64,000 nt of DNA from Candidatus Caccoplasma merdavium (lineage in GTDB: Bacteria > Bacteroidota > Bacteroidia > Bacteroidales > UBA11471): assembly GCA_018715595.1 (NCBI GenBank), contig DVLI01000019.1:1-64000 (forward strand), given 5' to 3'. The translations under genes were made by a program, and so were the position numbers. The notes beneath the pieces are model-generated. The model saw nothing but the letters and a program-made list of their open reading frames with translations, was not told the DNA's origin and did no database searches. Below are positions 1 to 64,000 of the stretch, piece by piece. The stretch's first letter is position 1; the number at the start of each line of letters is the position of its first letter.

Positions 1-146
1 AGGCCGTAGTTGGCGAGCGAAACGGCGACGTTGGCTTCACCACCGCCGAAAGTAGCGGTAAATTCTTTGGCTTGTGAAAAACGGAGATAGCCGGGAGTTG
101 CCAGACGCAACATGATTTCCCCGAAGGTAACGACTTTTTTGCTCAT
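1..146 (-). CDS. kdgK: 2-dehydro-3-deoxygluconate kinase, PfkB family (partial, N-terminus only)
   Basis: Only the first 48 codons are in the window; the gene runs off the left edge. The translation begins MSKKVVTFGEIMLRLATPGY and continues into a FGGGEANVAVSLAN motif, which is the N-terminal substrate-binding signature of PfkB sugar kinases, and specifically resembles KDG kinases. Such enzymes phosphorylate 2-keto-3-deoxygluconate made from hexuronates by UxuB and UxuA, both of which have candidates near 33-35 kb. A Bacteroidota -7 box (TATCTTTG on the minus strand) lies about 60 nt upstream. The family call is good; the exact sugar specificity is inferred from resemblance and from the pathway genes in the window. 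Confidence 0.75.
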   Translation of the reverse strand, partial: MSKKVVTFGEIMLRLATPGYLRFSQAKEFTATFGGGEANVAVSLANYG

Positions 147-207
147 AGCAGTTTGTCTTTTTTTATGTCAGAAAAATCTGAAAAATATACAAATGTGAAT
201 TAGTGTA

Positions 208-215
208 CAAAGATA
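208..215 (-). promoter_or_regulatory. -7 box of the kdgK promoter
   Basis: CAAAGATA on the plus strand is TATCTTTG read toward kdgK, a full match to the Bacteroidota -7 consensus TAnnTTTG. No good TTTG -33 element is seen at the usual 19-21 nt spacing, so this is a moderate call. Confidence 0.45.
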
Positions 216-286
216 TTTGTTTTTCTTGGAAATAATAAATTTCGCGTCAAAAAACTTGTAATTCTTATGATTTCTTTCCCGCAGGG

Positions 287-1060
287 CTACTCATTTTGCG
301 GATTGTGGTCGATATATTTCTTTACGGTCTTGAAAAGATTGGAGGCGAAAACGAAATTATTTAAATTTTCGTTGGTCGAAGTGAAGATGTCGACTTTGTT
401 CCCGACCCATTCCTTTTTTCCTTGGCTGAGGAAGATGATGTTCTCGCCGATGCCCAGCACCGAGCTCATGTCGTGGGTGTTGATGATGGTGGTGATGTTG
501 TATTCGCGCGTGATGTCGCGAATCAGTTCGTCGATGAGAATCGACGTCTGGGGGTCGAGTCCCGAGTTGGGCTCGTCGCAGAAGAGGTATTTGGGATTGA
601 GGGCGATGGCGCGGGCGATGGCGACCCGTTTTTGCATACCGCCGCTTATCTCCGACGGATATAGCTTGTCGGCACCCGACAGGTTGACGCGCTCGATGCA
701 GAACCGTGCCCGTTTTTCCCGTTCGGCGGCCGATTGGCGGGTGAACATTTTGAGCGGGAACATGACATTTTCGAGCACCGTGAGGGAGTCGAACAGGGCC
801 GATCCTTGGAACAGCATGCCTATCTCGCTGCGCAATGTCTTTATTTCAGACGCATTCATGCGCAGGAAATCTTTTCCGTCATAGAGCACTTCGCCCGAGT
901 CGGGGTGCAGCAGACCTACAATCGATTTCATCAGGACGGTCTTGCCCGAGCCGCTTTTCCCGATGATGAGATTGGTCTTCCCTTCGTAGAATTGGGCAGA
1001 AACGTCATCTAAAATAGTGCGGCCGTCGAATTTCTTGACGATATGTTTTACCTCAATCAT
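287..1060 (-). CDS. mlaF: MlaF-like ABC transporter ATP-binding protein
   Basis: A 257-residue ATPase of the lipid-trafficking ABC family (MlaF/Ttg2A), which powers phospholipid movement between the inner and outer membranes. Visible are Walker A GKSGSGKT (residues 34-41), the Q-loop region LFQGSALF, signature SGGMQKR (139-145) and Walker B YLFCDEP followed by NSGLDP. The length is normal. Its start codon overlaps the end of the upstream permease gene by 4 bp, so the two are translationally coupled. No MCE-domain (MlaD) gene follows; the next gene downstream is the separate kdgK, so the substrate-binding partner must be elsewhere. Confidence 0.9.
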   Translation of the reverse strand: MIEVKHIVKKFDGRTILDDVSAQFYEGKTNLIIGKSGSGKTVLMKSIVGLLHPDSGEVLYDGKDFLRMNASEIKTLRSEIGMLFQGSALFDSLTVLENVMFPLKMFTRQSAAEREKRARFCIERVNLSGADKLYPSEISGGMQKRVAIARAIALNPKYLFCDEPNSGLDPQTSILIDELIRDITREYNITTIINTHDMSSVLGIGENIIFLSQGKKEWVGNKVDIFTSTNENLNNFVFASNLFKTVKKYIDHNPQNE

Positions 1061-1809
1061 TGTAACAGCAGTTTAGTAAGTATCACATCGAGCAGAAGTA
1101 TCATGACGCTGCTCACTACCACCGAGTCGGTACTGGCCTTTCCTACTTCGAGCGCCCCGCCCTTTACCCGGTAGCCGAAGTAGGAGGCCACGCTGCTGAT
1201 GATAAAGGCGAAGAAGAGCGACTTGATGATGGTGTACCAGATATAATATTCGACGAAGTAGGATTGCAGTCCGTAGATGTAGCGCGAGGCCGGAATGATG
1301 TCGGTAAACAGCGCGACGACATAGCCGCCGAAAAGGCCGGCAAACATGCTGAACACCACCAGTACGGGAATAAACACCACCATGGCTGCGATTTTGGGGA
1401 GAATCAAATAGTTGGCCGAGTTGACCCCCATGATGTCGAGGGCGTCGATTTGTTCGGTAACCCGCATGGTGCCGATTTCAGAGGCGATGTTCGAGCCTAT
1501 CTTTCCGGCCAGCAGCAGGCACATGATCGACGACGAAAATTCGAGCAACAGGGTGTCTCGGGTCACGAGTCCCACGGTGTAGGCCGGCAGCAGGGGGGAG
1601 GAGACGTTGAGTTGCGTCTGTATGGTGATGACCGCGCCGATGAAGAGCGAGATGGTGACAACAATGGCAATCGATCCGATGATGAGCATGTATGCCTCGT
1701 CCTTGAAACGCCTGAAAAACTCGCTCCACCGGTCGGGCTTGGAGAAAATTTTTCCCAACAGTAAAATATAGTCGCCGAATCGGTGCAGCGATTGGAAAAG
1801 CATCTTCAT
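1057..1809 (-). CDS. mlaE: MlaE-family ABC transporter permease
   Basis: A 250-residue inner-membrane permease of the MlaE/YrbE family. It has the expected hydrophobic segments and the conserved stretch MLLLAGKIGSNIASEIGTMRVTEQIDALDIMG (paraphrased: the GAxxxxELGxMRVTEQIDAL-type cytoplasmic motif), with residues GKIGSN, EIGTM and EQIDAL readable directly. It is the first gene of a two-gene operon with the MlaF-like ATPase (4-bp overlap). A -7 box lies about 45 nt upstream. Function: transmembrane part of a lipid transporter that maintains outer-membrane asymmetry, known for the family and not shown for this species. Confidence 0.9.
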   Translation of the reverse strand: MKMLFQSLHRFGDYILLLGKIFSKPDRWSEFFRRFKDEAYMLIIGSIAIVVTISLFIGAVITIQTQLNVSSPLLPAYTVGLVTRDTLLLEFSSSIMCLLLAGKIGSNIASEIGTMRVTEQIDALDIMGVNSANYLILPKIAAMVVFIPVLVVFSMFAGLFGGYVVALFTDIIPASRYIYGLQSYFVEYYIWYTIIKSLFFAFIISSVASYFGYRVKGGALEVGKASTDSVVVSSVMILLLDVILTKLLLQ

Positions 1810-1859
1810 AAAAATGTGCGTTTTTAGAGGTTCCCTCAGAATGTTGTCGGAAACCGTTG

Positions 1860-1891
1860 CAAACTTACCAAAAGTTGCCCGAATATACGAA
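1860..1891 (-). promoter_or_regulatory. promoter of the mlaE-mlaF operon
   Basis: CAAACTTA (1860-1867) is TAAGTTTG on the minus strand, matching the TAnnTTTG -7 consensus; CGAA (1888-1891, TTCG on the minus strand) sits 20 nt further upstream as a one-mismatch -33 element. The predicted leader before mlaE is about 45 nt. Confidence 0.5.
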
Positions 1892-2351
1892 TAAAATCGA
1901 AAGAATTACTTCTCCGCTCTTCAATAATGGGCTCGTTACTATATCGTTGTGGGGGAAATTAAAGACGCGGATCCGGTTTTTGTCAGCGCTCCGATCTTCT
2001 GACCGGGCGGCCATGGGGGGTGAATGCTTTTGACCTCCTGAATTGCGTATGGAACCGATTGTTTTAGATGGGATTCCCGCATGCCGACCCTTGCCCTGCA
2101 ACGGGAACGATTTTTATGATATTCGCGAATCACGGGGTTATTACAGCGTCGATGGTGATGGCCGTATGGCGTGGAATGAGTGGGGCTCTTGTTTCCCTGC
2201 GGGAATTTTTCATGCCCGGTTTTTTGATGGGCCTGGCATCTGTAAAAATGGTAGTTTTTACCGGATTTTGGATAGTCGTTTGTCGGAGAAACAAATCTAC
2301 TTTTGCACCATACCGGGTGACGAAAAATCTCCCGGTCCTCATTCTCAACCG
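1892..2351. other. intergenic stretch without a supported gene
   Basis: Open frames exist on both strands here, including a TTG-started upstream extension of the hydrolase frame, but none resembles a protein, none has a plausible start, and the hydrolase signal peptide starts at 2352. A possible -7 box (TACTTTTG, 2298-2305) lies 47 nt before the hydrolase start, with a TTTG at 2279-2282 that is only 15 nt away instead of about 20. Nothing else is recognised. Confidence 0.5.
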
Positions 2352-3413
2352 ATGGATATGAAAAAAATCTTATTTCTTGCTTGGGCTCTGCTTGCAATGG
2401 TGGAAGCAGGAGCCGCGAATCGACAACTTTCTGAAAAATCTACGACTATGAGCAAATTGGCGAATGACACGCGCGTGTTTGCAATCGACCCGGCTATCGA
2501 TGTGCAGGGCGTGCGTTTTAAAAATCGTTTTGGCATCGAGCTGGCCGGGCATCTCTATCTGCCAAAGAATTTTGATTCTTCTAAAAAATATGCCGCTATT
2601 GCGGTGAGTGGTCCCTTCGGGGCGGTCAAGGAACAGGCTTCGGGCTTGTATGCCCAGGAGATGGCGCGCCGGGGCTTCGTGACGATGGCGTTCGATCCCT
2701 CGTTTACGGGCGAGAGCGGTGGCGAGCCGCGCTATGTGGCCTCGCCCGACATCAATACCGAGGATTTCTCGGCGGCGGTCGATTTTCTCTTGCTGCTCGA
2801 TTTTGTCGATGCCGGGCGCATCGGTATCATCGGCATTTGCGGTTGGGGCGGGTTGGCGTTGAACGCCGCGGCCATCGATACCCGCATCAAGGCGACGGTT
2901 ACCTCGACGATGTATGACATGAGCCGGGTAAATGCCAAGGGCTATTTCGATGCCATGGATGCCGATGCCCGTTATGAACTGAAACGGCAACTCAATGCAC
3001 AACGCCTTGACGATGCCCGTAACGGTGCGTATGCTTTGGCCGGCGGCGTGGCCGATGCCTTGCCCGATGACGCCCCATGGTTTGTCAAGGATTATCACGC
3101 CTATTACAAGACGCCGCGGGGGTATCACCCTCGCTCGCTCAACTCCAACGGCGGCTGGAACAAGACCTCGGCGCTCTCGTTTATCAACACACCTCAGCTG
3201 GCATACAGCGACGAGATACGCGGTGCCGTGCTCATGATTCACGGCGAGAAGGCGCATTCGCGCTATTTCAGCGAAGACGCGTTCAAGCAATTGAAGGGCG
3301 ACAACAAGCAGCTCCTGATTGTCCCGGGTGCCACCCATGTCGACCTTTATGACAATTTCGAGAAAATACCCTTCGACAAGATAGAGACTTTTCTTGATAC
3401 GTTCCTTAGATAA
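2352..3413 (+). CDS. secreted alpha/beta hydrolase, dienelactone-hydrolase-like
   Basis: A 353-residue protein with a signal peptide (MDMKKILFLAWALLAMVEAGAA) followed by an alpha/beta-hydrolase core. The nucleophile elbow reads GICGWGG, i.e. GxCxG with a cysteine where most members have serine, as in dienelactone hydrolases; the catalytic His is likely in GATHVDLYD near the C-terminus, and an acid residue near LMIHGEKAHS region. Start chosen at 2352 (an in-frame ATG at 2358 is equivalent) because it opens directly into the signal peptide; the same frame can be read upstream but encodes nothing recognisable. Substrate unknown. It is a single-gene unit closed by a strong terminator. Confidence 0.75.
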   Translation: MDMKKILFLAWALLAMVEAGAANRQLSEKSTTMSKLANDTRVFAIDPAIDVQGVRFKNRFGIELAGHLYLPKNFDSSKKYAAIAVSGPFGAVKEQASGLYAQEMARRGFVTMAFDPSFTGESGGEPRYVASPDINTEDFSAAVDFLLLLDFVDAGRIGIIGICGWGGLALNAAAIDTRIKATVTSTMYDMSRVNAKGYFDAMDADARYELKRQLNAQRLDDARNGAYALAGGVADALPDDAPWFVKDYHAYYKTPRGYHPRSLNSNGGWNKTSALSFINTPQLAYSDEIRGAVLMIHGEKAHSRYFSEDAFKQLKGDNKQLLIVPGATHVDLYDNFEKIPFDKIETFLDTFLR

Positions 3414-3482
3414 TGCCGGACCCGACCGGCAGGTGTGCGACTCGGTTTAGCCATGAGAAAAGTGTGTCGCATGCATTTCTCG

Positions 3483-3520
3483 GCGTTGCCTTCGATAAGA
3501 CGAAGGCAACGCTTTTTTTT
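3483..3520 (+). terminator. Rho-independent terminator of the hydrolase gene
   Basis: A perfect 12-bp stem (GCGTTGCCTTCG pairing with CGAAGGCAACGC) with a 6-nt loop is followed by eight T residues. Confidence 0.85.
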
Positions 3521-3666
3521 GAGCGGCGCGGTGAAAATGAAGCGGGAAAATTTTCCAGGTGTCGCATTCCCTTTTTGTCGGCTTTTCCGGGGTCTCTGTT
3601 CTTGTAAAGCCGGGGACCTGTCATGTAAAAAAAGTGTGAATCGTGCGGCAATTCAGCGAAAATCGT

Positions 3667-3674
3667 TACCTTTG
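3667..3674 (+). promoter_or_regulatory. -7 box immediately before lptB
   Basis: TACCTTTG matches TAnnTTTG and ends only 6 nt before the ATG at 3681. If used with normal spacing, transcription would begin almost at that ATG, giving a leaderless mRNA or a start at a later Met. No clear -33 element is seen. Confidence 0.5.
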
Positions 3675-3680
3675 CCACCA

Positions 3681-4529
3681 ATGAAAATTTTCGCCTCCAT
3701 AAAGCCGTTTTTTCATCGTCCGAAGGTAAATCTGCCTTCGCCCGAGGAGATGGAACATCTTGCCGCCGAAGGCAAGATGGTGCTTCGTACCGAAGACCTT
3801 GTCAAGAAATACGGGCAACGCACGGTGGCCAATCACGTCTCCATCAACGTGCGTCAAGGCGAAATCGTGGGTCTTTTGGGCCCGAACGGCGCGGGAAAGA
3901 CGACGACTTTCTACATGACCACGGGGCTGATAACGCCCAATGAAGGCCGCATTTTCCTCAATGACCTCGACATTACCACGTTTCCCGTTTACCGGCGGGC
4001 GCAATATGGCATCGGTTATTTGGCGCAGGAGGCGTCGGTGTTCCGCAAACTCTCGGTCGAAGACAATCTCATCGCCGTCTTGCAGATGACCGGCAAGAGC
4101 AAGGAATATCAGAAAGAGAAACTCGAAAGCCTCATTGCCGAGTTCCGTCTCGAAAAAGTGCGCAAGAATCTCGGCGACCGCCTCTCGGGTGGTGAACGCC
4201 GACGCACCGAGATAGCCCGTTGCCTGGCCATCGACCCCAAGTTCATCATGCTCGATGAGCCCTTTGCCGGGGTCGACCCCATTGCTGTCGAAGATATTCA
4301 GTATATCGTGTATAAGCTGAAAGAGAAAAACATCGGCATTCTCATTACCGACCATAATGCGCCTGAGACACTGAGTATTACCGATCGAGCCTATCTGCTT
4401 TTCGAGGGGAAGATTCTTTTTCAGGGTACGTCGGAAGAGCTGGCCTCCAACCCCGTGGTGCGGGAAAAATACCTGGGGCGCAATTTCATCTTCCACCGCA
4501 AAAAGTTCGACCACCTCGAAGGCAAGTAA
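3681..4529 (+). CDS. lptB: LPS export ABC transporter ATP-binding protein LptB
   Basis: The ATPase of the Lpt machine that extracts lipopolysaccharide from the inner membrane and drives it to the cell surface. With the start at 3681 it has 282 residues: Walker A GPNGAGKTT (about 67-75), signature LSGGERRR and Walker B FIMLDEPFAGVDP, all diagnostic of LptB. The first 32 residues (basic, starting MKIFASIKPFFHRPKVN) extend beyond the usual LptB N-terminus; in-frame Met codons at 3750 and 3777 (MVLRTEDLVKKYG) are alternative starts, the latter closest to the common family start. A -7 box 6 nt before 3681 makes the start uncertain. LptF/G/C genes are not nearby, which is usual. Confidence 0.9.
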   Translation: MKIFASIKPFFHRPKVNLPSPEEMEHLAAEGKMVLRTEDLVKKYGQRTVANHVSINVRQGEIVGLLGPNGAGKTTTFYMTTGLITPNEGRIFLNDLDITTFPVYRRAQYGIGYLAQEASVFRKLSVEDNLIAVLQMTGKSKEYQKEKLESLIAEFRLEKVRKNLGDRLSGGERRRTEIARCLAIDPKFIMLDEPFAGVDPIAVEDIQYIVYKLKEKNIGILITDHNAPETLSITDRAYLLFEGKILFQGTSEELASNPVVREKYLGRNFIFHRKKFDHLEGK

Positions 4530-4583
4530 CCTCCCGGCCGCTTGTTCAAGCGCCGATTCCACAATGTATGCGTGTCGGAAGCC

Positions 4584-5483
4584 TTACGGCAAGAGCTGTT
4601 GGCTTTCGATATTTTTTTGCCGGATAAGCCGATAACGCAGTATGCCGATGGTGACAACCGTCAGTATCATGCCGGCGATAACCCACCCTATGTCTCCTTT
4701 TTCCGTGCCGAGCGTATCGATGAGCGTTCCCTCTTCGGCCCCTTTTTGCATATACGCTCCTATGACCGACAGGCTGTTGTTGAGTGCGTGCGCGATGACC
4801 GGCAGCCAAATGTTTCCCGACCATACCAGCAAATATCCGAAGAACGCCCCCAACAGCATGCGGGGCACAAATCCGTAGAACTGGAAGTGTACCGCGCTGA
4901 AAAGTATGGCTGTCGTCCACACGGCGATATGCGGGTCGTGGAACTTGTTGAGGAAAAGACGTTGCAAGATGCCCCTGAAAACAAACTCCTCGCCGATGCC
5001 GGTGAGAATGCCCACAATCAATATCATCACCAGGAGCTCGGCCAGGTTCGACATTTGCATCATCTCTGCGGTCAATGATTGCGCGTTGGCTTCCTGTGTC
5101 TTCAACCACGCTTCAAGGCCCGAGAGCGACGACGGGAAAGTTATTGATTCGTTCCACTCGATGATGAGGTTCATGGCCGGAATGGCAAAAAACAGGCAGA
5201 GTGCGATGCCGGCGATGGCTCCGGCACGAGGCGCATGGTCGGCTTGCAGGTATTTTATCGGATTCCCTCCGAATAGATAGGCCGCGCAAAGAGCCGGACA
5301 GATAAAGAGCAGCAGGTCTTGTATCGTGAGGGCGATGCGGGTGAGGGTGATGCCCGAGACCGTCAGGGAGAGAGCAATCGTGACAAGTGATGTGAGGCAG
5401 AAGAATAATAATTCAATACCGATGAAAATCAGGAATTTGGTTCCGAAGGAGGCTCGCGCCAAGTGGTTGTAGAGAATGCGCAT
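4584..5483 (-). CDS. CPBP-family intramembrane metalloprotease
   Basis: A 299-residue multi-pass membrane protein with the Abi/CAAX-protease-and-bacteriocin-processing signature: GIGEEFVFRGILQR (the EExxxR glutamates), FSAVHF and IAHALNNSL (histidine/asparagine motifs) in the C-terminal half. About eight hydrophobic segments can be read. The gene starts 9 nt after menA ends and is probably its operon partner. Members cleave within the membrane or serve unknown roles; no substrate can be assigned here. Confidence 0.85.
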   Translation of the reverse strand: MRILYNHLARASFGTKFLIFIGIELLFFCLTSLVTIALSLTVSGITLTRIALTIQDLLLFICPALCAAYLFGGNPIKYLQADHAPRAGAIAGIALCLFFAIPAMNLIIEWNESITFPSSLSGLEAWLKTQEANAQSLTAEMMQMSNLAELLVMILIVGILTGIGEEFVFRGILQRLFLNKFHDPHIAVWTTAILFSAVHFQFYGFVPRMLLGAFFGYLLVWSGNIWLPVIAHALNNSLSVIGAYMQKGAEEGTLIDTLGTEKGDIGWVIAGMILTVVTIGILRYRLIRQKNIESQQLLP

Positions 5484-5492
5484 GACAGAATT

Positions 5493-6398
5493 TTAAAATG
5501 AGGTTGAGTGTGAAATGACAAGGCTGGCGATGAGCAGGAGGGTAAACAGCAGTTGGTTTCGGGCCGTGGCGCCCAGTATGGGGTTGAGAGCACGTCCCGA
5601 CAGACGGCCAATTTTCAGGTAGCAACCGATGTGCGCCAGCAAGTAGGGCAGTGGCAGGACTCCGCCTATGGGGCCGGCGGCAATCCATATGGGGGTGGTG
5701 AGAGCCACGGCCGCGATGCCGTTGAGAAGATAGACGGTGCGGGCGACGGGTCGACCGAAGAGGACGACGGTCGTATGTTTGCCGGCGGCACGGTCGTCGT
5801 CGACATCGCGGTAGTTGTTCACGATGAGTATGTCGACCGAGAGCAGCCCCATGGCCGCACTGCACAGGAACACGTCGAGATTGAACGTCAGCGCCTGGAC
5901 ATAGTAGGAGAGGTTTACCGCCACCAGCCCGAAGAAGACCCATACCGTGAGGTCGCCCAGCCCGTGATAGGAGAGCGGGTAGGGGCCGGCCGAGTAGGCC
6001 AGTGCCGCTATTGCAATGATGGCCCCGGCTGCCACGAGCCACCACCCGCCGACGGGTATGAGCAGGCAACCCAGCAGGCAGGCGATGCCCAGCGTCACGA
6101 CGGTGGCGGCCAGCATGGCGCGCGGCGAGATGTCGCCCGCCGCCACGGCGCGGCGGGGCCCCACGCGGTCGGCTTTGTCGCTGCCCTTGCGGTAGTCGAA
6201 ATAGTCGTTGCCGAAGTTCGAGGCAATCTGTGCCAGCAGGGCAAAAAAGAAACATGTCGCGGCCATGCCCCAATGCGCTTTCCCATGCGCCCAGGCCATG
6301 GCCGTGGCTATCAGCACGGGGCTCACCGATGTGGCCCATGTGCGCGGGCGGGCGGCTTCGACCCATATTTTGAGGCGGTTTGCCGGAGTGTCGTTCAT
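5493..6398 (-). CDS. menA: 1,4-dihydroxy-2-naphthoate polyprenyltransferase (MenA)
   Basis: A 301-residue UbiA-superfamily membrane enzyme that prenylates 1,4-dihydroxy-2-naphthoate to demethylmenaquinone, the membrane step of menaquinone synthesis. The two Mg-diphosphate-binding aspartate motifs are present: NDYFDYRKGSD in the first third and NNYRDVDDDRAAGK in the middle. The N-terminus (WVEAARPRTWATSVSPVLIA) is typical of MenA. The ATG at 6398 was preferred to a TTG eight codons upstream. A -7 box (CAAAAGTA at 6420-6427, TACTTTTG on the minus strand) is 22 nt upstream. It is followed by the CPBP protease gene. Confidence 0.93.
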   Translation of the reverse strand: MNDTPANRLKIWVEAARPRTWATSVSPVLIATAMAWAHGKAHWGMAATCFFFALLAQIASNFGNDYFDYRKGSDKADRVGPRRAVAAGDISPRAMLAATVVTLGIACLLGCLLIPVGGWWLVAAGAIIAIAALAYSAGPYPLSYHGLGDLTVWVFFGLVAVNLSYYVQALTFNLDVFLCSAAMGLLSVDILIVNNYRDVDDDRAAGKHTTVVLFGRPVARTVYLLNGIAAVALTTPIWIAAGPIGGVLPLPYLLAHIGCYLKIGRLSGRALNPILGATARNQLLFTLLLIASLVISHSTSF

Positions 6399-6471
6399 GT
6401 CGATAAATGAAGATTTTTCCAAAAGTACGGATTTATGATGAAACCCGCGAGGAGGAGATGAAAATTTTTCC

Positions 6472-6479
6472 TACATTTG
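6472..6479 (+). promoter_or_regulatory. -7 box of the ribE promoter
   Basis: TACATTTG fits TAnnTTTG and lies 31 nt before the riboflavin synthase start. No convincing -33 element and no FMN riboswitch are visible in the short divergent gap to menA. Confidence 0.45.
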
Positions 6480-6510
6480 ACACAAAATTGATACATCAAA
6501 TCTCAATCTT

Positions 6511-7116
6511 ATGTTTTCAGGAATAGTAGAAGAGGCTGCCCCGGTGGTTGCATTGCGTCGCGAACAGGGAAACCTGCACCTGACTTTGTCGTGCAGTTTT
6601 ACCCAAGAGTTGAAAATAGACCAAAGCGTGGCACATAACGGTGTGTGCCTGACCGTGGTAAGCATCGATGGCGATACCTACACGGTGACCGCCATACAGG
6701 AGACCCTCGACCGGAGTAATCTGGGACGGTTGCAAGTCGGCGACAAGGTGAACCTCGAACGCAGTATGCTCATGAACGGTCGTCTCGACGGACACATCGT
6801 GCAGGGACATGTCGATTGCACCGCCCGTTGCACCCGTGTCGAAGAGGCCGACGGCAGTTGGTATTATACCTTTATATATAACTCCACGCCCGAAATGGTG
6901 CGCGAGGGTTACACGACGGTCGAGAAAGGTTCCATTACGGTCAACGGCGTGAGCCTCACCGTGTGCAATTCGCAGCCCGGCAGTTTCCAGGTGGCCATCA
7001 TACCCTATACCCATGAGCATACCAATTTCCACCAAATTGTCGAAGGCAGTGTGGTGAACCTCGAATTTGACATCATCGGCAAGTACATCAGTCGCATCAT
7101 GACCTACGGAAAATAG
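6511..7116 (+). CDS. ribE: riboflavin synthase, alpha subunit
   Basis: Joins two molecules of 6,7-dimethyl-8-ribityllumazine to give riboflavin and the pyrimidine that is recycled. The 201-residue length and the internal duplication are typical: the first lumazine-binding repeat starts MFSGIVEEAAPV and contains NGVCLTVV, the second starts near residue 98 (GHIVQGHVDCTARC) and contains NGVSLTVC. The start at 6511 is fixed by the conserved MFSGIVEE. Other rib genes are not adjacent. A nitroreductase, a flavoenzyme, follows after 19 nt on the same strand and may be co-transcribed. Confidence 0.95.
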   Translation: MFSGIVEEAAPVVALRREQGNLHLTLSCSFTQELKIDQSVAHNGVCLTVVSIDGDTYTVTAIQETLDRSNLGRLQVGDKVNLERSMLMNGRLDGHIVQGHVDCTARCTRVEEADGSWYYTFIYNSTPEMVREGYTTVEKGSITVNGVSLTVCNSQPGSFQVAIIPYTHEHTNFHQIVEGSVVNLEFDIIGKYISRIMTYGK

Positions 7117-7135
7117 AACTTGCAACAGCTGCATT

Positions 7136-7699
7136 ATGGAACGATTCCTTGAATTGGCGGCTCGTCGCCAAAGCGACCGGCGGTTCGATGCCGGTCGGCC
7201 GGTAGAGCGGGAAAAGATAACCCGCATTGTCGAGGCGGCACGTTTGGCTCCGTCGGCCTGCAACTCCCAGCCGTGGCATTTTGTCGTGGTGGACGACCCT
7301 GATACCAAGAACCGGGTGGCCGATGCTGCCGCCAACCGGGTGTTGGGCATGAATCATTTTACCAAGCAGGCGCCCGTGCATCTGCTCCTTGTTGAGGAGT
7401 CGGGCAATCTCACTTCCACGCTTGGCGGTTGGGTCAAAAGCAAACACTTTCCCCACATCGACATCGGCATAGCGGCGGCCCATGTGGCGCTTGCTGCGGC
7501 CGATGAAGGGTTGGGGTCGTGCATCGTCGGCTGGTTCGACGAGGCCGCCGTGCGCAAGGTGCTGGGAATCCCTTCGGGCAAACGCGTGTTGCTCGACATC
7601 GTAATCGGTTACTCTCTCGACCCGCTGCGCGAAAAGTCGCGTCGCCCCTTGTCTCAGGTCGTCTCGCATAATCGTTACGGTGACCCTTATGACGAATAA
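7136..7699 (+). CDS. nitroreductase-family FMN-dependent oxidoreductase
   Basis: A 187-residue small nitroreductase-fold protein. Visible signatures are the FMN phosphate-binding ARRQSDRRFD near the N-terminus, APSACNSQPWHFVVV, and the GLGSCIVGWFDE/ LGIPSGKRVLLDIVIGY block in the C-terminal half. Members reduce nitro compounds, quinones or other small molecules with NAD(P)H; the physiological substrate cannot be told. It follows ribE by 19 nt and a purM promoter lies just downstream, so it is probably the last gene of a ribE transcript. Confidence 0.85.
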   Translation: MERFLELAARRQSDRRFDAGRPVEREKITRIVEAARLAPSACNSQPWHFVVVDDPDTKNRVADAAANRVLGMNHFTKQAPVHLLLVEESGNLTSTLGGWVKSKHFPHIDIGIAAAHVALAAADEGLGSCIVGWFDEAAVRKVLGIPSGKRVLLDIVIGYSLDPLREKSRRPLSQVVSHNRYGDPYDE

Positions 7700-7711
7700 T
7701 CGGCCAAACCC

Positions 7712-7742
7712 TTTGTGAAGCAGGTTTTTTACTTTATTTTTG
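7712..7742 (+). promoter_or_regulatory. purM promoter (TTTG-N19-TATTTTTG)
   Basis: TTTG at 7712-7715 and TATTTTTG at 7735-7742 are separated by 19 nt, a full match to the Bacteroidota housekeeping promoter. The leader before the purM ATG would be only about 12 nt. Confidence 0.75.
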
Positions 7743-7760
7743 CAAAGAAATACATACACT

Positions 7761-8927
7761 ATGAGCGACCAACGTTATAACTTGCGAGGCGTGTCGGCCT
7801 CGAAAGAAGATGTGCACAACGCCATCAAGAACATCGACAAAGGCATTTTCCCCAAAGCCTTCTGCAAGATTATTCCCGATATTTTGGGCGGAGACCCCCT
7901 TTATTGCAATATCATGCACGCCGACGGTGCCGGGACGAAATCGTCACTGGCCTACATGTATTGGCGCGAGACGGGCGACCTCTCGGTGTGGAAAGGCATT
8001 GCCCAAGATGCTTTGATCATGAACATCGACGACTTGTTGTGCGTGGGTGCCACCGATAACATTCTGGTATCTTCGACCATCGGCCGCAACAAGTTGCTGG
8101 TGCCGGGCGAAGTGATTTCGGCCATCATCAACGGTACCGACGAGTTGCTGGCCGAGTTGCGCGACATGGGCGTCGGCGTCTATGCCACCGGCGGGGAGAC
8201 TGCCGATGTGGGCGACCTGGTGCGTACCATCATCGTCGACAGTACCGTGACCTGTCGCATGAAACGCAGCGATGTTGTCGACAATGCCCACATACGGCCC
8301 GGCGATGTGATTGTGGGCATGGCCTCCTACGGGCAAGCCACTTATGAGAAATCATATAATGGCGGTATGGGCAGCAACGGGCTGACTTCGGCGCGCCATG
8401 ATGTCTTTGCCAAATATTTGGCCGAGAAATATCCCGAGAGTTACGATGCCGCCGTGCCCGATGAATTGGTCTATTCGGGCAAGCTGAAATTGACCGATGC
8501 CATTGCCGAGCTGGGTATCGATGCCGGCAAACTGGTTCTCTCTCCCACACGCACTTATGCGCCGGTCATCAAGAAGGTGCTCGATGAGTTGCGCCCCCAA
8601 GTGCACGGCATGGTACACTGTTCGGGCGGTGCGCAGACCAAGGTGATGCACTTTGTCGAAAATATGCTGGTGGTCAAGAACAACCTCTTCCCGGTACCTC
8701 CTCTCTTCCGCATCATTCGCGAACAGTCGGGCACCGATTGGCAAGAGATGTATAAGGTATTCAACATGGGGCATCGCATGGAGGTGTATATCGCGCCCGA
8801 GTATGCCCAGACGGTTATCGACATTACCCGTTCGTTTGGCATCGATGCGCAGATTGTGGGGTATGTTGCTCCTGCCGAGAAGAACAAACTCGTCATCGAG
8901 TCGGAGTTTGGCCGTTTCGAATATTGA
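7761..8927 (+). CDS. purM: phosphoribosylformylglycinamidine cyclo-ligase (PurM, Bacteroidota type)
   Basis: AIR synthetase, fifth step of purine synthesis, closing the imidazole ring of FGAM with ATP. The 388-residue protein is of the AIRS/PurM fold: the N-terminal beta-strand loop with HADGAGTKSSLAYMYWRETGD, NIDDLLCVGATDNILVSSTIGRN, the GGETADVGDLVRT motif and a Gly-rich SYNGGMGSNGLTSAR loop. It is somewhat longer than E. coli PurM, as usual in this phylum. The ATG at 7761 was chosen over a TTG at 7740 because the TTG lies inside the -7 box of a well-formed promoter. It stands alone and ends at a strong bidirectional terminator. Confidence 0.88.
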   Translation: MSDQRYNLRGVSASKEDVHNAIKNIDKGIFPKAFCKIIPDILGGDPLYCNIMHADGAGTKSSLAYMYWRETGDLSVWKGIAQDALIMNIDDLLCVGATDNILVSSTIGRNKLLVPGEVISAIINGTDELLAELRDMGVGVYATGGETADVGDLVRTIIVDSTVTCRMKRSDVVDNAHIRPGDVIVGMASYGQATYEKSYNGGMGSNGLTSARHDVFAKYLAEKYPESYDAAVPDELVYSGKLKLTDAIAELGIDAGKLVLSPTRTYAPVIKKVLDELRPQVHGMVHCSGGAQTKVMHFVENMLVVKNNLFPVPPLFRIIREQSGTDWQEMYKVFNMGHRMEVYIAPEYAQTVIDITRSFGIDAQIVGYVAPAEKNKLVIESEFGRFEY

Positions 8928-8975
8928 TTTTGACAAGATATTGCGGCCTCTTTTTAGAACGTCCATTCCTATATA

Positions 8976-9010
8976 AAAGAGCCCCGTCGGGATTCCCGAC
9001 GGGGCTCTTT
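8976..9010. terminator. bidirectional terminator between purM and the GH105 gene
   Basis: A perfect 16-bp inverted repeat (AAAGAGCCCCGTCGGG and its complement) with a 3-nt centre, flanked by T-rich runs on both sides, sits between two convergent genes. Confidence 0.9.
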
Positions 9011-9036
9011 CCGTTTTTTTTTTAGTCGTTTTGCCG

Positions 9037-10443
9037 TTAGGGCTTTGTCGTGACGCATTTGGAGTATTCCACCGTTCCGTCGGAATAGACCCGTTTCACG
9101 ATTGTCACGCCGTTGTCGATTTCGGGCAAACGGGTACCGTTTATCGAATAATATTCGGTCTGCATTACCGTGCGAGTCGTTGATGTCTCGTCGAGCCGGC
9201 TTGGGTCGGTCGTGTTGAGGTCGACATCGCCCAACTGGTACACTTCGGCCGCAGCCAGCAGGAAGCAGCCGATGCCGAAATCTTCAAAGTCGGGAACGTG
9301 GGTGCGGGTTACCGGCTGTCCGTCTTCGGGCTTGGAGCCGCTGCCTTGCACATACCCCAGGAACCCGTCTTCCCCGACGGCTTGGTGGCAGAGGGCGTTC
9401 CAGCCCTTGACGACATGAGGAATGTAGGTCGTGCTGTCGAGAATGCCGCTGCGTATGCCGTAGGCCATGCCGGCCACGAAAAGTGCGGTGCCCGAGGTTT
9501 CAGGGCCTTCGGCTTCGGCCGACCCGTAGTTGGTCGGTGCGGCCAGGCTCACCGGCCAAAAACCGTCTTCGCGCTGGCAGGCGGCCAGGGCTTCCGATAT
9601 GGCAACGAAGTCGGTGATGTATTGCTCTTTGTGGCACAAGGTGTCGGGTCCATACTGCATGACCCGCATCAGTGCCGTGTAGACCCACCCGTTGCCCCGC
9701 GACCAGTAGCAAGGCTTGTCGGTCTCGACCTTGTCGGTGTAGGGCGGGTCGAATTGATAGTCGCGGTACCACAGCCCGTCGCTTTCGTTGAACAGGGGAG
9801 AGCCTTTCCCTTTGCCCGTGCTCGATTGCCCGGCATCGCCGTGCTTGTCGCGGGTGAACATATACATCTTATACATGTATTCGAAGTAGCGGTCGTCGTT
9901 CTCGATGCGCCCCAACTGGGCATAGATGGGCATGGCCATGTGTATGGCGTCGATCCAATACCAGTCGTCGATGCTTTGCCGCTCATACATCAATTTGTTG
10001 ATGTGCGCGGTGATGTGCGTCTTGCGTATGGTCTGTGTGGTGTCGAGCAGGTACATGTCGAGGTAGGCCATGCCGCAGCAATGGAAGTCGGCATTGGAGG
10101 GCGCACTTGTGTCGTTCGAAATCCATTTGTGGAAGTCGCCCCATTCCTGCGTGTAGTCATACCAGCGCTCGATGGGAGTTTGTCGGTACATGGACATCAG
10201 CCCCTCGTAATAGACTCCGCGCGTCCAGATGCGGCTGTTGCGTTTCTTTCCTTCCACATAGGAATTGGTCGTGGGGTCGGGGTAGGTGCGCATGAAATAG
10301 TCGTTTACCAGCGAGGCGTAGTAAAATGTAGAGTCGCGCGAGATGACTTTTAGCGGGTCGGTTCCGGTCGTTTCTGCGGCCGACCACCCTGTTGCTCCGC
10401 ACAAGAAAAACAGTGTGATGAGGATAGAACGGTGTTTAAACAT
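9037..10443 (-). CDS. secreted GH105/GH88-family unsaturated uronyl hydrolase
   Basis: A 468-residue secreted glycosidase that would remove the unsaturated uronic acid from the non-reducing end of pectin or rhamnogalacturonan fragments made by lyases. Signal peptide MFKHRSILITLFFLCGATGWSAA; (alpha/alpha)6 barrel with DDWYWIDAIHMAMP, CYWSRGNGWVYTAL (the RGNGW motif) and DGFWP. The C-terminal 40 residues (YYSINGTRLPE...GVTIVKRVYSDG) form a short tail like the sorting-type domain of many Bacteroidales secreted proteins. The ATG at 10443 is preferred to a TTG seven codons upstream, as it starts the signal peptide. It works in the same degradation route as the GH28 and PL1 genes at 43-47 kb. A -7 box (TATATTTG) lies about 20 nt upstream. 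Confidence 0.85.
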   Translation of the reverse strand: MFKHRSILITLFFLCGATGWSAAETTGTDPLKVISRDSTFYYASLVNDYFMRTYPDPTTNSYVEGKKRNSRIWTRGVYYEGLMSMYRQTPIERWYDYTQEWGDFHKWISNDTSAPSNADFHCCGMAYLDMYLLDTTQTIRKTHITAHINKLMYERQSIDDWYWIDAIHMAMPIYAQLGRIENDDRYFEYMYKMYMFTRDKHGDAGQSSTGKGKGSPLFNESDGLWYRDYQFDPPYTDKVETDKPCYWSRGNGWVYTALMRVMQYGPDTLCHKEQYITDFVAISEALAACQREDGFWPVSLAAPTNYGSAEAEGPETSGTALFVAGMAYGIRSGILDSTTYIPHVVKGWNALCHQAVGEDGFLGYVQGSGSKPEDGQPVTRTHVPDFEDFGIGCFLLAAAEVYQLGDVDLNTTDPSRLDETSTTRTVMQTEYYSINGTRLPEIDNGVTIVKRVYSDGTVEYSKCVTTKP

Positions 10444-10616
10444 GGTTAAAATCTTTTTCTGCAAATATATTGCATTATTATAGAAAATGCCGCTTTTAAT
10501 ACTTTAAATTCCCCCAAAAAAAGATTTTATAAGCGCAAAACTCGTAAAAGAATCAAAAAAAGTGGCTATGCCCCAAAAATAATGACAGTGAGTGTGTGTA
10601 TTATCGTTTTTTTTCA

Positions 10617-10624
10617 TACTTTTG
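10617..10624 (+). promoter_or_regulatory. -7 box before the acidic protein gene
   Basis: TACTTTTG fits TAnnTTTG, 20 nt before the ATG; a TGTG (10595-10598) 18 nt upstream is a poor -33 candidate. Confidence 0.4.
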
Positions 10625-10644
10625 TAGGTAAAAACGTTGAAATA

Positions 10645-11667
10645 ATGTTGGATTCTCGCATAGAACACATAAATGCGACACTGGCGGAGCTGACCGAGCT
10701 GATGCAGCTTGTAGCAAAAAGTTACCCCGATGTGCCGGCCATTTTATGTAAAATTTCTCTCGAAAAGGGAGAACAGTTGTGTGAAGAGCTTCGGACATTA
10801 AACACTGTTAAAGAGAATGTTCCGTCTTTGGAACACACTGCCGGTGACGAAGAGTCGTCATCGTTTTCCGAAGAATGTGGCGCCGAAAAAAAATCTTCTC
10901 CTGTCTCTCCTCTGTCGGAGAATGAAAGCGGGGAGGTTTCGCCCTCGGCCGAGCAGGAAAATGCAGAAAAGGTAGATTTGTCTTGCCGAGAACCTGAAAG
11001 TCGCGATGAAGTCCCGGCCGTCCAACCCTCGCAAGAGGAGGCGGGAGAGGAAACGCCGCTCCCTGATGGAGCCTTGGGAAAAGATACCGCCGAGGTGCTT
11101 TTTGCATGGGATACCACCGAAGAAGAGTTTTGCCTGTTCGATCGGGTTCCCGATGCGCAAGCCGCCAAAGAGGAAGATGCCGTTGAGCAGAATCCGGTTT
11201 CGGAAATGAATATTGATACCCCCCAAACCGCGGAAGAATATCCGAAGGAGGACGAGCCGGAAGTGCCGGTTTCGACCGTAGCCACTCCGGGTGAAGAGGC
11301 CCCCGATGAAGAAGCCGGCGATGCACCTGTCGGAGATGACGCCGATGTTCACGGGCAAGTTATCCTTGAAAAGTCGGAATCGACACCGGAAGCCAATGTA
11401 GAAGTGGAGTCGCCATCTTCGATAGAAGAAGCGCACCCGGCCTATCGCGAGTTGCAAAAAATGATGAGTATCAACGACCGTTTTTTGTTCAGGAGGGAAT
11501 TGTTCGATAGTGATGGCGAGTTGATGAGTCAAACCATCGACGCGCTGAATGACATAACGTCATACGAAGAGTCGTTGGCGTACCTGCACAGCCACTTCAT
11601 GTGGGATTTTGAGTCGGAGACATTTGAATTGTTGCGTTCATTGTTGCAACAGCGTTTTGAACCGTAG
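10645..11667 (+). CDS. hypothetical protein with conserved ends and an acidic low-complexity middle
   Basis: A 340-residue cytoplasmic-looking protein, no signal peptide or membrane segment. The first 55 residues (MLDSRIEHINATLAELTELM and on) look helical; residues about 60-260 are a Glu/Ser/Pro-rich, strongly acidic, probably disordered linker; the last 75 residues (YRELQKMMSINDRFLFRRELF ... WDFESETFELLRSLLQQRF) form a compact domain that is common in Bacteroidales hypothetical proteins. The start at 10645 follows a promoter and gives the conserved N-terminal helix. It sits 4 nt before rsmI and is probably co-transcribed with it. No function can be assigned. Confidence 0.7.
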   Translation: MLDSRIEHINATLAELTELMQLVAKSYPDVPAILCKISLEKGEQLCEELRTLNTVKENVPSLEHTAGDEESSSFSEECGAEKKSSPVSPLSENESGEVSPSAEQENAEKVDLSCREPESRDEVPAVQPSQEEAGEETPLPDGALGKDTAEVLFAWDTTEEEFCLFDRVPDAQAAKEEDAVEQNPVSEMNIDTPQTAEEYPKEDEPEVPVSTVATPGEEAPDEEAGDAPVGDDADVHGQVILEKSESTPEANVEVESPSSIEEAHPAYRELQKMMSINDRFLFRRELFDSDGELMSQTIDALNDITSYEESLAYLHSHFMWDFESETFELLRSLLQQRFEP

Positions 11668-11671
11668 CCCG

Positions 11672-12385
11672 ATGTCGAAGCTCTATATAGTCCCCACCCC
11701 GATTGGCAATCTCGAAGACATGACGATGAGAGCCATCAAGGTTTTGCAGGAAGTCGATTGCATACTGGCCGAAGATACCCGCACCAGTGGGATATTGTTG
11801 AAACATTTCGATATAAAGACCCGCATGCAGTCGCACCACAAGTTCAATGAGCACAAGACCGTGGAGGCTGTTGTCGAGCGATTGTTGGCAGGAGAAACCA
11901 TTGCGTTGATTTCCGATGCCGGAACGCCGGCCATATCCGACCCGGGATTCCTTTTGGTGCGAGAAAGCCGCAAAGCCGGAATCCCCGTCGAGTGCCTACC
12001 CGGGCCTACCGCCTTTGTCCCGGCATTGGTCGATTCGGGGTTGCCGTGCGACCGGTTTGCCTTCGAAGGATTCTTGCCGCAGAAAAAAGGACGGGCCACC
12101 CGCTTGGCCGAGTTGGCCGAAGAGTCACGGACGATGATATTTTACGAGTCGCCGTTCCGTCTGGTCAAGACCCTTGTGCAGATGGCCGAAGTGTTCGGCA
12201 TCGGGCGGAATGTCTCGGTGAGTCGGGAAATCTCGAAAATTCACGAGGAGACTTTCAGCGGGACTTTCGAAGAGGTCATCGCTCATTATACCCAACAGGA
12301 ACCTCGCGGCGAATGTGTCATCGTAGTAGCCGGAGATACCGAAGATAAAAAGGAGAAAACCAAGATAAAAGAAAAAGAAGATTAG
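11672..12385 (+). CDS. rsmI: 16S rRNA (cytidine(1402)-2'-O)-methyltransferase RsmI
   Basis: Uses S-adenosylmethionine to methylate the 2'-OH of C1402 in the ribosomal P-site. The 237-residue protein has the tetrapyrrole-methylase fold with all RsmI landmarks: LYIVPTPIGNLEDMTMRAIKVL at the N-terminus, AEDTRTSGILL, ISDAGTPAISDPG, the CLPGPTAFVPAL loop and FEGFLPQKKGRA. Family members are usually 230-290 residues, so this is a compact version with a Lys/Glu-rich end. The ATG at 11672 is used because the frame upstream overlaps the preceding gene. Confidence 0.95.
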   Translation: MSKLYIVPTPIGNLEDMTMRAIKVLQEVDCILAEDTRTSGILLKHFDIKTRMQSHHKFNEHKTVEAVVERLLAGETIALISDAGTPAISDPGFLLVRESRKAGIPVECLPGPTAFVPALVDSGLPCDRFAFEGFLPQKKGRATRLAELAEESRTMIFYESPFRLVKTLVQMAEVFGIGRNVSVSREISKIHEETFSGTFEEVIAHYTQQEPRGECVIVVAGDTEDKKEKTKIKEKED

Positions 12386-12422
12386 ACAATAACTCAAAAA
12401 CAACTCTTAAAACAAGAAAATT

Positions 12423-13262
12423 ATGAAAAAAGTAGTGTTAAGTATGGCTGCCCTCTCGATGCTTTTCATCGTAGCATGCCAGGGTCCCAAAAAAGAAATC
12501 GCACGTTTGCAATTTCAAAACGATTCCATCGCTCAAATCAATGCACGCTTGACTTCTGACATCGAAGAATTGCTGCAAATGATCGATGAAATCGAAACAA
12601 ACTTCACTCAAATCAACAAAACCGAAGCTGCTTTGAACCAAGCTCAGGGCGAACGTCTGAAAGCCTCCATCGCTCAGATCATCGACCAGCTCAAAGACAA
12701 CCAGGAAAAAATTGCCAACCTCGAAAAACAGGTAAAAAACCGCAATTACAGAATCTCTGGCTTGAATAAGACCATCGAGCGTCTCAAAGCCGAGAACGAA
12801 GAGAAAGCTGCCATGATCACCGCTCTCCAAGCCGAATTGGCTCAACGCGATGCTCAAATCAAAGAACTTGATGCTTCTATCGCTTCTTTGAACAGCAAAC
12901 TCGATGCCCTCTCGAACGAGAACAAAGATCAACAAGATCAACTCAACGCTCAGGATCAAGCTCTCAACACCGTATTCTACACCATCGGTACCAAGAAAGA
13001 ACTCAAAGCCAAAGGTATCCTCGAAGGTGGTATCCTCAAAGTGAAAACCCTCCAAGGTGTAGTAAACGATGCCGACTTTACCAAAGCCGACCTCCGCAAC
13101 GTACCTTCAATTCCTCTGAATGTGAAGAAAGCTACGCTCATGACTTCGCACCCCGAAGGTTCTTACACTTTCGTAAAAGAAGGCAAAGTTATCACCGAGC
13201 TCTCTATCACCAACCCCGAGGAATTCTGGAGCGTATCGAAATATCTCGTAATCCGCATCTAA
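12423..13262 (+). CDS. coiled-coil surface lipoprotein, possibly Cbp1-type adhesin
   Basis: A 279-residue predicted lipoprotein: signal peptide with lipobox LFIVAC (Cys19), then about 160 residues of heptad-rich coiled coil (QFQNDSIAQINARL ... LDALSNENKDQQDQ), then a compact C-terminal domain (GTKKELKAKGILEGG ... NVKKATLMTSHPEGSYTF ... ITNPEEFWSVSKYLVI). The C-terminal domain resembles proteins annotated as Cbp1-family collagen-binding adhesins in Bacteroidota; that name is a database convention I recall and the binding activity is not shown. The base composition is more AT-rich and codon use more biased (CTC AAA, GCT, CAA) than neighbours, as expected for a highly expressed protein. Confidence 0.7.
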   Translation: MKKVVLSMAALSMLFIVACQGPKKEIARLQFQNDSIAQINARLTSDIEELLQMIDEIETNFTQINKTEAALNQAQGERLKASIAQIIDQLKDNQEKIANLEKQVKNRNYRISGLNKTIERLKAENEEKAAMITALQAELAQRDAQIKELDASIASLNSKLDALSNENKDQQDQLNAQDQALNTVFYTIGTKKELKAKGILEGGILKVKTLQGVVNDADFTKADLRNVPSIPLNVKKATLMTSHPEGSYTFVKEGKVITELSITNPEEFWSVSKYLVIRI

Positions 13263-13276
13263 TATAGCGGTAAAAC

Positions 13277-14047
13277 GTGACCGTGCCTCCATTCCGTCAT
13301 GTATTCATCGACCTCGATGATACGTTATGGGATTTTAAGAGCAATTCCTACCGGGCCTTGAAAGTCGTCTACGACGCCTATTCGTTGGCCGGTTATTACC
13401 CGCGGTTCGATGATTTCTATCGGGCTTACAGCGAAAAAAACGCCGAACTATGGAACCTCTATCACCACGGTCGCATTACGCGAGATGAATTGATTGCCGA
13501 ACGTTTTCGCTACCCCTTGCAGCGGGTGGGCGTCTACGACCCCGGCATCACTCCACAACTCAATCAGACCTATCTCTCGGCTTTGTCCGAGCAGATAGGT
13601 CTGTATTTTTATGCCCGGGAACTTCTTGCTTATCTCTCGGCACATCATTATACGCTCACCTTGTTGAGCAACGGATTCAGGGAGGTCCAATATAAGAAGC
13701 TCGATAATACCGGCTTACGCCCTTTTTTCGACCACATCGTCCTCTCCGATGAAGTGGGTTTCATGAAGCCGCACCCCGGCATATTTACTTGTGCACTCGG
13801 TCATTTCTCCGCCGCACCGGCCGAAGCCATCATGATAGGAGACAATTTCGAAGCCGACATTCGAGGTGCAGCCCGTGTCGGGATTGCGCAAATCTATTTT
13901 AATCCCGACAATAAGCCGCTGCCACCACTTGCCGATGCTGCCCGGCCCGCGAACCGGGCGCAGGCCGGCCTCTGTCCCGAACAATTCGCTGTCGGCTGTC
14001 CCACTTACCAGGTCACCTCCCTCCGGGAGATAACGTCCATTCTCTGA
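13277..14047 (+). CDS. YjjG-like HAD-family (pyrimidine) nucleotidase
   Basis: A 256-residue HAD hydrolase with an alpha-helical cap. Motif I is DLDDTLWDF, motif II LLSNGF, motif III around FMKPHPGIF, motif IV IMIGDNFEADIRGA. This set and the length match YjjG-type noncanonical pyrimidine nucleotidases, which clean nucleotide pools. The only start compatible with the conserved N-terminus is GTG: 13277, or 13283 two codons later. It follows the lipoprotein gene by 14 nt. The last 40 residues are Pro/Ala-rich and less conserved. Exact substrate unproven. Confidence 0.8.
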   Translation: MTVPPFRHVFIDLDDTLWDFKSNSYRALKVVYDAYSLAGYYPRFDDFYRAYSEKNAELWNLYHHGRITRDELIAERFRYPLQRVGVYDPGITPQLNQTYLSALSEQIGLYFYARELLAYLSAHHYTLTLLSNGFREVQYKKLDNTGLRPFFDHIVLSDEVGFMKPHPGIFTCALGHFSAAPAEAIMIGDNFEADIRGAARVGIAQIYFNPDNKPLPPLADAARPANRAQAGLCPEQFAVGCPTYQVTSLREITSIL

Positions 14048-14077
14048 CAGCTTCCGGGAAAACAGATGCGATAAAAA

Positions 14078-14117
14078 ACGGCACCGCCCCTGCAAGGAGT
14101 TGCAGGGGCGGTGCCGT
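14078..14117. terminator. bidirectional terminator between the HAD gene and the LytTR operon
   Basis: A perfect 18-bp stem (ACGGCACCGCCCCTGCAA with its complement) around a GGAG loop lies between convergent genes; A-rich on the left and T-rich on the right flank. Confidence 0.85.
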
Positions 14118-14131
14118 TGTCGCCTATAAGA

Positions 14132-14866
14132 TTATAATTTCCCGATGATGGAGCGGCGGTTGAGTTGTTCCAGGAGTTGTTCTTTGTAGGAGTCGGAGAT
14201 GGGGATATAGGTTTTCCCGAAAACGATGCGGTTGCGCTCGATGATTTTGATTTTGTCCATCTGCACGATGAACGAGCGATGTACGCGCACAAAGCGCTCT
14301 GAGGGTAATTGCTCTTCGAGCGATTTAAGGCTCATGAGGGACAGAACGGGGTGTATCTCGTCTTCGACATATATCTTTACATAGTCTTTGAGCCCTTCGA
14401 TGTAGAGTATCTTGTCGAGGTCGATTTGAATCAGGCGGTATTCGCTTTTTACAAATATCGATTGAGGCGTTGTGGCTTGCTGTGAGGCGGGTTGTTGATT
14501 TTTCATCTCAAACCACCGCCGGGCTTTCTCGCAGGCTTGCAGGAAGTCGGCATAGGAGAACGGTTTGAGCAGATAGTCGAGTGCATTTACGCGGTAACTG
14601 TCGACGGCATATTGCTCAAAGGCCGTGGTGAAGATAATGCGGCAGCGGTCGCCTATGATGCGTGAAAATTCCAGCCCGTTTACTTCGGGCATCTGTATGT
14701 CGAGAAAAAGCAAATCGAGGGGTTCTCCCCGGGTGATTTCTTCCATGGCCCTGATGGCACTGGTATAGGAGCCCGACAATTCGAGGAAGGGCGTCTTTTC
14801 TACATAGCTTTTCAGCAGGCACACGGCCAGCGGTTCATCATCGATGATGGCGCATTTCAATTTCAT
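14132..14866 (-). CDS. LytTR-type response regulator
   Basis: A 244-residue DNA-binding response regulator. The receiver domain (1-120) has the acidic pair DDE near residue 10 and the phosphoacceptor in LDLLFLDIQMPEVNG (Asp56). A Gln-rich linker (about 125-140) leads to a C-terminal LytTR DNA-binding domain (FVKSEYRLIQIDLDKILYIEGLKDYVKIY ... FVRVHRSFIVQMDKI). Its start overlaps the kinase gene by 4 bp. It is the last gene of the tolC-macA-macB operon, so it probably adjusts that exporter or responds with it; this is inferred from position. Confidence 0.93.
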   Translation of the reverse strand: MKLKCAIIDDEPLAVCLLKSYVEKTPFLELSGSYTSAIRAMEEITRGEPLDLLFLDIQMPEVNGLEFSRIIGDRCRIIFTTAFEQYAVDSYRVNALDYLLKPFSYADFLQACEKARRWFEMKNQQPASQQATTPQSIFVKSEYRLIQIDLDKILYIEGLKDYVKIYVEDEIHPVLSLMSLKSLEEQLPSERFVRVHRSFIVQMDKIKIIERNRIVFGKTYIPISDSYKEQLLEQLNRRSIIGKL

Positions 14867-15939
14867 GACAGTGTGTGTTGGGTCTGTAACGTCAGTTCCG
14901 AGGCATAAGAATATTCGTCCTCCTTTATGGTAAACGTATAACGTCCCGGATATAGTATATCGAGCCTTTTCCGTAAATTGTCGAGACCGATGCCCGACCC
15001 GCTTTTGTCATTGGTGCCTTTGGGGAATCGGCTGTTTTCGATGCGGCACACAACGCGGTTGTCGGCATCGACCGAGATGGCGATGTGCACAAACGACGGT
15101 TGCGTATTGCTGATGCCGTGTTTGAAGGCATTCTCTATCAGCGCGATGAACAGGAGGGGGGCCACTTCGATGCGGGAATACTTCTCGGTGGGAAGGCTCA
15201 CCGTCAATTCGGTATTGGCCGCCAGCCGCAGTCTCATGAGCTCTACATAGTTGTGGATAAAATCTATCTCTTTCGACAACGGTACATATCGTGTCGTGTT
15301 GTCGTAGAGCACATAGCGCATCAGTTTGCTCAGTTCGATAACCGCTTGTTGGGCCTTTTCGGGAGAAAGGTCGATGAGGGAGTAGATGTTGTTCAGGGTA
15401 TTGAAAAGAAAGTGCGGATTGATTTGGCTTTTCAGAGTTTTCAGTTCAGCCTCCACCTTTTCACGCTCCACGGTTTCCAATTCCCTTTCGATCGAAATCC
15501 ATCGGCTGGTCAATTTTACGGCGATGCTCATGCCCACGGCCAAGATGAGCGGAACCATGTCGCGCAGGAAAAATCCGAAAATGCCTTGTATGAGATTTAC
15601 GTCAGGTGGCGGTGGCGGTGTATGACGAGGCGATGCGTCGATGTAGTAATGCCTTATTGCCGTGAGTATAAGTGAGATGCCGATGACAAGAATGACATTG
15701 AACCCATAGAAGTAGATGTTCGACTCCTTTTTGAAGAGGTATTTGTCGATGAGCAGCGTGTAATTGATGTAGAAGACGGCGAGGAGTGACAGCGGAACGA
15801 GTGAAAACCACAGGTAGTGCCTGAAATAGTCGGGCGAACTGTGGTCAGAAAACAGCAGAGGGAGGCCAAAGATGAGGCCCCACCCTGCTATGTGTATGAA
15901 GAGTGTAACTCTTTTGTGATTCTTGTCCCCGGGTTTCAT
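14863..15939 (-). CDS. LytS-type sensor histidine kinase
   Basis: A 358-residue membrane histidine kinase of the His_kinase (LytS/YehU) class. Four hydrophobic segments lie in the first 140 residues with a Pro-rich periplasmic or loop segment between the third and fourth; then a short coiled coil (RELETVEREKVEAELKTLKSQ), the phosphorylation motif INPHFLFNTLNNIYSLI, the N-box ENAFKHGI and the ATP-lid GSGIGLDNLRKRL. It has no recognisable extracellular ligand domain. It is cognate to the LytTR regulator with which it overlaps by 4 bp and follows the MacB permease by 15 nt. Confidence 0.93.
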   Translation of the reverse strand: MKPGDKNHKRVTLFIHIAGWGLIFGLPLLFSDHSSPDYFRHYLWFSLVPLSLLAVFYINYTLLIDKYLFKKESNIYFYGFNVILVIGISLILTAIRHYYIDASPRHTPPPPPDVNLIQGIFGFFLRDMVPLILAVGMSIAVKLTSRWISIERELETVEREKVEAELKTLKSQINPHFLFNTLNNIYSLIDLSPEKAQQAVIELSKLMRYVLYDNTTRYVPLSKEIDFIHNYVELMRLRLAANTELTVSLPTEKYSRIEVAPLLFIALIENAFKHGISNTQPSFVHIAISVDADNRVVCRIENSRFPKGTNDKSGSGIGLDNLRKRLDILYPGRYTFTIKEDEYSYASELTLQTQHTLS

Positions 15940-15954
15940 GCAACAGAAAGGTTT

Positions 15955-17175
15955 TTATTCATATCGTATGGCTTCGATGGGGTCGAGGTCGGCCGCCTTC
16001 TTGGCGGGATACCACCCGAAGAATACGCCCGTCACGGTGCACACGGCAAAAGAGAGCACGACACTCCACGGTTGAATGAAGATGGGCCAGTGGACCACGC
16101 TTTTTACAATCCAGCTGGCTCCGCAACCCAATATCACGCCGATGATACCGCCTGTGATGCTGATGAGGACGGCCTCGATGAGGAATTGAGAGAGAATGTC
16201 GATGCCGCGGGCTCCTACGCTCATGCGCAGACCGATTTCGCGGGTACGCTCGGTGACGCTCACATACATGATGTTCATGATACCGATACCACCCACGATG
16301 AGCGATATGCCGGCAATGCACGCCAGCAGGGTGGTCATGAGGTCGGTGGTCGAGTTGAGCATGGTGCTGAGTTCTTGTTGCGTGCGTATGGTGAAGTCGT
16401 CCTCGTCGGTTTCTTTGAGTTTATGTTCCCGGCGCAGGATTGTGCTTATCTCCTCGGTGGCATAGTCGGTCATGTCTTCGGAGAGAGCCGAAGCAAAGAT
16501 ACCTTGGAGGTAGGTTACGGCAAGCAGGCGTTTCATCACGGTGGAGTAAGGGGCCAGCACGATGTCGTCTTGGTCTTGTCCCATCGAGTTGTAACCTTTC
16601 GATTTGAGAACGCCGATGACACGGAGAGGCACTTTGTTGAATCGGATCACTTTCCCTATCGGGTCGCTCCCGTCGGGGAACAGGTTGTCGACGATGGTTT
16701 TCCCGATGACACACACCTTGGCCGAGGTTTGTATGTCGGTCTCGGTAAACATGCTTCCGTCTTCGATTTTGAGTTGGCGTATGTCGAGGTAATCCAGTCC
16801 TACTCCGCTGACCGATGAGGGATAGTTGTTGTTGCCGCAGATGAGTTGTCCCGATGACGAGACGTTGGGGCTGATACCCGAGAGGAATTTTGTCTCGTTG
16901 CGCAAGGTCTCGTAGTTTTCGAGTTTGAGGGTTTGCATCTCCGAGGGGTCGCGACGCACACCGCCTCTCATGTCGCCACCGGGGTGAATCATAATCATGT
17001 TCGACCCCATTTCCGAGATTTGCGCCTGGATACTTCTTTTCGACCCTTGTCCGATGGCCAGCATGGTGATGACCGAAGCCACACCGATGATGATGCCCAA
17101 CATGGTGAGGAAGGCCCGCAACTTGTTGTTTGCAAGGGCCCGCAAGGCTATTTTGAAGAGATTGGTTACATTCAT
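15955..17175 (-). CDS. macB: MacB-like ABC transporter permease
   Basis: A 406-residue permease with one N-terminal membrane helix (FLTMLGIIIGVASVITMLAIG), a large periplasmic MacB_PCD domain (residues about 45-250) and three C-terminal membrane helices containing the FtsX motif (GIMNIMYVSVTERTREIGLRMSVGA). This is the mechanotransmission-type transporter that works with a periplasmic adaptor and TolC to expel drugs, peptides or siderophores from the periplasm. The ATPase is a separate upstream gene here, instead of fused as in E. coli MacB. Substrate unknown. Confidence 0.9.
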   Translation of the reverse strand: MNVTNLFKIALRALANNKLRAFLTMLGIIIGVASVITMLAIGQGSKRSIQAQISEMGSNMIMIHPGGDMRGGVRRDPSEMQTLKLENYETLRNETKFLSGISPNVSSSGQLICGNNNYPSSVSGVGLDYLDIRQLKIEDGSMFTETDIQTSAKVCVIGKTIVDNLFPDGSDPIGKVIRFNKVPLRVIGVLKSKGYNSMGQDQDDIVLAPYSTVMKRLLAVTYLQGIFASALSEDMTDYATEEISTILRREHKLKETDEDDFTIRTQQELSTMLNSTTDLMTTLLACIAGISLIVGGIGIMNIMYVSVTERTREIGLRMSVGARGIDILSQFLIEAVLISITGGIIGVILGCGASWIVKSVVHWPIFIQPWSVVLSFAVCTVTGVFFGWYPAKKAADLDPIEAIRYE

Positions 17176-17183
17176 AGGGCAGA

Positions 17184-17930
17184 TTATTCTTCGTCGTTTT
17201 TAGGCAAGGCGGCCAAGGCTTCCTCGGCCGAGAGTATCTTGGGGTTGGGGGTATCTTCGATGACGTGTCCGTCGCGCAGTCGAATGGTGCGGCTGCTGTA
17301 TTGCGACAACTCGGGGTTGTGCGTTACGAAGATGATGGTGCGGCCTTCGCGATGCAGTTTTTGAAAGAGCACGAGTATCTCAAACGAGGTGCGGGTGTCG
17401 AGGTTCCCGGTCGCTTCGTCGGCCAGTATCACGGCCGGGTTGTTGACCAAGGCACGGGCTATGGCCACGCGTTGCATCTGTCCGCCCGACATTTGGTTCG
17501 ACTTGTGTTCGAGTCGGTCGCCCAGTCCTACGGCCTGCAAGGCTTCGATGGCACGACGGCGTCGTTCTGCGGCACTTACGGCGGCGTTATACATCAACGG
17601 TAACTCCACATTTTCCACGGCGGTGGTTTTGGGCAGCAGGTTGTAGTTTTGGAACACAAACCCGATTTTGCGGTTGCGCAGTATCGCACGGGAAGGTTTG
17701 CTCATGGTGCGCACGGCAATGCCGTCGAGCAGATATTCTCCGCTGGTTGGGGTGTCGAGGCAGCCCAAGGTGTTGAGCAAGGTCGACTTGCCCGAGCCCG
17801 ATGTTCCCATGATGGTGACAAACTCTCCTTCGGTGATGGTGAATGAGACACCCCGCAGGGCGTGTACGGTTTCGCCACCCACTTTGAAGTCGCGTTTGAT
17901 GTTTTGTAATTCGATGACTTTTTTGCTCAT
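17184..17930 (-). CDS. MacB/LolD-type ABC transporter ATP-binding protein
   Basis: A 248-residue ATPase of the MacB/LolD class. Walker A GTSGSGKST (about 42-50), LGCLDTPTSGEYLLDG, Q-loop FVFQNYNLLPKTTAVENVELPLMY, signature MSGGQMQRVAIARALVNNPAVILADEATGNLDT. The ENVELP and GNLDT segments are typical of the type VII ABC family. It lies 8 nt before the MacB-like permease gene and 15 nt after the adaptor gene, giving a complete tripartite exporter. Confidence 0.93.
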   Translation of the reverse strand: MSKKVIELQNIKRDFKVGGETVHALRGVSFTITEGEFVTIMGTSGSGKSTLLNTLGCLDTPTSGEYLLDGIAVRTMSKPSRAILRNRKIGFVFQNYNLLPKTTAVENVELPLMYNAAVSAAERRRRAIEALQAVGLGDRLEHKSNQMSGGQMQRVAIARALVNNPAVILADEATGNLDTRTSFEILVLFQKLHREGRTIIFVTHNPELSQYSSRTIRLRDGHVIEDTPNPKILSAEEALAALPKNDEE

Positions 17931-17945
17931 GACCGGCGGACTTGA

Positions 17946-19151
17946 TTATTTGCTGTTTTTCTTTTTGTCTCTGGGCGGACCGGGCATGAAGGGACTGCGT
18001 TCAACGTCGCTGCCGGCGGCTTCGGCTTGTGGGGTGCTGCCCATAACCGCCTCTTCGACGATAACCAAGCCTTCATCTACGCCGCTGAGAATTTCGGTCA
18101 TGATGCCGTTGCTGATGCCGAGTTGTACCGGGTGGGCGGTGAAGGTGTTTCCTTCGCGTGTCCATACTTTGTCGGTACCTTCACAATCGACGACGATGTC
18201 GGTCTTTTCGATAAGCGGATATTCCGGGGTGAAGCGCAGGGCGCGGGCGGGAACACTCAGCACGTCTTGTTTGTCGAGAATGTAGATGGTGACGTTGGCT
18301 GTGAGGCGCGGTTTGAGTTTCAGGTCGGGATTGGGAGCCGAGATGACGACTTCGTAGGTGATGACGCTCTCGTCGGTCGTGCTGGTCGAACTGTTGGTGC
18401 TGCCCAGTCGTATCTGGGTCACGCGGCCTTCGAACACATCGTTGGGGTAGGCATCGACGGTGAAACTTACCCGTTGGCCTTCGGCCACACCGCCTATGTC
18501 GGCTTCATCGACGTCGGCCACGACTTGCATCTGTGTGAGGTCGGCGGCAATGTTGAAGAGGGTAGGCGTTTCAAATCCCGAAGCCACGGTTTGTCCCTCC
18601 TCTACATCACGGCTGATGACGATGCCGTCGATGGGCGAGGTGATGATGGCGTAGGAGAGGTTGCGTTGTGCTTTGGCCAATGCGGCTTTGCTGCTTTCGA
18701 GGGCACTTTTGGCTTTGAGGTAATTATACTCCGAATCGTCGTATTCTTGCTCACTGATGAGGTTTTGCTCAAAGAGACCTTTGTTGCGTTCGAAGTTTTT
18801 CATCTGGTATTTGTATTCGGCCAGGTTGCCGTCGTAGGTGGCTTGTGCCGAAGCCAGTTCGCTTTCGAGGGTTACCTTGTCCATTTCGGCGATGAGTTGT
18901 CCTTCTTTCACAACCGAGTTGTAGTCGACATAGATTTTGTCGATGATACCCGATACCTGGGTTCCGACTTCTACCTCGGTCACCGGTTCGATGGTACCGG
19001 TGGCGGTTACCGAGTTGGAAATGTCGCTGCGTCCCACGGCTACGGTGGCATAGGAGAGCTTGTTGGTGCTCCCCGAGTTGCCGAAGAGGTATTTGCTTCC
19101 CACGGCGACAATGATAATCACGATGATGGAGATGATGATTTTCCGTTTCAT
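17946..19151 (-). CDS. macA: MacA-like periplasmic adaptor (HlyD/RND MFP family)
   Basis: A 401-residue inner-membrane-anchored adaptor: one N-terminal membrane helix (IIISIIVIIIVAVGSKYLF), a lipoyl half-motif (VTEVEVGTQVSGIIDKIYVDYNSVVKEGQLIAEM), a coiled-coil hairpin (about residues 85-170), the second lipoyl half (ITSPIDGIVISRDVEEGQTV), a beta-barrel and a membrane-proximal domain. It bridges the ABC transporter to the outer-membrane TolC channel. It ends in a short charged tail. It is the second gene of the operon, 25 nt after tolC. Confidence 0.9.
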   Translation of the reverse strand: MKRKIIISIIVIIIVAVGSKYLFGNSGSTNKLSYATVAVGRSDISNSVTATGTIEPVTEVEVGTQVSGIIDKIYVDYNSVVKEGQLIAEMDKVTLESELASAQATYDGNLAEYKYQMKNFERNKGLFEQNLISEQEYDDSEYNYLKAKSALESSKAALAKAQRNLSYAIITSPIDGIVISRDVEEGQTVASGFETPTLFNIAADLTQMQVVADVDEADIGGVAEGQRVSFTVDAYPNDVFEGRVTQIRLGSTNSSTSTTDESVITYEVVISAPNPDLKLKPRLTANVTIYILDKQDVLSVPARALRFTPEYPLIEKTDIVVDCEGTDKVWTREGNTFTAHPVQLGISNGIMTEILSGVDEGLVIVEEAVMGSTPQAEAAGSDVERSPFMPGPPRDKKKNSK

Positions 19152-19176
19152 ATTGAAGAGAGATTATATATTCCGA

Positions 19177-20538
19177 TTAGAGGGTGATGGGTTTGTTTTG
19201 ATAGATGTTGAGCAGCAGGCGGTTGAGTATGGCCATGTACTTGGCTTGCAGTACTTGCTGTTCGGCCGAGAGCAGGTTGTTTTTCTCGGTGAGCAGTTCG
19301 AGCGTGTTGGCCATGCCGCGGTTGAATTTTTCCTGAATGAGGTCGTAGCTGGCTTGTGAGGCTTTTACCTGTTCCCGGGCCGAGACATACTGCTCTTGGG
19401 CGGCTTTCACGTCGAGGCAGAGGTTCTCGATGTCGCTCAGGAGTGTTTTTTTTGTGCTTTCGAGTTCGAGTTCGGCCGTGGTGGCGGCGATACGGGCTTT
19501 GGAAACGGCCGAGCGGGTATCGCGGTTGCTGTAAATGGGGATAGAAAGCGAAAGCCCTATCGACTCGCTGAGTTTGTTTTTCATCTGGCTGCCTGTCTTT
19601 CCGTCGCTGGTCGAGAGGTGTCCCGTGCTGACGCCGGCCGAGAGGGAGAGGCTGGGGTAATATCCGCTTTGCGCGCTTTTGATGTCGAGTTTGGCGGCCG
19701 CGATGTTCAGCTCGCTATATTTGATGCTGGGCAGGCACAGCAGGGCTGTCTGGTAAATCTCGTTGAGTGAGGCAATCGGGGTGAGCACATCGGTGGCATC
19801 GAGCTCGGGCGTTTCTATTTCGATGGTCTCGTCGATGCCGAGTTCGAGCAGTTGTTTGAGGGTGAGAATGTTTTGGGCCAATGTGTTTTGCGAAACGACC
19901 AGTTGGTATTTGTCGTTGCTGTATTGCGATACCAGTTGGGCGTAATCGCTTTCCGAAAGCGAACCGGCGTTTTTCAATTTTTCGCCTCTCTCGCATTGAG
20001 CTTTCGATACCTCGACGGTGTTTTCGTTGATGCGCACCGATTCTTGGGCGTAGAGGATTTGCAGGTATCCGGTTACGATGGCCGACTCGATGTTGTCGAA
20101 GGTTTCTTCGAGGGAAGCGTTTTGCATCTCTTCGGCAATTTTGCTCGATTTTACTTGGTTGAGCAGTTTGCCGCCGTTGAAGAGGGTAAGCGAGCTGCGC
20201 AGGTTGTAGCTGCCTGAGAGTTGATTTTTGTCGCTACCGCTGTTTCCGGTGATGATGTAATTGTCGAGGTCGTTGCCGGTAGTTTCCTGAAACGGCGTGT
20301 TGGTGTACTGATAGCTCACTCCGGCCGAGAGGTTGGGAAAGAATTTGGCTTTGGCGTTTTTGGTGTCGATTTGGCTGCTTTCGAGAGAAAGTCGGCTTTG
20401 TTTCAACTCGATGTTTTGCTCATAGGCATATTGCAAGCAGTCTTCGAGACTCCACGTTTGAGTTTTTTCCTGAGCCGAAACGGTTCCTGCTGTGAGGAGT
20501 ATTCCGGTGGCAAGGGCGAATAGACGTTGATGTTTCAT
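19177..20538 (-). CDS. tolC: TolC-family outer-membrane efflux protein
   Basis: A 453-residue outer-membrane channel with signal peptide (MKHQRLFALATGILLTAGTVSAQ) and the duplicated OEP helical repeats (ECLQYA-type start WSLEDCLQYAYEQNIELKQSRL; second half beginning around LNEIYQTALLCLPSIKYSELNIAAAKLDIKSAQ). First gene of a six-gene operon: TolC, adaptor, ATPase, permease, kinase, regulator. A promoter with a good -7 box lies just upstream. Confidence 0.92.
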   Translation of the reverse strand: MKHQRLFALATGILLTAGTVSAQEKTQTWSLEDCLQYAYEQNIELKQSRLSLESSQIDTKNAKAKFFPNLSAGVSYQYTNTPFQETTGNDLDNYIITGNSGSDKNQLSGSYNLRSSLTLFNGGKLLNQVKSSKIAEEMQNASLEETFDNIESAIVTGYLQILYAQESVRINENTVEVSKAQCERGEKLKNAGSLSESDYAQLVSQYSNDKYQLVVSQNTLAQNILTLKQLLELGIDETIEIETPELDATDVLTPIASLNEIYQTALLCLPSIKYSELNIAAAKLDIKSAQSGYYPSLSLSAGVSTGHLSTSDGKTGSQMKNKLSESIGLSLSIPIYSNRDTRSAVSKARIAATTAELELESTKKTLLSDIENLCLDVKAAQEQYVSAREQVKASQASYDLIQEKFNRGMANTLELLTEKNNLLSAEQQVLQAKYMAILNRLLLNIYQNKPITL

Positions 20539-20558
20539 AGCGTTTGTAAATGATGCGA

Positions 20559-20590
20559 CAAAGGTAGTGAATCTCTTTTTCCCCGGCCAA
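20559..20590 (-). promoter_or_regulatory. promoter of the tolC-macAB-two-component operon
   Basis: CAAAGGTA (20559-20566) is TACCTTTG toward tolC; CCAA (20587-20590, TTGG on the minus strand) lies 20 nt further as a one-mismatch -33 element. The leader is about 15 nt. Confidence 0.6.
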
Positions 20591-20656
20591 CTATATTATA
20601 GAGAAGCGATTTTTTTATCGACGAATCACTTTTTTTTCTCGGCCAAGGTAAAAAAT

Positions 20657-20689
20657 GACAAAAACCGCCCTGTGGGGACGGTTTTTGTC
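20657..20689 (-). terminator. terminator of the AspT/YidE-type transporter gene
   Basis: GACAAAAACCG pairs with CGGTTTTTGTC (11 bp), with a further CCC/GGG pair in the loop. It lies 16 nt after the transporter stop codon and before the tolC promoter. Confidence 0.7.
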
Positions 20690-20705
20690 GAGATTGATGG
20701 GTGTT

Positions 20706-22385
20706 TTATACAAAAATGAGTATGAGTAATTGCGCTGTCAATACCCTGAGGAACATGGTCAACGGGTAGACGGTGGAGTAGGCCACGGCCGGGGCATCGT
20801 TGCCCGAAACCTTGTTGGCATAAGCCAATGCAGGGGGGTCGGTCATACTGCCCGAAAGCAGACCCATGATGGTGAAATAGTTGAGTTTGTAACGCCAACG
20901 GCTGATGATGCCAATGATAATCATGGGCAGGAAGGTGATGAGGAAACCCCACAAAACCCATAACAGACCGTCTCCGGTGAAAACTGTTTTGGCAAAATCG
21001 CCACCGGCTTCGATGCCGACGCTCGCCAGGAAGAGGCAGATGCCGATTTCTCGTAGCATAAGGCTGGCACTTGTCGAGGTGTAGGTGACCAGTTTCATCT
21101 TGTGGCCGAAGCGTCCAATGAGAATGGCCACAACCAGAGGGCCTCCTGCCAAGCCCAGCTTCATCGACGAAGACATGCCGGGTATCGACAAGGGTATGCT
21201 TCCCAATAATATACCAAGGAATATTCCCACAAAAATGGTAATCATGTTCGGCTCGTTGAGTCGTTTCATCGAGTTACCCAGTCGCGAGGCCAGGCGGGCG
21301 ATGTCTTCTTTCCGGCCCACGACGGTGAGGCGGTCACCCATTTGCAGTTCGAGGTTGGGCGTGACGAGCAGGTCCACACCGGCACGGTTCAGGCGGGTGG
21401 CATTCAGTCGATAACCCATGCGCAGGCGCAAAGAACCGATTGTGCGACCGTTGTATTCGGGTTTGGTGACGACGATTCGTCGGGAAACGATGGGTGAAGG
21501 TATGGCTTCCCAGTCCATCTCCACGATGGGACCGATAAATGCCTTCATGGCGTCTTCGTCTTCTTCCGAGAGGACGATGAGCAGCAGATCGTCTTTTCCG
21601 ATGACGGTGTTGTCGTCGGGTATGATGACCTCACCATTTTTCTGCACGCGGGAGACGACAAAGTTGCGGTCGATGAGTAGGGCCAGTTTTTCGAGCGTGC
21701 GGCCTACGATGAGCGGGTTTTCTACCTTGTAGGTGAGAATGTGGGGAACCAGTGTGCTGGCCTCTTTCTCGGCTTCGAGCCGTTTGGTCTCGTTCTCGTT
21801 GTTGATGCGGAACAGGTAACGGATAAGAATCATCGAGAGGATAATACCGATTACGCCGAGAGGGTATGCGGCGGCATATCCCGAAGCAATTTCGGGCACT
21901 TCGGCGAGTTTCCCGTCGAAATGCAACTGAGAGAGGGTTTGTTGTGCGGCACCGAGTCCCGGCGTGTTGGTTACCGCACCTGACAGGATACCTACCAGTT
22001 GGGGCATTGATATCCGGTCGTTGGCGATGGCATATATGACGCAAACAACCGCGATGTTCAGGACGACAACACCCAAGGCCAACATGTTGAGTTGCATGCC
22101 GCCTCGTTTGAACGAGGAGAAGAAACCGGGACCTACTTGCAAGCCGATGGAATAGACAAAAAGTATCAGTCCGAATTCTTTGGTAAAGTGAAGTATGTTC
22201 TGTTCGGCGGTGAACCCGAAATGGCTCACAAACAGCCCCACGAACAATACGAAGGTTACGCCCAACGATACCCCGAAGATTTTCAGTTTCCCCAAATACA
22301 CGCCCAGTGCGATGACGAAGGCATAGAGGATAACCGTGTGGGCTACCGAGTTGGTCGCAAACAACAGATTTTGAATCCAGTCCAT
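20706..22385 (-). CDS. AspT/YidE/YbjL-type transporter with two RCK_C domains
   Basis: A 559-residue membrane protein of the aspartate:alanine exchanger (AAEx/YidE) superfamily. Two sets of about five membrane helices with the duplicated AspT/YidE motif flank two cytoplasmic RCK_C (TrkA-C) domains in the middle ([33 protein letters not shown] and [25 protein letters not shown]). The motif [12 protein letters not shown] and [31 protein letters not shown] are typical. The start at 22385 ([13 protein letters not shown]) opens directly into the first helix; the upstream extension of the frame is not protein-like. Substrate unknown. A -7 box (TACCTTTG) with a TTTC 19 nt upstream lies at 22494-22524. 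Confidence 0.85.
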
Positions 22386-22493
22386 TGTAATAATTTGTAT
22401 ATAAGAGTTTTGTGCAATAAAAACAAGATTGCCCCGCTTTTGTTCCGCTGCCGAGTAAAAACGGGTATGATGATGCTTTCGAATTTTGCCCCG

Positions 22494-22524
22494 CAAAGGT
22501 ACGAGTTTTCTCTTTATTTCGAAA
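22494..22524 (-). promoter_or_regulatory. promoter of the AspT/YidE-type transporter
   Basis: CAAAGGTA (22494-22501; TACCTTTG on the minus strand) and GAAA (22521-22524; TTTC) are separated by 19 nt. The leader is about 100 nt. Confidence 0.55.
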
Positions 22525-22631
22525 GGGAGGTCTTCGGGTTTTTATACAAGAAATTACTTGTTTTTTGTTTTTTTTCTCCAATTCTGCCGGGAATGTGTTA
22601 TTTTTGTCTTTGTGTATCGAAAAATAGGATT

Positions 22632-23024
22632 ATGGACCAAGTTATGCGATGGGCGATTATCAGCATCGGTTCGAATGTGCCCGACAAAGAGTGGCGAGTA
22701 GCAAGTGTGTGCAAGGAGTTGGAATCTTATTTTTGTGCATGGGAAGCCTCGACCCTCTACACGACCCCCGCGGTAGGTCGTTGCACGGGGTTGCCCGACT
22801 ATTGTAATGCCGTGGCTCGAATCGCGACGACCGACGATTATGATAGGCTCAAAGCCTTTTTCAAGCAGAAAGAGGCGGAGCAGGGGCGCCGGCATGACTC
22901 GACATTGCCTGCACTTGTCCCCCTCGACATCGATATTGTCGTGTGGGAAGGAACGGTGTTGCGCCCTCGCGATATGGAACAGGAATATATGCGCATCGGG
23001 CTTCGGCAGCTTGGTTTGCTTTGA
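22632..23024 (+). CDS. folK: short FolK-like 2-amino-4-hydroxy-6-hydroxymethyldihydropteridine diphosphokinase
   Basis: A 130-residue HPPK-type protein of folate synthesis. It begins MDQVMRWAIISIGSNVPDKEWRV, matching the family start (xxxIGSNxG), continues ALYTTPAVG-like STLYTTPAVGRCTGLPDYCNAVARI and ends in the catalytic VPLDIDIVVW, equivalent to the RxxDLDIL motif that binds Mg-ATP. It is about 30 residues shorter than typical HPPK, lacking part of the C-terminus after the metal site. Met codons at 22632 and 22644 are both possible starts. A -7 box (TATTTTTG, 22599-22606) lies 25 nt upstream. Confidence 0.75.
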   Translation: MDQVMRWAIISIGSNVPDKEWRVASVCKELESYFCAWEASTLYTTPAVGRCTGLPDYCNAVARIATTDDYDRLKAFFKQKEAEQGRRHDSTLPALVPLDIDIVVWEGTVLRPRDMEQEYMRIGLRQLGLL

Positions 23025-23055
23025 GACCTGGGACGCTTTTGTTTGGAACCAGTAG

Positions 23056-23097
23056 GTAAAGAGAGGGCATCGAAAATTTTCGATGCCCTCTCTTTAC
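23056..23097. terminator. bidirectional terminator between folK and btuG
   Basis: A perfect palindrome of 2 x 21 nt (GTAAAGAGAGGGCATCGAAA and onward, centre AAAATTTT) between convergent genes, with T9 on the right side. Confidence 0.88.
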
Positions 23098-23122
23098 TTT
23101 TTTTTTATGATATGAGAGCGGT

Positions 23123-24247
23123 TCAATATTTCAAGGCAAAGTGAGCCGGGCTGACGCCTGTGTCGGCTTTCCATTTGAGGGTGCCATCGGGATTGAAGCA
23201 GAAGATGGTGCCACTGTTGGTGTAGTCACCGGCATCGGTGAGATATACCTCTTTTGTATCGGGGTTCACGGCCATGCCATAAAGACTTGTAATGGGAGTG
23301 CCGTCGGTAACGAAAGTGGCCGGAGATACTTCGCGGGTATTCAAGTCGATGGTATGGTAGGTGTAGGTATAGGCGTTGGTGGTGTTGCTCCATTCCGACG
23401 AGTAGGCGTAGGCCGTGTCACCCACGATGCAGAAGTCGCTGGCTCCGATGTTGAGCGTGTCGACAACATGGTTGCTTTGGGTGTCGATGACATAAAGGTT
23501 GGCCGGTATGTCGAAATAGTTGCCTTGTGAGCTTACATAGAGGTGTCCCTTGTTGTCGGCTTTTACCCTGAACGGATTTATGCCCACGGTGATTTCGCCG
23601 GTTACGGTAAAGTGGTCAAGGTCGATAACCGAAACCGTGTTGTCATATCCTGTGTGCAAGCCTCCTGAGTTGGCCACATAAAGGGTGCCGTTGACGACAG
23701 CCAGTTCTTCGGGTTGGTAGCCGACGAGTACCGAGTCGACGACGGTAGCCGTTTGGGTATCGAGTTTATACACGGCACCGAGCACTTCTCCGTTGCCCCA
23801 GCTGGCACCCACATACGACGAGACATAGGCATAGTTGCCGTCGAAGCAGATGAAACGTCCGTTGGGAATGTCCACTTCGGCAATGTGCTTGGCGCTGTCG
23901 GCCGTCATGATTTCGACTTTGTGAGAACCGTTCATGACCGCGTAGAGACGGCCGTTGTAGATTTTCAGGTCATTGCCCGTGTCACCGAGTTCTTTGATGA
24001 CGTTCGGGTTGCGTTCGGCATAGATGTTGCTGCTGTAAATACCCGTTTTTACGTCGAAGTAGTCGAGTGTGGAGTTGTTGGCTCCCCATTGGCCTTCGTT
24101 GAGCAGGTAGAAACCGCTCAGTTCCTGGTCTGAGCCTTCGGTCACATTGCTGTTGTTCGAGCCGATGATGTCGTTGTCGTTGTCGTCGCGACAGCTGCTC
24201 ATGATGGCGAGCAGGCAGAGTGTCGATAAGAGAAAGATTTTTTTCAT
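23123..24247 (-). CDS. btuG: BtuG-like cobalamin-binding surface lipoprotein (beta-propeller, DUF5074/YncE)
   Basis: A 374-residue lipoprotein (MKKIFLLSTLCLLAIMSSC, lipid on Cys19) followed by an acidic Asn/Asp linker and a seven-bladed beta-propeller of the YncE/DUF5074 type (repeats such as NGRLYAVMNGSHKVEIM, VNGTLYVANSGG, VSVIDLDHFTVTGEI). In Bacteroides BtuG proteins of this architecture sit on the outer face of BtuB and bind vitamin B12 with very high affinity. Here its ATG overlaps the stop codon of a TonB receptor gene that is itself behind a cobalamin riboswitch, which strongly supports the BtuG role. The assignment is by architecture and context. Confidence 0.82.
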   Translation of the reverse strand: MKKIFLLSTLCLLAIMSSCRDDNDNDIIGSNNSNVTEGSDQELSGFYLLNEGQWGANNSTLDYFDVKTGIYSSNIYAERNPNVIKELGDTGNDLKIYNGRLYAVMNGSHKVEIMTADSAKHIAEVDIPNGRFICFDGNYAYVSSYVGASWGNGEVLGAVYKLDTQTATVVDSVLVGYQPEELAVVNGTLYVANSGGLHTGYDNTVSVIDLDHFTVTGEITVGINPFRVKADNKGHLYVSSQGNYFDIPANLYVIDTQSNHVVDTLNIGASDFCIVGDTAYAYSSEWSNTTNAYTYTYHTIDLNTREVSPATFVTDGTPITSLYGMAVNPDTKEVYLTDAGDYTNSGTIFCFNPDGTLKWKADTGVSPAHFALKY

Positions 24248-26253
24248 AATTGTATGGTTAGTGTGATTTTGAAATTAGTTCCGGGCATGGGGTAATTGGC
24301 GATGACGTCGTAGGACTGGTTGAAGAGGTTGTTGACTTCGCAGGCGGCTTTGCAGGCAACCTTTTTCAACGTGAAGGTGCGGCTCAGGGCCAAGTCGCTC
24401 GTGTACCAGGGTTGCAGGCGGTTGGCCGCCGTGTTTTCGGAGTTGCTGTATCGTTCGCCGGTGTAGATAAAGCTGTAATGGAGCGACCATTGTTTCCAGT
24501 TGCCTTCCCAAAGGACCGAGCCGCTGTGCAGCGGCGTGTAGGGAATCTGGTCGCCATAGTATTTGCGGGCGGGGTCGGTGAAGTCCTGGGCTTTTTGATA
24601 GGTGTAATTCCCGCGCAGGTTCATTCCCACCTTCCCTATTTGCACCGTGGTTTGTAGCGACACATCACACCCTCGTATCTCTACGCGCCCCAGGTTGATC
24701 ATCGACCAGCGGAATTGCCGGCCGGTGGGGTATGCGATGATTTTGTCGGTGACGATGTTGTAGTAACCGTCGCCTTGTACTTCAATCGCGCGGAAAAAGC
24801 CTTCCTGCCACTCCTTGTGATAGGTAAATCCTCCGTCGTACTGAACCGTGTGTTCTGGGTCGAGCAGCTTGTTGCCCACATCGGTATAGTAGAGGTCGTT
24901 GAAGGTGGGCATGCGGAATGCTTTTTTGCAGAATGCTCGCAGCTCCATGTCACGGGAGGGTTTGTAGGTCATGAAGAGTGCCGGAGAATATTCGTTCTTG
25001 TGCGGAGGGGTACTCACGCGCTTGTCATCGAGTGCGTCTTGTATGAAGGTGCCCAGCAGGCTGCTTTGCACATGCAGTCCCTTCCACTGGAACGAGGTGG
25101 CGATGGCGGCCATCTCGGTAAATCGGGTGGGGTAGGCAAAATCTTGCAGGTCGGCATCGAGATAGTTCCATTGCAGGTCGGTCGAGATGGCGAGGTCCCA
25201 CCACGAAAAGAGCCGGAAGAGATGGGCGGCCGAGAGATAACCCTCTTGTTGCCGGTAATGGTTGTGGACGTATATCTCGCGGGGGTCGTCGCGCAGGTAT
25301 TCGGTGTAGTCGTAGGCATACTTGGCATTTACCAGCAGGCGGTAACGGCCGAAATCGTTTTCCCAGCTGCCTTGCGTGAAGAAGTTGCGGTCCCATTGGC
25401 GTTCGCCGTGTCGCCACACGTTGTTGAGGATAGGACCGGGTATGCCGCGTTCGGAGTTGTAGAAATAGGCTTTGGCGTTCCATTTCCCGGTCGGGGTCAT
25501 GCCGAAAAATCCGCCTTCTATCCGCAAGGCTTCGATGTCGCCGTTTTCGCGCACCGCGGTGGTGTCATAGGCTGTCTCGCCGTTGGGCAGGGTGCGGCGG
25601 TAACGGAATTTGTAGCGTCCCGTTGCGTAGGTATATTCGGCGTTGAAGAGACTGCTCACCCGGTCGCTGATTTTTTGTTCCCACAGTATCGAGGGATTGG
25701 CCAGCCCGAATGAGCCGCATTTCATCGTCGCGCGCAGGTGGTATTTTTCTCCGTCCGAGAAGCGGGGTCTCCGGCTGCGCAGGTACACGGCGCCTGAGTT
25801 GCCGAAGTCTTTGGCCGACTGGAATATCTCACTTTTCTGTCCGTTATACAAGGCAATCTCTTCCATGTTGTCGAGCGAGAATTTCCCGAGGTCGATTTGT
25901 CCGTTTTGGGCATTTCCCAGTTGTATGCCGTCGTAGAACACCCCTACATGGTTGGCACCGAGGCTGCGCATGTTTACCGTTTTCAAGCCGCCCACGCCGC
26001 CGTAGTCTTTGAGTTGTACGCCCGAGAAGTAACGTATGGCGTCGGCCACCGAAAGGCTGTTGAGCTTTTCGAGTTCATCGCCCGAGAGTTTCTGAGGGGC
26101 GATGACTTCGGTTCTCCGGCTGGCGCTGACGGTGAGTTCTTGTAATTGTTGCAGCGAGTCGAGCCGGTTTTGTGCCGGTACGAGGGTGTGGCCTGTCCCG
26201 CACAGGAACAGGAGATACACGATGCTACGGTCGAATCTCACTCTTTTTCTCAT
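24244..26253 (-). CDS. btuB: TonB-dependent cobalamin receptor BtuB
   Basis: A 669-residue outer-membrane receptor: signal peptide (MRKRVRFDRSIVYLLFLCGTGH...), a TonB-box-like ELTVSASRR, plug domain (PQKLSGDELEKLNSLSVADAIRYFSGVQLKDYGGVGGLKTVNMRSLGANHVGVFYDGIQLGN region, residues about 45-150) and a 22-stranded barrel ending in ITLTIQL. A cobalamin riboswitch precedes it and a BtuG-like lipoprotein follows with a 4-bp overlap. An in-frame ATG at 26277 is an alternative start eight codons earlier; 26253 is preferred since it opens into the basic n-region of the signal peptide. Function: energised uptake of vitamin B12 or related corrinoids. Confidence 0.9.
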   Translation of the reverse strand: MRKRVRFDRSIVYLLFLCGTGHTLVPAQNRLDSLQQLQELTVSASRRTEVIAPQKLSGDELEKLNSLSVADAIRYFSGVQLKDYGGVGGLKTVNMRSLGANHVGVFYDGIQLGNAQNGQIDLGKFSLDNMEEIALYNGQKSEIFQSAKDFGNSGAVYLRSRRPRFSDGEKYHLRATMKCGSFGLANPSILWEQKISDRVSSLFNAEYTYATGRYKFRYRRTLPNGETAYDTTAVRENGDIEALRIEGGFFGMTPTGKWNAKAYFYNSERGIPGPILNNVWRHGERQWDRNFFTQGSWENDFGRYRLLVNAKYAYDYTEYLRDDPREIYVHNHYRQQEGYLSAAHLFRLFSWWDLAISTDLQWNYLDADLQDFAYPTRFTEMAAIATSFQWKGLHVQSSLLGTFIQDALDDKRVSTPPHKNEYSPALFMTYKPSRDMELRAFCKKAFRMPTFNDLYYTDVGNKLLDPEHTVQYDGGFTYHKEWQEGFFRAIEVQGDGYYNIVTDKIIAYPTGRQFRWSMINLGRVEIRGCDVSLQTTVQIGKVGMNLRGNYTYQKAQDFTDPARKYYGDQIPYTPLHSGSVLWEGNWKQWSLHYSFIYTGERYSNSENTAANRLQPWYTSDLALSRTFTLKKVACKAACEVNNLFNQSYDVIANYPMPGTNFKITLTIQL

Positions 26254-26392
26254 GTCAAGAATTGTCGTCGTGCGCATTCCCGGCTCGAAAAACAGGAGTC
26301 CGTAAAGAAGATTGCCTCTGCTAAAAGTCGCAAGATTTCAGGCGTTGTGGCTCAATCAGGCTCTTTCCTCGAAAGCTGTTGAATGCGGTGGG

Positions 26393-26563
26393 TATGGCAG
26401 GTCTTCTGACTTGTTCCTGCATCAAGCAGCCTTCCCGGTCGGTGCCAGTGGCTTGTGTGATGGCTTGTGCATGGTGATGGAACTCACAGCAGCGGGACTG
26501 TCCGGGATTTTCACCCGATTCCCTTTTAATCTCCATGCCCCGGCGGGGCATTTCGAACCAATA
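26393..26563 (-). ncRNA. cobalamin (AdoCbl) riboswitch upstream of btuB
   Basis: Read on the minus strand, the leader carries the canonical cobalamin-riboswitch blocks in order: a GGGAATCGGGTGAAAATCCC segment, GGACAGTCCCGCTGCTGTGA, a variable arm with GCCACTGGCACCGACCGGGAAGG-type core (CCGGGAAGGC) and the B12 box AGTCAGAAGACCTGCC (26397-26412 on the plus strand). It lies 140 nt before btuB, so on corrinoid binding it would repress the btuB-btuG transcript. The 5' boundary is set from the promoter just upstream; the 3' boundary is approximate. Confidence 0.93.
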
Positions 26564-26569
26564 CGGCCG

Positions 26570-26600
26570 CAAAGGTAATAATATTTTGGAAAGTAATAAA
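26570..26600 (-). promoter_or_regulatory. promoter of the cobalamin riboswitch and btuB-btuG
   Basis: CAAAGGTA (26570-26577; TACCTTTG on the minus strand) with TAAA (26597-26600; TTTA) 19 nt upstream. The transcript would begin about at the first riboswitch helix. Confidence 0.65.
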
Positions 26601-26640
26601 AGGTATTGTGTCGAATTTATCGATATTCTCTTTCTCGCTT

Positions 26641-27645
26641 TCAGGCCGGTTCCGTTTCGGCCGAGTGTTCTTCGTCGCTCTCGACGATTTGACGCAAGTC
26701 GAGTGGTTCCTCGGCGACAAATGCGTTTTTGCGATAAGGGCAGTCGCTCATGAGGCAGTGGTGGCAGTGGCGTTCGTTGCAAGAGTCGGCGTGTACCGAG
26801 AAGGTGATTTTCTCGCCCGATTCGCGTTGTATGATTTCGGCGAGCGATTCGCAGGAACGGTGCCCTTGCGCCACGGTGTAGTACCACGGTAGGGTAAGGT
26901 CGCACTCGATGTAGGAGTAAGAGCCGTATTCGAGAATTTTCAGGTTGTGAATGTCGATCCAGTCGTCTTGCCGGTGGGTGTTGAGAATGTCGGCCGTGCG
27001 GGAGAGTTTTTCGATGTCGGCCTTGTCGGTGAGCGTGGCGATGGTCTTGCGCAGAATGGTGATGCCCGTGTAGATGATGACCCCGCCGAAGAGGAGGGCC
27101 ATGAGGCTGTCGATGAGCACGATGCCGGTGACCTTGACGAGTATGAGGCCGGCCACGAGACCGATGGTCGAGTAGGTGTCCGATTGCAGGTGCTTGCCGC
27201 CGGCGATGAGGGCTTCGGAGCGGTGTTTGCGACCGGCTCTGATGCTGAGTGCTCCCAGCAGATAATTGGCCAAGCCGGCGGCCGCGGTGATGTAGATACC
27301 GATGTCGAGACGGCTGAGTTCGCTCGGGAAGAAGAGCCGGTCTATCCCTTCATAGATGATGATGCCGCCTGCCATGATGATGAGAATGCCCTCGGTCGAG
27401 GCCGAAATCATTTCGATTTTCCCGTGCCCGAAGGGGTGGCTGTCGTCGCGCGGACGGGCGGCCAACTTGATGCAATAGAGACTTAATCCTCCGGCGGCGA
27501 CATTTACGATGCTCTCCATGGCATCTGTGAAGATGGCAGCCGAGCCGGTGAGGTAGTAGGCGATGAATTTTCCTACCAACAGTATGATGGAGCAGGCCCA
27601 AATGAAACTCTGTATTTTTTGTTTGGCCTTGGATTCGGTCATCAT
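26641..27645 (-). CDS. cation diffusion facilitator (CDF) metal transporter with Cys/His-rich tail
   Basis: A 334-residue CDF transporter exporting divalent metals such as Zn, Fe or Mn by proton antiport. Six membrane helices fill residues about 12-210; helix II has TDAMESIVNVAAGG and helix V HLQSDTYSTIG (the two metal-ligand HxxxD/DxxxD-type motifs), with HPFGHGKIEM between them. The cytoplasmic C-terminal domain (about 215-334) ends with an unusual cluster CNERHCHHCLMSDCPYR, four Cys and three His within 17 residues, then an acidic tail. Two adjacent Met codons open the gene; the second is equivalent. Downstream of trxA and separated from it by a terminator. Metal specificity not determined. 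Confidence 0.9.
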   Translation of the reverse strand: MMTESKAKQKIQSFIWACSIILLVGKFIAYYLTGSAAIFTDAMESIVNVAAGGLSLYCIKLAARPRDDSHPFGHGKIEMISASTEGILIIMAGGIIIYEGIDRLFFPSELSRLDIGIYITAAAGLANYLLGALSIRAGRKHRSEALIAGGKHLQSDTYSTIGLVAGLILVKVTGIVLIDSLMALLFGGVIIYTGITILRKTIATLTDKADIEKLSRTADILNTHRQDDWIDIHNLKILEYGSYSYIECDLTLPWYYTVAQGHRSCESLAEIIQRESGEKITFSVHADSCNERHCHHCLMSDCPYRKNAFVAEEPLDLRQIVESDEEHSAETEPA

Positions 27646-27665
27646 GGTTCCTGGTATTATGGTAT

Positions 27666-27698
27666 AAAAAACCTATCGGCCGATGTCCGACCGATAGG
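27666..27698 (-). terminator. terminator of trxA
   Basis: CCTATCGG (27672-27679) pairs with CCGATAGG (27691-27698), extended by further G/C pairs, followed on the minus strand by six T. Confidence 0.75.
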
Positions 27699-27728
27699 AA
27701 GTATTCTTTGCAGAAGCGGGGGTGACGA

Positions 27729-28043
27729 TTACAGGTTGGCTTCGATTTTGGCTTTGAGGTCGGCCTTCGATGATGCCCCTACTTGCTTGTCGACCAATTT
27801 GCCGCCTTTGAAGAAGAGAATCGTGGGGATATTGCGGATTCCCATTTCGCTGCTCAGCGCATTGTCATCGTCGACGTTGTATTTGCCGATGATGGCTTTT
27901 CCTTCATATTCGGTGGCGAGTTCGTCGACGTAGGGAGCGATGCTGCGGCACGGTCCGCACCATTCGGCCCAAAAGTCCACAACCACGAGTTTGTCCTGAG
28001 CCAGAAGCTCTTTGTAATTAGCGTCAGTAATTTTCTGTGCCAT
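27729..28043 (-). CDS. trxA: thioredoxin
   Basis: A 104-residue cytoplasmic thioredoxin, reducing protein disulfides with electrons from thioredoxin reductase. The active site WCGPC (residues 28-32), the DFWAEW lead-in and the cis-Pro segment RNIPTILFFKGGK are all present; length is standard. No signal peptide. Its leader region contains two copies of an 83-bp repeat that each carry a promoter (see below), an unusual arrangement for a housekeeping gene. Confidence 0.97.
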   Translation of the reverse strand: MAQKITDANYKELLAQDKLVVVDFWAEWCGPCRSIAPYVDELATEYEGKAIIGKYNVDDDNALSSEMGIRNIPTILFFKGGKLVDKQVGASSKADLKAKIEANL

Positions 28044-28089
28044 AGTAGTTTAAAATTTTATGTTGTTGAATTTGTTCTTTCATTCGGTT

Positions 28090-28263
28090 CAAAGATAGCG
28101 AAAGGCGAGGGCTGTGACAAGTGAAAACGGAAGTTTTCAACGTGGCAGAGCCGAGCCGCCTCCTGTCTTCTACAAAGATAGCGAAAGGCGAGGGCTGTGA
28201 CAAGTGAAAACGGAAGTTTTCAACGTGGCAGAGCCGAGCCGCCTCCTATCTTCTACAAAGATA
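28090..28263 (-). repeat. tandem 83-bp promoter-bearing repeat upstream of trxA
   Basis: Two adjacent copies, 28090-28172 and 28173-28255, differ at one position; the first 8 nt of a third unit (CAAAGATA) follow at 28256. Each unit ends, read toward trxA, in TATCTTTG (-7 consensus) with a CTTG-like -33 element 20 nt upstream, and contains a GAAAAC/GTTTTC hairpin farther upstream. So trxA has two or three stacked promoters. A third homologous copy is at 37441-37523, in front of a peptidase gene. Confidence 0.85.
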
Positions 28264-28315
28264 GTGAAAAAACAACATATCCTCGAAATAGGTTTATAAA
28301 AATCTGATCTCTTTC

Positions 28316-31300
28316 TCAGAATAAATCCATTTCGGGTTCGGCGACGACTTCTTTTTCTTCGCTCTCATCAGATTCTTTTTCGTTTTCGTCTTTGTAGGGA
28401 ATGTTGTTTATCTTGAAAGGAATCTCGCTGTTGATGAGGAAACGGGTGATACCGTCGACGTCGTGGAGTTTGACCGGGCGGGCAAACAACTTGATGGGAT
28501 TGCGCGGGTCTTTCTCGTCGATGACTTCAAAAAAGAGTTTGGTCTGTCCGGTACCGGACGTATTGTCTGTGATGAGTTTTTCTTGCAGAATATCGACCAT
28601 GGCCTGGTCTATGGTTTCGCTGGGCAGAACGACGGTGAGGCTTTCGATGATGCGGTCGTTGATGTCGGGCAGTAGTTCTATGGTGTTGATTCTCACTGCG
28701 AGTTCTTCGCTGTTGCGGAAACGGGGTTCGATGTGGCCGCGTATGAAGACGTAAAGGTTGGGAACGCCGAATTTATGGAAGTTCACATAATCGTTGCCAA
28801 TCAAGAAAAATTCGCCCACACCCGAATAGTCCTCGACTTTGATGACGCCGTAAGACTTGTTGGTTTTGGTGATACCTTCGCGATAGCCCACCACGATGCC
28901 TCCCATGGAGAGTTCGCGACCGTTGAGCGATTCGAGGTTGTCGAGTTCTTTCATGCGGGTGTTGCAGCCATATTGCAATGCGATGCGGTATTTGTCGAGC
29001 GGGTGTGCCGAGAGGTAGATGCCTATCAACTCCTTTTCCCGGCTCAGCTTTTCGAGGTCAGACCAAGAGTCGGCCTCGGGTACGGCCGGGTGGGCTACTT
29101 CCACGGCGTTCGTGCTGCCGAAGAGGGAGTTGCTCTGCATGGTTTGGTCGATTTGATATTTGTTGCCATATCGCACGAGAATCTCCGAGAAACTTTCTCC
29201 TTTGCTGTTGACGGCCATAAAACATTCGCGTTTCAGCCCGAAGCAGTCGAATCCGCCCGACATGGCGATGCACTCGATGTTTTTGCGGTTGCAGGCCGAG
29301 AGGTTGACCCGTTGCACGAAGTCGTAGATGTCGCTGAACGGGCCGTTCTTTTCCCGCTCTTCGATGATGCACTTCACGGCATTCTCGCCCACGCCTTTTA
29401 CCGCACCGAGACCGAAGCGAATGTTTCCCTCCTTGTTTACCGTGAATTTCAGGTAACTCTCGTTTACATCGGGGCTTAGTACCTTGATTCCCATGTTTTT
29501 GCACTCGTCCATGAACTTGGTAATCTCTCCGATGTCGGAGATGTTGCGGCTCAGCACGGCGGCCATGTATTCCGACGGGTAGTTGGCTTTGAGGTAAGCC
29601 GTCTGGTAGGCGACCCAGGAGTAGCAGGTGGCGTGCGACTTGTTGAAGGCATAGGAGGCAAAATCTTCCCAGTCGGCCCAAATCTTTTCGAGGATTTTTC
29701 GGTCGTGGCCGTTTTTCTCGCCGCCGCTGATGAAGAGGGGCTTCAACTCGTCGAGTTTTTCCTTGATTTTCTTACCCATGGCTTTTCGCAGCCCGTCAGA
29801 CTGGCCGCGGGTGAAGTTGGCCAACATGCGCGAGAGGAGCATCACCTGCTCTTGATACACGGTAATGCCGTAGGTATCTTTGAGGTATTTCTCCATGATG
29901 GGAATGTCGTAGGTGATTTGCTCTTTGCCGTGTTTGCGGGCGATGAAAGAGGGTATGTATTTCATGGGTCCCGGACGGTAGAGGGCGTTCATGGCGATGA
30001 GGTCTTCGAAGGTCGAAGGTTGCAGCTCGCGCAGGTATTTCTGCATACCGGGCGACTCAAACTGGAACGTACCTATCGTGCGTCCCTCGCCGTAGAGCTT
30101 GTAGGTGGCCGGGTCGTTGATGTCGATGTTGTCGATGTCGACGTCGATGCCGCGGGAGAGCTTGATGTTGCTGAGGGCCTCTTTGATGATGGAGAGGGTT
30201 TTCAGCCCCAGGAAGTCCATCTTGATGAGGCCGGTGTCTTCGATGACCGAGCCTTCGTATTGGGTCACCAGCAGTTTCTCGCCCGTTTCCTTGTCGTCGG
30301 CCGTGCTCACGGGTACCCAGTCGGTGATGTCGTCGCGGCAGATGATGGTGCCGCAGGCGTGTACGCCGGTACCCCGCACGTTGCCTTCGAGCATCTGGGC
30401 ATATTTCATGATGTTGCGGGTGCGTTCGTTTTCGCAGGCGGCACGAAGTTCAGGCACGGCGGCGATGCAGTTTTTCAGATTGATTTTAGGGGCTTTGCCG
30501 TTCACTTCGGGCAACCGGTCGGGAATGAGTTTGGCCAGTTGGTTCGATTCGGCCAAGGGCAATTCCTCGACGCGGGCGACGTCTTTGAGTACCATTTTGG
30601 TGGCCATCGTGCCGTAGGTGATGATGTGCGCCACCTTTTCGTGCCCGTATTTTTCGGTCACCCAGCGCAGTACTTCTCCGCGACCGTCGTCGTCGAAGTC
30701 GATGTCGATATCGGGGAGGGAGATGCGGTCGGGATTCAGGAACCGCTCGAACAGCAGGTCATACTTGATGGGGTCGATTTGCGTGATGCCCAGGCAGTAG
30801 GCGACGGCCGAGCCGGCAGCCGAGCCACGACCCGGGCCTACCGATACGCCCATTCGCCGGGCGGCGGCGATGAAGTCCTGCACGATGAGGAAGTAGCCGG
30901 GGAAACCCATCGTCTTCATGATGTGCAGTTCGAAGATGATGCGTTCTTCTATGTCCTTGTCGAGCGGGTTTCCGTAACGTTTGTAAGCTCCGTCGTAAGC
31001 CAGTTTTTTCAGGTAGTCGGCTTCGAGTTTGATGCGGTAGAGTTTGTCATATCCGCCGAGGACGTTTATTTTCTTTTCGGCCGCCTCTTGGCTCATCACG
31101 ACGTTTCCGTTCTCGTCTTGCGTAAATTCGTCGAAGAGGTCTTTCTCGGTGTATTTCCGGCGGTATTCCTCTTCGGTGCCGAATTCGGCCGGGATTTGGA
31201 AGGTGGGCATGATGGGGGCGTGGTCGATACTGTAAGTCTCGACCTTGTCGGCAATTTCGAGCGTGTTGGCCAGTACCTCGGGCAGGTCGGCGAAGACGCC

Positions 31301-32206
31301 GTTCATCTCTTCGGTCGTTTTGAGCCACTCTTGTTTGGAGTAGCCCATGTTGGGATTGCCTTGGCTCACGGTGCGCCCGGTGTTCAGATATATGAGCCGT
31401 TCATGGGCATCGGCATGTTCCTCGTTGACGAAATGCACATCGTTGGTGCAGATGAGCTTTATCCCGAATTTCTTGGCATATTCGAGCAGTTGGGCATTGA
31501 CGATTTGCTGCTTTTCGTAGGTTTCGTGGTTGGCATTGGGTACCGTGGCCTTGTGGCGTTGCAATTCGAGGTAGTAGTCGTCACCGAAGAGATTTTTATA
31601 CCACGAGATGGTCTCCTCGACTTCGGCCGGAGTGCCGTTCATGATTTTCTTGGGTACTTCGCCGCCGAGGCAGGCCGATGCGATGATGAGCCCTTCGTGA
31701 TATTTTTCGAGCTCCACGCGGTCGGTGCGGGGACGCATGTAGAAACCTTCTGTCCAGGCTTTCGATACCAGCTTGATGAGGTTATGGTACCCTTTCTCGT
31801 TTTTGGCCAGCACGACAAGGTGGTATCCGCTTTGGTCTTCTTTCCCGTTTTTGTCTTGGAGCCGTTTGCGGGCCACATACATTTCGCAGCCGATAATGGG
31901 TTTGAACGGTTTTTTCACTTTGTCGAGTTGTGCCTGCAACTCGGCCAGTTTGCTCTCCCGTTCGGGGTCGTCATCTGCAAGGGCGGCGATTTTCTGTTCG
32001 AGCTCCTGAGCGGTGCTTTTCCGCTTTCCGTTTTTCTTCTTGATGTAGTTGTAGAACTCTTTCACGCCGAACATGTTCCCATGGTCGGTGAGGGCAATGG
32101 CCGGCATGCCGTCGTCGATGGCCTTGTCGACGATGGCCGCGATGCTGGCTTGCCCGTCGAGAACAGAATACTGCGAGTGAACGTGCAGATGAACAAAGGG
32201 TTGCAT
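28316..32206 (-). CDS. dnaE: DNA polymerase III alpha subunit
   Basis: The replicative polymerase, 1296 residues with the chosen start. It begins MQPFVHLHVHSQYSVLDGQ, the PHP domain (about 1-290) with ALTDHGNMFGV; the polymerase palm carries the catalytic aspartates in PDIDIDFDDDGR; then GPGRGSAAGSAVAYCLGIT, QEQVMLLSRMLANFTRGQSDGLRKAMGKK (fingers), a helix-hairpin-helix region and an OB-fold near the end, with an acidic tail. The frame continues 27 codons upstream but the conserved N-terminus fixes the Met at 32206. Single-gene unit. The antisense strand of this gene contains long unreal open frames. Confidence 0.98.
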   Translation of the reverse strand: MQPFVHLHVHSQYSVLDGQASIAAIVDKAIDDGMPAIALTDHGNMFGVKEFYNYIKKKNGKRKSTAQELEQKIAALADDDPERESKLAELQAQLDKVKKPFKPIIGCEMYVARKRLQDKNGKEDQSGYHLVVLAKNEKGYHNLIKLVSKAWTEGFYMRPRTDRVELEKYHEGLIIASACLGGEVPKKIMNGTPAEVEETISWYKNLFGDDYYLELQRHKATVPNANHETYEKQQIVNAQLLEYAKKFGIKLICTNDVHFVNEEHADAHERLIYLNTGRTVSQGNPNMGYSKQEWLKTTEEMNGVFADLPEVLANTLEIADKVETYSIDHAPIMPTFQIPAEFGTEEEYRRKYTEKDLFDEFTQDENGNVVMSQEAAEKKINVLGGYDKLYRIKLEADYLKKLAYDGAYKRYGNPLDKDIEERIIFELHIMKTMGFPGYFLIVQDFIAAARRMGVSVGPGRGSAAGSAVAYCLGITQIDPIKYDLLFERFLNPDRISLPDIDIDFDDDGRGEVLRWVTEKYGHEKVAHIITYGTMATKMVLKDVARVEELPLAESNQLAKLIPDRLPEVNGKAPKINLKNCIAAVPELRAACENERTRNIMKYAQMLEGNVRGTGVHACGTIICRDDITDWVPVSTADDKETGEKLLVTQYEGSVIEDTGLIKMDFLGLKTLSIIKEALSNIKLSRGIDVDIDNIDINDPATYKLYGEGRTIGTFQFESPGMQKYLRELQPSTFEDLIAMNALYRPGPMKYIPSFIARKHGKEQITYDIPIMEKYLKDTYGITVYQEQVMLLSRMLANFTRGQSDGLRKAMGKKIKEKLDELKPLFISGGEKNGHDRKILEKIWADWEDFASYAFNKSHATCYSWVAYQTAYLKANYPSEYMAAVLSRNISDIGEITKFMDECKNMGIKVLSPDVNESYLKFTVNKEGNIRFGLGAVKGVGENAVKCIIEEREKNGPFSDIYDFVQRVNLSACNRKNIECIAMSGGFDCFGLKRECFMAVNSKGESFSEILVRYGNKYQIDQTMQSNSLFGSTNAVEVAHPAVPEADSWSDLEKLSREKELIGIYLSAHPLDKYRIALQYGCNTRMKELDNLESLNGRELSMGGIVVGYREGITKTNKSYGVIKVEDYSGVGEFFLIGNDYVNFHKFGVPNLYVFIRGHIEPRFRNSEELAVRINTIELLPDINDRIIESLTVVLPSETIDQAMVDILQEKLITDNTSGTGQTKLFFEVIDEKDPRNPIKLFARPVKLHDVDGITRFLINSEIPFKINNIPYKDENEKESDESEEKEVVAEPEMDLF

Positions 32207-32277
32207 AAGATTTATGGGATAAGATTCGCGAGGTAAAGATAAGAAAAAAGCCGACGAATACCGTGTGATATTATCAT

Positions 32278-32326
32278 AAAAAAACACCTTTTCTCCAAAC
32301 GGTTTGATACATAGGAGAAAAGGTGT
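32278..32326 (-). terminator. terminator after the acetyltransferase gene
   Basis: ACACCTTTTCTCC (32284-32296) pairs perfectly with GGAGAAAAGGTGT (32314-32326), loop 17 nt, followed on the minus strand by seven T. Confidence 0.75.
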
Positions 32327-32359
32327 CCTGTTTTTTTTACTTCGTTTTTGGGGGGACTG

Positions 32360-32929
32360 TCATATTCTTTTTATGACCCGGCAGGGGTTTCCTACGGCGA
32401 TGCAATGGTCGGGTATCGGGCGGGTAACGACGCTCCCGGCTCCGATGGTGGTTCCGTCGCCGATGGTTACGCCGGGTAGTATGATGCTTCCGCCTCCAAT
32501 CCATACATTTTTCCCGATGGTGACCGGTTGGGCTTGCGATTTCCAAAACGAACGGTCTGTCGAGAGTCGTTCGTCGGGGATTGTCGGGTGATAGACGGTG
32601 TAGATGTGTACGCCGGGGCCTATGCCCGAATAATCTCCGATGGTAATGCGGTTGCAATCGAGAAATGTGCAGTTCATGTTGATTTCGACCCGATTTCCCA
32701 GGAAAATGTTTTCGCCGTAATCAACGAAAAAGGGGGCTGCAATCCACACGTCTTCGCCCCGTTGGCCGAGGAGCTGGTCGAGTAGGGCGGCCAGTTTTTC
32801 CTTCTGTCGGGGAGAGGTGTTGTTGTATTCCGTTTGCAGCTCCTTGGCCTTGTACCACCGTTCGAGCAATTCGGCGTCGCCGCAATCGTATAACTCTCCG
32901 GCCAGCATTTTTTCTTTTTCTGTTGCCAT
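32360..32929 (-). CDS. maa: maltose/galactoside O-acetyltransferase family protein
   Basis: A 189-residue left-handed beta-helix acetyltransferase. N-terminal Mac domain (EKEKMLAGELYDCGDAELLERWYKAKELQTEYN, residues 1-55), then hexapeptide repeats (FLGNRVEINMNCTFLDCNRITIGDYSGIGPGVHIYT ... VTIGKNVWIGGGSIILPGVTIGDGTTIGAGSVVT) with catalytic His in YTVYHP. Transfers acetyl from acetyl-CoA to a sugar. Its start is 1 nt after the uxuA stop codon, so the three genes SDR-uxuA-maa are one transcript; the link to uronate use is unclear. Confidence 0.9.
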   Translation of the reverse strand: MATEKEKMLAGELYDCGDAELLERWYKAKELQTEYNNTSPRQKEKLAALLDQLLGQRGEDVWIAAPFFVDYGENIFLGNRVEINMNCTFLDCNRITIGDYSGIGPGVHIYTVYHPTIPDERLSTDRSFWKSQAQPVTIGKNVWIGGGSIILPGVTIGDGTTIGAGSVVTRPIPDHCIAVGNPCRVIKRI

Positions 32930-32930
32930 G

Positions 32931-34103
32931 CTATCGGAGTATCGAGTAGGCGATGCCTTTTTCGAGGCCGCGCAGTTCGGCCAGGCCGCGCAGGCGGCCG
33001 AGGCAGGAGTAGCCCGGGTTGGTTTTCTTTTTCAAGTCGTCGATCATCTGGTGTCCGTGGTCGGGGCGCATGGGTATCGACACGCCCCGGCGTTGTTGCA
33101 GCAGCAGGAAGTTTTTCATGACGTTATACATGTCGACGTCGCCTTCGAGGTGGTTGGCTTCGAAGAAGTTGCCTTCGGCGTCGCGTTGGGTGCTGCGCAG
33201 GTGCACGAAGTTGATGCGGTCGCCCAGTCGTTGCATCATGCCTGCCAGGTCGTTGTCGGCACGCACGCCGAAAGAGCCGGTGCACAGGCACAATCCGTTC
33301 GACGGGTTGGGTACCGCCTCGACGAGTTTCACGAAGTCGGCTTCGGTGCTGAGTATGCGCGGGAGTCCCAGTATGGGGTAGGGCGGGTCGTCGGGGTGAA
33401 TGACCAGTTTGATGCCCGCGGCGTCGGCCACCGGAGTTATTTCGCGCAGGAAGTAGATGAGATGTGCGCGGAGTTTTTCGGCGTCGATGTCGCGGTAGCG
33501 GTCGAGCGCCTCTTGGAATTGTTGCAGGGTGAAACTCTCCTCCGAGCCCGGCAGTCCGGCAATCATGTTGCGCACGAGGCGGTTTTTCTCTTCGTCGCTC
33601 ATCTTGCGGTAACGGTCGAGGGCGACGGCTTTTTCTTCGTCGCTGTATTCGCTCTCGGCACCGGGGCGTTTCAGTATGTAGAGGTCGAAGGCCATGAAGG
33701 CGGCACGTTCGAAGCGCAGGGCTTTCGAGCCGTCGGGCATCGTGTAGGCAAGGTCGGTGCGAGTCCAGTCGAGGACGGGCATGAAGTTGTAGGTCACGAT
33801 ATAGATGCCGCAGCGGGCGAGGTTGCGGAGGCTTTCTTTGTAGTTTTCGACATACGTCTGAAAATTGCCCGTCTGGGTCTTTATGTGTTCATGCACCGGG
33901 ACACTCTCCACGACCGACCATCGCAGGCCGGCCTCTTCGATGAGTCGTTTGCGTTTCTCTATCTCTTCGATGCTCCACACTTCGCCGTTGGGAATGTGGT
34001 GCAGGGCGGTGACGATGCCGGTGGCGCCGGCTTGGCGTATGTCTTGCAGGCTGACGGGGTCGTTGGGCCCGTACCAACGCCAGGTTTGTTCGCAGAGTAT
34101 CAT
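32931..34103 (-). CDS. uxuA: mannonate dehydratase
   Basis: Dehydrates D-mannonate to 2-keto-3-deoxygluconate in hexuronate catabolism. The 390-residue length and sequence fit Uxu[44 protein letters not shown] at the N-terminus, [35 protein letters not shown] and [16 protein letters not shown] with metal ligands His and Cys. It follows the SDR mannonate oxidoreductase by 27 nt and precedes maa by 1 nt. KDG formed would feed the KDG kinase at the left edge of the window. Confidence 0.97.
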
Positions 34104-34130
34104 GATGAAAAATTTTTTCTTGGGGGTGAC

Positions 34131-34943
34131 TTAGAGGCAGAAAACGTCGAATCCGCCATCGACAACCGCTACGGTGCCCGTGACGAATTTTGACGCGTCA
34201 CTGATGAGGTAGTGTATCGTGCCGCACAATTCGTCGGGCGAGCCGAAACGGCCGAATGGCGTGTGTGCCACGATGGCGTTTCCGCGGGCGGTGAGGCTGC
34301 CGTCGGGATTGGTGAGCAGGGTGCGGTTCTGCTCGGTGAGGAAGAACCCCGGTGCGATGGCGTTTACGCGTATGCCTTCGCCGAATTTGGTGGCCATCTC
34401 CACCGCCATGTATTTGGTAAACTGTTGCACGGCGGCTTTGGCCGAGGTATATCCCACGACGCGGGTAAGCGGGCGGAGTGCCGACTCGGAACTGAAATTC
34501 ACGATGACGCCTTCACCGCGGCGTGCCATGTCTTCGGCAAACACCTGGGTCGGAATCACCGTGCCGTGCAGGTTGAGGTCGACCACACGCTTGAAATCGT
34601 CGGTCGACATGTCGAAGAATGTCTTGTCCGTGGGAATCGTGGCTCCCGGCATGTTCCCGCCGGCGGCGTTGATGAGAATGTCGATGTGCCCGTAGCGGTT
34701 CAGTATTTCGTCGCGGCATTTTTCGAGCGAGGGACGGTCGAGCACGTCGCAAGGGAGGAAGAGAGCCGAGTCGCCCGCTGCGGTTATTTCATCGACGAGC
34801 GCCGAGCCGTGTTCCCGGTTGCGCCCCAAGGCGATGACGATGGCGCCTTCGTGAGCCAGATAACGTGAGATGCTGCTGCCCAAAACTCCTGTGGCGCCGG
34901 TCATGACGACCGTGCGGCCTGTGATGTCGAAAAGTCGGTTCAT
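34131..34943 (-). CDS. SDR-family oxidoreductase, probable D-mannonate oxidoreductase (fructuronate reductase)
   Basis: A 270-residue short-chain dehydrogenase. Cofactor motif TGATGVLGSSIS (residues 13-24), NNAG equivalent NAAGG, catalytic Ser in NFSSESALRP and YTSAKAAVQQF (YxxxK). Position directly upstream of uxuA makes reduction of fructuronate to mannonate the likely job; in many Bacteroidota this SDR enzyme replaces the E. coli-type UxuB. The start at 34943 is the first Met compatible with the Rossmann fold; the frame extends upstream without meaning. A -7 box lies 30 nt upstream. Confidence 0.85.
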   Translation of the reverse strand: MNRLFDITGRTVVMTGATGVLGSSISRYLAHEGAIVIALGRNREHGSALVDEITAAGDSALFLPCDVLDRPSLEKCRDEILNRYGHIDILINAAGGNMPGATIPTDKTFFDMSTDDFKRVVDLNLHGTVIPTQVFAEDMARRGEGVIVNFSSESALRPLTRVVGYTSAKAAVQQFTKYMAVEMATKFGEGIRVNAIAPGFFLTEQNRTLLTNPDGSLTARGNAIVAHTPFGRFGSPDELCGTIHYLISDASKFVTGTVAVVDGGFDVFCL

Positions 34944-34972
34944 AGTTGTCTTTCTATAATTTGTTGAGAAAA

Positions 34973-35004
34973 CAAAGGTAATTACAAAAGTTGAAAATGT
35001 GAAA
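34973..35004 (-). promoter_or_regulatory. promoter of the SDR-uxuA-maa operon
   Basis: CAAAGGTA (34973-34980; TACCTTTG on the minus strand) with GAAA (35001-35004; TTTC) 20 nt upstream. Confidence 0.6.
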
Positions 35005-35390
35005 TCGTTGTCTCCGATTCTTGTCCCCACGACTTGCCGCCGGGTGGAGGTCGGAATGTTTTTTTGCCTCTCTATGTCGAATAAATGAGAAAAACCGTTA
35101 ATCGCGTTATCGAGCTGGCGCTCGGGACGCCGGGGGCGAAAAATCTTTCCTGTCGGTATCTGTCGCGACTTGACGTGCGAAGCTGCCCTTCCGGGGGCTG
35201 GACCTGTCGGCGTTTATGTTGCTGAAAAAAACTTTTGAAACACAGGAATTCGTGAAATAGGTATAAAAATGACCGGCGTTTGCATGGAGTGGGAGAGAAC
35301 CCTCATTTTTTGTAACGCTGCACTTCCTCTTTCGGGTGGAAGAGGATTTCTTTCTCGGGGGTGGGGTGAGGCCGTTCCGAAAATTATATC
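35005..35390. other. intergenic stretch without a supported gene
   Basis: A divergent gap between the uronate operon and the phosphatase gene. Short open frames occur on both strands but none has a recognisable sequence; a minus-strand frame of 129 codons runs back through the phosphatase start and is rejected. No riboswitch consensus or strong inverted repeat was seen. It might hold binding sites for a uronate regulator, which I cannot identify. Confidence 0.5.
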
Positions 35391-35398
35391 TACTTTTG
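35391..35398 (+). promoter_or_regulatory. -7 box of the phosphatase gene
   Basis: TACTTTTG fits TAnnTTTG, 25 nt before the ATG; no clear -33 element. Confidence 0.45.
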
Positions 35399-35422
35399 TC
35401 CTCCGAAAAGAAAAAAGAAACG

Positions 35423-36079
35423 ATGAAACGACTGGTTATTTTTGATTTGGACGGCACGTTGCTCAATACCATCGGCGACCTGGCCGAAGCTACCAATTAC
35501 GCTTTGGTGCAGTGCGGTTATCCGCAACACCCTGTCGAGGATTATAACATGTTTGTGGGGAATGGCATCGCCAAGCTGTTTGAACGTGCCTTGCCCGAGG
35601 CCGAGCGCACAGAAGAGAACATTGCCCGCATGCGTTCCTTTTTTGTCCCTTATTACGACAATCACAACACCTGCCGCACGAAACCTTACGACGGTATTGT
35701 GGACCTTCTCATCGCCTTGCGGCAACGCGGCGTGGCGTTGGCCGTTGCCTCGAACAAGTACCAGCGGGCCACCGAGAAGTTGGTGGCGCACTTTTTTCCC
35801 GACATTCGATTCTCGGCGGTCTTTGGGCAACGCGAGGGCATACCGGTGAAGCCCGACCCGGCCATCGTGTACGACATCTTGTCGGCGGCCGCTCTCACGG
35901 CCGATGAGACATTGTATGTGGGCGATTCGGGTGTCGACATGATGACGGCCGGAGCCGCCGGAATATGTTCGGTGGGAGTTACCTGGGGATTCCGCTCGCG
36001 CGAAGAGCTCGAAAAGGCCGGCGCTTGTCATTTGGTCGACACTCCGCACGAAATACTTTCCATCGCCGAAAGTCTCTGA
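35423..36079 (+). CDS. gph: HAD-family hydrolase, phosphoglycolate-phosphatase-like
   Basis: A 218-residue HAD phosphatase with alpha-helical cap. Motif I DLDGTLLNT (residues 7-15), motif II VASNKYQ, motif III KPDPAIVYDIL, motif IV YVGDSGVDMMTAGAAG. This matches the Gph/PGP subfamily that dephosphorylates 2-phosphoglycolate, though the subfamily also acts on other small phosphates. Start at 35423 by the conserved MKRLVIFDLDGTL; an upstream open extension lacks similarity. Single-gene unit. Confidence 0.8.
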   Translation: MKRLVIFDLDGTLLNTIGDLAEATNYALVQCGYPQHPVEDYNMFVGNGIAKLFERALPEAERTEENIARMRSFFVPYYDNHNTCRTKPYDGIVDLLIALRQRGVALAVASNKYQRATEKLVAHFFPDIRFSAVFGQREGIPVKPDPAIVYDILSAAALTADETLYVGDSGVDMMTAGAAGICSVGVTWGFRSREELEKAGACHLVDTPHEILSIAESL

Positions 36080-36382
36080 TTCTTTGTCCCTTTCTCAATA
36101 TTGCAATAAAAAAGCAGTACCCGTTTCTCCCGAAAAGAGTGCCGCATAACCAAAATATATAGAATAGTTCGATGAAAAAGGCGTATTATACTTAACCGAA
36201 ATCACAAAACCTTTTTCTGGACGTAAAAATAAAATAAACATCTCCCACCTTCTAATAAATTCGATAAATAGCCCTATTTTGCCGACCAATTGCCCGTGGG
36301 GCTTTCCTGTCGGCGCATGACGTCGGCCTGTCGAACGAACAAAATCACTCTTTTTTTCGTTCTATTCCCAAAAGAATGAGAT
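36080..36382. other. AT-rich intergenic stretch, nothing recognised
   Basis: About 300 bp, more AT-rich than its flanks, between the phosphatase and the small ACP-like gene. A near -7 match (CTATTTTG, one base short of the consensus) at about 36274 is the best promoter candidate for the next gene. No hairpin of note. Confidence 0.4.
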
Positions 36383-36613
36383 ATGGAAGAGTTGGATTTT
36401 GTGCATACCCTTGCCCCGTTGTTTTATTGTACCTCCCCCCGGGAACTCTCGACAACCACCCATTACAAACACCTGCGCGAATGGAATGTCGTGCTGGCCG
36501 TGACCCTCACGTCGCTCATTTATGAGCGTTACCGTGTGCAGCTCGATGCCGCTGACTTCTGTCATTCCGAGACCTTGGCCGACCTTTACCGTTGCATCTT
36601 GGCCAAGAGATAA
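36383..36613 (+). CDS. small acyl-carrier-protein-like protein lacking the phosphopantetheine serine
   Basis: A 76-residue protein. The stretch LSTTTHYKHLREWNVVLAVTLTSLIYERYRVQLDAADFCHSETLADLYRCI follows the pattern of acyl carrier proteins (short helix, W-D-S-L site, helix II with LIxxxxxxxxVxL, then TxxDLYxxI). At the modification site, where ACPs have W-D-S-L, it has W34-N-V-V-L, so the serine that carries phosphopantetheine is absent. It could not carry an acyl group in the normal way. It is followed 47 nt later by a GT2-like gene. The ACP similarity is my reading by eye and needs a profile search. Confidence 0.5.
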   Translation: MEELDFVHTLAPLFYCTSPRELSTTTHYKHLREWNVVLAVTLTSLIYERYRVQLDAADFCHSETLADLYRCILAKR

Positions 36614-36660
36614 CCCGTTTTTCCCCGCTTCTGCCCGAAACAAATAAAAAACGTTCCGAT

Positions 36661-37308
36661 ATGAAACCATCTTGTTACACACCGGCCACACATTCACCTC
36701 TCGTTTCGGTGGTGTTGCTCGCCCGCACCCTCTCCGACTGTGCCGCCTGTCTCGATATGCTGGGGCGACAAAGCACCACGTTCGATACCGAAGTGCTGGT
36801 CGTCGACCGTTCACAGGACGATGGCATAGAGGCACTTTGCCGCCGTCGTGGGGCGACTTATCCCCATCGTCTCCGTTATCGTCGCAATCCCGAGCGTTAC
36901 ATCGCCTTCGGACGTCCCGGCGCCGGAATATCCGGCCGATATGTGGCCGTGTGTCGTGATGACGAGAGGTGGAACGACAGCCGCAAACTGCAACGCCAAG
37001 GCGATTATTTGCGCGAGCACCCTTCGTGCGCGGTCTGTTTCCATAATGTCGAGGGCGATGCGGCACTTCCCTGGTATGATACCCGTCGTTATGACGAGGC
37101 CGATATGGATTTTATGCACCTGCTGCGCCATTATTCTCCGCTTTTCCGCCTCGAAGGCACTCCCGGTGAATATGACTTCCTTCTCTACGAACGCCATGGC
37201 GGGGAGCTTTATGCTCATCGGCGCGTGCGAGGAGCCCTGCAATGCCTTGCCGGTGTCTCTTCCCGGGTCGCCCCCCGTAGTGCCGTTGTGGCATATCCTC
37301 TTCTCTGA
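36661..37308 (+). CDS. GT2-like glycosyltransferase-fold protein (short, possibly degenerate)
   Basis: A 215-residue protein. The N-terminal half resembles the family 2 glycosyltransferase fold: SVVLLARTLSDCAACLDMLGRQSTTFDTEVLVVDRSQDDGIEAL, and VAVCRDDERWNDSRKLQRQGDYLREHPSCAVCFHNVE corresponds to the EGDDYWTDPxKLQxQVxFLExxP region around the DxD motif, here CRDDERW. After this the protein ends within about 90 residues without the usual catalytic ED/QxxRW segment, so it may be inactive or bind only the nucleotide sugar. Start at 36661 by the first ATG after the ACP-like gene stop. Function unknown. Confidence 0.5.
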   Translation: MKPSCYTPATHSPLVSVVLLARTLSDCAACLDMLGRQSTTFDTEVLVVDRSQDDGIEALCRRRGATYPHRLRYRRNPERYIAFGRPGAGISGRYVAVCRDDERWNDSRKLQRQGDYLREHPSCAVCFHNVEGDAALPWYDTRRYDEADMDFMHLLRHYSPLFRLEGTPGEYDFLLYERHGGELYAHRRVRGALQCLAGVSSRVAPRSAVVAYPLL

Positions 37309-37331
37309 TTTTTGCCTGACACCCGTTTGAC

Positions 37332-37366
37332 CCGTCGCACGCACAAGCATGCGACGGATTTTTTTT
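37332..37366 (+). terminator. terminator after the GT2-like gene
   Basis: CCGTCGCA (37332-37339) pairs with TGCGACGG (37350-37357), loop 10 nt, followed by eight T. Confidence 0.75.
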
Positions 37367-37440
37367 GCATGGGGAACCGCATGGGTTGTTGCTGCAATCT
37401 TCGGCGGAGATGGGAGAAGGACTTCTTTCGCTCTCTTTTC

Positions 37441-37523
37441 AGAAGACAGGAGGCGGCTCGGCAAAATCAAACTCGAAAACTTTGTTTTCCGTTTGTTTCT
37501 GCCCTTGCCTTTCGCTATCTTTG
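37441..37523 (+). repeat. single copy of the 83-bp promoter element, upstream of the peptidase gene
   Basis: Homologous to the tandem units before trxA in the inverted orientation: an identical 22-nt block starting AGAAGACAGG, a GAAAAC/GTTTTC hairpin (37475-37489) and a final block ending TTCGCTATCTTTG. It contains a perfect promoter, TTTG (37492-37495), 20-nt spacer, TATCTTTG (37516-37523), 39 nt before the peptidase ATG. Confidence 0.85.
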
Positions 37524-37562
37524 CCGGAAACAACAAAAATACCAACCTAAACACACAACGAC

Positions 37563-38960
37563 ATGAGATTATCGAAAATCATGCTCGCCGCCCTTGTTGC
37601 CTTTGCCACCACGACCGGCTGGGCACAGAACAAAGGCGGTATCGATGCCGAGATGCTCGGCAAGTTGCGCGACAGTTATAAACATACCCCCGAAGAGAAA
37701 GCCCTGCGCAACGCGTTGGCCGGTACCGATATTCAGAAGTTGGCGGCTAATGCCGACGTGACGACCGAGGTCGACGCCTATTTCTCGCACCGGGTTCCCA
37801 CCAAGGGCATTACCGACCAGCAGTCGTCGGGTCGTTGCTGGCTCTTCTCGGGCATGAACGTGCTGCGTGCCAAAATGATGGCCGAGTATGACCTGCCCGA
37901 ATGCGAGTTCTCGCAAGTCTACTGCTTTTTCTATGACCAACTCGAAAAGGCCAACCTCTTCTTGCAAGGGGTCGTCGATACCCGCCATCTACCCATGGAC
38001 GACAAAATGGTGGAATGGCTCTTCAAGAACCCGTTGAGCGATGGCGGCCAGTTTACCGGCGTGGCCGACATCATCGGCAAATACGGCCTTGTGCCCCGCG
38101 AAGTCATGAACGAGACTTTCAGTGCCAACAACACGGCCCGCATCGCTTTCTTGATAAAACTCAAATTGCGCGAATATGGCTTGCAGTTGCGCGAGCTCCC
38201 GGCCAAGACCAAACAGGCCGACATCGACAAGAAAAAGACCGAGATGCTCTCGACCGTTTATCGCATGCTGGCTCGTGCTTTCGGCGAACCGCCCACCGAG
38301 TTTTCCTGGACCCGCAAAGACGCCAAGGGCAATCCTGTCGAGACCAAGACCTATACTCCCAAGTCGTTCTATGACGAATATATCGGCGATGACCTCACCG
38401 GCGGTTATGTCATGCTCATGAACGACCCGTCGCGCCCCTATTACAAGCTGTATGAAATCGATTATGACCGCCATGCCTACGACGGTGCCAACTGGACATA
38501 CGTCAACCTGCCCGCCGATGACATCAAGGCCATGGCCATTGCCTCTATCAAAGACAGCACCGCCATGTATTTCTCGTGCGACGTAGCCAAATACCTCGAC
38601 TCCAAGAAGGGCACTCTCGATTTGCGAAACTACGACTACGAGTCGCTCATGGGAACCACTTTCGGCATGGACAAGAAACAGCGCATACAGACCTTTGCCA
38701 GCGGTTCGTCGCATGCCATGACCCTCGTGGCCGTGAATCTCGATGCCGAGGGTAAACCCGACCGTTGGCTTCTCGAAAACAGCTGGGGGGCAGCCTCCGG
38801 ATATAAGGGCTTCTTGATTATGACCGATGAGTGGTTCGACGAATACATGTTCCGCCTCGTCGTCGAGAAAAAATATGTGCCTCAAAATATCCTCGACATT
38901 CTCAAACAGGAACCCACGCTGCTTCCCGCTTGGGACCCGATGTTTGCCGAGGACGAATAA
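37563..38960 (+). CDS. pepC: secreted C1-family peptidase (aminopeptidase C / bleomycin-hydrolase type)
   Basis: A 465-residue papain-fold peptidase with an N-terminal signal peptide (MRLSKIMLAALVAFATTTGWAQ), placing it in the periplasm, unlike the cytoplasmic PepC of lactic bacteria. The catalytic triad is readable: Cys92 in QSSGRCWLFSG, His in GSSHAMTLVAV, Asn in WLLENSWG. Members trim N-terminal residues of peptides; the C-terminal tail (DPMFAEDE) that projects into the active site in the bleomycin hydrolase family is present in similar form. The gene has one of the strongest promoters in the window, within an 83-bp repeated element. Confidence 0.92.
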   Translation: MRLSKIMLAALVAFATTTGWAQNKGGIDAEMLGKLRDSYKHTPEEKALRNALAGTDIQKLAANADVTTEVDAYFSHRVPTKGITDQQSSGRCWLFSGMNVLRAKMMAEYDLPECEFSQVYCFFYDQLEKANLFLQGVVDTRHLPMDDKMVEWLFKNPLSDGGQFTGVADIIGKYGLVPREVMNETFSANNTARIAFLIKLKLREYGLQLRELPAKTKQADIDKKKTEMLSTVYRMLARAFGEPPTEFSWTRKDAKGNPVETKTYTPKSFYDEYIGDDLTGGYVMLMNDPSRPYYKLYEIDYDRHAYDGANWTYVNLPADDIKAMAIASIKDSTAMYFSCDVAKYLDSKKGTLDLRNYDYESLMGTTFGMDKKQRIQTFASGSSHAMTLVAVNLDAEGKPDRWLLENSWGAASGYKGFLIMTDEWFDEYMFRLVVEKKYVPQNILDILKQEPTLLPAWDPMFAEDE

Positions 38961-38984
38961 TCAATCTCAAAAATCGAAAACAAT

Positions 38985-39533
38985 ATGGAATTTATAGAAC
39001 AAGCAATCCCCGGTGTGTATGTCATAGAGCCCAAAAAGTTCGGTGATGCCCGAGGCTATTTCATGGAGACTTACCGGCAGGATCTTTTCGAACAGCATGT
39101 CGGGAGAGTCGATTTTGTGCAAGACAATGAGTCGCGTTCGACCTACGGCGTGTTGAGAGGTCTCCATTTTCAAAAGGGGGAATTTTCGCAGGCCAAGTTG
39201 GTGCGTGTCATCGAAGGCCGTGTGCTCGACGTGGCCGTCGATTTGCGCAAGTCATCGCCCACCTTCGGCAAATATGTGGCAGTGGAGCTCTCGGACGAGA
39301 ATGCCCGTCAGCTCTTTATTCCCCGCGGTTTTGCCCACGGTTTCCTGGTGTTGAGTCCCACGGCGACCTTTGTGTATAAGGTCGACAATGTCTATGCGCC
39401 GCAGTCCGAGGCATCGCTCATCTACAACGACCCCCAGGTGGGAATCGAATGGCCCATCGCCGAGGAGGAGATGTTGCTCTCTCCCAAGGACCGGGCCGGC
39501 AAACCCCTCTCCGAGGTTTATTGCTTCGATTGA
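38985..39533 (+). CDS. rfbC: dTDP-4-dehydrorhamnose 3,5-epimerase
   Basis: The 182-residue cupin epimerase of dTDP-L-rhamnose synthesis. MEFIEQAIPGVYVIEPKKFGDARGYFMETYRQDLF, catalytic His in RGLHFQKGEFSQAKLVRV, RGFAHGFLVLSPTATFVYKVDNVYAPQSEASLIYNDPQVGIEWP are all diagnostic. It stands 24 nt after pepC, without other rfb genes, and may be transcribed with it; it ends at a strong terminator. Confidence 0.97.
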   Translation: MEFIEQAIPGVYVIEPKKFGDARGYFMETYRQDLFEQHVGRVDFVQDNESRSTYGVLRGLHFQKGEFSQAKLVRVIEGRVLDVAVDLRKSSPTFGKYVAVELSDENARQLFIPRGFAHGFLVLSPTATFVYKVDNVYAPQSEASLIYNDPQVGIEWPIAEEEMLLSPKDRAGKPLSEVYCFD

Positions 39534-39558
39534 TAGAGAATCGCTCTTTTCAAGATAG

Positions 39559-39596
39559 GACAAAGGGGCAACCAAGAGAATGGTTGCCCCTTTGTC
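39559..39596. terminator. bidirectional terminator between rfbC and dxs
   Basis: A perfect 16-bp stem (GACAAAGGGGCAACCA and its complement) with a 6-nt loop between convergent genes. Confidence 0.85.
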
Positions 39597-39616
39597 TGCA
39601 TATAAAGAGAAAAGTC

Positions 39617-41371
39617 TTACAGTACGGTGGCGATGTCTTCGACGATTTGCGGGGCGGTGAGACGGTTGGCCGAGAGTAATTCGCCGGCGTCGTATCGGTC
39701 GACAAACTCTTTGCGCAGTCCGTAATTGAGCACTTTCATATCGCTGTCACCGTAGAATCGGGCTATTTTCTCGCCGAAACCTCCGTCGAGAATGCCGTCT
39801 TCGAGCGTGATGACCAGCCGGTGGTCTTTTTTCAGGCTGTCGAGCATTTTGTCGTCGGTGCCGGTGAGGTAACGCGGGTTGATGAGGGTAGGGGTGATTC
39901 CCTGTTGCTCGTGCAACTGTTGGGCAACCGTTTCGCCTAATTGGTAGAATGACCCGGCGGCGATGATGGCGACCGTGTCGCCCTGTTGCATGACCTTGTA
40001 GCGGTTGAGGTCGCCGTAATCGGCATCGACGGGTGCGTTGTTGCATATCACGCCGTTGCCCGGCACGCGAATGGCCACCGGGTGGCTCGTTTGCCGCATA
40101 CCCCAACGGAGCATGGCAAAATATTCCTCTTTGCAGGTCGGTGCCAGATAGACCAGGTTGGGTATGTTGGAGAGCATGGGTATGTCGAATAGCCCGAGAT
40201 GGGTGACATCGTTCATGCCCCATACCGAAGCGGCGAAGACGCAGATGACGGCCGGGTTGTTGTTGATGCAGAGGTCTTGCGAGAGTTGGTCGTAGGTGCG
40301 TTGTATGAAAGAGCTGTACACGCCATATACGGGGCAGCCTCCACCGGCAGCGATGCCCGAAGCCAGTGCTACGGCGTGTTCTTCGGCAATGCCCACGTCG
40401 ACAAACTGCCGGCCGGCTTTGCGACGGCGTTCGGGTGAGAAGCCGAATACGGCAGGAGTACCCGACGTGATGGCGACGACTCGCGGATCCTTGCCTATTT
40501 CGTCGAGCAGGAAGGCTCCGGTGAGTTCGTCGTAGTCTTTTTCCTCCTCAGAAACGTTTACTTCTCCTGTCGAGAGGTCGAACGGCAGGCTCCAATGGAA
40601 ACGTTCCTTCTCCTGTTCGGCCAAGGCGTAACCCTTCCCTTTCAGGGTGTGTATGTGCACGACTACCGGGTGCGGGCAGTCTTTGACCCGACGGAATGTC
40701 TCGATGAGGGTGGCGATGTCGTTGCCCTCCTCGACATAGACGTAGTCGAGACCCAGCGATCGGAAGTAGTTGCAGGGGGCTTCACCGTGGCTTTCGCGCA
40801 GCAGTTGCAGGTTTTGGTACAGTCCGCCGTGGTTTTCGGCGATGGACATTTCGTTGTCGTTCACGACGATGATCATGTTGGTGCCGGCTTCGGCTGCATT
40901 GCTCAGCCCTTCGAAGGCTTCCCCTCCGCTGAGGGAGCCGTCGCCTATGACGGCGATGATGTTTCTCCGTTCGCCTTTCAGGTCGCGGGCCTTGGCCAGT
41001 CCACAGGCCAGGCTCACCGAGGTCGAGGTGTGTCCTACGGTGAAGAAGTCGTGTTCACTTTCCTGCCGGTTGGTATATCCGGTTACGGAGTCGTATTCGG
41101 CCGGGTCGAGAAAGGCTTCGGCGCGACCGGTAAGCATTTTGTGGGTATAGCTTTGGTGCGAAACGTCATAGACGATTTTATCGTGGGGAGAGTCAAACAC
41201 GACATGCAGGGCAATCGTGGCCTCGACCATGCCGAGATTGGGACCGACGTGTCCGCCGTGAACGCTGAGCTTTGCCAGCAGGGCTTGTCGTATCTCTTGC
41301 GACAGCTCTTCGAGTTGTGACAAGGAGAGTCGTTTGATGTCTTGGGGAGAGTGGATTTGGTTTAGGAACAT
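39617..41371 (-). CDS. dxs: 1-deoxy-D-xylulose-5-phosphate synthase, short form
   Basis: Condenses pyruvate and glyceraldehyde-3-phosphate with thiamine diphosphate, first step of the MEP isoprenoid pathway. At 584 residues it is shorter than the usual 620-640. Seen: SVHGGHVGPNLGMVEATIALHVVFDSPHDKIVYDVSHQSYTHKML, thiamine-diphosphate motif AVIGDGSLSGGEAFEGL, the pyrimidine-domain FVDVGIAEEHAVALASGIAAGG, and a transketolase C-domain. Bacteroidales often hold a long and a short paralogue; this resembles the short type, which may have a different or auxiliary role. A -7 box (TATCTTTG; 41462-41469) lies 91 nt upstream. Confidence 0.88.
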   Translation of the reverse strand: MFLNQIHSPQDIKRLSLSQLEELSQEIRQALLAKLSVHGGHVGPNLGMVEATIALHVVFDSPHDKIVYDVSHQSYTHKMLTGRAEAFLDPAEYDSVTGYTNRQESEHDFFTVGHTSTSVSLACGLAKARDLKGERRNIIAVIGDGSLSGGEAFEGLSNAAEAGTNMIIVVNDNEMSIAENHGGLYQNLQLLRESHGEAPCNYFRSLGLDYVYVEEGNDIATLIETFRRVKDCPHPVVVHIHTLKGKGYALAEQEKERFHWSLPFDLSTGEVNVSEEEKDYDELTGAFLLDEIGKDPRVVAITSGTPAVFGFSPERRRKAGRQFVDVGIAEEHAVALASGIAAGGGCPVYGVYSSFIQRTYDQLSQDLCINNNPAVICVFAASVWGMNDVTHLGLFDIPMLSNIPNLVYLAPTCKEEYFAMLRWGMRQTSHPVAIRVPGNGVICNNAPVDADYGDLNRYKVMQQGDTVAIIAAGSFYQLGETVAQQLHEQQGITPTLINPRYLTGTDDKMLDSLKKDHRLVITLEDGILDGGFGEKIARFYGDSDMKVLNYGLRKEFVDRYDAGELLSANRLTAPQIVEDIATVL

Positions 41372-41461
41372 GGGTTAAGTAATCTTTTGTGAATAGAATC
41401 TTTTTTTGTTTTTTCGGTAAGTATCATTCCCGAACACGGAGTCGTTGCCTCAATGCGTCGG

Positions 41462-41494
41462 CAAAGATAAGTCTCATTCCGGTATATCGGCCAA
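41462..41494 (-). promoter_or_regulatory. promoter of dxs
   Basis: CAAAGATA (41462-41469; TATCTTTG on the minus strand) with CCAA (41491-41494; TTGG) 21 nt upstream. Confidence 0.55.
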
Positions 41495-41537
41495 TATTTT
41501 TTACGGCGATTTTTACCCCGATTACTGATTTTACCCC

Positions 41538-41579
41538 AAAAAACAGAGAACGACACCCCGAACAGGGTGCCGTTCTCTG
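41538..41579 (-). terminator. terminator of trpB2
   Basis: CAGAGAACGACACCC pairs with GGGTGCCGTTCTCTG (15 bp, one wobble), followed on the minus strand by six T. Confidence 0.8.
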
Positions 41580-41630
41580 GCTAGGTCGGTCATTACCTCC
41601 TGCGGCCGGGCAAGAGTTGCGACCTGTGGA

Positions 41631-42992
41631 TTAGATGATTTTTTCGAGTTGCGAAATGTTGCGGGCCACTTCTTCGTCGGTGACTTCGTAGTTTTGCAGG
41701 TCGTTGGCGATGTATTGGTCGTAAGCTGCCATGTCGATGAGACCGTGACCCGAGAGGTTGAAGAGAATGACTTTTGATTTTCCTTCGAGTTTGGCTTGTT
41801 CGGCTTCACGAATGGCTGTTGCGATGGCGTGCGACGACTCGGGCGCGGGAATGATGCCTTCGGCCTGGGCAAAGATGGTGGCAGCCTTGAAGGTTTCGAG
41901 TTGGGGTATGTCGACAGCTTCCATGAGACCCTCTTTGCGCAACTGGCTTACGATGGAGCCGGCTCCGTGGTAACGGAGACCGCCGGCGTGGATATTCGAC
42001 GGTGAGAAGTTGTGTCCCAGCGTGAACATGGGGATAAGAGGCGTGTATCCGGCTTCGTCGCCAAAGTCATACTGGAAGACACCGCGGGTGAGCTTGGGGC
42101 AGGAGGCCGGCTCGGCCGCAACGACGCGGAGATTCTTCCCTTCTTTCAGCTTGTGGCGCAGGAAGGGGAAGGAGATGCCCGAGAAGTTCGAACCGCCACC
42201 GAAGCAGGCGATAACCACATCGGGATATTCTCCGGCCATTTCCATCTGCTTTTCGGCTTCGAGTCCGATGACCGTTTGATGCAGCATCACATGGTTGAGC
42301 ACACTGCCCAGCGTATATTTGCAGTTGGGCGTCTGCATGGCCAGTTCCACGGCTTCGGAGATGGCGGTTCCCAAACTGCCTTGGTAGTTGGGGTGCTCGG
42401 TGAGGATTTTACGGCCGGCACGGGTACTCATACTGGGCGATGCGATGACTTGGGCACCGAATGTCTGCATGATGGAGCGGCGATAGGGTTTCTGGTGGTA
42501 GCTCACTTTTACCATATACACGGCCAGTTCGAGACCGAAAGCCTTGGCGGCAAAGGAGAGTGCGGCACCCCATTGGCCGGCACCGGTCTCGGTGGTGATA
42601 TTGGTTACGCCCTCTTTTTTGCAGAAATAGGCTTGTGCAATGGCCGAGTTGAGTTTGTGGGAACCTACCGGGCTGACACTTTCGTTTTTGAAATAGATGT
42701 GGGCCGGGGTGTCGAGATATTTTTCGAGGCCGTAGGCTCGTACCAGGGGGGTCGGTCTCCATATCTTATACATGTCACGCACTTGTTCGGGTATCTCTAT
42801 CCAGGCATCGGTCTGGTTCATCTCCTGGTGTGCCAGTTCTTTGGCGAAGAGCGGATAGAAATCTTCCTCTTTCATCGGTTGATGGGTCTGAGGATTCAAG
42901 GGGGGCAGGGGTTTCGTCTTCATGTCGGCGACGATGTTATACCATGCCGTGGGAATGTCTTTTTCTTGCAGTAAAAATTTTTTTGTTTCCAT
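41631..42992 (-). CDS. trpB2: TrpB2-type tryptophan synthase beta-like PLP enzyme
   Basis: A 453-residue PLP enzyme of the TrpB2 clade: it makes L-tryptophan from serine and indole and in this clade often works without TrpA. Diagnostic TrpB2 segments are the N-terminal extension (METKKFLLQEKDIPTAWYNIVADMKTKPLPPLNP), WRPTPLVRAYGLEKYL, PLP lysine K113 in VSPVGSHKLNSAIAQAYFCKKEG, and TETGAGQWGAALSFAAKAFGL. Phosphate loop FGGGSNFSG. No trpA or other trp gene is adjacent. The gene is preceded by a promoter, a Trp-rich leader peptide and an attenuator, so tryptophan probably controls its expression (see separate entries). Confidence 0.93.
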   Translation of the reverse strand: METKKFLLQEKDIPTAWYNIVADMKTKPLPPLNPQTHQPMKEEDFYPLFAKELAHQEMNQTDAWIEIPEQVRDMYKIWRPTPLVRAYGLEKYLDTPAHIYFKNESVSPVGSHKLNSAIAQAYFCKKEGVTNITTETGAGQWGAALSFAAKAFGLELAVYMVKVSYHQKPYRRSIMQTFGAQVIASPSMSTRAGRKILTEHPNYQGSLGTAISEAVELAMQTPNCKYTLGSVLNHVMLHQTVIGLEAEKQMEMAGEYPDVVIACFGGGSNFSGISFPFLRHKLKEGKNLRVVAAEPASCPKLTRGVFQYDFGDEAGYTPLIPMFTLGHNFSPSNIHAGGLRYHGAGSIVSQLRKEGLMEAVDIPQLETFKAATIFAQAEGIIPAPESSHAIATAIREAEQAKLEGKSKVILFNLSGHGLIDMAAYDQYIANDLQNYEVTDEEVARNISQLEKII

Positions 42993-43043
42993 TGTTACAT
43001 TGATTTATTATGAGATATTGTTAGATAATAAGCATGGGGTAAA

Positions 43044-43085
43044 TACAAAAAAAGAAGGTTTGTCACGGCCGTGACAAACCTTCTT
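43044..43085 (-). terminator. attenuator terminator of the trpB2 leader
   Basis: A perfect 17-bp inverted repeat (AAGAAGGTTTGTCACGG and complement, centre GGCC) followed on the minus strand by seven T, located between the Trp leader peptide and the trpB2 start. It lies within the transcript of trpB2, so it must be bypassed for expression. Its 5' arm (read on the minus strand) also pairs with an upstream ACAACCT, the antiterminator. Confidence 0.85.
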
Positions 43086-43099
43086 ATATGGGGATATGG

Positions 43100-43108
43100 A
43101 GGTTGTGT
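43100..43108 (-). promoter_or_regulatory. antiterminator segment of the trpB2 attenuator
   Basis: On the minus strand this reads ACACAACCT. ACAACCT can pair with AGGTTTGT in the terminator's 5' arm (seven pairs, one bulged T), and CAACCT can instead pair with AGGTTG inside the leader codons. That gives the 1:2, 2:3, 3:4 layout of classical trp attenuators. Confidence 0.6.
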
Positions 43109-43109
43109 C

Positions 43110-43172
43110 TTACGACCATCGGGGGTGTAAGTGACGCCAACCTTGCCAATTTTTTGCGTATGTCGAATGCAT
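43110..43172 (-). CDS. trpL: Trp-rich attenuator leader peptide
   Basis: A 20-residue open frame: MHSTYAKNWQGWRHLHPRWS with Trp at positions 9, 12 and 19. Three Trp in 20 residues is far above expectation and is the hallmark of trp operon leader peptides. It starts about 16 nt after the predicted transcription start and ends a few bases before the antiterminator. When charged tRNA-Trp is scarce the ribosome would stall at the Trp codons, freeing the antiterminator and allowing trpB2 to be transcribed. This is inferred from sequence; no homologue is known to me. Confidence 0.75.
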   Translation of the reverse strand: MHSTYAKNWQGWRHLHPRWS

Positions 43173-43194
43173 GTCGTTCGTTTTTTCTTTGAGG

Positions 43195-43226
43195 CAAAAG
43201 TAGAAAAATAAATTCAATTCTACAAC
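43195..43226 (-). promoter_or_regulatory. promoter of the trpL-trpB2 leader
   Basis: CAAAAGTA (43195-43202; TACTTTTG on the minus strand) with CAAC (43223-43226; GTTG) 20 nt upstream. It lies between the PL1 gene and the leader peptide, before the attenuator. Confidence 0.65.
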
Positions 43227-43244
43227 AAATTGCAGAAAAAAATT

Positions 43245-44642
43245 TTATTTTGTAGAAAAATTCTTGCCGACCAGGCTGTTGAGGTAACATTCGATATTGG
43301 TATATTCCTGGCTTATCGTGTAGGCCGAGGCATCGCTCGGGTCGTGCCGATTGAGCCCGTGACGTTTTTCCCAGCGGTCGGGCATACCGTCGCCGTCACT
43401 GTCCTTGCGGGGCTTTTTCGATTTCAACTTGGGCCAGCCGCCGGCATCTGTGGGCGTGTCGATGATGCCGTTGGTGCCGAATGTCCCGAGACCCTTTTTC
43501 ACTTGCTCGATGACCGCCTTGTCGTAGCTGTCGCGGGCGTGGCTGCACCCGGCGATGGCCAATACCCGGCGGTAGGCTTCGGCCGGGCTGTCTTCTTCTA
43601 TCGGTTCATAGGGGAATGGGGTGGAGACGATGCACGAAGCACTTGCCTCACCCGGCGTGGGAACGGCATCGGGAGCTATGCCGAGCGTTTTCTGGCTGTT
43701 TTTTGCATCGGGGGTATAGCTCTTTCCCGGACGGTCACCGATGGCGGCAAGGTTGTCCAAAGTCACGGCCGTGTCGCCCTCCATGACATTGCCGGCCACA
43801 TAGTAGCGTCCGGTCCCGTCATCGGCCACGTCGAGCAGTCGGTGGTGTTGCGAGGCCGGTCCCGGTTTGTAATAATTGTTTACGAGGTTTATCTCGCCGT
43901 GGTGCCCTCCGCCATACGCGGTTTTATACCCCCAGTTATACACGACGTTGTTGCGGTAATCGACCCATTTGGTACCGTCGACCGAGGCAAAGCGCGGGTT
44001 GCGGCTCGCGTGGTTGGCCAGCAGGTTGTGGTGGAACGTTGCTTTGTATCCGCCCCAAATGCCGCCGAAACCGTGGCTTCCTTTGGTGTGTATCGAGTGG
44101 TTCAGGCTGTGCGAGATGAGACACCATTGCACGGTGAGATTCTCGGTCTTGTATATCGACAGGCACTCGTCGATACTCCAACTGGCAGAGAGGTGGTCGA
44201 GAATTACATTTTTCTGTCCGTAACGACCGCCTCCTATGCCGTCGCTGTCGCGTTGGTAACGGTCGCCCACACGCACGCGCAGGTAACGTATGATGACGTT
44301 GCTGGCATTGATGGTCAGCGGATAATCTTTCAGGCAGATACCGTCGCCCGGGGCCGATTGCCCGGCGATGGTGATGCTGTCGTTGTTGATGCGCAAGGGC
44401 GATTTCAATTCGATGGTTCCGTCGATGGCAAAAACAATGATGCGGGCACCTTTCTGTTCTACGGCATCGCGTAGGCTGCCGGGGCCGCTGTCGTTGAGAT
44501 TGGTTACGGTGATGACTTTGCCGCCCCGTCCGCCGGTGGTGTATTTCCCATATCCTTCGGCGCCGGGAAAGGCGAGGGGCTGGGCTTGGCTTATGCTCCC
44601 CATGCTGAATAGCAGCAATAGAGCGGGGAAGATGTTTTTCAT
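43245..44642 (-). CDS. secreted pectate lyase, PL1 family
   Basis: A 465-residue secreted lyase that splits pectate by beta-elimination. Signal peptide MKNIFPALLLLFSMGSISQAQ; then the PL1 parallel beta-helix beginning PLAFPGAEGYGKYTTGGRGGKVITVTNLNDSGPGSLRDAV, and containing NVIIRYLRVRVGDR, DGIGGGRYGQKNVILDHLSASWSIDECLSIYKTENLTVQWCLIS and NPRFASVDGTKWVDYRNNVVYNWG. The C-terminus carries a DSDGDGMPDRWEKRHGLNRHDPSD segment, a thrombospondin type-3-like Ca-binding motif. It is the last gene of the GH28-SEL1-PL1 run and precedes the trpB2 unit. Confidence 0.9.
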   Translation of the reverse strand: MKNIFPALLLLFSMGSISQAQPLAFPGAEGYGKYTTGGRGGKVITVTNLNDSGPGSLRDAVEQKGARIIVFAIDGTIELKSPLRINNDSITIAGQSAPGDGICLKDYPLTINASNVIIRYLRVRVGDRYQRDSDGIGGGRYGQKNVILDHLSASWSIDECLSIYKTENLTVQWCLISHSLNHSIHTKGSHGFGGIWGGYKATFHHNLLANHASRNPRFASVDGTKWVDYRNNVVYNWGYKTAYGGGHHGEINLVNNYYKPGPASQHHRLLDVADDGTGRYYVAGNVMEGDTAVTLDNLAAIGDRPGKSYTPDAKNSQKTLGIAPDAVPTPGEASASCIVSTPFPYEPIEEDSPAEAYRRVLAIAGCSHARDSYDKAVIEQVKKGLGTFGTNGIIDTPTDAGGWPKLKSKKPRKDSDGDGMPDRWEKRHGLNRHDPSDASAYTISQEYTNIECYLNSLVGKNFSTK

Positions 44643-44742
44643 AAAAATAGAGTGAGGCTCTTCTTATTATTATAACGTGGAATGGCAGGAAGCCGGTTCC
44701 GGTCGTCGCACAGGTGATGATTACCGGTGCTTGCCACCTCTG

Positions 44743-45543
44743 TCATCGGAGTGTGGAGGAGGGGCGCTCGATGCGTCTTATCATGTCGCGGGCCAAGGTG
44801 CCACGGTCTCCGTCCAACCCGTTTTCGAGGGCTTTGTGCAACCAGTGTGCCGATTGGGTGTTGTCTTGCTCCACTCCTTCGCCCGAGTAGTAGCACATGC
44901 CCAGGAAGTATTGGGCTTCGGCCAAATCCTGATAAGCGGCTTTTCGATACCAAAAGAAGGCTTTTTCGAGATTCTTCTCGACGCCTTTCCCGTCGTAATA
45001 GCAGGCTCCGAGTATGAATTGGGCTTCGGCTTCCCCTTGTTTGGCGGCGACTTCGAACCATTGCGCGGCCAGCGAGTCGTTGGCTTCGGTACCCCAGCCG
45101 TTGGCGTAGCATGAACCGACCTCCTTTTGTGCCTGGACAATCCCGTTTTGGGCGGCTTTCGTAAACCAAAGGAATGCTTTGTCCAAGTCTTTTTCCGTGC
45201 CTTTTCCCTTGAAATGGCAGGCTCCGAGAATGTATTGCGCTCCGCCTATTCCTTCTTCGGCGGCTTTCTCACACCAGTCGACGGCCTTTTTGTAGTTGCG
45301 CTTGACTCCTCTTTTGAAGTAGTAGCATTCCCCCAGCCGGTATTGAGCCTGGGCATCGCCTTGCTCTGCCGCCGTCGTGAAATATTCGACGGCCGTTTTG
45401 TATTTCTTGGCGAGGTATGCCTCTTCGCCTTTGCGGGTCAATTCGCCGATGGCCGGCTCCTGGGCTGCCACCGTGCCGGCAAAGAGCAGGGTGCCGAGGA
45501 GAAGGAGGCCGGCTGCCCACGATGAGAACGACGATTTTGTCAT
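44743..45543 (-). CDS. secreted SEL1-repeat protein
   Basis: A 266-residue protein with a signal peptide (MTKSSFSSWAAGLLLLGTLLFAGTVAAQ) followed by about six SEL1-like repeats of 36 residues (AVEYFTTAAEQGDAQAQYRLGECYYFKRGVKRNYKKAVDWCEKAAEEG and similar). Such solenoids mediate protein-protein contact in the periplasm. It starts 7 nt after the GH28 gene and lies between two pectin enzymes, so it may organise them or be a passenger; there is no direct evidence. The start at 45543 is the Met that opens the signal peptide. Confidence 0.82.
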   Translation of the reverse strand: MTKSSFSSWAAGLLLLGTLLFAGTVAAQEPAIGELTRKGEEAYLAKKYKTAVEYFTTAAEQGDAQAQYRLGECYYFKRGVKRNYKKAVDWCEKAAEEGIGGAQYILGACHFKGKGTEKDLDKAFLWFTKAAQNGIVQAQKEVGSCYANGWGTEANDSLAAQWFEVAAKQGEAEAQFILGACYYDGKGVEKNLEKAFFWYRKAAYQDLAEAQYFLGMCYYSGEGVEQDNTQSAHWLHKALENGLDGDRGTLARDMIRRIERPSSTLR

Positions 45544-45550
45544 AATGCGA

Positions 45551-47125
45551 CTATTTGAGTAAACATTTCTTGGTAGCTTGGTCGGCAAATCGCACCGGAC
45601 AGTTTTTCTCGATGTCGATATTCCGGTTGTCGTTGCCTTCTATGGTAATTCCCTCGGCCGTTTCCTTGCCGGGTTCTCTCAGTTTCTCGACAAGTATGTC
45701 GCTGTTGTTGCGCAGAATGAGTTGGGACGATGCGGCCGGGTTGATGAGTGTGATACCGTCGAGAACGGCATCGTCGGTCTGTTCGATGAAGAGCAACGCG
45801 CGTGGGTCGGCTTGCCGCACTTCGAGACATAAGTTTTGTATGCGCAGACCCTGGGCATTTTTTACATAGAGCCCCGAGGCGGGAGCATCGGCAAAGATGA
45901 GGGTCTCGGGATATTCCTTTTCGCGTTCGGGCAAGTTGCGGTTTTGGGCATGTTCTGCCGAGCCGCCGCCGTCGCATATCAGATGCACGTTGGTGAGGGT
46001 GACGTTTTCGACCGGGTGCCCTTCAAGGCCGGTAATGGAGCTGGTCACCAACCCGTGCATGGTGGCGGTGAGGTTGTTTATGTGCACGTTGCGCAGGGTT
46101 CCTGCCGGTTGAGAGGGACCGCCGTCGTAATAGTTGCGTCCGCGGTTGGCCAGTCGAATGAAGAGCGGGGTCATCACCCCATACATCGAGATGTTGCTGA
46201 TGTTGAAGTTTTCGAGCAGAGCGCCGTCGACCGTTTCGATGGCAAGTCCGCCGAGCGTGCGGTGGGGACGGTCGTAAATCGTGGGTTCGTCGGCGCGGCG
46301 GAAGACACAGTTGGTAATCGAGAAGTTGCGGAATCCGCCGTTGGTTTCGCTGCCCCACTTCATGGCGTTGCAGTTGGCGGCAATGACGCAGTTGGCCACC
46401 ACCACGTTTTCGCACCGACCTGTGGCATTGGTCGTCTTGAAGCAGATGGCGTCGTCGTCGGTGTTGAAGTGGCTGTTGACGATGCGCACCTGTCGGCAGT
46501 TGTCGATGTCGATGCCGTCGTTGTTGTAGTTGCCGTGGTTATAGACGTCGATGCCGTCGATGAAGACATTTTCGCAGTCGAGGTAATGTTGGGTCCATGC
46601 CGGGGAGTTGCGCAAATGTATGTGGTTGAGTGTGACATTCTTGCAGCTGATGACACGCAGCAGGTAGGGGCGTCGGGTGATGCCCATGAGGGTCTCGGTC
46701 TCGGTGGCGGGATAGTTTTTCAGGGAGCCTTGCCCGTCGATGGTGCCTTCGCCGCAAATCGTTATGTTCTCGACCTTTTCGGCGAAGATGAGCGAACGGT
46801 TGGAATATCGTTTGATGTGAGAAACGTAGCTCGACTCATACGCCGGGTAATCGCTGAATTGTGTGCTCCCCAACAGCGTGGCTCCTCGTTCGATGTGCAG
46901 GGTTACGTTGCTTTTCAGGACGAGGGTGCCGCTCAGGTATTTGCCGGGGGTGAGGACAACGGTTTCTCCGCCGCAGGCCGAGGCCGAGTCGATGGCAGCC
47001 TGTATGGCCCGGGTGTCGAGGGTCTGTCCGTCGCCTTTGGCTCCGAAGGAGCGAACGTCGAGGGCGGCAGATACGAGTTGGGTAAAGAAGAAAAGTGTCG
47101 CTGTGAGAAATAGGGCTTTTTTCAT
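45551..47125 (-). CDS. secreted glycoside hydrolase family 28 (polygalacturonase-type)
   Basis: A 524-residue secreted pectinase. Signal peptide MKKALFLTATLFFFTQLVSA, then the beta-helix start LDVRSFGAKGDGQTLDTRAIQAAIDSASACGGETVVLTPGKYLSGTL. Catalytic segments are NNDGIDIDNC (NxD), FNTDDDAICFK (DD pair) and WGSETNGGFRNF. The classical polygalacturonase GHG is replaced by GSE as in many Bacteroidota exo-acting members. First gene of the GH28-SEL1-PL1 operon. It provides oligogalacturonides which after PL1 and GH105 cleavage can enter the uronate route. Confidence 0.9.
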   Translation of the reverse strand: MKKALFLTATLFFFTQLVSAALDVRSFGAKGDGQTLDTRAIQAAIDSASACGGETVVLTPGKYLSGTLVLKSNVTLHIERGATLLGSTQFSDYPAYESSYVSHIKRYSNRSLIFAEKVENITICGEGTIDGQGSLKNYPATETETLMGITRRPYLLRVISCKNVTLNHIHLRNSPAWTQHYLDCENVFIDGIDVYNHGNYNNDGIDIDNCRQVRIVNSHFNTDDDAICFKTTNATGRCENVVVANCVIAANCNAMKWGSETNGGFRNFSITNCVFRRADEPTIYDRPHRTLGGLAIETVDGALLENFNISNISMYGVMTPLFIRLANRGRNYYDGGPSQPAGTLRNVHINNLTATMHGLVTSSITGLEGHPVENVTLTNVHLICDGGGSAEHAQNRNLPEREKEYPETLIFADAPASGLYVKNAQGLRIQNLCLEVRQADPRALLFIEQTDDAVLDGITLINPAASSQLILRNNSDILVEKLREPGKETAEGITIEGNDNRNIDIEKNCPVRFADQATKKCLLK

Positions 47126-47201
47126 GGTATTGGGTTGAATAAATGGATAAAGCTGTTTTTGAAGAACTTTTGGGGTGATGGCGCCTTGTTTTTAAGCATT
47201 A

Positions 47202-47233
47202 CAAAAATAGGGAGAATATGTGTAAAACAGAAA
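47202..47233 (-). promoter_or_regulatory. promoter of the GH28-SEL1-PL1 operon
   Basis: CAAAAATA (47202-47209; TATTTTTG on the minus strand) with GAAA (47230-47233; TTTC) 20 nt upstream. The leader is about 70 nt and has no recognised regulator site. Confidence 0.55.
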
Positions 47234-47320
47234 CTTTTCTTGCCTATTTATCGACCGATTTGAGTTTTTAAGGATAATTTGTTTTCTGCCACCCCTATTG
47301 TGAAGTATGGATTATACATA

Positions 47321-47343
47321 AAAAAACTCCTTTTACGAAGGAG
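47321..47343 (-). terminator. terminator of the CotH-kinase gene
   Basis: CTCCTT (47327-47332) pairs with AAGGAG (47338-47343), loop TTACG, followed on the minus strand by six T. Confidence 0.55.
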
Positions 47344-47368
47344 GCTTTGAAAGGGTGTAACGTCTCGG

Positions 47369-48877
47369 CTATTGGATAATCTGTTTGATGGAAATCGTGC
47401 GACCGTCATCGGTGGTGAACGTCATGATGCAGAAATGCAGTTGTTGGGGCATTTCAAAGATATTGTCGCCGACCTGTTTCAACGAGTAGTTGCGCCCCGT
47501 GACATCAGACGCCGTGGCTTTTGTTATTGCTTGATTGGAGAGCACATGCAGCAGACCGTTTTCAATCTTTATCTGCATCTTGTCGGCGTCATTCCGAATG
47601 TCGTTTACACCGCCGGGAGAGGTGCCCCATTGCGTTTGAAGCCAATCGGTATTTTTTTTCAGCATCGATTTCAGTTTGCCGCATTTTGAGTCGGTATCTC
47701 CTTTGTTGTACTGCGGCCAACGCAGGGCGTCGGCTTTGTCGGCCTGCCGGCACAAAGCGGTGAATTGGTCGATGAAGTCATAAATCTCGTCGTATTTCTC
47801 GGGATAAAATTCCTGCCATATTTCGCGCACTTTCTTTTGGAAATTGGGGTAGCGGGCTATCTCTTTTATCCATACCAAATTAGGGTAATTGCTCCCTTCA
47901 TAGACAAAACTCTCTTTGTTTCGCCAGAAAGAATATCCAAGGTCCCACAGCGGGCCGAATATCCATTTCTGGTCGGCGCCTTGCTCTTTATGGAGGTATG
48001 TACTTCCGTGAAAGGCATCGGCGTTATCGATAATCTCTTGCACAATGTAGTAGCGGGCCAAATAGTCGATGTCGATGTATTTTTCCCATTCGGTCGACGT
48101 GCTGTCTTCGTCGCAGATGAGAGAGTCGAGCATCGTCATTTGCTCTATCAGGTAATTCTGTTGTTGCGGCGAAACGACTTCGGGCGTCTTGTGGGTCACG
48201 CGTATCCGATACCCGCTTTTCCCGACGAATTGTATCTGATACGGGTCGTCGTAGTTGTCTATCTCCACAAGCCAGCCTCCGGTAATCTCTACCGAGTCGG
48301 TCGCTTCGTCGGGTTGCTCATAGATGTTTACGCGGTCACTGTCTACGCGTACATTTTGAGCCAAGATGTAGAATCCGATATATTCTCCGTTCAAGACTAC
48401 TTCTACGGGTCTTATTTCGGGAGTCCATGTGAGTTGAATCATGCGTCCCAACTCCATGCCTGCCGTTTCGGACAGGAATTGAGTGTATGTGCCGACCTCG
48501 GCCAGGAGAACGAAGTGCTTGCTCTTGGGCATGCCCATGAGGGGTGTTTTGGAGCCGAGTTTCAGTTTGTAGGGCTTTTTGTCGGCATTGGTCCAGGAAG
48601 AATTTCCGCGCCCTCTGATTTCGAGTGGGAGTTGTTCCTCTTTTGTTCCGTAAGGTTCGTAACCTTCGAGGCCGAATGTTTCGAGGTAGTAGGTTGCATC
48701 GACATAATCTTCTTTCGAAACGATGGGAACGCTGTCGACGGTCGTGATGAACATGACGGGAATTGTCCCCGAATAGGAGGGTATTGTGTCCGTACGGGTC
48801 GTTGTTTCGGCCGGGGCGGCAGCTCGATTTACTTGTGATAGCAAGATGAGGCTTGCAATGAGAAGAAATTTTTTCAT
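47369..48877 (-). CDS. CotH-kinase-family secreted protein
   Basis: A 502-residue exported protein with an atypical protein-kinase-like CotH domain. Signal peptide MKKFLLIASLILLSQVNRAAA. The domain shows EIRGRGNSSWTNADKKPYKLKL, FVLLAEVGTYTQFLSETAGMELGRM, GFYILAQNVRVDSDRVNIY and the metal/ATP motif FGPLWDLGYSF. A C-terminal beta-rich tail (about 70 residues) ends TTDDGRTISIKQIIQ, resembling a secretion/sorting tail. CotH kinases phosphorylate surface proteins in Bacillus; in Bacteroidota the role is unknown. The Met at 48877 is chosen by the signal peptide; the frame extends 77 codons upstream without similarity. Confidence 0.82.
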   Translation of the reverse strand: MKKFLLIASLILLSQVNRAAAPAETTTRTDTIPSYSGTIPVMFITTVDSVPIVSKEDYVDATYYLETFGLEGYEPYGTKEEQLPLEIRGRGNSSWTNADKKPYKLKLGSKTPLMGMPKSKHFVLLAEVGTYTQFLSETAGMELGRMIQLTWTPEIRPVEVVLNGEYIGFYILAQNVRVDSDRVNIYEQPDEATDSVEITGGWLVEIDNYDDPYQIQFVGKSGYRIRVTHKTPEVVSPQQQNYLIEQMTMLDSLICDEDSTSTEWEKYIDIDYLARYYIVQEIIDNADAFHGSTYLHKEQGADQKWIFGPLWDLGYSFWRNKESFVYEGSNYPNLVWIKEIARYPNFQKKVREIWQEFYPEKYDEIYDFIDQFTALCRQADKADALRWPQYNKGDTDSKCGKLKSMLKKNTDWLQTQWGTSPGGVNDIRNDADKMQIKIENGLLHVLSNQAITKATASDVTGRNYSLKQVGDNIFEMPQQLHFCIMTFTTDDGRTISIKQIIQ

Positions 48878-49085
48878 GGTAGTAGTATAAAAAGATAATA
48901 AATAATCAAAGATGTAAAAGTGTTTTGGCTGTGTAAATGATTTTTGCTTAAATAATGCTAAAAATGAAAGATTTGGCCGATTATTTATATTCCGTATAAA
49001 TAAAATGGACGGATTATTATGTAGAATGAAAATAAATAACGACTTTTGTGGAGAATTTGTCAACATCATAAAAAGAGGAAAATCT

Positions 49086-51476
49086 ATGCGGCTCTCCGAA
49101 GTTCCCACCGGTCAAGAAGTTGTTATCGTGAAAGTGCTGGGTTACGGTGCATTCTGCAAGCGTATCATCGAAATGGGTTTTGTGCGGGGCAAGAAGGTGA
49201 AGGTCTTGCTCAATGCCCCTTTGAAGGATCCCGTAAAATATAAGATTCTCGACTATGAGGTGTCACTGCGCCGTAGCGAAGCCGCACTCATCGAGGTAAT
49301 GACCCTCGAAGAGGCTCGTACCGAACTGCCGGTCGGTGCCGGCGAACTCATAGTCGATGAGGAGATGCAGATGCAGAAGGCCGCCGACAGGTCGAGCAAG
49401 GTGATAAACATTGCGTTGGTGGGCAATCCCAACTGCGGCAAGACCTCTCTCTTCAACGTCGCTTCGGGGGCGCACGAACATGTGGGCAATTATAGCGGCG
49501 TGACGGTCGATGCCAAGCAGGGACATTTCGACTATAAGGGCTACCGTTTCAATATCTGTGATTTGCCGGGCACATATTCCCTTTCGGCCTACACGCCCGA
49601 GGAGCTCTATGTGCGGCGCCACATCGTCGAGAAGCAACCCGATGTGGTGGTAAACGTCGTGGTGGCTTCCAATCTCGAACGCAACCTCTTCCTTACTACC
49701 GAGCTCATCGATATGGACCTCCGCATGGTGGTGGCCCTCAACATGTATGATGAGTTGGAGGCCAGTGGCGACCGTTTCGACTACGAAATGCTCGGGAAGA
49801 TGCTCGGTGTCCCCATGGTGCCGACCATTTCGCGCACCGGCTGGGGCCTCGATACGCTTTTTGACACCATCATACGGGTCTATGAGCGCGAAGACCCGGT
49901 CGTGCGGCATATACATGTCAATCACGGAACACTGCTCGAAGAGAGTATTTCCCAAATTAAAGACGCCATCAAGAAAGAGGCCCGGGAAGTCTATTCGCTT
50001 TCGCCCCGATATTTGGCCATCAAATTGCTCGAACGCGACAAGGAGATGGAACACATTTTGTCGAATGAACCCTCTTATGCACATTGGATTGCCTTGCGCG
50101 ACAAAGAAGGCAAGCGTATCGAGGATACGCTCGGCGAAAGTGTCGAGGCGGCCGTTGCCAATGAAAAGTACGGTTTTATCTCGGGGGCTCTGCACGAAAC
50201 CCTTGTACCCGGCAAACGAAATGAGTTTAAAACCACGCGTCTCATCGATTCGTTGGTGACCCACAAGATTTACGGGTTTCCCATATTCCTTTTCTTGATG
50301 TGGGTCATGTTCGAAGCGACCTTTGTGCTCGGTGCCTATCCCATGGAGTGGATAGAGTCGGGCGTGAACGCGTTGGGCGGCTTTATTGAGCGGTTCATGT
50401 CGCCGGGTCCTCTCAAAGATTTGCTCATCGATGGCGTGATAGGCGGTGTGGGCAGCGTCATCGTCTTCCTGCCCAACATACTCATACTCTATCTCTTCAT
50501 CTCTTTCATGGAAGACTCGGGCTATATGGCGCGGGCGGCCTTTATCATGGACAAAATCATGCACAAGGTGGGATTGCATGGGAAGTCGTTTATCCCCCTT
50601 ATCATGGGTTTTGGTTGCAATGTGCCGGCCATCATGGCCACGCGTACCATCGAGAGCCGCAGTAGTCGCATCATCACGATACTCATCAATCCCTTCATGT
50701 CGTGCAGTGCCCGTTTGCCGGTCTATGTGCTGATTATCGGCACCTTCTTCTCGGCCTACGCCAGCTTTGTGTTCTTGGGGCTCTATGTCGTGGGAATACT
50801 GGCCGCCATACTCACGGCCCGCCTGCTTCGCCGTTTTTATTTCAAGAAAGACGAGACCCCCTTTGTCATGGAACTGCCACCATACCGGGTGCCGACGATG
50901 AAGGCCACCATGCGTCACATGTGGGACAAGGCCGAACAATATCTGCGCAAGATGGGCGGTGTTATTTTGGTCGCTGCCGTGGTCGTGTGGTTTTTGAGCT
51001 ATTATCCTCGTCCGCAGGTCGACCCGGTGACCGGGGTGACCGAAACCGCGGCCATGCAGCAGAAAAATTCTTACTTGGGAAAACTGGGTCAGCTTGTTGA
51101 GCCGGTCATGGAGCCGCTCGGTTTTAATTGGAAAGTCGACATCGCCCTCTTGTCGGGAGTCGCCGCCAAAGAAATCGTCGTCAGTACCATTGGCGTGTTG
51201 TATGCCGGTGACCCGGATTTGGCAGAAGACGACGCTTCGTTGCGCGAAAGGCTGACGGCAAACAATCCCGAAACCGGTTCTCCCGACTTCACGCCGCTGG
51301 TGGCAATCTCTTTTTTGATTTTTGTGCTGTTGTATTTCCCCTGTCTGGCCAGCATTGCCGCCATTGTCAAGGAGACGGGAAGTTGGGGGTGGGGTATTTT
51401 CTCCATCGTCTACAATACGGCATTTGCCTGGGTGGTTGCGTTTTTGGTGTTCAACATCGGTAAATTATTTGTGTGA
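49086..51476 (+). CDS. feoB: FeoA-FeoB fusion ferrous iron transporter
   Basis: A 796-residue fusion for Fe(II) uptake. Residues 1-75 are a FeoA SH3-like domain (MRLSEVPTGQEVVIVKVLG ... SLRRSEAALIEV). The FeoB G-domain follows: G1 GNPNCGKTS (about 113-121), G3 DLPGTYSL, G4 NMYDEL; then a GDI helical domain and about eight membrane helices with FGCNVPAIMATRTIES and SCSARLPVYVLIIG Gate motifs. The start at 49086 gives the conserved FeoA start; an ATG at 49005 is too far upstream. A near-consensus -7 (GACTTTTG, 49041-49048) lies between. A small Cys-rich partner gene overlaps its end. Confidence 0.95.
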   Translation: MRLSEVPTGQEVVIVKVLGYGAFCKRIIEMGFVRGKKVKVLLNAPLKDPVKYKILDYEVSLRRSEAALIEVMTLEEARTELPVGAGELIVDEEMQMQKAADRSSKVINIALVGNPNCGKTSLFNVASGAHEHVGNYSGVTVDAKQGHFDYKGYRFNICDLPGTYSLSAYTPEELYVRRHIVEKQPDVVVNVVVASNLERNLFLTTELIDMDLRMVVALNMYDELEASGDRFDYEMLGKMLGVPMVPTISRTGWGLDTLFDTIIRVYEREDPVVRHIHVNHGTLLEESISQIKDAIKKEAREVYSLSPRYLAIKLLERDKEMEHILSNEPSYAHWIALRDKEGKRIEDTLGESVEAAVANEKYGFISGALHETLVPGKRNEFKTTRLIDSLVTHKIYGFPIFLFLMWVMFEATFVLGAYPMEWIESGVNALGGFIERFMSPGPLKDLLIDGVIGGVGSVIVFLPNILILYLFISFMEDSGYMARAAFIMDKIMHKVGLHGKSFIPLIMGFGCNVPAIMATRTIESRSSRIITILINPFMSCSARLPVYVLIIGTFFSAYASFVFLGLYVVGILAAILTARLLRRFYFKKDETPFVMELPPYRVPTMKATMRHMWDKAEQYLRKMGGVILVAAVVVWFLSYYPRPQVDPVTGVTETAAMQQKNSYLGKLGQLVEPVMEPLGFNWKVDIALLSGVAAKEIVVSTIGVLYAGDPDLAEDDASLRERLTANNPETGSPDFTPLVAISFLIFVLLYFPCLASIAAIVKETGSWGWGIFSIVYNTAFAWVVAFLVFNIGKLFV

Positions 51477-51478
51477 TT

Positions 51479-51697
51479 ATGGCACAGCAATTAATCGTTA
51501 TTATCATAGGAGTGGCCGTTGCGGCTTATGTCGTGTACCATATCGTTCGCGCGATAAAGGGTAAATCTTCGTCGTGTCACTGTGGGTGCCAAGGCTGTAA
51601 ATCGGCCTCCTGTCGTGGTGATGGAAGCATGGGTGAAGGCCGGCGTGAAGAAATTGCAAAGAAAAACGCCACATCTGCTTGCAGAATCAAAAAATAA
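51479..51697 (+). CDS. FeoB-associated Cys-rich membrane protein
   Basis: A 72-residue protein with one N-terminal membrane helix (QQLIVIIIGVAVAAYVVYHIVRAI) and a short Cys-rich tail SSSCHCGCQGCKSASCRG, six Cys. This is the small membrane protein family that commonly follows feoB (FeoB-associated, PF12669-like). It starts 2 nt after the feoB stop codon; a GTG at 51473 in the same frame is also possible, overlapping feoB. It probably docks to FeoB on the cytoplasmic face, but its role is unproven. Confidence 0.85.
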   Translation: MAQQLIVIIIGVAVAAYVVYHIVRAIKGKSSSCHCGCQGCKSASCRGDGSMGEGRREEIAKKNATSACRIKK

Positions 51698-51709
51698 CTT
51701 CTATCTTTG
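51678..51709 (+). promoter_or_regulatory. promoter of tRNA-Cys
   Basis: CTTG (51678-51681), 20-nt spacer, TATCTTTG (51702-51709), ending 17 nt before the tRNA. It overlaps the end of the Cys-rich protein gene. Confidence 0.65.
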
Positions 51710-51726
51710 CCACGCAAAAGCAACAA

Positions 51727-51797
51727 GGTTCCTTGGCCGAGAGGTTAGGCACTGGTCTGCAAAACCACTTACAGCAGTTCGAATCTGCTAGGAACCT
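51727..51797 (+). tRNA. tRNA-Cys (GCA)
   Basis: A 71-nt cloverleaf: acceptor GGTTCCT/AGGAACC, D arm GCC...GGC, anticodon arm CTGGT-CTGCAAA-ACCAC with anticodon GCA, T arm AGCAG-TTCGAAT-CTGCT, discriminator T. The first anticodon-stem pair is a C-C mismatch, the rest pair. CCA is not encoded. Confidence 0.95.
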
Positions 51798-51802
51798 CAC
51801 GA

Positions 51803-51838
51803 CAGAAAGGCGCTCATCAAACAATGAGCGCCTTTCTG
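51803..51838 (+). terminator. terminator of tRNA-Cys
   Basis: CAGAAAGGCGCTCAT pairs perfectly with ATGAGCGCCTTTCTG (15 bp), loop CAAACA, then a T-rich stretch. Confidence 0.8.
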
Positions 51839-51940
51839 TGTTTTCTATGATTATATACTTCCTCCTTGATGTGGTAATTATAGTAGACCGGTTTTTACCA
51901 ATATCATTTTTCAGACATTCCCGAGAAGAATGAAAATTTA

Positions 51941-51973
51941 AAAAGAACGCGAGGTGTACCTCCGCGCTCTTTT
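51941..51973 (-). terminator. terminator near the MFS exporter gene
   Basis: AAAAGAACGCGAGGT nearly complements ACCTCCGCGCTCTTTT (one mismatch, one bulge) with a 2-nt centre; flanked by A/T runs on both sides. It lies 67 nt past the exporter stop codon. Confidence 0.6.
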
Positions 51974-52039
51974 CTACTAAGGTAGAAAGAATTGGGACCC
52001 GTGAGCCGATGTTGCATGGGCATCATCGCCGGGGTTTCC

Positions 52040-53227
52040 CTATTTTTGTGTGGCGATGCGGGTGAAGAGATACATCGCCCCGCAGCAAAGGGCAATGATG
52101 ATACCTGTCGTTATGAGAATATTGCCCATACCGGTAAGCGGGGAAACGATGCCGCCGAAAAGAAATTGCGTAAATCCCAGCAAGGCCGAAGCATTACCGG
52201 CACTCTTGCGTTCGAGGTCGAGAGCGAGGGCCGTGGAGGTGGGCATCACCATGCCGAAGAAGAACATCATCACAAACAGCAACCCTTCCACTACGGCAAA
52301 AGAGAGGTCGGCCACAAGGGCGGCAGCCACGCACAGTCCCAGGATAAAAAATACCGTGGCTCCCACCCGCAGGGCTGTGGTAGCACTGGAAAACCTCGGG
52401 GTGAGCAGGCTCGACCCGATCATGATGGCAAAGGCATTCAAGCCGAAACAGATGCTGTAAAGCATGGGACTGATTTCGTAGTGTTGCTGGAATATGAATG
52501 GCGAAGCGGCGATGTAACTGAACAAAACCCCCATGGCGAAGGTTTGTATGAGCAGATAGAAGGTAAACTGCCGGTTGCGCAGCACGGGAACAAGTTGCGT
52601 GAATGTCGACAGAATGCCTCCCTGGAAACGATTCTCGGGCAAGAGGGTCTCTTTCTGTCCGAAACTGATGAGGGTGAGAATGATGCCGATGGCCAACAAT
52701 ATGATGAAGATGCCCCGCCAGTCGGTCCATTCGAGCATGATGCCACCCAATACCGGCGCACCTACCGGTGCAATGCCGTTGATGGCGGCCATGAGGGAGA
52801 AGGTGCGGGCCAATGCGTTGCCGGCATAGAGGTCGGTGACGATGGAGCGTGAGATGACAAGGCCTCCGGCTGCTGCAAAACCTTGTATGAGGCGGTACAC
52901 GATAAATGTGTGTATATCGTTGGCATACAGGCAGGCCACGGTCGATATGACAAACAATATCAATGAGATGATGAGGGGGGTGCGACGGCCCAGCTTGTCG
53001 CTGAGCGGGCCGATAATCATCTGCCCTGTGGCCAGCCCCAACATGCTGAATGTGAGGGTGAGTTGTACCAACGAGGTGGTCGTGTCGAAATTGTTGACGA
53101 GTTGGGGAAGTGCCGGCAGGTAGAAATCGGTGACAAAGGGACCGAATGCCGACAACATGCTCATGAAGAGTAATATGAAAATGCGGGAATTTTGTTGGTC
53201 GGGTAATGTTTGTGTCATGAGGGTCAT
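52040..53227 (-). CDS. Bcr/CflA-family multidrug efflux MFS transporter
   Basis: A 395-residue 12-helix transporter. Loop 2-3 motif GPLSDKLGRRTPL, GFAAAGGLVISRSIVTDLYAG and NGIAPVGAPVLGGIM (drug/H+ antiporter motif C) are typical of Bcr/CflA. Exports bicyclomycin, sulfonamides or other compounds in relatives; substrate here unknown. Met at 53227 or 53218 could start translation. Confidence 0.88.
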   Translation of the reverse strand: MTLMTQTLPDQQNSRIFILLFMSMLSAFGPFVTDFYLPALPQLVNNFDTTTSLVQLTLTFSMLGLATGQMIIGPLSDKLGRRTPLIISLILFVISTVACLYANDIHTFIVYRLIQGFAAAGGLVISRSIVTDLYAGNALARTFSLMAAINGIAPVGAPVLGGIMLEWTDWRGIFIILLAIGIILTLISFGQKETLLPENRFQGGILSTFTQLVPVLRNRQFTFYLLIQTFAMGVLFSYIAASPFIFQQHYEISPMLYSICFGLNAFAIMIGSSLLTPRFSSATTALRVGATVFFILGLCVAAALVADLSFAVVEGLLFVMMFFFGMVMPTSTALALDLERKSAGNASALLGFTQFLFGGIVSPLTGMGNILITTGIIIALCCGAMYLFTRIATQK

Positions 53228-53373
53228 TTAAAAATTGGCGCAAAATTCCCAAAAATGTTTCAAACAATCTGTCAATAGATAAAAAAAACGGTTAATCATG
53301 TTAAATCGCCTCTTCGGCACAAGGTGGCGTGTTGCGAGAATCATTAATTTTAAAACCCAAAAACAGGTGTGCG

Positions 53374-54255
53374 ATGAAGAAAAACAAACAGAAGATAGCG
53401 TTGGTATTGGGCAGTGGCGGTGCACGCGGATTGGCGCACATCGGCGTCATCGAGGAGTTGCTTTCGCGTGGATATGAAATAACCTCTGTTGCCGGAACCT
53501 CCATGGGTGCCTTGGTGGGTGGAATTTTTGCCGCCGGCAAGCTGTCCGAATTCAAGGAGTGGGTATTGGATATTGATAAGTTGCGCCTGTTTCAGTTGCT
53601 CGATTTCTCGTTCCGGCTCGATGGCATGGTCAAGGGGCAGCGCATCATCTCCACGCTCAAAGAGTTTGTTCCCGATAGGCCCATTGAGTCCCTCGATATA
53701 CCTTTTTCGGCCATAGCCACCGATATGCTGGCCGAGAAGGAGGTTGTCTTCGACAGCGGCAATCTGTTCGAGGCCATTCGGGCTTCGATTTCGTTGCCGG
53801 CATTTTTCCGCCCGGTACATAAGTCCGACATGGTATTGATGGACGGTGGAATCCTCAATCCATTACCCGTCAACCGGGTGCATCGTCGTCGTGGCGACAA
53901 GCTCTTTGCCGTCGACGTGAATGTGCCCGATGCCGCCAAGCCGGTCCATGTGCAACGGCAGGTAAAGGCGGGGGAGGAGGAAGATTCCGCTTTTGTCGAG
54001 TGGTTGAAGCGCACGTTTATGCCCGATTCGGAACGGCAGGAGACGAGGATAACGACCGACAGGTCATACGATGGCGGCTTGATGCAGGCTTCCGATATGA
54101 TGATTGAGCGCATATCGCGTCTCACGGTCGCACTTTACAAACCTCATTTGCTCATCGAGGTGCCTGTGGCTTCTTACGGTATTCTCGCTTTCTACCATGC
54201 CAGAGAAATCATAGAGGCCGGGCGTTTGGCCGCCGTGCGCGCATTGGACCGTTAG
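53374..54255 (+). CDS. patatin-like phospholipase
   Basis: A 293-residue patatin-fold lipid acyl hydrolase, no signal peptide. Oxyanion hole GSGGARGLAHIG, nucleophile GTSMGALVGG (GxSxG), and catalytic aspartate in DGGILNPLP. The C-terminal third is less conserved. The family splits fatty acids from phospholipids or triglycerides, in many bacteria it is close to RssA/YchK. The start at 53374 is at the conserved basic MKKNKQKIALVLG. Single-gene unit. Confidence 0.88.
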   Translation: MKKNKQKIALVLGSGGARGLAHIGVIEELLSRGYEITSVAGTSMGALVGGIFAAGKLSEFKEWVLDIDKLRLFQLLDFSFRLDGMVKGQRIISTLKEFVPDRPIESLDIPFSAIATDMLAEKEVVFDSGNLFEAIRASISLPAFFRPVHKSDMVLMDGGILNPLPVNRVHRRRGDKLFAVDVNVPDAAKPVHVQRQVKAGEEEDSAFVEWLKRTFMPDSERQETRITTDRSYDGGLMQASDMMIERISRLTVALYKPHLLIEVPVASYGILAFYHAREIIEAGRLAAVRALDR

Positions 54256-54415
54256 GTGTCGTGCCACCTCTCCCGTCGTGACTTGGCGGCGATGGCTGTG
54301 GTGTCGTTTCCCGGCAATCCCTTTTGAAGGCGTACGGGGAGAGACCATGCTTTTCCTGCTTGACTAAAAAAGTTAAAGTAAATGATGCTTTCGCGGCTGC
54401 ATGAGAGGAAAGTTT

Positions 54416-54423
54416 TACATTTG
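54416..54423 (+). promoter_or_regulatory. -7 box of the activase-tetR operon
   Basis: TACATTTG fits TAnnTTTG and ends one base before a 20-bp palindrome; -33 is weak. Confidence 0.5.
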
Positions 54424-54424
54424 C

Positions 54425-54444
54425 GTCTGACATATATGTCAGAC
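54425..54444. promoter_or_regulatory. 20-bp perfect palindrome, probable TetR operator
   Basis: GTCTGACATATATGTCAGAC is its own complement and lies across the expected transcription start of the activase-tetR operon. A direct repeat of GACATATATG follows. TetR proteins bind such palindromes, and the operon's last gene is a TetR regulator, so autorepression is the simplest reading. Confidence 0.7.
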
Positions 54445-54473
54445 ATATATGAAAATTCAAAAAAGAAGATAGA

Positions 54474-57400
54474 ATGGAGAGATACAGAGTCGGTCTGGAC
54501 GTTGGCTCTACGACGGCGAAGATGGTCGTTCTCGATAGTGAAGGCAATACCGTATATACCTGTTATCGACGTCATCAGGCAGCCGTGGAGGCTTTATTGG
54601 ACAATTTCTTCGAGGAGTTGTGCGACCGTTTCCCGGGTGCATCGTGCACGTTGGTCATGACCGGCAGTGTCGGATTGGGCGTTGCCGAGCGTTGCGGCAT
54701 ACCTTTCGTGCAGGAGGTGGTCGCTGCCACGCAATGCGTGTCGCGACAATTTCCCCATGTGAGTTCGATAATTGATATTGGGGGCGAAGATGCCAAGGTG
54801 GTATTCCTGCACAAGGATAAGCCGGCCGATTTGCGCATGAACGGCAACTGTGCCGGCGGTACCGGTGCGTTTATCGACCAAATGGCTTTGTTGCTGGGGG
54901 TTCCGGTCGAGGAAATGAGCGATTTGGCTTTACAGGCGCATACGATATATCCGATAGCCTCCCGGTGTGGCGTTTTTTCCAAGACCGATGTGCAGAACCT
55001 CTTGGCCAAAAATGTCGACAAGGCCGATGTGGCAGCTTCGGTGTTCCATGCCGTGGCCGTGCAGACGATAGTCACCCTTTCGCGTGGTTGCGAGTTTTCT
55101 CTGCCGGTGCTTTTTTGTGGAGGGCCGCTCACCTTCGTGCCGGCCTTGCGCAAGGCATTTGTCGATTATTTGCATTTGACACCCGGTCAGTGGGTCGTCC
55201 CCGAACAAAGTCATTTGATTCCCGCATGGGGCGCGGCCTTGTCGCCCGATGTCGTTGATTACCGCCCGCTTGATGAGTGGGCGGCCGTTTGGCGCCAAAA
55301 AGCACATGCCGAGGCAGTGAAATCTTCCATGGAACCGATTTTTGAAAATGAGTCGGCCTACCACCTTTGGCAACAGGAACATTCTGCCCGGAGAATCGAG
55401 CAGGCACAATGGCGAAGCGGGGTGATGCATGTTTACTTGGGTATAGACTCCGGTTCTACGACGACCAAAATCGTCCTGCTTGCCGACGACGACAAGGTGC
55501 TGTTTACCCATTACGCACCCAACAACGGAAATCCGGTACTGGCCGTGAAAGAGGGGCTTGCCTCGATGCAGGCCCAGGCCGAGGCTCATGCCGTGTCGTT
55601 GCATATTCTCGGGAGTTGTGTCACCGGCTACGGTGAGGAACTGATAAAGGCGGCTTTCGGTCTCGATGCCGGTATTATCGAAACGATTGCCCATTACTTG
55701 GCAGCACGCCGTTTCGATGAACGGGTCTCGTTTATTCTCGACATCGGCGGCCAGGATATGAAGGCGATATTTGTCGACAAAGGGGTGTTGACGCGTATGG
55801 AAATCAATGAAGCCTGCTCATCGGGGTGCGGCTCGTTTATCGAGACCTTTGCCCGTTCGTTGGGATATGCCGTGCCCGACTTTGCCCGCTTGGCCTCTTT
55901 GGCGCTCCACCCTTGCGACTTGGGTACCCGGTGCACCGTGTTTATGAACTCCAAGGTGAAACAGGTCTTGCGTGAAGGGGCTACCGTCGGCGACATTGCA
56001 GCCGGTTTGGCCTATTCGGTGGTCAAGAATTGCCTCTATAAAGTATTGAAAATAAATGACCTCTCTGAGCTGGGCGACCATATCGTCGTGCAGGGAGGCA
56101 CGATGCGCAACGATGCGGTGGTGGGGGCTTTTGAAAAACTCACGGGAAAGCGGGTCTCGCGAAGCAATTTCCCCGAGTTGATGGGGGCTTATGGGTGTGC
56201 TTGGTATGCCAAACACACGGAACATGCCGGTTGCATTGTTACGCCCGAAAGTTTGATGCAGGGGGCGGTTTATTCTACCCGGCAGACATCGTGTGCCGGG
56301 TGCGCCAACCGTTGCCGCATAACCCGTTACGATTTTTCCGGCGGGCGTTCTTACTATTCGGGGAATAAATGTGAGAAACATTTTTCCAACCGGGGTGAAG
56401 CGGCCGAAAAAGGAGTGAACACCTATGATGAAAAGATTGAACTTCTTTTTGATCGGCCCTCACTTGACGAGGGAAAGTTGACGATAGGTATTCCCCGTTG
56501 CCTCAACATGTATGAAGATTATCCCTTCTGGCATACTCTTTTCACCTCGGCCGGAATGCGGGTCGTTCTTTCTTCCCCCTCCCGGTATGCGGCTTATGAA
56601 GCATCGGCCCATTGGGTGATGTCCGACAATATTTGTTTCCCGGCCAAATTGGTACACAGTCACTTGCAGGAGTTGTGCGACCGACGGGTCGACCGCATTT
56701 TCTTCCCTTTTGTCGTGTATGAACGGCAAGACGACATGCATCGTGTCAACAGTTATAATTGTCCGGTTGTTTCGGGCTACACCGAGGTGTGCAAAAGTGT
56801 GATGCCCCTTTCCGTGCCGCTCGATGCCCCCGCAATCACATTCAAGGACGAGAAAGCGCTCTTCCGTCAATGTTCCGATTACCTCCGTTCGCTCGGAGTC
56901 CCTTCCCGCGTCATCAAGAAATCTTTTGCGGCGGCCATGGAGGCGCAGCAGGGCTATGTGACGACACTGGCCTCGACGATGAAGCGGCGGGTGACGGAGA
57001 ACCGTTCGCGAGGCCGGCTGACCATTCTCCTGGCCGGACGGCCTTACCATGCCGATAAACTGGTGCAGCATAAAATCTCCGACATGATTGCCTCGATGGG
57101 GGGCGATGTGATTACCGACGATGTCGTGCGGGGAGAGGAAAACTCCGCCACCGACTCCCGGTTCATCTCCCAATGGGCCTATCCCAATCGCATCTTGGCT
57201 GCCGCCCGGTGGGTCGCCAGCCAGGGAAGTCAGGTGCAATTTGTGCAACTGACCTCGTTCGGTTGTGGGCCCGATGCCTTTCTTGTCGATGAGGTGAAAG
57301 AGTTGTTGCATCGTCATGGGAAGAGCTATACGCTGTTGAAAATCGATGATGTCAACCACATCGGTTCCATACGGTTGCGGGTGCGCTCGCTCATCGAGAG

Positions 57401-58685
57401 CCTCCGCATGCAGCCCGAGTTGTCGGCGCAGCACACCTCCTGTGTCACTACGCCGCCCTATACGCTGGCCGACCGTTCCCGAAAAATCATTGTTCCTTAT
57501 TTCACCCCCTTCATATCGCCTTTGATACCCTCGATATTCCGACTTTTGGGATATGATGTCGAAGTCCTTCCCATGAGCGACGGCGTGGCGGCCGATTATG
57601 GTTTGCGCTATGCCAACAATGAGGTTTGCTATCCGGCAACCTTGGTCGTGGGCGATATTGTGAAGGCGTTCAAGGAAAAACGTTATAATCCGGCCGAGAC
57701 GGCGGTGGCCATGACGCAAACCGGCGGGCAGTGCCGGGCAACGGGTTATTTGGCCCTGATAAAAAAAGCGCTTGTCGATGCCGGATTTGCCGAGGTGCCG
57801 GTGGTGTCGGTTTCCTGGGGTGATGCTTTTGACAATCCGCAACCCGGCTTTCGGGTCGACTGGCTTAAAATACTTCCGATGGCACTCGATGCGGTTCTCT
57901 TCTCCGACTGCATTGCCAAGTTTTATTATGCGGCGGTAGTCAGGGAGAAAGTCCCCGGGTCGGTGTCGAAGTTGCGCGATGGTTTCCTCGAAAGGGCCTG
58001 CCGCTCGATAGAACGTAACAAACCCGGCGAGCTGCTCGACCTTACGGCCGAAGCCGCGCGTTGTTTTGCAGAGGCGACCGATGTGTCGATACAACTCCCG
58101 AAGGTCGGGGTCGTAGGTGAGATTTTCCTGAAATTCCATGCTTTCGCACAGAAGAATCTTTCGGCCTGGCTGGTCGGGCGGCGTGTCGAGGTCGTACCGC
58201 CCACCCTCACCGAGTTTTTCTTGCAATCGTTTGTCAATCGGCCAGTCAACAGTGAAAACCATCTATCTCCCCATAAAATGTCCGATTCTCTCCTTCGCGG
58301 CTTTTATGCGCTTGTGCATCGTCGTATGGAGAAATACAACCGGGTCGCATCGGTATTTCCGCTGTTTGCCCCGTTCCCCGACATCTTCGAGTTGGCGCAA
58401 GCCGGCCGGGAGGTCATTCCCCTGTATGCCCAGTTTGGAGAGGGGTGGTTGTTGCCGGCCGAGGTGGTTTCGATGGCGCGTCGGGGCATAACCCACGTCG
58501 TCAGCCTGCAACCGTTCGGTTGTATTGCCAACCATATCGTGTCCAAAGGCGTTGAAAAGAAAATCAAAGAGTTGTATCCTCAGATGAATTTGTTATCTTT
58601 GGACTTTGATAGTGGTGTGAGCGATGTGAATGTTACCAATCGCATGCTTTTGTTTATCAACGGGATAGAAAATAAAAACGGATAG
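54474..58685 (+). CDS. giant 2-hydroxyacyl-CoA dehydratase activase-type fusion protein
   Basis: A 1403-residue protein. It has two tandem ASKHA ATPase domains of the BcrA/BadF/HgdC type: residues 1-~270 (GLDVGSTTAKMVVL, IIDIGGEDAKVVFL, NGNCAGGTGAFIDQM) and ~318-590 (YLGIDSGSTTTKIVLL, ILDIGGQDMKAIFV, NEACSSGCGSFIETF); each has the Cys expected for a shared 4Fe-4S cluster. A Cys-rich segment follows (TSCAGCANRCRITRYDF ... NKCEKHF), then a DUF2229 domain and a HgdB-like C-terminal part. Such proteins use ATP to push an electron to radical dehydratases or related enzymes. The partner is not adjacent. Operon with tetR, 10 nt apart. Confidence 0.88.
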   Translation: MERYRVGLDVGSTTAKMVVLDSEGNTVYTCYRRHQAAVEALLDNFFEELCDRFPGASCTLVMTGSVGLGVAERCGIPFVQEVVAATQCVSRQFPHVSSIIDIGGEDAKVVFLHKDKPADLRMNGNCAGGTGAFIDQMALLLGVPVEEMSDLALQAHTIYPIASRCGVFSKTDVQNLLAKNVDKADVAASVFHAVAVQTIVTLSRGCEFSLPVLFCGGPLTFVPALRKAFVDYLHLTPGQWVVPEQSHLIPAWGAALSPDVVDYRPLDEWAAVWRQKAHAEAVKSSMEPIFENESAYHLWQQEHSARRIEQAQWRSGVMHVYLGIDSGSTTTKIVLLADDDKVLFTHYAPNNGNPVLAVKEGLASMQAQAEAHAVSLHILGSCVTGYGEELIKAAFGLDAGIIETIAHYLAARRFDERVSFILDIGGQDMKAIFVDKGVLTRMEINEACSSGCGSFIETFARSLGYAVPDFARLASLALHPCDLGTRCTVFMNSKVKQVLREGATVGDIAAGLAYSVVKNCLYKVLKINDLSELGDHIVVQGGTMRNDAVVGAFEKLTGKRVSRSNFPELMGAYGCAWYAKHTEHAGCIVTPESLMQGAVYSTRQTSCAGCANRCRITRYDFSGGRSYYSGNKCEKHFSNRGEAAEKGVNTYDEKIELLFDRPSLDEGKLTIGIPRCLNMYEDYPFWHTLFTSAGMRVVLSSPSRYAAYEASAHWVMSDNICFPAKLVHSHLQELCDRRVDRIFFPFVVYERQDDMHRVNSYNCPVVSGYTEVCKSVMPLSVPLDAPAITFKDEKALFRQCSDYLRSLGVPSRVIKKSFAAAMEAQQGYVTTLASTMKRRVTENRSRGRLTILLAGRPYHADKLVQHKISDMIASMGGDVITDDVVRGEENSATDSRFISQWAYPNRILAAARWVASQGSQVQFVQLTSFGCGPDAFLVDEVKELLHRHGKSYTLLKIDDVNHIGSIRLRVRSLIESLRMQPELSAQHTSCVTTPPYTLADRSRKIIVPYFTPFISPLIPSIFRLLGYDVEVLPMSDGVAADYGLRYANNEVCYPATLVVGDIVKAFKEKRYNPAETAVAMTQTGGQCRATGYLALIKKALVDAGFAEVPVVSVSWGDAFDNPQPGFRVDWLKILPMALDAVLFSDCIAKFYYAAVVREKVPGSVSKLRDGFLERACRSIERNKPGELLDLTAEAARCFAEATDVSIQLPKVGVVGEIFLKFHAFAQKNLSAWLVGRRVEVVPPTLTEFFLQSFVNRPVNSENHLSPHKMSDSLLRGFYALVHRRMEKYNRVASVFPLFAPFPDIFELAQAGREVIPLYAQFGEGWLLPAEVVSMARRGITHVVSLQPFGCIANHIVSKGVEKKIKELYPQMNLLSLDFDSGVSDVNVTNRMLLFINGIENKNG

Positions 58686-58695
58686 TTCGACACCT

Positions 58696-59289
58696 ATGGA
58701 AGAAAAAATTATAGCGGTGGCCAAGCAGGTTTTCCTGGAAAAGGGGTATGAAATGACCAGCATGAGCGACATTGCGGCCCGGGTGGGCATCAACCGCCCG
58801 ACGCTGCATTATTATTTCCGCACCAAAGAACGCATGTTTCAGGCTGTTGCCGCTCCCATTCTCGACGCTTTCGTGCCTAAAATCGAAGGTATAATCAAGG
58901 CCGATTGCCCCTTTATGGATAAGGTAGAGCGGTTGATTGATGCTTATATGCTCGTTTTTATCGAAAATCCGAATCTGCCCCGTTTTGTGGTGGGGGAGAT
59001 GCATCGCGACATCGATAATTTTTTGAACCTGATAGGAAAGTTCCCTACTGAGCATGTCCTGAAATTGTTGTTGGAATTGTTGCTCGATGAGATGGAAAAG
59101 GGGAATATCCGACGGGTTTCTCTTCCGGTGGAGATGGGTACTTTTTACAGCCAGATGACGTTCCCGTTTTTGACGGAGAACATGTTGACCCATCTTTTCT
59201 TTGAGGAACCGGGCGCGTATCGGAAATTCTTGGAGGAGGAGTGGAAGCCGAACATGCTTTCGCTGATGCGCCACTTGCTTCAACCGTAG
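58696..59289 (+). CDS. TetR/AcrR-family transcriptional regulator
   Basis: A 197-residue regulator with N-terminal helix-turn-helix (IIAVAKQVFLEKGYEMTSMSDIAARVGINRPTLHYYFRTKERMFQAV, residues 4-50) and a helical ligand domain. It follows the activase gene by 10 nt. The palindrome at 54425-54444 at the operon's start is the likely operator. Ligand unknown; the operon context hints at an acyl-CoA or related compound. Confidence 0.92.
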   Translation: MEEKIIAVAKQVFLEKGYEMTSMSDIAARVGINRPTLHYYFRTKERMFQAVAAPILDAFVPKIEGIIKADCPFMDKVERLIDAYMLVFIENPNLPRFVVGEMHRDIDNFLNLIGKFPTEHVLKLLLELLLDEMEKGNIRRVSLPVEMGTFYSQMTFPFLTENMLTHLFFEEPGAYRKFLEEEWKPNMLSLMRHLLQP

Positions 59290-59308
59290 ACCTGTTATTC
59301 TGCAAGGA

Positions 59309-59341
59309 GGGCCTTTCCCGTGTAGTGCAGGGGAGAGGCCC
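59309..59341 (+). terminator. terminator after tetR
   Basis: GGGCCTTTCCC pairs with GGGAGAGGCCC (one mismatch), loop 11 nt, then T-rich. Confidence 0.7.
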
Positions 59342-59471
59342 TTTCGTTTTATTCGGGTTTATCGGCATTGGAAATGTCCTGAATTTCATCTTCCGATTTT
59401 TGAAGGAGATGTTCCTTGTAATGGGCGCGTTGGAGGATTCCTGATGTCTTGTTATGGATCGTGGAAAACCA

Positions 59472-60395
59472 CTATTTCACGACGGGGCTTGCCGTTGTGC
59501 TTTTGCCGGCTCGCATGACCCAGGCATCGGGGAATGGGGTCTCCCCGGCCAACTGTTTTTGCAGGTAGACGTATGCCTCTTTGCGTTGGGTGAAAGAGTG
59601 GGTGTAGAGGTAGGCACGGCGACCGTCTTCGAAAAGGTATATCGGTTCGGTGACACCGTTGTTGTGGAACTTTTGCAGTTGCAGGAGGGCGCTTTCCCGG
59701 TCGGTGAGGGTCGATACCACGATGAGATATTCGCCTTCGGCGACGCGGTTGTTGACTTCATCGGTGAGGGTGGTCGGGGTGAGGGAGGCTTGGTCGGCTT
59801 CGGGTGCTGTGGCAAAAGGTACTGAGGTTACCAGCAGGAGCAGCAGGAGGGCGGCGGCTGCCATGACACGGTTGAAGACGCGACGGCGAATGGTGAAATG
59901 AATGACCCGTTCTTCGGTCTCGATGCGGGTCTCCGCTTTTTCCGACGCCACATTGCGGCTGCTTGTCAGCTCTTTGACCGGCAGCAACGAGAGCGTGGGT
60001 AATCCGAAGTGGTTGAGGTTCAGAAGATAATCGGGCGATGGCTCGAATGTGAGGGTGTTGTCTCCGGTCAGGAGGAAACAACCCAGATTGCCAAAAGCGA
60101 CGCGATTCCCCGCTTTTTGGAGCAAGGCATGCAGTGTCGCTATCTCTTGCTCGATGCATTGCGATGCTTGCTCGTAGCTGATGTGTTGCGCTCTCATGAA
60201 AGAGGCGGTCAGTAGGCCGTCGTTGTAGGTCAGGGTTGGGTTGAAGACGATGGAGCGTGTCGGTGGATAGAATATGTTCTCCTCTGTCGAGAAGCGTGCC
60301 GGCCGGTCTTGCAGGACAAATCCTCCCAAGCCGGGTATCAACACGCAGTCGTGCTCGGTCAGCAGATATTCGATGTGTTTTGTTATAGCAAGCAT
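59472..60395 (-). CDS. HU-CCDC81/SPOR-domain protein
   Basis: A 307-residue protein. Two prokaryotic CCDC81-type HU domains occupy residues 1-~135 (ITKHIEYLLTEHDCVLIPGLGGFVLQDRPA and NPTLTYNDGLLTASFMRAQHISYEQA), a membrane helix lies at about 177-195 (RVMAAAALLLLLLVTSVPFA), and a periplasmic SPOR domain follows (about 222-300, EYLIVVSTLTDRESALLQLQKFHNNG) that binds denuded peptidoglycan. It links the cytoplasmic face, perhaps DNA or division proteins, to septal wall; this is known only in outline for Bacteroidota. -7 box TATCTTTG at 60401-60408, 6 nt upstream of the start. Confidence 0.88.
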   Translation of the reverse strand: MLAITKHIEYLLTEHDCVLIPGLGGFVLQDRPARFSTEENIFYPPTRSIVFNPTLTYNDGLLTASFMRAQHISYEQASQCIEQEIATLHALLQKAGNRVAFGNLGCFLLTGDNTLTFEPSPDYLLNLNHFGLPTLSLLPVKELTSSRNVASEKAETRIETEERVIHFTIRRRVFNRVMAAAALLLLLLVTSVPFATAPEADQASLTPTTLTDEVNNRVAEGEYLIVVSTLTDRESALLQLQKFHNNGVTEPIYLFEDGRRAYLYTHSFTQRKEAYVYLQKQLAGETPFPDAWVMRAGKSTTASPVVK

Positions 60396-60408
60396 TGCGA
60401 CAAAGATA

Positions 60409-60680
60409 GCGAAAAAAACATTTTAGTTTATGATTCCGCGAGGAAAAATGCGATGATTTTGTTGGGTGCCTTCACTTGCTTCTCGGTGTGTGGGGGGAAT
60501 GATGCCGCTTGCAGATAGATTGATTTCTTTTGAATAGAACGATAAAAAAGGGACTTCTTGATATAAAAAGTGTTGATTTATAATGTGTTTGCTTTTTGTC
60601 GGCATAAAAAGGCCGCCGATGCTCGGAGCATGCTTTTTTTATTATAGCTTTGCCTCGCAGATTGTTATAGGTATAATCCG
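60409..60680. other. intergenic stretch without a supported gene
   Basis: Small open frames only (the longest about 60-70 codons), without recognisable sequence or convincing starts. No strong hairpin. It may be the boundary of the prophage-like segment. Confidence 0.4.
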
Positions 60681-60741
60681 CAAAACGAAATGTTCCGGTG
60701 TTTCAAAACAAAATGTTCCAATCCACAAAACGAAACGTACC
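60681..60741. repeat. three imperfect 16-bp direct repeats with 22-23-bp period
   Basis: CAAAACGAAATGTTCC (60681-60696), CAAAACAAAATGTTCC (60704-60719) and CAAAACGAAACGTACC (60726-60741). Unit 2 differs from unit 1 at one base, unit 3 at two. The spacing of two helical turns is like binding sites for a protein that stacks on one face of DNA. Function unknown. Confidence 0.6.
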
Positions 60742-60775
60742 TCTGTCAATCCTTTTTCTCCCCTTCAAACTCAAT

Positions 60776-60815
60776 AAAAAAGCACTGGAAAAATATACTT
60801 TTCCAGTGCTTTTTT
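60776..60815. terminator. bidirectional terminator
   Basis: A perfect 17-bp inverted repeat (AAAAAAGCACTGGAAAA and complement, loop 6 nt) with A- and T-runs; strong in both directions. On the minus strand it ends the methylase transcript. Confidence 0.85.
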
Positions 60816-60924
60816 ATTGTCCCAACTTTTGGCTATCTCGCAAAAATCATTAACTTTACAACAAATAAAAGGAATGTTATGCCATGTTTCAACGCTGTTC
60901 TAATGCCATTGTTACGGCATTATA

Positions 60925-61779
60925 TCACGCGGCAGAACTTGTGTGCGGCGTATCATGCCTCTTATACAGCATCATGTCCGTGTACTTGGAGTTATAATTC
61001 ATGTGCGCATTAAACTCGGATTTCACGCAACCCTCAAAGGGGTCGCCCAACGTCCGGTTCTTATCCATCCATTCGCAAAGCTCCACAATAGAGGACTTGT
61101 TTGACGTGAAGTACACAAACGAGTGGCCATTCAGAACGGTCAGCACATCCAAGTAGTCGGACAGCCTCCAATACATCGAATAAGTGGTGACATCCGTACT
61201 CAAATAAGGAGGATCGACAAGGAACACGACACCCGGAACGTCTTTGTAACGAGCAAAGAGCTCTTTATAATCGCAATTTGTAATGGTAAGACCTTCGAGG
61301 TAGTCGGGGCAAATCGGATAGTCTGTCGTGCGTACATTATTATACAACGCCTCCTTGCGCATCTCTTCGAGGGACAACTTGTATTTCATGGAGAACATCA
61401 GCGATGACGACAGGGTGATGTAGTCGACATAGCCGCTGTTTTCGGCCGCGGCTATACATTCAAAGATACTCTCTCGAATGTCCCCGGTGATGCGTTGATG
61501 TCGTTTGACCCCGGAGGCCAGAGCCCTTATTTGGGCAAGGAGGGCGTTCGTTTGGGGAATTTCTTCGATGCGACGGCGGTAGTCGTCGAAATCGTTGTAA
61601 ACGACGGTCGCGTCCGGACGGCAATGTTTGGTGATGTGAGACAACAGGCCGGAGCCTCCGAACAAGTCGACAAAGGTTGTGGCATCGTCGAAGTGTTTCA
61701 ACGTCTCGATAAACGCTCTTGCAAAATTTCGTTTCTGTCCCACAAAGGGAAGGGGCGCGGATAGGTACAGTTTTTTCAT
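60925..61779 (-). CDS. D12-class N6-adenine DNA methyltransferase
   Basis: A 284-residue Dam-like methylase. Motif I-type PFVGQKRNFARAFIETL and VDLFGGSGLLS, and the catalytic DPPYLSTDV (DPPY) are clear; the segment between holds the target-recognition region. It lies 3 nt after a thymidylate-synthase-like gene and probably belongs to a prophage. It would add methyl groups to adenine in a short sequence unknown to me, possibly for self/non-self protection. Confidence 0.85.
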   Translation of the reverse strand: MKKLYLSAPLPFVGQKRNFARAFIETLKHFDDATTFVDLFGGSGLLSHITKHCRPDATVVYNDFDDYRRRIEEIPQTNALLAQIRALASGVKRHQRITGDIRESIFECIAAAENSGYVDYITLSSSLMFSMKYKLSLEEMRKEALYNNVRTTDYPICPDYLEGLTITNCDYKELFARYKDVPGVVFLVDPPYLSTDVTTYSMYWRLSDYLDVLTVLNGHSFVYFTSNKSSIVELCEWMDKNRTLGDPFEGCVKSEFNAHMNYNSKYTDMMLYKRHDTPHTSSAA

Positions 61780-61782
61780 AGC

Positions 61783-62421
61783 TTATACATTTAATTCAAA
61801 CTTTACATTTTCATTTCCCGAGAGCAGTTCGCGGGTTTTTTCCCGGTTGGTTTCATAGATGTGGACATTCCCGAGATTCAGGGTGATTGACCCAAGGGGT
61901 AGGTCTATCTGCCGGGCCATGAGGTAGAGGTGGTAGATGTCTGCGGGCAGTCCGAGGTTTGCATCGGAACTGCGTTGGTAGGCCGACACGACCAGCCGGC
62001 CATCATCGATCTGGAACTGCACTAAGCTCAGGCAGGGGGCTTGGTTGCTTTCCGCACCGGTGGCGCCCAGAAAGAGGACGTAGTTCTTGCTGTTGCGTTT
62101 TTCCCGGTTTATCCGTTCGATAAGCGGTGGGAGCTTTTCCAAATAGGTGGGGTAACTGTTCACCAATACGGGGCCGCAATAATCCCACCAGTTGATACCG
62201 GCATCGCGGTATTTCTCCACGGTGCGCTCGCCTTGCATGAAGAGGTCGAGTTCGTTCCGCAGTTTTTTGCGGGCGATGTTGTGCCCCTCGAAAATGTCGA
62301 GTAGGTCGGCGGGTGTAAGGTGTAACCTCTCGTTGAGCAGGTAGATGATTTCGCCTTTTTTGTTCCTTTGCCGTTTTCCCGTTTCGATGATGCGGGTCAG
62401 CATTTGATAATATTTGTTCAT
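61783..62421 (-). CDS. thymidylate-synthase-like protein, possible dCMP (hydroxy)methylase
   Basis: A 212-residue ThyA-superfamily protein, about 50 residues shorter than ThyA. It matches ThyA from the start (YYQMLTRIIETGKRQRN for the N-terminal helix, RNELDLFMQGERTVEKYRDAGINWWDY) through APCLSLVQF (catalytic Cys), AYQRSSDANLGLPADIYHLYLM and LNLGNVHIYETN (the His and Tyr that bind the sugar). In ThyA the segment LGLPFNI contains Asn177, which selects uracil; here it is LGLPADI with Asp, the residue used by dCMP hydroxymethylases. The His after the catalytic Cys is Leu and the arginines that bind phosphate from the partner subunit are changed, so activity is uncertain. ATG at 62421. Confidence 0.7.
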   Translation of the reverse strand: MNKYYQMLTRIIETGKRQRNKKGEIIYLLNERLHLTPADLLDIFEGHNIARKKLRNELDLFMQGERTVEKYRDAGINWWDYCGPVLVNSYPTYLEKLPPLIERINREKRNSKNYVLFLGATGAESNQAPCLSLVQFQIDDGRLVVSAYQRSSDANLGLPADIYHLYLMARQIDLPLGSITLNLGNVHIYETNREKTRELLSGNENVKFELNV

Positions 62422-62448
62422 TCGATCGTTTTTTTCGGTTTATTGTTT

Positions 62449-62456
62449 TACATTTG
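62449..62456 (+). promoter_or_regulatory. -7 box on the plus strand before a candidate structured RNA
   Basis: TACATTTG fits TAnnTTTG; transcription would begin about at 62462, the start of the first inverted repeat. The -33 region lacks TTTG at the normal spacing, so the promoter is only possible. Confidence 0.4.
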
Positions 62457-62460
62457 TGTT

Positions 62461-62604
62461 GCCAATCACATACGATGCGGAATTTCCGCACACACAAAAG
62501 CGCCACAGCGCGGTCAGAAGGCATAAGCCCCCGACTGTGCGTTGTGGCGCATCTTTGTGTTAGTATGTGATTGGCGTCCTACTAACAGGTCGGGGGCTTT
62601 TTTC
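62461..62604 (+). ncRNA. candidate structured noncoding element with two exclusive hairpins
   Basis: A cluster of complementary segments: A (62461-62473, GCCAATCACATAC) with A' (62563-62575), enclosing B (62500-62507, GCGCCACA) with B' (62543-62550). C (62525-62535, AAGCCCCCGAC) pairs with C' (62589-62599), enclosing D (62558-62565, TGTTAGTA) with D' (62580-62587). All pairs are perfect. A:A' and C:C' cross, so the two folds exclude each other; C:C' is followed by T's, as in a terminator. A -7 box lies just before A. It may be a small RNA, a leader switch or a recombination element. Confidence 0.45.
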
Positions 62605-62625
62605 ATTTCCCCCGGATTTTCTTTA

Positions 62626-63120
62626 TTATCTTTTCAAAAAGAGACGGGCGGCCGCCCAAGCGACCGCACCGGCTATGAGTGCGAGCATGAGGTTGCCCAA
62701 CCATAATCTCATTTGCGTGAACCACCCCATCGGTTTTTCGATAGGCACAGGCTGCGGCACCACCTTCTCCCGGTATATAATCGAATCTTTCGCTTGGACG
62801 GACAGCTCTCGGGTAAGGGTGTCGGTGCGAGGCTTCGTTTCGAGCGTGTGGAAGAGCGAGCCGTCGGACAAGATGCGGGCATCGCTCATGGCGTAGTCGT
62901 TTTCGAGATGAGACGAGCTGTCGGCCGTCGTCCGCTCGGCCGATTGTGGCGGAACTTCCATAAAGAAGGTATCGACCACTTGCACATAGCGCAACCGCTC
63001 TTCTATTCTTATACTATCCTTTCCCTCGACTACAACGACCTGCCTACCGGTGCGGCACGATGAGAATAGTAGCAGAGTAACGGAAAAGGTTATCAATGAG
63101 GCTATCTTGCTTTTGTTCAT
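62626..63120 (-). CDS. probable unimolecular spanin (lipoprotein with C-terminal membrane helix)
   Basis: A 164-residue protein with an N-terminal lipoprotein signal (lipobox LFSSC, Cys22) and a C-terminal transmembrane helix (RLWLGNLMLALIAGAVAWAAARLFLKR, about 140-160), joined by a periplasmic linker rich in Ser, Thr and Val. That layout, a single protein tethered to both the outer and inner membranes, is the signature of a u-spanin, which fuses the membranes at the end of phage lysis. It overlaps the DUF5675 gene by 4 bp and follows a holin-like gene. No sequence homologue recognised. Confidence 0.6.
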   Translation of the reverse strand: MNKSKIASLITFSVTLLLFSSCRTGRQVVVVEGKDSIRIEERLRYVQVVDTFFMEVPPQSAERTTADSSSHLENDYAMSDARILSDGSLFHTLETKPRTDTLTRELSVQAKDSIIYREKVVPQPVPIEKPMGWFTQMRLWLGNLMLALIAGAVAWAAARLFLKR

Positions 63121-63527
63121 ACGACCTCTATTTCTATGGTTTCACCACCGGCAAGAGCCGCCTTGCACAGCGCCACCAGCTTCTCCTCGTAGGGCGTCGA
63201 GTTGATAACCTTACCCTTCACCTTGTTTTCCCCCACTAATATGCACCCGGCAGAGTCCTCCGCCGTGTTGCCCCGGTGGATAAGCACACCCTCAAACATC
63301 GGCACATCGAGCAGCCGGGGAAGGTCGCGGCCAAACTTTGGAGAACGGTTCACGATAACTTTGTAGCGGCCTTCTGGGATAGCCGTCTCACCGGGCACCT
63401 TGGCCTCACCTCCGGCAAGGTCGCGCACCCGGTCTTCGAGGGTATCGCAGAACTTTTCTCCGTTTACAGACAAAGAGCCTATTGTATAGGTGTCTCCTTT
63501 GAATCTTCTAACAAGTCGTAACTTCAT
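63117..63527 (-). CDS. DUF5675-family phage protein
   Basis: A 136-residue small domain protein: LRLVRRFKGDTYTIGSLSVNGEKFCDTLEDRVRDL, GRYKVIVNRSPKFGRDLPRLLDVP, GVLIHRGNTAEDSAGCILVGENKV. This is the DUF5675 family, found in phage and phage-derived lysis loci of Bacteroidota; the His and Cys (IHRGN..SAGCI) resemble an L,D-transpeptidase-type or peptidoglycan-active arrangement, so an endolysin-like role is possible but unproven. It overlaps the spanin and the holin genes by 4 bp each. Confidence 0.8.
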   Translation of the reverse strand: MKLRLVRRFKGDTYTIGSLSVNGEKFCDTLEDRVRDLAGGEAKVPGETAIPEGRYKVIVNRSPKFGRDLPRLLDVPMFEGVLIHRGNTAEDSAGCILVGENKVKGKVINSTPYEEKLVALCKAALAGGETIEIEVV

Positions 63528-64000
63528 TTCTTTTCCTCCTGGTTATTATTTGTAAATTCTTCATTCAACGTATCACCGTGCTCCCGCTCCACGCGCTCCA
63601 CGATTTTCTGCACGTTCTCGGGCAGCGCCCGCTTGAACTCAAAGCGGATAACGTGGTAGATAATGCGCAGCGCCTTGTTCGCCGGGTAGGCGTGTATGAG
63701 GTTACGGAAAGCATTCTGCACATACACATACATAAACACATACGTCAGCGACTTCATTGCGATGAGCGCCGCCGTGTCGTCGCCACAGTTCAACATGATG
63801 GAATATATCGTCTCCGAGATAATCAGGTAGAGCAGCAGCTCGGCCAGCGCGTTTTTGAATTTCTTGAATGAGAAATTCCGACACCGCACCACCGACACCC
63901 CGTCGGCCCGCATACCCGCCCACACGTTGAAGGCAAACATGATAACCAGCGCATAGACAAACCCTCGTGTCGGCGTCAGGAAGGCCAGCACGGGACTCAT
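63524..64000 (-). CDS. phage holin-family membrane protein (may extend past the edge)
   Basis: At least 158 residues with a Met at the very edge of the window: MSPVLAFLTPTRGFVYALVIMFAFNVWAGMRADG. About three membrane helices (11-30, about 50-70 and 80-97) and a charged cytoplasmic tail (KRALPENVQKIVERVEREHGDTLNEEF). This fits the Bacteroidota phage holin family that makes the inner-membrane hole in lysis. It is the first of three coupled lysis genes: holin, DUF5675 and spanin. Confidence 0.75.
   Translation of the reverse strand: MSPVLAFLTPTRGFVYALVIMFAFNVWAGMRADGVSVVRCRNFSFKKFKNALAELLLYLIISETIYSIMLNCGDDTAALIAMKSLTYVFMYVYVQNAFRNLIHAYPANKALRIIYHVIRFEFKRALPENVQKIVERVEREHGDTLNEEFTNNNQEEKK

Follow-up and report, generated by a model that had tools for sequence, protein, structure and literature searches.

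The window analyzed here is the whole 64,000-nucleotide stretch of DNA, and its minus strand carries trpB2 (41631 to 42992), which encodes a stand-alone tryptophan synthase beta chain of 453 amino acids. The stand-alone TrpB2 class of the gene was confirmed by matches above the cut-off to both TIGR01415 (608 bits) and NF009057 (712 bits) and by its position outside a trp operon, and it is the sole TrpB-type gene of a 2.39-Mb genome that is 99.5% complete. TrpB1 gave no match in this genome, nor did the models for trpA, trpE, and tnaA (tryptophanase), which do match known control genomes; for TrpB1, trpA, and trpE, this agrees with the absence of a trp operon asserted in an earlier note on this DNA. 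On the same strand upstream lies a pectate-lyase-like gene (43245 to 44642), and about 260 nucleotides downstream of trpB2 is a gene for a DXS-like protein of 584 amino acids (39617 to 41371; NF008968 subfamily). Elsewhere in the window, a cobalamin riboswitch was found at 26379 to 26577 (97 bits).

The region between the pectate-lyase-like gene and trpB2 contains, on the minus strand, the promoter and the 20-codon leader with Trp at positions 9, 12, and 19 that the earlier note had described. The putative promoter is of the Bacteroidetes type, with a -33 element TTG (43223 to 43225) placed 20 nucleotides from the -7 element TACTTTTG (43195 to 43202; consensus TAnnTTTG). Of 18 trpB2 leaders, 16 had this motif no more than 70 nucleotides from their start, mostly 17 to 24 nucleotides upstream, against a shuffle expectation of 1.0. 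The leader open reading frame (43110 to 43172) reads MHSTYAKNWQGWRHLHPRWS followed by a stop codon. Downstream of it is an intrinsic terminator (43047 to 43085) consisting of a hairpin (43085 to 43052, -22.1 kcal/mol) and a run of seven T residues (43053 to 43047). The seven T residues are as claimed before, but the hairpin has 15 rather than 17 bp and closes on a GGCC loop; the figure of 17 is that of the inverted repeat counted as loop-free. The terminator (3:4) pairs covary in an alignment of trpB2 and operon leaders.

Two further pairings can form in this leader. A 1:2 hairpin, the putative anti-antiterminator, spans 43097 to 43148 (-16.8 kcal/mol), with a p of 0.065 for the window alone and of 2.7e-6 over 18 related trpB2 leaders. 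Segment 2 (43097 to 43120), which overlaps the leader stop codon, would form the 5' side of an antiterminator, and segment 3 (43064 to 43084), which comprises the terminator 5' arm, the loop, and the first bases of the 3' arm, its 3' side. The dual pairing proposed earlier, in which ACAACCT binds either AGGTTG (43143 to 43138) or AGGTTTGT in the terminator 5' arm, is possible in both forms; the antiterminator pairing given there is present, but the full 2:3 duplex is longer, joining 43120 to 43097 with 43084 to 43064.

We evaluated the 2:3 pairing in 84 leaders with a terminator, 18 of trpB2 and 66 of operons, by pairing segment 2, defined as the stretch of RNA that stays exposed when a ribosome stands on the Trp codons, with the terminator 5' arm, loop, and first 3'-arm bases. 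The window duplex had an energy of -20.6 kcal/mol, with a z of -3.8 and a p of 0.007 relative to shuffles. A p below 0.05 was obtained for 13 of the 18 trpB2 leaders (combined p of 1e-13, which, like that of the 1:2 hairpin, is indicative, the sequences being related and their independence overstated), and 47 of the 66 operon leaders passed the same test. In the trpB2 leaders, segment 2 tended to match the terminator of the same leader more closely than the terminators of other leaders, with a median rank of 0.03, a covariation-like sign in the 2:3 stem.

Folding of the window RNA with a ribosome at different codons gave states that differ in the expected sense. With the ribosome at Trp9 (43148 to 43146) or Trp12 (43139 to 43137) and the 3' arm only begun, segment 2 is kept free and the antiterminator forms (-19.0). 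With the ribosome at Trp19, most of the antiterminator is lost, and with the ribosome at the stop codon, the terminator alone can form. The logic of mutually exclusive pairings that had been claimed for this lone trpB2, with a putative 1:2 hairpin beside the 2:3 and 3:4 pairings, is thus well supported computationally, both by the 2:3 duplex and by the stall-position folds. Since at equilibrium the terminator (-22.1) is slightly stronger than the antiterminator (-20.6), the switch would have to be kinetic, as in enterobacteria. The third Trp codon, which the earlier note had included in the control, fared differently: because a ribosome stalled at Trp19 buries segment 2, and because this codon is nonconserved, Trp19 probably has no regulatory role.

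The window leader region folds better than its shuffled versions (z of -4.7), as a leader that binds a ligand or a tRNA (a riboswitch or a T-box) rather than being translated would also be expected to do. We consider such a reading barely credible, since the window leader matches no Rfam riboswitch or T-box, and leaders from different families retain the Trp codons in a frame that can be translated, although much of their remaining sequence has diverged.

The GTDB family of the organism, which by its nearest named record looks like a Coprobacter, consists of one genus with seven genomes. TrpB2 alone was found in two of them (G000 and G149, the latter 78% complete), TrpB1 together with TrpB2 in one (G151), TrpB1 alone in three (G068, G152, and G153), and neither in one genome that is 70% complete. 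Each of the three genus genomes that carry trpB2 has the leader-terminator layout in front of it. The other two leaders, MNFLSRNWQGWRHLHSQRS and MNMIVTHICHWQGWYRTYNPHRS, both keep Trp9 and Trp12 as W-Q-G-W, and both lack Trp19, so that conservation of the Trp codons within the genus holds for the first two and fails for the third. Among 80 close TrpB2 relatives, a Trp leader preceded trpB2 in 10, namely, the two genus members and eight Paludibacter-type loci, one of which (L072) starts with GTG and contains only one Trp; an apparent leader at L073 was rejected because it lies inside the upstream coding frame. Among the same relatives, the trpB2 loci of Parabacteroides, Tannerella, Barnesiella, and Muribaculaceae had no Trp leader. 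Absence of the leader in relatives that keep the gene, which would speak against the attenuator, is hence seen in many of them, including most gut relatives (Parabacteroides, Tannerella, and Muribaculaceae), while all three trpB2-bearing genus genomes retain the leader with Trp9 and Trp12; the Trp leader on trpB2 is therefore a lineage trait.

These loci also bear on whether the hairpin might merely terminate transcription of the upstream pectate-lyase-like gene, the Trp codons being there by chance. That gene lies on the same strand, ends 160 nucleotides before the hairpin, and is also the upstream gene at L002. At L004 (from G149) and four Paludibacter-type loci (L058, L059, L065, and L072), however, the upstream genes are different and divergent, and the leader and hairpin persist, which means that there they belong to trpB2. 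A promoter element moreover stands between the pectate-lyase-like gene and the window leader, and no combination of leader and terminator arose in the shuffled or reversed controls described below. Chance association with an upstream terminator is thus very unlikely, and a leader dedicated to trpB2 is the reading that we retain.

To place the leader in the order, we searched 149 of its genomes with TIGR01415, which gave 50 stand-alone trpB2 genes above the cut-off; after exclusion of the window's own gene and of one partial gene, 48 upstream regions remained. The sample was drawn across the order and includes draft genomes. A region was scored as positive if it contained an ATG-initiated open reading frame of at most 30 amino acids with two or more Trp codons and, downstream of it, a terminator at least as stable as -12 kcal/mol. 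Such a Trp leader and terminator were found before 20 of the 48 sampled trpB2 genes (about 4 in 10), while the same rule gave none in 40 shuffled sets and none on the reverse strand. One apparent leader with a hairpin (G108) resembles coding sequence and was not accepted. The leader is not peculiar to the gene in the window, and the arrangement of its parts, their conservation, and their pairing are more than chance.

In two genomes (G002 and G032), the scan found Trp leaders but no terminator. This would suit a scheme in which Trp stalling is sensed but the output depends not on intrinsic termination but on Rho, on the translation of trpB2, or on RNA decay, and classical attenuation has been little tested experimentally in Bacteroidetes. 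We nevertheless regard that scheme as unlikely, given the strong U-tailed hairpin present in the window and at 20 sampled loci, which is matched by an antiterminator in most of those tested.

From the sequence evidence, we consider it highly probable that trpB2 is under the control of a ribosome-mediated Trp attenuator. Transcription would start at about 43190, just past the -7 element, and ribosomes would translate the leader peptide as the RNA is being made. When charged tRNA-Trp is plentiful, a ribosome reaching the stop codon would cover segment 2, and the 3:4 terminator would form before trpB2. When it is short, the ribosome would stall at Trp9 or Trp12 and leave segment 2 free to pair with the emerging terminator 5' arm and loop, so that RNA polymerase would read through into trpB2. 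Without translation, the 1:2 hairpin would form and lead to termination. TrpB2 would then make Trp from indole, which would have to come from outside, as trpA was not found. We infer promoter use, termination, ribosome stalling, and indole as the substrate in this species from the features above.

External indole is the likely substrate for Trp synthesis also because the genome has no match to tnaA, and by analogy with the TrpB2 of Bacteroides thetaiotaomicron (BT_RS23500), which gave a growth benefit to an Escherichia coli trpA mutant only with wild-type E. coli nearby (PMC11535334); this cross-feeding benefit was interpreted as indole use (PMC11535334). The species would accordingly be an indole salvager. 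What stand-alone TrpB2 does physiologically has been a matter of debate: a proposed serine deaminase activity turned out to be poor, and for a genome in which TrpB2 is the sole trp gene, a different selective function was suggested (PMC1854888). A Trp attenuator on about 4 in 10 stand-alone trpB2 genes of Bacteroidales, some of them in genomes without a detected TrpB1, would constitute independent genetic evidence for a role in Trp supply, and through this leader, indole salvage by gut bacteria becomes directly testable.

As for the origin of the leader, the three genus members group together in the TrpB2 tree and are nested among leaderless genes; the tree contains five changes between leader and leaderless labels, of which the well-supported branches alone force two. 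A leaderless trpB2 in a record labelled Coprobacter (HAN010, L026) falls outside the window genus group in this tree. The three genus trpB2 leaders aligned with operon leaders and with other trpB2 leaders at mean z values of 2.4 and 1.0, 4.2 and 2.5, and 2.0 and 1.1, respectively, all for short sequences, which is only suggestive of an operon leader as the source of the trpB2 leader in Coprobacter. A tentative scenario, to which we give a rather low probability, is that the trp operon was lost or reduced in Coprobacter-like lineages, that an operon-type attenuator then took over a stand-alone, leaderless trpB2, that Trp sensing was thereby rewired from de novo synthesis to indole salvage, and that many Bacteroidales may regulate TrpB2 as a Trp-supply gene via such a leader.

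The earlier note knew of no description of such a leader in these bacteria. This does not hold for the leader class: the Bacteroid-trp RNA (Rfam RF01692; Weinberg et al. 2010) has been listed as a cis-regulatory candidate RNA of Bacteroidetes (PMC2864571) and described as a Trp-leader-like element preceding the trp operon (PMC6414381), leader-peptide attenuation before amino-acid operons has been inferred in a species of Flavobacterium, also a member of Bacteroidetes (PMC9723704), and leader-like small open reading frames were noted in B. thetaiotaomicron (PMC7366714). For a leader on a stand-alone trpB2, we found no description in the literature searched, whose coverage of journals was partial.

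RF01692 matched 12 of the 149 order genomes, G068 among them; wherever the gene behind the match was identified, it was trpB1 or trpE of a trp operon and never trpB2. It had no match in the window leader (up to an E of 10) or in the genome, nor, at the gathering score, in ten related loci, nine of which have trpB2 leaders. Within the genus, trp operon leaders of the Bacteroid-trp type were present in G068, G152, G153, and G151, the RF01692 match in G068 scoring under the curated cut-off. We also built a covariance model, R1, for which 15 operon leaders were used and trpB2 leaders were left out; its E-values are rough owing to a shortened calibration. The window leader was the best R1 match in the 64 kb (41.1 bits, rough E of 6e-6), aligned over the full model, and ranked first in the genome (rough E of 2.2e-4; next match 0.4), while other trpB2 leaders scored 16 to 45 bits. 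R1 matched 82 of 198 genomes in the order. In its top 29 loci for which the next gene could be read, that gene belongs to a trp operon, except that at L112 a short gene intervenes; its weaker matches include seven stand-alone trpB2 genes, whose Trp-rich leaders are mostly of the W-W-W type. Since a model made solely from operon leaders finds trpB2 leaders while RF01692 misses them, the trpB2 leader is, by sequence and structure, related to the Bacteroid-trp RNA but lies beyond the Rfam family as curated; RF01692 did not match and was not adopted as a family label for the window leader, being its nearest kin only.

Other leaders were seen alongside these. Tandem Trp leaders, each with its own terminator, precede trp operons at L127 (1510 and 1673), L152 (207 and 347), and L158 (204 and 358; all oriented, 0-based). 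His-rich leader peptides (e.g., MKRTVLHHHHHHYNGQ) with terminators precede a hisG-like gene at L183, L162, L178, L187, and L189, two of them in tandem at L162. The Trp-operon model also found a Cys-rich leader, MKISAYISINCCWCCENTSKCKQFVNM, with a terminator before a cysteine-synthase-like gene (L154, 210; oriented, 0-based).

The window leader shares with the enterobacterial trp attenuator (trpL; Rfam Trp_leader) the 1:2, 2:3, 3:4 logic, in which its own 1:2 hairpin is putative, and the Trp codons in a leader peptide. Its segment 2, however, reaches into the stop codon of the leader and also pairs with the loop of the terminator, and it serves one gene rather than an operon. The Trp_leader model had no match to the window at the gathering score or up to an E of 10, that is, there is no detectable sequence kinship. 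In Corynebacterium diphtheriae, a Trp attenuator is likewise predicted before a gene named trpB2 (PMC1262725); that actinobacterial gene belongs to a trpB2A operon with a biosynthetic role, whereas the window trpB2 stands alone and trpA was not found. The closest likeness is to the Bacteroid-trp RNA, also a Bacteroidetes leader before Trp-making genes, as the window leader is before trpB2, with clustered Trp codons in a short open reading frame, a segment 2 that adjoins the stop codon or overlaps it, and a terminator with a U tail. The two differ in the Trp codons, W-W-W there and W-Q-G-W here, and in the target, a trp operon there and trpB2 here. The window leader is thus very probably a genuine Trp attenuator that adds a new branch to an already known class; what is new is the target gene, a stand-alone trpB2, and the frequency of the leader there.
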